Source of the DNA: an uncultured Prevotella sp.
GTDB taxonomy: Bacteria; Bacteroidota; Bacteroidia; Bacteroidales; Bacteroidaceae
DNA length: 12,396 nt
NCBI GenBank assembly: GCA_900557255.1
Contig: USSA01000087.1
Coordinates: 1 to 12,396 of the forward strand
Direction: 5' to 3'
Of the stretch, positions 1-12,396 are shown piece after piece (the stretch's first letter is position 1; the number at the start of each line of letters is the position of its first letter). Position numbers and translations under genes: made by a program. The notes beneath the pieces are model-generated. The model made no database searches. It was not told the DNA's origin and saw only the letters and a list, made by a program, of their open reading frames with translations.

Positions 1-99
1 ATTGTAATAGTATTTATTGTAGTTGTCCTAGCATTAGTTCTAGCTTACATCTACGAAATTAAGTATACCTACAGAGACGGAGGGTTATGGAAGAAATAA
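1..99 (+). CDS. C-terminal end of a membrane protein (partial)
   Basis: An open frame enters from the left edge and stops at the TAA at 97-99. The 32 visible residues begin with a very hydrophobic stretch rich in Ile, Val and Leu (about residues 1-18), which reads as a single transmembrane helix. A short polar, charged tail ending in GGLWKK follows. The start lies outside the window, so the family cannot be named. A second small frame overlaps its last codons, and the 192-aa gene begins 47 bases after its stop, so these probably share a transcript. Confidence 0.5.
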   Translation: MVIVFIVVVLALVLAYIYEIKYTYRDGGLWKK

Positions 100-137
100 C
101 GAAACAGCAAACAGTTAATTCAGAGAACACTATATAG
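87..137 (+). CDS. possible 16-codon small ORF overlapping the upstream stop
   Basis: An ATG at 87 lies inside the last codons of the upstream membrane-protein frame and opens 16 codons ending in TAG at 135-137. A purine-rich GGAGGG precedes it by 2-7 bases, too close to be an ideal Shine-Dalgarno. It ends 9 bases before the ATG of the 192-aa gene. It could be a leader peptide that couples translation, or chance. The peptide has no recognisable features. Confidence 0.15.
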   Translation: MEEITKQQTVNSENTI

Positions 138-146
138 AAGAATAAT

Positions 147-725
147 ATGGAAAATGATATTCTAAAAATTGAGGTTGCCAAACAGGATCTAAAAGAAGCT
201 CCTGAATATTGGGCTTCGGAAAGTTACGAAACCATGATAGGTAAACTGCAAAAGCTTGTTGAAGCGAAAACCGGATATCCGCCATGTCGTAACACCAAAG
301 TCATAAGAGAAGTCAGCTTCAAAATAACATCACGTACAACCCTAGAGCAAATTAGGGAACTACTGAACGACATTGAGAATGATTATAACATATCCTGTTT
401 TCAAATTGCTATTGATAGGGGAAATAATACAGCCCATCTGCTATTTACTTGGATTCATCCGAAAACAGCATTACCTGTAAGGTTTAACAACAAGACTAGG
501 TTCAAGCTGCTATCAGCTTACTTTGTGAGACGTTTACATCTGGAATATCCGAAAGATATGACAGAATGGGTCAGATATTTCATCATGGATGCATATATTG
601 AAGATAAGTCTGTATTTAGTAATGCACTTGCAAGTTTGTCGAAGAAAGAAGACTCAACAGATAAAACGATTTTGGTTGAGTCTCTTCTGTATGCCCAGTA
701 CATGAGTGAAGGAAAAGTTAAATAG
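147..725 (+). CDS. hypothetical protein, 192 aa
   Basis: A complete frame from ATG 147 to TAG 723-725. I do not recognise the family. The protein is soluble-looking, with no signal peptide or membrane helix. The N-terminal half is charged and helical (EYWASESYETMIGKLQKLVE). A mixed alpha/beta middle follows (FQIAIDRGNNTAHLLFTWIH, about residues 85-104), then an aromatic-rich helical region (LSAYFVRRLHLEYP, about 123-136; WVRYFIMDAYIED, about 141-153). It lies 9 bases upstream of the macro-domain gene on the same strand, so the two were probably an operon. The rearranged DNA begins just downstream. Confidence 0.75.
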   Translation: MENDILKIEVAKQDLKEAPEYWASESYETMIGKLQKLVEAKTGYPPCRNTKVIREVSFKITSRTTLEQIRELLNDIENDYNISCFQIAIDRGNNTAHLLFTWIHPKTALPVRFNNKTRFKLLSAYFVRRLHLEYPKDMTEWVRYFIMDAYIEDKSVFSNALASLSKKEDSTDKTILVESLLYAQYMSEGKVK

Positions 726-734
726 ATAAAGAAA

Positions 735-956
735 ATGGATTTGTTAAGTTACCAAAAAGGAGATATCTTGTTTAGTAACTGTCAGACCCTTGTAAACCCA
801 GTATCTTGTGATGGAACCATTGATAGTTACCTGTCAAAGAGGTTCTTCACGAGATACCCAGACATGTATGCCAAGTATTTGTATTTCTGTAAAGAATATG
901 CTGCTTACCATCCCCACTCTCACAAATATACAAGAGAGCTGCTTCGTTCATATTAA
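735..956 (+). pseudogene. truncated macro-domain protein (ADP-ribose-binding type), 5' remnant
   Basis: The first 53 residues match the start of macro domains of the DarG/TARG1-like type: a YxKGDI opening, LVNPVSCDG (residues 19-27), and a conserved block with RYPDMYAKY and CK (residues 40-53). In functional relatives the asparagine of LVN and a glycine-rich GxMGxGxA loop bind ADP-ribose. Here N21 and G27 remain, but the loop reads IDSYLS, so the glycines are lost. After residue 53 the frame runs into the antisense of the convergent DUF6169 gene and stops at residue 73. Whole macro domains are about 150 residues, so this is roughly the first third plus a random tail. No DarT-like partner is visible. 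It is almost certainly inactive. Confidence 0.6.
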
Positions 957-1200
957 AGAAGTTCTCTATGATAAGCATCACCGTATCACGCATTTTCAAG
1001 TCTCGTGGAGAAGGTATTTTATTTACATTGATGATAGAAAAGACATATGATTCTGCATTTTCAATAATGTCATCATCATCAAAGCCAATAGCAAGTACCA
1101 CACCAAAATCACTTTTAAAGCGATAAGTTCGAGACGTTTCATGCCAATAAACCTCATAAGGAGCAGAAGCATTAATTATATCCAAAGGAAGTGGTTTCAT
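847..1200 (-). CDS. DUF6169 family protein, 3' end altered by rearrangement
   Basis: Starts at ATG 1200-1198, overlapping the stop of the 55-aa gene by one base (TAATG), so translation is likely coupled. A TTG two codons earlier is open but less likely. The 117-aa product has the layout I associate with DUF6169: an N-terminal YEVYW...YRFKSDFG beta segment, an acidic DDDDII stretch, then a helix and an ALLYICESGDGKQ block (about residues 88-100). No enzymatic motif is known to me. Residues after about 104 are the antisense of the macro-domain gene, so the native C-terminus, expected to be Arg/Trp-rich, has been replaced. It may therefore be non-functional. A shorter second copy of its start lies at 11478-11636. 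Confidence 0.6.
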   Translation of the reverse strand: MKPLPLDIINASAPYEVYWHETSRTYRFKSDFGVVLAIGFDDDDIIENAESYVFSIINVNKIPSPRDLKMRDTVMLIIENFFNMNEAALLYICESGDGKQHILYRNTNTWHTCLGIS

Positions 1201-1367
1201 TACCAAACATTTATATATTTAGGATATACCCCCGTTCGTTCCTTATATTCCTCACAAAGGCTCTTAGTAATTTCAGCTACACGAGCCTTTTTACGCTCTT
1301 TTGCCGCCATAAATCTTTTCATAGCAGCTTCACGTTTTTCCCAAAATTCTTTATCTAATGTATCCAT
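1200..1367 (-). CDS. 55-aa highly charged helical protein, copy 1
   Basis: ATG at 1367-1365, preceded by a good Shine-Dalgarno (AAGGAG, 9-10 bases upstream). This start is preferred over an in-frame upstream codon because it is conserved in copy 2 and lies downstream of the promoter. The product is dominated by Lys, Arg, Glu and Ala (KREAAMKRFMAAKERKKARV, about residues 12-31) and should form one long amphipathic helix. It ends in a short aromatic tail, VYPKYINVW. No family is recognised. It overlaps DUF6169 by one base. A small charged partner of this kind could be an antitoxin, a regulator or a nucleic-acid-binding factor, but that is inference. The copy at 11636-11803 encodes an identical protein. 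Confidence 0.8.
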   Translation of the reverse strand: MDTLDKEFWEKREAAMKRFMAAKERKKARVAEITKSLCEEYKERTGVYPKYINVW

Positions 1368-1406
1368 AATAGTTCTCCTTTTAAATTCTTTAATTGCAAT
1401 CTGCCG

Positions 1407-1438
1407 CAAAAATACGCTTTTTCCTCGAAACCACCAAG
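1407..1438 (-). promoter_or_regulatory. Bacteroidota-type promoter for the 55-aa/DUF6169 operon, copy 1
   Basis: On the minus strand the -7 box is TATTTTTG (1414-1407), an exact match to TAnnTTTG. A CTTG at 1438-1435 serves as the -33 element with a 20-base spacer. Transcription would start near base 1400, giving a leader of about 30 bases before the ATG at 1367. Both boxes are unchanged in the second copy although bases between and around them have changed. Confidence 0.65.
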
Positions 1439-1514
1439 AAAACCACAAGAAATCTGCAACTCATCAGCGAATTACTACAAAACCAGCACTTCAATAATCC
1501 TATCCACCTTTAGC

Positions 1515-1567
1515 AAGGCGGTCCCAGCCCGCATAACATGGCGCAGACCGCTTTGGTCCGCCAACCT
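1515..1567. other. GC-rich imperfect palindrome next to the RAYT element
   Basis: A patch clearly richer in G+C than its surroundings. GCGGTC at 1518-1523 pairs with GACCGC at 1546-1551, and an outer GGCGG (1517-1521) can instead pair with CCGCC (1558-1562). It sits just outside the left RAYT end, beyond the 3' end of the transposase gene. It could be a transcription terminator without a T-run, a decayed REP hairpin, or a fragment of older sequence. I see no gene in it. Confidence 0.35.
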
Positions 1568-1570
1568 TAA

Positions 1571-1603
1571 GGGGTCACAGGGACAGGTACCTCTGACCCA
1601 CTT
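1571..1603 (+). repeat. REP-like terminal inverted repeat, left end of RAYT element
   Basis: Contains the core CAGGGACAGGTACC and ends in CTGACCCACTT. The outer GGGTCA (1572-1577) pairs with TGACCC (1594-1599). Inverted relative to 2588-2620, with 30 of 33 bases matching. The same CAGGGACAGGT core appears in the ends of the RAYT relic at 6815-7267. Confidence 0.8.
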
Positions 1604-1612
1604 ATTTATATT

Positions 1613-2551
1613 TCAGTATTCTGGGTACTTTTCAAATTCTCCATCATCACAATAGGAATAATAGAGTTCGTCCAGAGGAGAATCTTCACTCACAACTCCT
1701 GTCTGTAATTTTTGTTCGTTTGCTTTGCTTGTAGCGCGCTGCACAACGGAATAAGGTACACCGGTGAGACGCGAAAGCGTTCGGGGGCCTACACCTTGTT
1801 CATGTACCATATAAAGGTAATGCTTCTGTTTCGGACGTTCTAAGGCTTGAAACTCGGTAGCGTTAGTGGCTCCACTGAAAGTTGAAAGAAGTTGCCAGAC
1901 TTCTTCATCGGAAAACCCAGTCCGCTTCGATTTTACATATATATCAAGAAACTCTTGATCTTCCTCATCAGAAAGCAGATCGCCTACGAGACATTGAAGT
2001 TCGCGTAGCGGTATGCGTCTTAGCACGGCGTCTATAGAGGTGAAAGGATGCTGAAGTATGGAATTGTATTCCAACCAACTGCTCCAACGATAGTCCTTGA
2101 GGTCAGTTACGAGATGTGGCTTCAGCGGGTTCTGATGAATATAGCGGAAAAGCTTTAGAAAACAATCCCAGTCGTTGACTGGTTGGCTTTGGAAGCGCTC
2201 CTGAAAGAGATGTCCTATACGGCCATACTTGTGATTGTAATAGTAAACGTATGACGACGAAATACGCTTCATCACATCACCTATGCTTTCATTATGTTCC
2301 TTGAGAAGGAGATGAACATGGTTACCCATAAGGCACCATGCATATATGTAGCAGTGACGTTCTGCAGGTTCGTTTGGTTCTTCGTCGATTTGCGAGGGAC
2401 GGGTACTGACTGCAATTCCGCATTGACGACGGAGAATGCGAACAAAATGTGCATAGTCTTCGTCACACTCAAATATCTGCTGTTTGTTCACTCCTCGAAG
2501 TATGGCATGATATACTCCAGTTCCCGATTCTGTTCGCGCCTGCCTTGACAT
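1613..2551 (-). CDS. REP-associated tyrosine transposase (RAYT, Y1-transposase family)
   Basis: A 312-aa single-strand DNA transposase related to IS200/IS605 TnpA. The N-terminus has the family pattern GxYHxxxRGxNxxxIF (residues 12-27). The metal-binding HUH motif is in LMGNHVHLLL (H78 and H80), and the predicted catalytic tyrosine is Y137 in FRYIHQNP. A long C-terminal extension ends in a helix-turn-helix-like block, RTLSRLTGVPYSVV (about residues 257-270), probably for binding REP hairpins. All key residues are present, so it may be active. RAYTs usually mobilise the short palindromic REP elements that flank them, as here. The ATG at 2551 starts the conserved SRQ...GTGVYH segment. Confidence 0.85.
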   Translation of the reverse strand: MSRQARTESGTGVYHAILRGVNKQQIFECDEDYAHFVRILRRQCGIAVSTRPSQIDEEPNEPAERHCYIYAWCLMGNHVHLLLKEHNESIGDVMKRISSSYVYYYNHKYGRIGHLFQERFQSQPVNDWDCFLKLFRYIHQNPLKPHLVTDLKDYRWSSWLEYNSILQHPFTSIDAVLRRIPLRELQCLVGDLLSDEEDQEFLDIYVKSKRTGFSDEEVWQLLSTFSGATNATEFQALERPKQKHYLYMVHEQGVGPRTLSRLTGVPYSVVQRATSKANEQKLQTGVVSEDSPLDELYYSYCDDGEFEKYPEY

Positions 2552-2587
2552 ACGATGTATAATGAATTAATCAGATTATTAATGATG

Positions 2588-2620
2588 AAGTGGGTCAGCG
2601 GTACCTGTCCCTATGACCCT
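2588..2620 (-). repeat. REP-like terminal inverted repeat, right end of RAYT element
   Basis: Reverse complement of 1571-1603 with three mismatches. GGGTCA and TGACCC flank an inner palindrome centred on GGTACC. The last bases also supply the C-terminal codons and stop of the adjacent small membrane protein frame, so the element has altered the end of that gene. Confidence 0.8.
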
Positions 2621-2970
2621 CTATGACCCTCATCCTGCACGCCAGATTTCTTCATTGAACTTTTCCTAAATAGCACGAACGCATCCATCACTAACATTAT
2701 GACAAAAGTCAATGCAATAATGAACTGTGTAGAGCAGATGTTAAATCCACTATTCCAGAATGGCATCATCGACAGCAAGAGCAACAGCATTTTCGAATAA
2801 GCCAACCACCATGGCAGATATAGTTTTTTGCGTATCCATATAACATAGGGCACAACCGTCACAAGGCATGCAATGCCCTCTGTAATCAGCAGCTTACAGC
2901 AAATTGCATCAGCGTAGCCCAAGAAGGGACACGCCTCCCCTATCTCTGGCATCCAAAACACTAGAAGCAA
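2611..2970 (-). CDS. small multi-pass membrane protein, probably frameshifted at its N-terminus
   Basis: The frame encodes a hydrophobic protein with about three helices: residues 26-46 (LLITEGIACLVTVVPYVIWI), 57-74 and 81-101, each ended by Arg/Lys. No family is recognised. It opens with a TTG at 2970. A better start is the ATG at 2999, 13 bases after the large STAND gene, which begins MKKTLVIFF but stops after 12 codons. One extra base in the A7 run (2952-2990 interval, at about 2972-2978) would join the two frames into one continuous hydrophobic N-terminus. This suggests a frameshift, a slippage-prone switch or a read error. The tail is altered by the RAYT end. By position it belongs to the STAND operon and might be a membrane partner of it. 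Confidence 0.5.
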   Translation of the reverse strand: MLLVFWMPEIGEACPFLGYADAICCKLLITEGIACLVTVVPYVIWIRKKLYLPWWLAYSKMLLLLLSMMPFWNSGFNICSTQFIIALTFVIMLVMDAFVLFRKSSMKKSGVQDEGHRGS

Positions 2971-3012
2971 GAAAAAAATATTACCAAAGTCTTTTTCATA
3001 ACAATTAAACTC

Positions 3013-6000
3013 TTAATCCCCTTCCGGATTCAATGCCCACTGATGGCTGGGCAGTCTGCCAGGAAGCAAAAAGTTCTCCTCCATCTTTTGTGTCTGCCGT
3101 CCGTAATATTTCAGGTGCTCAATTTCAAGCGTTGCCCAATTGTTTACGTCTGGGTTGTTGTGCTTGGTCAGAGGCTCAATCAACGATGCTCTGTCGTTGT
3201 ATGTCGATGCAGGCCCAGCGAACGTGCCGAGTTTGTCACTCAGGGCTGTCCGTACCATTTTCTGACTGCCATAGTTGTCAAGCAGAGCCATCACTGGCTC
3301 CGACAAACCATCTCCATCAATCAATGGAGCCAACGCCATCAGCCTGTAAGGGGCAACGTCGGGGTGGTTCTTACACCAGTCCATCAACACAGGCATATTC
3401 TCCTTCTTGAAAATCAAGCCTGGGAATGGATTATGAAGCGAGGAAAAGCCAAAAGCGAAATAAAACTTTACAAAGTTATCAGCATCATCCTCTGTTGACA
3501 TCAGACCAGCCATCTCCCGCCATGTGATGTCGAAATAGTTCTCAAAAAGCCGCTGCAGTACGGTTTCCACCTCATATCTCAACGTCGTGGAGTCCGAGTT
3601 TACAATATAAGAGAATACGCCCTTTGCCATTGCTCCAGCAAGACCGTCTCGTTTGCCCTTTGTCAACAATGCTCCAAGGATGTGGGAGTACTGCGGATTG
3701 GTGATAAGTTCCGGCACCTTGTCTGCCCGCTTTGCTATCTCACTCTCCATCAGTGCATCCATCTTGTCGTTATTGTGCTGACTGCTCAAATATTGCGACA
3801 TCGCCATGTGCAGACCTATCTCGAATCCGTCTGGCAGCTGCATCACGCGTGCCAACAGGTCAACTCCTTCTGGCGTTGACTGTCTGTCTATACGCACATA
3901 GCTCCAATAACTTACGAACCCTCCCGCTTCAACTTTCTTCTGGGCCACCAACTCAAAGAGCTTATCTACATACGGATGTGTGAAGCCATAATTCCTTATA
4001 GCTACAAGGGAGAAAAGCAACCACTCTTTCTCTTTTGCCTCAATGATAGAAACTATCTGCGCAAACACCTCTTCCGTCACATCCTTCACGTAATAGACGA
4101 AGATGCTGCTCGTTCTCCCCTCCATCAGGTCTATCGAGTCGGAGGCAAATTGCAGCTGCTCTTCTGGAGTGCTCAAAGCCACCAACTTCATCGGGAATGC
4201 GTATGCGAGGAAGGTCTGGCTGTCATATATGTCTTTCAGCAACTCTTTGCTATATAGCTTCTGATTAACCAGGTCATCTGCCAAGGCCTCATACTTCCCA
4301 TCCACTATCTTCTGTCGCTCAAAGTCAGCCATCCCCAAGTAGTCATTCTTCTCAAAACTTTCCACAGCGGCAAAGCGTGATACGAAATCTGTCTTTGTCA
4401 GCTTTTGGATAAGTGCCTCTATCCGCTGCTTGTTTTGAGCGGTTCTCAGTTTTTCTGGGTCTCGCCTTGCAAAATGCAGCACCTTCAACATATCATCCCA
4501 ATCATAGTTCAGCGAGGCAGCAACCTTTTCCACCCGTGGCATCACAGCGTCGAACGACCCGAAAGCGTTCAGCGACCTGAAGTTGGAAACCAGCATTCCG
4601 ATACTCTCATCCTTATACTCTGTGTTGCCGTCTATCTCTTGTTGCAGCAAGTCAAGACATCCGTTGATGTAGTCATCAATCTCTTGGTCGGACTGAGGCT
4701 CGTAGTAGCCATATACCTGAGTACCCACTTTCTGTTTGCCTCCAAAGTGGATAAAGTTTGCTGTGCTCAACGCTCTGCCAAGGGCCTTCATCACCACAGG
4801 CTTCTCTTCCTGACTCTTTATCTCTCTTTGCAGGAATGCAAGTCTCTTTGCAAGCGGCACGGATGTTGAGGGCAACCTGACAGGAAAGAGCGCCACAAAC
4901 TCACCCGTTGCGTTGTTCGATATAAACTCGTTTTCAGCGCAACTCAACCGCAGGAGCAACTTTGCGGCTTTTTGGAACGTCTCTGGCTTATAGCAGAGTT
5001 TCTCCAATGTCCATACCAGCTCCCTGCGTCCATCCCTTATCTCCTTCAATTCGTCTATGCTCAGACCACCAAGGCTCGTATATAGGCTGTCGGCGACAGC
5101 CTCTGGCACCACCTCTATCAGCGAGCGATATATCTTGGAACCCACCTCTGTATTGATAAAATCCCTGAATGTCAGCAGTCTGTTCGGTTGTAGCAACTCC
5201 TTCAGCAAGTCTATCACCCTGCTGTTGTTGTCCATGTCGCGCACCTTTTCAAAGAAGGGCGGAACCAGATTAACGGCCATGCCCACTTGCCCGATGGTTA
5301 TAATGACTTGCTCCAGCTGCTGTGCCGTACACTTGTCAAACCATTCCATTGCCAGCATCTTTGAAATGGCAGGTGAGCGGAAGCGGACAAACACACCTAC
5401 ACGTTGCATCAGGCCACGGTCAAGATATTTCTTGATAAGTGTGTCGAACTTGTTCACCAAGACGGTATCATCCCCATTCAGCCCTGTAATATTCTTGTTC
5501 TTCGCTATTGCCTCTATCTCCTTGTGGGCATCGCCATCGTAACCGATATTCGAGAACAAAGAAAGCGTCTCTGCTATGACGCGCTCTTCACTACCTTCTG
5601 CTGCCGACAGCATATTGGCCATGAGCTTTCGGTCATCGAAGTCTCTCAGGTCGCCCGTCTCTTTGAGACCCTTTATCGCCTGAACAGCAAACAGCGGATT
5701 GCCACAGGCATTGTCTTTTATCCTCGCGCTTACCTCGTCATTCTGACCGTAAAACTTGGCTATAATACCGTCAACCACTTCCTCGTAAGCATCATTAAAC
5801 AACACATATTCGCATCCGTTGCTCGGTGCTACTGTCTCATCACTGATGGCATACAGCCGGTTCTGTGCGTTCTTCCTGCCGTACAGAGTCTTGAGTTTAG
5901 CGAACAAGCCCTCATTACAATTGTCGAGTATCAGTATGGTATTTCCATATTTCTCATAGATTCTGGTCGTGGTGTCTATGACGTACTGTTCCGCTGCCAG

Positions 6001-6801
6001 CAGACAGTCACAATAGAGTTTTGGTGTTTCTTCTGTCTCCTTCAGCACCGTTTCCATCACCAGCCTCGTCTTTCCTACGCCATTCAATCCCAACACCCTC
6101 AAAAGTCCTTTGTTGTCGGAAATGGCTTTTTCCATGTCCTTCAGATTGCCCTTGAAGATAAACTTTCCCTCAAACTGCATTTCCTTGATGGCATCCTCGC
6201 ACCGCTCGTAGGGCAACAATTCTTTATGGATATGTTCCAGTGCAGCCTTGGCAGACTTTTTCAGAGCTGTCTTTAAGTTCTCTGTCAACTCCCTCCTCAC
6301 CTTTTCAGCTTTCGGTCCATCATTGGCTTCCAAATGAAACGTGATGGGTCTGCGCTTGTGCCGAATATCTATTGGTCGCAGATAGTCGTTCTCAGACACA
6401 TCGCCAAACACCGTGTTGGCCACCTGTATCACCTGCCCGTAGTCCAGATGTCCGTCAGCTCTGCCCAACTCATACATCACATTCTCGTTGGGACGTTCTC
6501 TAAGTTCTGGCTTCCTGTTCGCCCACCGCTGCACCTTGTTGAAGTGCTTGTCAACGGAAATGTCAGCTATGAAGATATGGCACTCATCATTTCTCCTCAG
6601 ACAGGTCGCTATCATGTCAGGAGTGCCAGGTTCGCCACCAGTACCCTGTTGCACTCTGAAGGTGATACCCTTCAGAGTGCCCTTGTTTTCTATAGCTATC
6701 ACCGCTTTCTGAATACATTCCAAGATAAACTCCTTGTTGTTGAGTTTATCAGTTTTCGACGATGTCTGCCAAGAAAAAAATATACGTAATTCCATTTTCA
6801 T
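3013..6801 (-). CDS. STAND ATPase with N-terminal TIR-like domain (candidate anti-phage protein)
   Basis: 1262 aa. Residues 4-155 look like a TIR-like NAD-hydrolase/nucleotide-binding domain. They open with LRIFFSWQ, then GEPGTPDMIATCL, CHIFIADIS (residues 74-82) and NENVMYELGRADG (105-117), where E111 would be the catalytic glutamate by analogy with the TIR-like proteins of cyclic-nucleotide defence systems. A P-loop NTPase follows: Walker A GLNGVGKT (238-245, K244), Walker B TILILDNC (288-295, D293) and a GNP motif (367-369), as in STAND/AP-ATPases. Residues from about 450 to the end are an alpha-helical solenoid with HEAT-like units, for example NNPDVNNWATLEIEHL near the C-terminus, likely the ligand sensor. 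The expected action is NAD depletion once a phage product is sensed. The start could be M1 or M3. It is noticeably more GC-rich than the neighbouring Avs-like gene. Confidence 0.8.
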   Translation of the reverse strand: MKMELRIFFSWQTSSKTDKLNNKEFILECIQKAVIAIENKGTLKGITFRVQQGTGGEPGTPDMIATCLRRNDECHIFIADISVDKHFNKVQRWANRKPELRERPNENVMYELGRADGHLDYGQVIQVANTVFGDVSENDYLRPIDIRHKRRPITFHLEANDGPKAEKVRRELTENLKTALKKSAKAALEHIHKELLPYERCEDAIKEMQFEGKFIFKGNLKDMEKAISDNKGLLRVLGLNGVGKTRLVMETVLKETEETPKLYCDCLLAAEQYVIDTTTRIYEKYGNTILILDNCNEGLFAKLKTLYGRKNAQNRLYAISDETVAPSNGCEYVLFNDAYEEVVDGIIAKFYGQNDEVSARIKDNACGNPLFAVQAIKGLKETGDLRDFDDRKLMANMLSAAEGSEERVIAETLSLFSNIGYDGDAHKEIEAIAKNKNITGLNGDDTVLVNKFDTLIKKYLDRGLMQRVGVFVRFRSPAISKMLAMEWFDKCTAQQLEQVIITIGQVGMAVNLVPPFFEKVRDMDNNSRVIDLLKELLQPNRLLTFRDFINTEVGSKIYRSLIEVVPEAVADSLYTSLGGLSIDELKEIRDGRRELVWTLEKLCYKPETFQKAAKLLLRLSCAENEFISNNATGEFVALFPVRLPSTSVPLAKRLAFLQREIKSQEEKPVVMKALGRALSTANFIHFGGKQKVGTQVYGYYEPQSDQEIDDYINGCLDLLQQEIDGNTEYKDESIGMLVSNFRSLNAFGSFDAVMPRVEKVAASLNYDWDDMLKVLHFARRDPEKLRTAQNKQRIEALIQKLTKTDFVSRFAAVESFEKNDYLGMADFERQKIVDGKYEALADDLVNQKLYSKELLKDIYDSQTFLAYAFPMKLVALSTPEEQLQFASDSIDLMEGRTSSIFVYYVKDVTEEVFAQIVSIIEAKEKEWLLFSLVAIRNYGFTHPYVDKLFELVAQKKVEAGGFVSYWSYVRIDRQSTPEGVDLLARVMQLPDGFEIGLHMAMSQYLSSQHNNDKMDALMESEIAKRADKVPELITNPQYSHILGALLTKGKRDGLAGAMAKGVFSYIVNSDSTTLRYEVETVLQRLFENYFDITWREMAGLMSTEDDADNFVKFYFAFGFSSLHNPFPGLIFKKENMPVLMDWCKNHPDVAPYRLMALAPLIDGDGLSEPVMALLDNYGSQKMVRTALSDKLGTFAGPASTYNDRASLIEPLTKHNNPDVNNWATLEIEHLKYYGRQTQKMEENFLLPGRLPSHQWALNPEGD

Positions 6802-6814
6802 AACCCTAAATCTT

Positions 6815-6836
6815 GAAACACAGGGACAGGTTTCTG
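6815..6836 (+). repeat. REP-like end of RAYT relic, left
   Basis: GAAACA, a two-base CA insertion, then GGGACAGGTTTCTG. GAAAC pairs with GTTTC within the unit to give a hairpin. Inverted relative to 7248-7267. It lies 14 bases upstream of the TIR-STAND start codon, so it sits in that gene's leader. Confidence 0.7.
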
Positions 6837-6841
6837 TTGCA

Positions 6842-7213
6842 TCACATACGAAATATCATACTTTTTCCGATTCCGGTCAATCTCTCCAATTGGCGAAATG
6901 ATGCTCTCATACCCTTCAATTCAATCAAAACCGACCGTTTTGTTTCTTTAGGCAATTGCTGAAAGGCACTGCTATTCATTACGCCAGTCTTTTCTTTAAT
7001 CAGTAACATTACCTGATTATCCGAAGGACGGCCTTTCGATGTATCTTCTATATCAAGGCATGCAACATCATCAGACAAAGGAATATTCACAAGGTCATTC
7101 AGTTTATTATATGAATAGTCCTCATGCTCCTCAAAAATGTTTTGATGATTTATACCACGCATCATCACGTGATAGATTCCCGTTCCTGAAGGTTGTCTGG
7201 ATTGCCTTGCCAT
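6842..7213 (-). pseudogene. RAYT transposase with the catalytic core deleted in frame
   Basis: A 123-aa open frame. Residues 1-33 match the N-terminus of the intact RAYT in this window (GTGIYHVMMRGINHQNIF against GTGVYHAILRGVNKQQIF). Residues from about 64 match its C-terminal part (SDNQV against SDEEV, and RQLERLTGI against RTLSRLTGV). About 150 residues between them are gone, including the HUH histidines and the catalytic tyrosine, yet the frame stays open. The product could still bind REP hairpins through the C-terminal helix-turn-helix-like block, but cannot transpose DNA. It may simply be a decaying copy mobilised in trans. Confidence 0.7.
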
Positions 7214-7247
7214 TAACTCGATATTACGTATTCCATTTTATCTGAAA

Positions 7248-7267
7248 CAGAAACCTGTCCCTGTTTC
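7248..7267 (-). repeat. REP-like end of RAYT relic, right
   Basis: CAGAAACCTGTCCCTGTTTC, the reverse complement of the left end without its two-base insertion. It lies 32 bases downstream of the stop of the Avs-like gene. Confidence 0.7.
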
Positions 7268-7299
7268 TTTATAATCTAATCTTGATATCTATAACCATT

Positions 7300-10200
7300 T
7301 TACTGCAAGAAATCTTTAAAATCATAGTCTTCTTCTGCCAACATTCTTAAATGTTCCTCCACCGAAACTTTTACCAGCCCCTTTTCCACCAGTTTCTTCT
7401 TAACCTGATACAAGGACCTACGTATGGCAAACATAACACTATTACGCTTCTTTTGAAATGCGGTAAGTTCATAGGTGCGTATTTTGTGCCTAATCTTACC
7501 TTTTTCGTCCATCCAAGCATATCCACCTACTTGTATACTTGGCCAATAAGTTCCTTCTGGTTTATACGTCCGTTCCATCAGTATGGGCCATACAAGACTC
7601 TTACCCGTCTCATGCAAATACTGTAGCAGCAAATCTTTTCTGACAAACAACCCTGCATGACCACCATAAACCCAAAAACTATCATAGCATGCCACCGAGC
7701 CGTCTGGAGCAAGCCACACACCATCAGCAACGGAGAATCTCAGATTAAGCTCATCAAACAAGAAGGGTGATGGCAATATCATTTCACGTGAGCTGCCCAC
7801 AGAATAGTCCGCATCCGAACTGATGTCATATAGCAAGTAAGATGGTTGTACCTTAAACGATGTGCTACTACTTCCTGTTTCATATTCTCTATTGATATAG
7901 TCTTGACCCTCTATTTGGGTCTTGTAGCTATCCGCCCAATAATACTCTCGGTAATAACTATAGCTTGCTTCATGATTTTCAGTACCGCTACGACCACCCA
8001 AGCCGTCTCTGTCTATTAGAGAACACATCCCTTCCCGATGAATACTATCTACAAAAAATGATTGTGCGAAAGCCCACAATTCTCTCTCCGTTGGATATTT
8101 ATCTTCTTCCGAAAGCGATGAAATTGAATAGTATGCATACAGGCATATCCACTCTCTATTATCATCCCCTTTATAAATTAAATAATCTTTAAGGGATGGA
8201 ATCTTCTTCCAATCCAACATCCATTTCCGATTGTCACCTCCTGATATATCATACTCTGGAACCTTGTAAGCAGGGATGCTAGTCGTAAAGTCCCTCACAT
8301 CAGGATTCATCATAATGGTAGGGTCAAACCGTCGCAAATGGTAAATCGTGGGTGACTTCCAATCCCTGTCGAGTGGTTCTCCAAAATGGTTGTCTTCCAG
8401 AATAGCGGCTATTTTGTACAGTACAATCCATTCATATTTCTTTCCTATTCGCTCTATCTTATTTCCATGCCGCTCCCAACTGGCGTGTTGACCATCAAAT
8501 ACTTTAAATAATTGCGCATCATACCCAAAGTCCTCAAAAATCGTTTTTATTCCATAATTGGATATTTCCTCTATATCGTCTTTCCAATTATCCAATGCAC
8601 TTTGAAAAACATAGCGGCCAAAATCTCCATACATTCCCCTGCTGCTATATTCGGTACACATCGAGTCAAGAATATTGTTCTGAGCCGTTATAAGCTGTGT
8701 GTCACCATCTTTATCGAATGGTAGTTTGTATTTTAGTATTTCTTCCGTCTCAACATACACATTCTTCTTCGTCTTGCAGTAAGGAGGGCACACTTTCTCG
8801 CTATCATATTTTAATGCACATCCTATGGAAACAGCATAATCCACAATACACTTGGCGAAGTCTCTTGTCAGTATATCCTCTGGAGGATTGCCGGCTTTAA
8901 AAGTTTCGTCGTAAATCAATTGTGCGATTTTCTCTACATACATTCCGCTGGCATTACCTGTGCAACACCCAAAAACAACTGCATATACCCGTTCTACAAT
9001 ATAGGGGTCATCAACCTTTACAAAGGTACTGATAAAATCAAGTATCAACTCCTGCTCATTCTTCAAAATATTGATGAGGGCTCTGCTTGACTTATCGCGT
9101 AGTTCAATATATGTGGTAGATAACGTCCATGCCAACAGATGAACAATATTCCTTAGACAGCCCTTCTCTATGCTGCCGATAATTGATGGCGAAGCAGACC
9201 AACCCCATTTGGCCAAAGCCATCAAAGGATTGTAAAGTTCTGTCTCCCCTGAGATTAACTGTGTCCACATCTCATCCCTCTCCACCATTCTCATCGGCAA
9301 AAGAAGGGTGTCAAGCTTCTCTACCGTAATCGGCAAGTCATTCCTGAATGGATTATTTACAACAACCCTGAAGAAATTGTAATAGTCACCCTCTTCCAGC
9401 AAACTGTTTAAAAGATTGGCTCCTCCATCTGTTATAGTAGAGCGTGATGAAAGTGTATTTATGAACAAATCTTTCAGATAATCTGCATATGCCTCATCAT
9501 CTGATAATAACTCAAACAATTCCTTTCCCCTATATAATGGAACAAGATCGGTCAACGCCTCCAGTTCTGATTCCGAACCATAAGTGAGATCCTTGTATGA
9601 TTCATCTTTCGCTATTGCCACCCCTTTCATGTAAGCACCAATCGTATCGTATCCGAAAGAATAACTGACACCATTGTCGCTTTCATATTCGTTCAATATG
9701 CCCTCATCTACAAGGGCATCCAGAAAAAGGCCTTGCTTTTTATCAATCTCAGGGAATCTATTTAATATATCTTCAATAACATTTCGCTCAACAAACCACC
9801 TACCTTTTGTCTTAACTATTGCTTCGCTTATCAGGCCAAGAGCGTTTTGAACCAACGGGGTCAAGCTCGAATACTTAAAAGTTTCTGCCAAGCGGCCATT
9901 AAAATGGCCAAGATAGTTCTTGATAATGTCAAGTTTGCTCTCAAAACGAGGGGCAAGTTTTTCACCAGAGTGAGTCCTGCAAAACAGGGTCAACAACATC
10001 GGATTAGTAAACTCTCTTTGAAACAACGGCCATGTTGGAAGAGGAACGTCAAATGCCCTGAACATATATTCCACAGCTCCTGCAGCATTCTGCTCGAAAC
10101 CAGTATGTCTGTATGAGGGGAACTGATGCTGCTGCTCTATGAACTTACTGAACCAGTTATGGCTGCTATTAGTTCTTACAGACAGAATCAGAGATATATT

Positions 10201-11442
10201 CTTATACTCACTGAACTCATTGATAAAACTTAGAAGGTGGTTTTTCCATAAAGACAGTCCCTTGCCTTCATTGATACCATCTATTACTATCAGCACCCTA
10301 CCATGCTTGAGGCCATAGTCATCCAAAGCTTTCAGGAATAATTCCTTTTTGCTGTGTACGTCAAGAATCGTTGCTATTTGAGATAACGGGTTACTTGTAT
10401 CCGTTATTAATTTACCCAAGAAGAAAATGGTTGGCAATCCTAGCTTAATTCGTTCATCCGACAGTTTTGCAAGCAAATGAGTCTTTCCGCATCCTCCTTG
10501 TCCTGTAATGATAAATGTCTGATTTGAAATGCTGGCTATCCAAGGATTCTCGCATCGTTCTCTGATTTTCCCTACAGCCGAGTGCAGTTGAGTGTATCTG
10601 TAGTCGCCATAACTCAGTTTTCCCGTAGTTATCGCCTCCATCAGAATATTGTCTATCTCGTCTGCATCCTTGAGTGTCCTTTCCAGTTCTGAGCCTTCAA
10701 ATTGCGTCTTGCTTGTCAACTTCTGAATTTCCTTGATGAGTATCTCTATCTTCTCAATACTTTCTGTTCCAATAGACTTCTCAAGAATCTCCTTACCTCT
10801 TCTATAATCAGATGCCAGAGTTCTCACGTCTGGTGCGAAAACTTTGGCCACACGACTATCTCTACATGTTGATGCAAGTGCTTCGTCGAAATACTCGTAT
10901 GAGAAGTTTATCTCCAAGTCGTATGCCTTTCCTAAATCTTTTATTGCCTTCTTAGTCTTTAGTCGAAACCATTCCTGATTTGGGGTAAAATTAAAATTAT
11001 CATTGATAATCGCAGATGCAGTAGCCAATATGTCTGCCTTGTATCTCTTAGTCCTGCTATTCAGATAGGCTGTGTAAGCTATCGTTAATAATAAAACTAA
11101 ACTTATAACAGCCCATGCAGGAAGGCCATTGTCATACAGAAGTTCAATGCCGTATCTGGCATCGCCTTTCTTTACCGTGATTATACCCTTCGCAAATGAA
11201 AGCAACGTGTTACCTCCAGCAACACAGATCACTGCCCTCATATATGCCTTGTGTGCGGCATTCAGACTTCTATTTTCCAAAAAGCGTTTAACTGCCTCTG
11301 TCATTTCTTTTCGGTCCATAGATGTGCCCTTTTGGACACTTTTTATCGCGCCCTTTATCAAGGTGAGGTCAAACCAAAACACAACAATCACCCCCAAGGC
11401 GATTGTTACGACCAATATGATAAATAAAATTGCTAAAGACAT
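7300..11442 (-). CDS. Avs-like STAND ATPase with N-terminal membrane anchor
   Basis: 1380 aa. Residues 3-25 are a strong transmembrane helix and 108-127 a second, with a possible weak one near 68-90, so the effector end is membrane-bound. Residues 165-200 (IKDLGKAYDLEINFSY) resemble the segment before the ATPase in AVAST (Avs) proteins. The NTPase has Walker A GQGGCGKT (314-321, K320), Walker B with the acidic DGINEG motif (388-393), a SVRT sensor (421-424) and FTNPMLL (478-484). The rest is a helical sensor with HEAT/TPR-like units (LRDKSSRALINIL, 781-793) and an ERIGKKYEWIVLYKIAAIL block (997-1015) that I associate with Avs proteins. Avs proteins bind conserved phage proteins such as terminase or portal and then activate the effector. 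Here that would be membrane damage. No promoter is evident just upstream, so read-through from the copy-2 operon is likely. Confidence 0.75.
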   Translation of the reverse strand: MSLAILFIILVVTIALGVIVVFWFDLTLIKGAIKSVQKGTSMDRKEMTEAVKRFLENRSLNAAHKAYMRAVICVAGGNTLLSFAKGIITVKKGDARYGIELLYDNGLPAWAVISLVLLLTIAYTAYLNSRTKRYKADILATASAIINDNFNFTPNQEWFRLKTKKAIKDLGKAYDLEINFSYEYFDEALASTCRDSRVAKVFAPDVRTLASDYRRGKEILEKSIGTESIEKIEILIKEIQKLTSKTQFEGSELERTLKDADEIDNILMEAITTGKLSYGDYRYTQLHSAVGKIRERCENPWIASISNQTFIITGQGGCGKTHLLAKLSDERIKLGLPTIFFLGKLITDTSNPLSQIATILDVHSKKELFLKALDDYGLKHGRVLIVIDGINEGKGLSLWKNHLLSFINEFSEYKNISLILSVRTNSSHNWFSKFIEQQHQFPSYRHTGFEQNAAGAVEYMFRAFDVPLPTWPLFQREFTNPMLLTLFCRTHSGEKLAPRFESKLDIIKNYLGHFNGRLAETFKYSSLTPLVQNALGLISEAIVKTKGRWFVERNVIEDILNRFPEIDKKQGLFLDALVDEGILNEYESDNGVSYSFGYDTIGAYMKGVAIAKDESYKDLTYGSESELEALTDLVPLYRGKELFELLSDDEAYADYLKDLFINTLSSRSTITDGGANLLNSLLEEGDYYNFFRVVVNNPFRNDLPITVEKLDTLLLPMRMVERDEMWTQLISGETELYNPLMALAKWGWSASPSIIGSIEKGCLRNIVHLLAWTLSTTYIELRDKSSRALINILKNEQELILDFISTFVKVDDPYIVERVYAVVFGCCTGNASGMYVEKIAQLIYDETFKAGNPPEDILTRDFAKCIVDYAVSIGCALKYDSEKVCPPYCKTKKNVYVETEEILKYKLPFDKDGDTQLITAQNNILDSMCTEYSSRGMYGDFGRYVFQSALDNWKDDIEEISNYGIKTIFEDFGYDAQLFKVFDGQHASWERHGNKIERIGKKYEWIVLYKIAAILEDNHFGEPLDRDWKSPTIYHLRRFDPTIMMNPDVRDFTTSIPAYKVPEYDISGGDNRKWMLDWKKIPSLKDYLIYKGDDNREWICLYAYYSISSLSEEDKYPTERELWAFAQSFFVDSIHREGMCSLIDRDGLGGRSGTENHEASYSYYREYYWADSYKTQIEGQDYINREYETGSSSTSFKVQPSYLLYDISSDADYSVGSSREMILPSPFLFDELNLRFSVADGVWLAPDGSVACYDSFWVYGGHAGLFVRKDLLLQYLHETGKSLVWPILMERTYKPEGTYWPSIQVGGYAWMDEKGKIRHKIRTYELTAFQKKRNSVMFAIRRSLYQVKKKLVEKGLVKVSVEEHLRMLAEEDYDFKDFLQ

Positions 11443-11477
11443 CGTCGTTCTATTATTAAACTATATTCTTTTTCCCT

Positions 11478-11636
11478 TTACTTCAGTAACCATCTATATT
11501 TCCACACACCCTCTGAACCGCCTTTATTTACAGGCGATTCACAATCACTTTTAAAGCGATAAGTTCGAGACTTTTCATGCCAATAAACCTCATAAGGAGC
11601 AGAAGCATTAATTATATCCAAAGAAAGTGGTTTCAT
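11478..11636 (-). pseudogene. DUF6169 5' fragment with chimeric tail, copy 2
   Basis: Starts at ATG 11636-11634, overlapping the 55-aa stop by one base exactly as in copy 1. The first 31 codons match copy 1 with two amino-acid changes (Pro5 to Ser, Thr22 to Lys). At 11543 the similarity stops, and 21 unrelated codons lead to TAA at 11478-11480. The Avs-like ATG follows 35 bases later. The fragment lacks most of the domain, so it is probably a leader-like relic, though its translation could still help ribosomes reach the Avs-like start. Confidence 0.75.
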
Positions 11637-11803
11637 TACCAAACATTTATATATTTAGGATATACTCCCGTGCGCTCCTTATATTCCTCACAAAGGCTCT
11701 TAGTGATTTCGGCTACACGAGCCTTTTTACGTTCTTTAGCTGCCATAAATCTTTTCATAGCTGCTTCACGTTTTTCCCAAAATTCTTTATCCAATGTATC
11801 CAT
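11636..11803 (-). CDS. 55-aa highly charged helical protein, copy 2
   Basis: ATG at 11803-11801. The predicted protein is identical residue for residue to the one at 1200-1367, although ten codons differ. The Shine-Dalgarno seen in copy 1 (AGGAG) is replaced by AAAAAG here, so initiation may be weaker. It overlaps the DUF6169 fragment by one base and heads the probable transcript that runs into the Avs-like gene. This position suggests the small protein could act on expression or activity of the STAND genes, but that is inference. Confidence 0.8.
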   Translation of the reverse strand: MDTLDKEFWEKREAAMKRFMAAKERKKARVAEITKSLCEEYKERTGVYPKYINVW

Positions 11804-11842
11804 AACAGTTCTTTTTTAAAATTCTTTGATTGTAATCTGCCG

Positions 11843-11874
11843 CAAAAATACACTTTTTCTTCGAAACCACCAAG
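11843..11874 (-). promoter_or_regulatory. Bacteroidota-type promoter, copy 2; probable promoter of the STAND operon
   Basis: TATTTTTG (11850-11843) and CTTG (11874-11871) with a 20-base spacer, unchanged from copy 1. Everything downstream on the minus strand, from the 55-aa gene through the Avs-like gene, is closely spaced with no intervening hairpin plus T-run that I can see. The weak CGCCT/AGGCG hairpin at 11519-11536 is the only candidate attenuator. Confidence 0.65.
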
Positions 11875-11921
11875 AAAATCGCAACAAATCTGCAAGTTAT
11901 CAGCGAATTACCAGCAAATCC

Positions 11922-12023
11922 CCCGAATATAAACTGCTGAACTTTCGCATGTGGTTCAAGAACGAGCTGAAGACCCAAAAGCTCCAGAAGCTTCTGCCCT
12001 TTACCTTTCCCTTCGGCCGGTGA
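11922..12023 (+). pseudogene. possible 3' remnant of an unrecognised gene
   Basis: A plus-strand frame reads PEYKLLNFRMWFKNELKTQK and ends QKLLPFTFPFGR, with TGA at 12021-12023. Its codons (AAC, GAG, CTG, AAG, ACC, CTC, CAG) are GC-ending and look like a well-expressed coding gene, unlike the AT-rich surroundings. It starts right where the direct repeat ends, and a strong terminator follows 60 bases later on the same strand. This fits the surviving end of a gene cut by the rearrangement. An internal ATG at 11949 could alternatively give a 24-aa peptide. Confidence 0.35.
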
Positions 12024-12083
12024 CCGTTGGTTCAGGGCGTGTGGGGCATAAACTTGCGAAACGTCGAAAACATTACGATATCT

Positions 12084-12120
12084 GTGGAATCCGGCGGTTG
12101 CCGGATTCCACTTTTAAATT
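12084..12120 (+). terminator. strong intrinsic terminator
   Basis: A perfect 12-bp stem, GTGGAATCCGGC (12084-12095) with GCCGGATTCCAC (12100-12111), closes on a GGTT loop and is followed by TTTTAAATTT. The T-rich side lies on the plus strand, so it ends plus-strand transcription, matching the gene remnant upstream. A perfect 16-base palindrome, CTTTTAAATTTAAAAG (12111-12126), overlaps its tail. Confidence 0.75.
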
Positions 12121-12126
12121 TAAAAG

Positions 12127-12342
12127 AACGCCTAAAAAGGCAAAAAATAGCAAAATAGAGCATTTGGTTTGAGTTTCAAGTGGTTGTGGCAGTCGTTGGC
12201 TTTAGTTGGCAGTGATAAGGAAATGAGGAAAAAGCAGATTAGAGAAATAGAAACGCTTTCAAATCATTACCCAATGGAAACGCCCTAATAAGCATTTTTA
12301 ACGGTGGCGGTTCAATCTTCTCCATTCTGCGTAAGTTTTGGT
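12127..12342. other. AT-rich intergenic stretch
   Basis: No convincing gene. A 21-codon frame (MRKKQIREIETLSNHYPMET..., ATG 12223 to TAA 12288) has an AAGGA just before its ATG but no other support. A small GCCT/AGGC hairpin lies at 12131-12140. The stretch probably holds the leader and control region for the gene to the right of the window. Confidence 0.4.
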
Positions 12343-12373
12343 TTTGCCATGCAACTCTCATAGTTTAATTTTG
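12343..12373 (+). promoter_or_regulatory. Bacteroidota-type promoter reading out of the window
   Basis: TTTG at 12343-12346, a 19-base spacer, then TAATTTTG at 12366-12373, which fits TAnnTTTG exactly. Transcription should begin near 12380 and serve a plus-strand gene beyond the right edge. Confidence 0.65.
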
Positions 12374-12396
12374 CACCGAACAAAAAAGTAAGAATT

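Follow-up and report, generated by a model that had tools for sequence, protein, structure and literature searches.

The locus and its two defence genes

Two giant STAND genes lie between two copies of a direct repeat in the window, i.e. the whole stretch of 12,396 nt that was analysed. Its features are the following.

147..725, + strand: 192-aa gene, with relatives at 28-39% identity in 16 of 398 genus genomes
735..956, + strand: remnant of a DarG-like antitoxin gene, N-terminal ~50 aa only (NF048014, E 1.4e-5)
847..1206, - strand: DUF6169 gene, copy 1, truncated (PF19666, 32.6 bits, 46 of 92 Pfam positions)
1104..1474, - strand: repeat copy 1 (leader, 55-aa gene and DUF6169 start; repeat search and blastn)
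1200..1367, - strand: 55-aa gene, copy 1 (ORF), its TAA overlapping the DUF6169 ATG (TAATG)
1400..1474, - strand: leader core, copy 1, ~75 nt, 92% identical to the query leader, the core ending 29 nt before the ATG
1613..2551, - strand: RAYT (REP-associated Y1 transposase) gene (PF01797 above cut-off, NF047646 below cut-off)
3013..6801, - strand: PD-Lambda-4_A-like STAND gene, 1262 aa (PADLOC, E 4.2e-30, residues 218-1231)
6842..7213, - strand: internally deleted RAYT relative (N-terminal likeness to the 1613-2551 gene, by eye)
7300..11442, - strand: Avs2-like STAND gene, 1380 aa (PADLOC Avs2 PDLC02164, E 2.8e-185)
11478..11642, - strand: DUF6169 stub, copy 2, about 35 native residues
11540..11911, - strand: repeat copy 2 (leader, 55-aa gene and DUF6169 stub; repeat search and blastn)
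11636..11803, - strand: 55-aa gene, copy 2 (ORF)
11836..11910, - strand: leader core, copy 2 (leader query match)
12122..12396, no strand assigned: integrase-side end of an IME-like element (87% to G045 C15:42651-42377)

The repeat was recovered by blastn (1104-1474 against 11540-11911, 93.0% identity over 372 nt, offset 10,436, E 4.7e-161) and was the single long direct-repeat family in a repeat search of the window (1104-1403 / 11540-11839, spacing 10,436, 94%). The longest identical run common to both copies is 51 nt. Each copy contains a ~75-nt promoter-like leader, the 55-aa gene and the start of the DUF6169 gene. The original prediction of a direct block of about 368 bp at a fixed offset of 10436, containing a promoter region, a 55-aa ORF and a DUF6169 start, is thus borne out in extent and content; its two giant STAND genes are confirmed by profile matches to Avs2 and PD-Lambda-4_A, and its statement that the block is no fresh duplication agrees with the identities to other genomes. 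Copy 1 is 96.9% identical to genome G048 and 97.7% to the faecal contig L001, while copy 2 is about 92% identical to G048, L001 and copy 1. Each edge of the window carries its own allele of the block. We rejected a recent duplication because copy 1 is closer to G048 and L001 than to copy 2. Over the stretch that begins at the promoter and reaches the DUF6169 start, copy 1 and G048 show one difference; upstream of it they differ. By eye, copies 1 and 2 show 31 differences over 382 aligned nt, scattered along the block, so that a crossover at its edges is neither shown nor excluded.

Both giant proteins are covered over most of their length by profiles of known defence systems. The PDLC02162 match of the Avs2-like protein spans residues 156-1322, but the protein scores 557.9 bits against a curated NCBIfam Avs2 equivalog cut-off of 1000 and lies below it. 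It is 27% identical to its best-ranked plasmid relative and 32% to the nearest protein among the 398 genus genomes, seven of which carry an Avs2-like gene at E <= 1e-40; none was found in G048 or G045. Its hydrophobic N-terminus, as judged by eye, could be a membrane effector. The gene is presumably transcribed from repeat copy 2. As for PD-Lambda-4, only an A-like gene was found in the window, and a search of G048 and G045, made without a positive control, returned no such gene. The small neighbouring ORF 2611-2970 had no PADLOC match, and a second PD-Lambda-4 component is suspected from the _A label.

The DUF6169 gene is broken in both copies, at different points. Copy 1 is cut after about residue 101 and continues into the DarG-like remnant, its homology to the intact G048 gene ending at about window position 896; the copy 2 stub stops about 35 nt upstream of the Avs2-like ATG. 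Elsewhere, among the matches listed, 31 of 120 DUF6169 relatives diverge from the full-length protein according to a crude script, a number that includes small indels, contig ends and one probable chimera. In one match, P0092, DUF6169 is joined to an unrelated oxidoreductase, probably on a chimeric contig. A small ORF precedes DUF6169 in 14 of 14 other Bacteroidales loci (similarity to the 55-aa gene by eye), and the two genes form a conserved operon with the small gene first. This operon looks toxin-antitoxin-like and may be a genuine toxin-antitoxin system. A GNAT fold would be consistent for DUF6169, but the support is middling and makes it no more than a lead. Neither protein had a match among the viral contigs searched, nor the 55-aa protein among the plasmids searched. 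No described activity of the pair was found, DUF6169 being absent from the literature searched.

A leader shared by unrelated small modules

In Segatella copri-like sequence, 19 copies of the leader were found: four and ten in two genomes, two on plasmids of DSM 18205, one on a faecal contig and two in the window, where a leader search returned copies 1 and 2 alone; part of the leader search scored the best 2-3 candidates per genome, so that the counts concerned are lower bounds. The leader pattern matched in only two of the 398 sampled genus genomes, themselves a draw from a larger genus, and in none of the viral contigs searched. A further leader-like match at 85% in genome G219, with the next same-strand ORF about 240 nt on, was left out of the count.

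The spacing of the leader to the small ORFs behind it is near-fixed: in 16 of the 19 cases the ATG of a small or antitoxin-like gene lies 18-29 nt past the core. For the other three no first gene could be clearly assigned, the candidate being a truncated antitoxin-like gene in one case and broken or unclear in two. The core is about 80% identical regardless of module or site. In copy 1 it contains a putative Bacteroidota-type promoter motif, TTGG-N19-TATTTTTG, and the leader probably is the promoter itself. Rfam had no match in the window, L061 or L060. No account of such a leader was found in the titles and opening lines of abstracts of the best-ranked papers in the literature searched.

The leader, which precedes no fewer than seven kinds of small operon or first gene, is the repeat that matters, and the key unit is this ~75-nt element, not the DUF6169 operon as such. 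PIN, PIN_3 and SocA_Panacea domains were found above the Pfam gathering cut-off in genes behind leaders, and a GNAT gene behind one according to RefSeq annotation. In the four modules with a first gene of 51-58 aa, GNAT is annotated in one, a match just below cut-off occurs in another, and the short following ORF of a third (L100:6353-6661) has no Pfam match. The labels 'RelB-like', 'VapB-like' and 51-aa antitoxin are our own and carry no family match: of the four first genes scanned that have no known partner domain themselves, L060:15318-15521, L061:10797-11075 and L101:9902-10135 matched no Pfam or NCBIfam family, and L102:8106-8261, scanned with NCBIfam alone, matched none there. The modules resemble type II toxin-antitoxin systems (VapBC, SocA/PemK-like and GNAT pairs) in their small first gene and larger second gene, and several neighbours behind the same leader match components of such systems; 55aa-DUF6169 differs in that no described activity was found for it.

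Leader-type repeats recur at both ends of gene modules in related arrays. In G045, the leaders are co-oriented on two contigs (six of six within 5.7 kb and four of four, respectively), as they are in G048 (three of three within 7 kb). The units from leader to leader are mostly short, 0.6-2.0 kb in G045 and 1.2 and 5.6 kb in G048, with only one other gap near 10.4 kb (9.7 kb, G045 C19). The array sample is small, since only two sampled genomes carry arrays. One leader, on plasmid 1 of DSM 18205, is chimeric: its two sides match different modules and the switch falls inside the leader. Its left arm is 96% identical over 208 nt to a PemK-like end plus leader of G045, and its right arm 94% identical over 174 nt to a leader plus PIN_3-toxin partner of G048. 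This recombinant leader sits between the Gabija genes (GajA, GajB) and a NACHT gene. Among 171 leader pairs, which are not independent, 16 share the downstream side only, 38 the upstream side only, two both and 115 neither. The upstream-sharing pairs say little about a seam because much of the sharing is upstream extension of the leader itself.

These arrays recall chromosomal integron cassette arrays of the Vibrio superintegron type, which include toxin-antitoxin genes. Common to both are co-oriented arrays of small genes and a short recurring element, here apparently a marker of points of exchange. The element found here differs in its promoter-like appearance in front of each module; the cassettes of the Vibrio cholerae array are described as mostly promoterless (PMC3948777). 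No IntI was detected above the TIGR02249 cut-off in either array-bearing genome (best 88.8 against 265 bits), nor in 14 control genomes, so that no genome served as a positive control.

Flanks and remnants of mobile elements

A mobilizable element in G045, presumably of the NBU/IME type, matches the right flank with its integrase end and carries tyrosine integrase, Mob_Pre and toprim genes according to a domain scan. The same G045 sequence continues into the integrase ATG, and the corresponding ATG is expected just past window position 12396. The absence of a visible integrase, as originally reported, holds for the window itself but is probably an edge effect, its right edge being the integrase-side end of an element. 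This element abuts the island and does not contain it within the reach of the window. On the left, the 192-aa gene is probably a mobile-element backbone gene because some of its distant relatives adjoin toprim-like or ParA-like genes (three and one, respectively, of six loci viewed by eye); no relative was found in G048 or G045.

A search for an empty site with a single copy had been suggested, and none with these flanks was found in the 398 genus genomes. No site with both flanks was recovered because the left-flank relatives are distant and the right flank matches a different G045 site, where the IME end lies in an alkyltransferase-like gene. The block does occur beside other neighbours, as anticipated, in G048, G045 and the faecal contig L001.

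Further remnants lie in or next to the island. The DarG-like remnant scores 24.5 bits (cut-off 250) and covers profile positions 2-51 of 338. The RAYT gene at 1613-2551 is flanked by 32-nt inverted ends (1572-1603 / 2588-2619), and its deleted relative, which has no supporting Pfam or NCBIfam match, lies between 22-nt inverted ends (6820-6841 / 7243-7264). Both RAYT-type elements are inside the bracket, whose repeats encode only the 55-aa protein and the DUF6169 start. Neither the ORFs nor a Pfam scan of the window revealed a transposase or integrase at the bracket edges.

Origin of the bracket

We lean, slightly, towards a model in which a decayed toxin-antitoxin-like operon stands behind a shared leader and recombination in the leader swaps its neighbours, defence genes included. 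The bracketing block would be such an operon (55-aa gene and DUF6169) behind a ~75-nt promoter-like leader that, in S. copri-like bacteria, is common to many unrelated small modules arranged head to tail in co-oriented arrays. Since near-identical leaders recur, recombination within them could swap the flanking sequence, probably by ordinary homologous recombination. The 10,436-bp stretch from leader to leader would then be one oversized unit, in which the Avs2-like and PD-Lambda-4-like genes may have ended up downstream of a leader and what remains of a module. If copies 1 and 2 were to recombine, the island would be lost and a single hybrid block would remain. The small operon had been put forward as the exchange site; recombination there is plausible, but the relevant repeat is the leader rather than the DUF6169 operon. 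The wider proposal of a cassette has partial support: the recombinant leader on an S. copri plasmid and the recurrence of leader-bounded modules speak for it, whereas the search turned up neither an empty site nor another genome in which two leaders enclose this cargo, and a circular form could not be shown.

The bracket could instead be inert, two independent decaying copies having come to flank the defence genes by chance amid mobile-element debris. This reading, possible but doubtful, fits the breakage of DUF6169 at different points in both copies and its divergence in the 31 listed relatives, as well as the truncated DarG-like gene, the deleted RAYT relative, the dispersed repeats in or beside the island and the want of a second bracket; it fits poorly with the co-oriented leader brackets that recur in G045 and G048 and with a leader that is a visible recombinant. 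Selection could also keep a shared leader as a promoter or operator without any swapping. A common regulator would then hold the leaders alike, and modules acquired separately would have converged on this promoter or retained it. The 18-29 nt spacing and the constancy of the core whatever the module or site argue for such regulation, which we nevertheless consider unlikely given the sharp switch inside the plasmid leader and a copy 1 block that is near-identical to G048 while its upstream side differs. It is compatible with swapping in the leader.

Transport by a dedicated enzyme appears less probable. That the island is cargo of an integrase-driven element would agree with the element end at 12122-12396 and with the toprim-like and ParA-like neighbours of some relatives of the 192-aa gene, a probable backbone gene at the left flank. 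It is improbable, as the comparison with G045 has the element extending to the right of 12122 with the island outside, and the end of the element is not where the 372-nt repeats lie. Movement or shaping of the island by RAYT/REP elements is very improbable: two such elements with inverted ends are present inside the bracket, but their ends lie away from its edges. RAYTs are not known to move 10-kb cargo.

Beyond recombination in the leader as such, an integrase-free cassette platform can be proposed, speculatively and with considerable doubt. A shared toxin-antitoxin promoter would serve as the homology site at which modules, occasionally STAND genes, are inserted or swapped and so gain a promoter that is already in place; 55aa-DUF6169 would be an undescribed GNAT-like toxin-antitoxin module among them. 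If true, this would explain how defence and toxin-antitoxin genes are traded without a dedicated recombinase in a major human gut bacterium, the promoter common to many modules being both landing site and switch. The 75-nt leader would provide a simple handle by which defence and toxin-antitoxin modules that have so far escaped notice in Segatella could be listed, and 55aa-DUF6169 would be flagged as a conserved Bacteroidales pair and a candidate toxin-antitoxin system.

The direct repeat and gene content of the window

The repeat reported in the original prediction of a bracketed defence island was confirmed. A single long direct repeat is present in the window, 93.0% identical over 372 nt with a start offset of 10,436. 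Each copy reads on the minus strand from a leader (promoter-like) to a 55-aa gene and then to the start of a DUF6169 gene.

Features of the repeat and the stretch between its copies
735-956: truncated DarG-like antitoxin gene joined tail to tail with the truncated DUF6169 gene
1104-1474, minus strand: copy 1 of the block
1516-1569: hairpin-like element (by eye), immediately upstream of copy 1
1572-2619, minus strand: full RAYT with its inverted ends
6421-6513, minus strand: residues 97-127 of the PD-Lambda-4-like protein
6820-7264, minus strand: internally deleted RAYT relative
11540-11911, minus strand: copy 2 of the block

The 55-aa proteins of the two copies are identical. The DUF6169 gene of copy 1 continues to about residue 101, where it runs into the DarG-like gene on the opposite strand, while that of copy 2 retains only about 35 native residues, its stub ending about 35 nt ahead of the ATG of an Avs2-like gene. 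The intervening stretch carries the Avs2-like gene, the deleted RAYT relative, a PD-Lambda-4_A-like gene and the RAYT gene, each of them on the minus strand. Both RAYT elements are bordered by inverted ends and resemble a non-autonomous/autonomous pair. The listed residues of the PD-Lambda-4-like protein gave a sub-threshold match to the TIR/CAP12 effector domain (PF10137). Several copies of the hairpin-like element occur in G048, a Segatella copri-like genome, near other leaders and within long ORFs.

The block and its leader in other sequences

The DUF6169 relatives and plasmid matches of the window indicate Segatella copri or close kin. The two informative genomes, G048 and the likewise S. 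copri-like G045, were found via a Prevotella contig in the genome collection. In G048 the block (97.4% identical to window 896-1482) has an intact DUF6169 gene and lies near transposase-like genes (labels by eye) and another leader. DUF6169 is also intact in a faecal contig (L001), whose first gene is shortened to 42 aa and where a PDC-M62/Ptu-like pair and a large LmuA-like protein are encoded downstream. That block (L001:7564-8246) belongs to a faecal 'phage' record, MT836892, which is marked unverified and looks bacterial; it also adjoins a split glycosyltransferase-like gene (by eye). In G045 a leader and 55-aa gene precede a DUF6169 gene broken near its start, within an array of other modules. 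The neighbours differ in all five block contexts (two in the window, one each in G048, G045 and L001), which supports the original prediction in part. In each of the 14 other Bacteroidales loci examined, a short related-looking ORF lies upstream of DUF6169, so that the 55-aa gene and DUF6169 form a conserved operon. At another locus, L101:11635-11787, a PIN-like gene (by eye) adjoins a gene for a 50-aa protein related, by eye, to the 55-aa one, and no obvious DUF6169 accompanies them.

Ahead of other genes, the recurring part of the block is confined to its first ~75 nt, the leader core. Nineteen copies were collected: ten in G045, four in G048, two in the window, one in L001 and two on plasmids of S. 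copri DSM 18205, one per plasmid. The leader pattern (up to 3 mismatches) matched 2 of the 398 sampled genomes of the genus and its reversed control none of them; a weaker copy (85%) was found in a further genome, G219. Six of the G045 leaders are co-oriented within 5.7 kb and the other four on another contig; three in G048 are co-oriented inside 7 kb, the fourth being distant. Neighbouring leaders lie 0.6-2.0 kb apart within the arrays of G045; the G048 distances are 1.2 and 5.6 kb, and C19 of G045 has one long gap of 9.7 kb. An ATG follows 18-29 nt past the core in 16 of the 19 copies, and the first genes behind these are of seven kinds.

First genes behind the 16 leaders (number of leaders)
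55-aa gene: 5
Gene of 51-58 aa, a GNAT gene next in at least two: 4
RelB-like gene (by eye): 3
Gene with a VapC/PIN toxin partner: 1
SocA/Panacea gene, with a PemK-like gene: 1
Gene with a PIN_3 toxin partner: 1
Unnamed 50-aa gene: 1

In a Pfam scan of the proteins of these modules, PIN, PIN_3 and SocA_Panacea scored over cut-off and PemK and GNAT slightly under it. In NCBIfam, the PIN_3 protein scored over the cut-off of the putative toxin family TIGR00305, and the second PIN protein matched VapC models under their cut-offs. The listings of literature searches showed nothing that describes a shared leader of this kind.

The leader as a proposed recombination seam

The best single case of the leader as a seam is plasmid 1 of DSM 18205 (L103). 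Its left arm, up to and into the leader, is 96% identical over 208 nt to the PemK-like 3' end of G045, its right arm, from the leader rightwards, is 94% identical over 174 nt to the G048 module with the PIN_3 toxin, and the match switches inside the leader. The right-hand module is broken off, and the site separates Gabija genes (GajA, E 1.4e-205; GajB, E 4e-206) from a DUF2971 and NACHT pair (L103:4064-14276), so that a leader and module remnant lie at a joint between defence genes, as in the window. Copy 1 of the window is a second case: it differs from the G048 block at one position from the promoter through the DUF6169 start, and its upstream sequence differs.

Among 171 leader pairs, which are mutually non-independent, sharing was confined to the downstream 80 nt in 16 and to the upstream 60 nt in 38; 2 pairs were alike on both sides and 115 on neither, with thresholds set just over the best score among 171 shuffled pairs. 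Mean identity tracks the module between core and start codon (0.66 versus 0.39-0.40) and the site in the 40 nt upstream (0.59 versus 0.48); in the core (0.79-0.83) it tracks neither clearly. The most frequent upstream type is in large part a continuation of the leader, its pattern being present at 4/4 G048 and 2/10 G045 leaders, with three weaker matches elsewhere in G048. Because of this and of the non-independence of the pairs, the seam is argued from L103, window copy 1 and the G045 arrays.

Flanks and possible origin of the bracket

Features of the flanks
147-725: left-flank gene
~11937-12061: two short sequences with dozens of dispersed copies in G048 and G045, possibly a REP-like family
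12122-12396: match to G045 at the integrase end of an IME-like element

By this match, the window ends directly before the expected start codon of a tyrosine integrase (PF00589, PF13102 and PF17293 in G045). The G045 element, of ~8 kb with Mob_Pre and toprim genes, interrupts an alkyltransferase-like gene, leaving two parts (judged by eye); by analogy, the element in the window would run rightwards from 12122 with the island outside it. Distant relatives of the left-flank gene have toprim-like neighbours at three of six loci and a ParA-like one at one (by eye). Taken with the dispersed repeats, these flanks make the window a mosaic rich in mobile elements.

An alignment of copies 1 and 2 over 382 positions shows 31 differences, dispersed along their length, so they are separate alleles. 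On the simplest account, DNA bearing one allele and defence cargo encountered a module of the other allele already in place, or two such modules came to lie together. The 10.4-kb unit is a candidate mobile unit. A crossover between its two flanking copies would remove 10,436 bp and retain a single block, probably at a low rate since no identical run exceeds 51 nt. The proposal that cargo enters and leaves by homologous recombination is supported in part, with the shared leader (the L103 switch, copy 1 and the G045 arrays) in place of the DUF6169 operon as its site. As the Avs2-like gene starts just past the stub, the leader of copy 2 may drive it.
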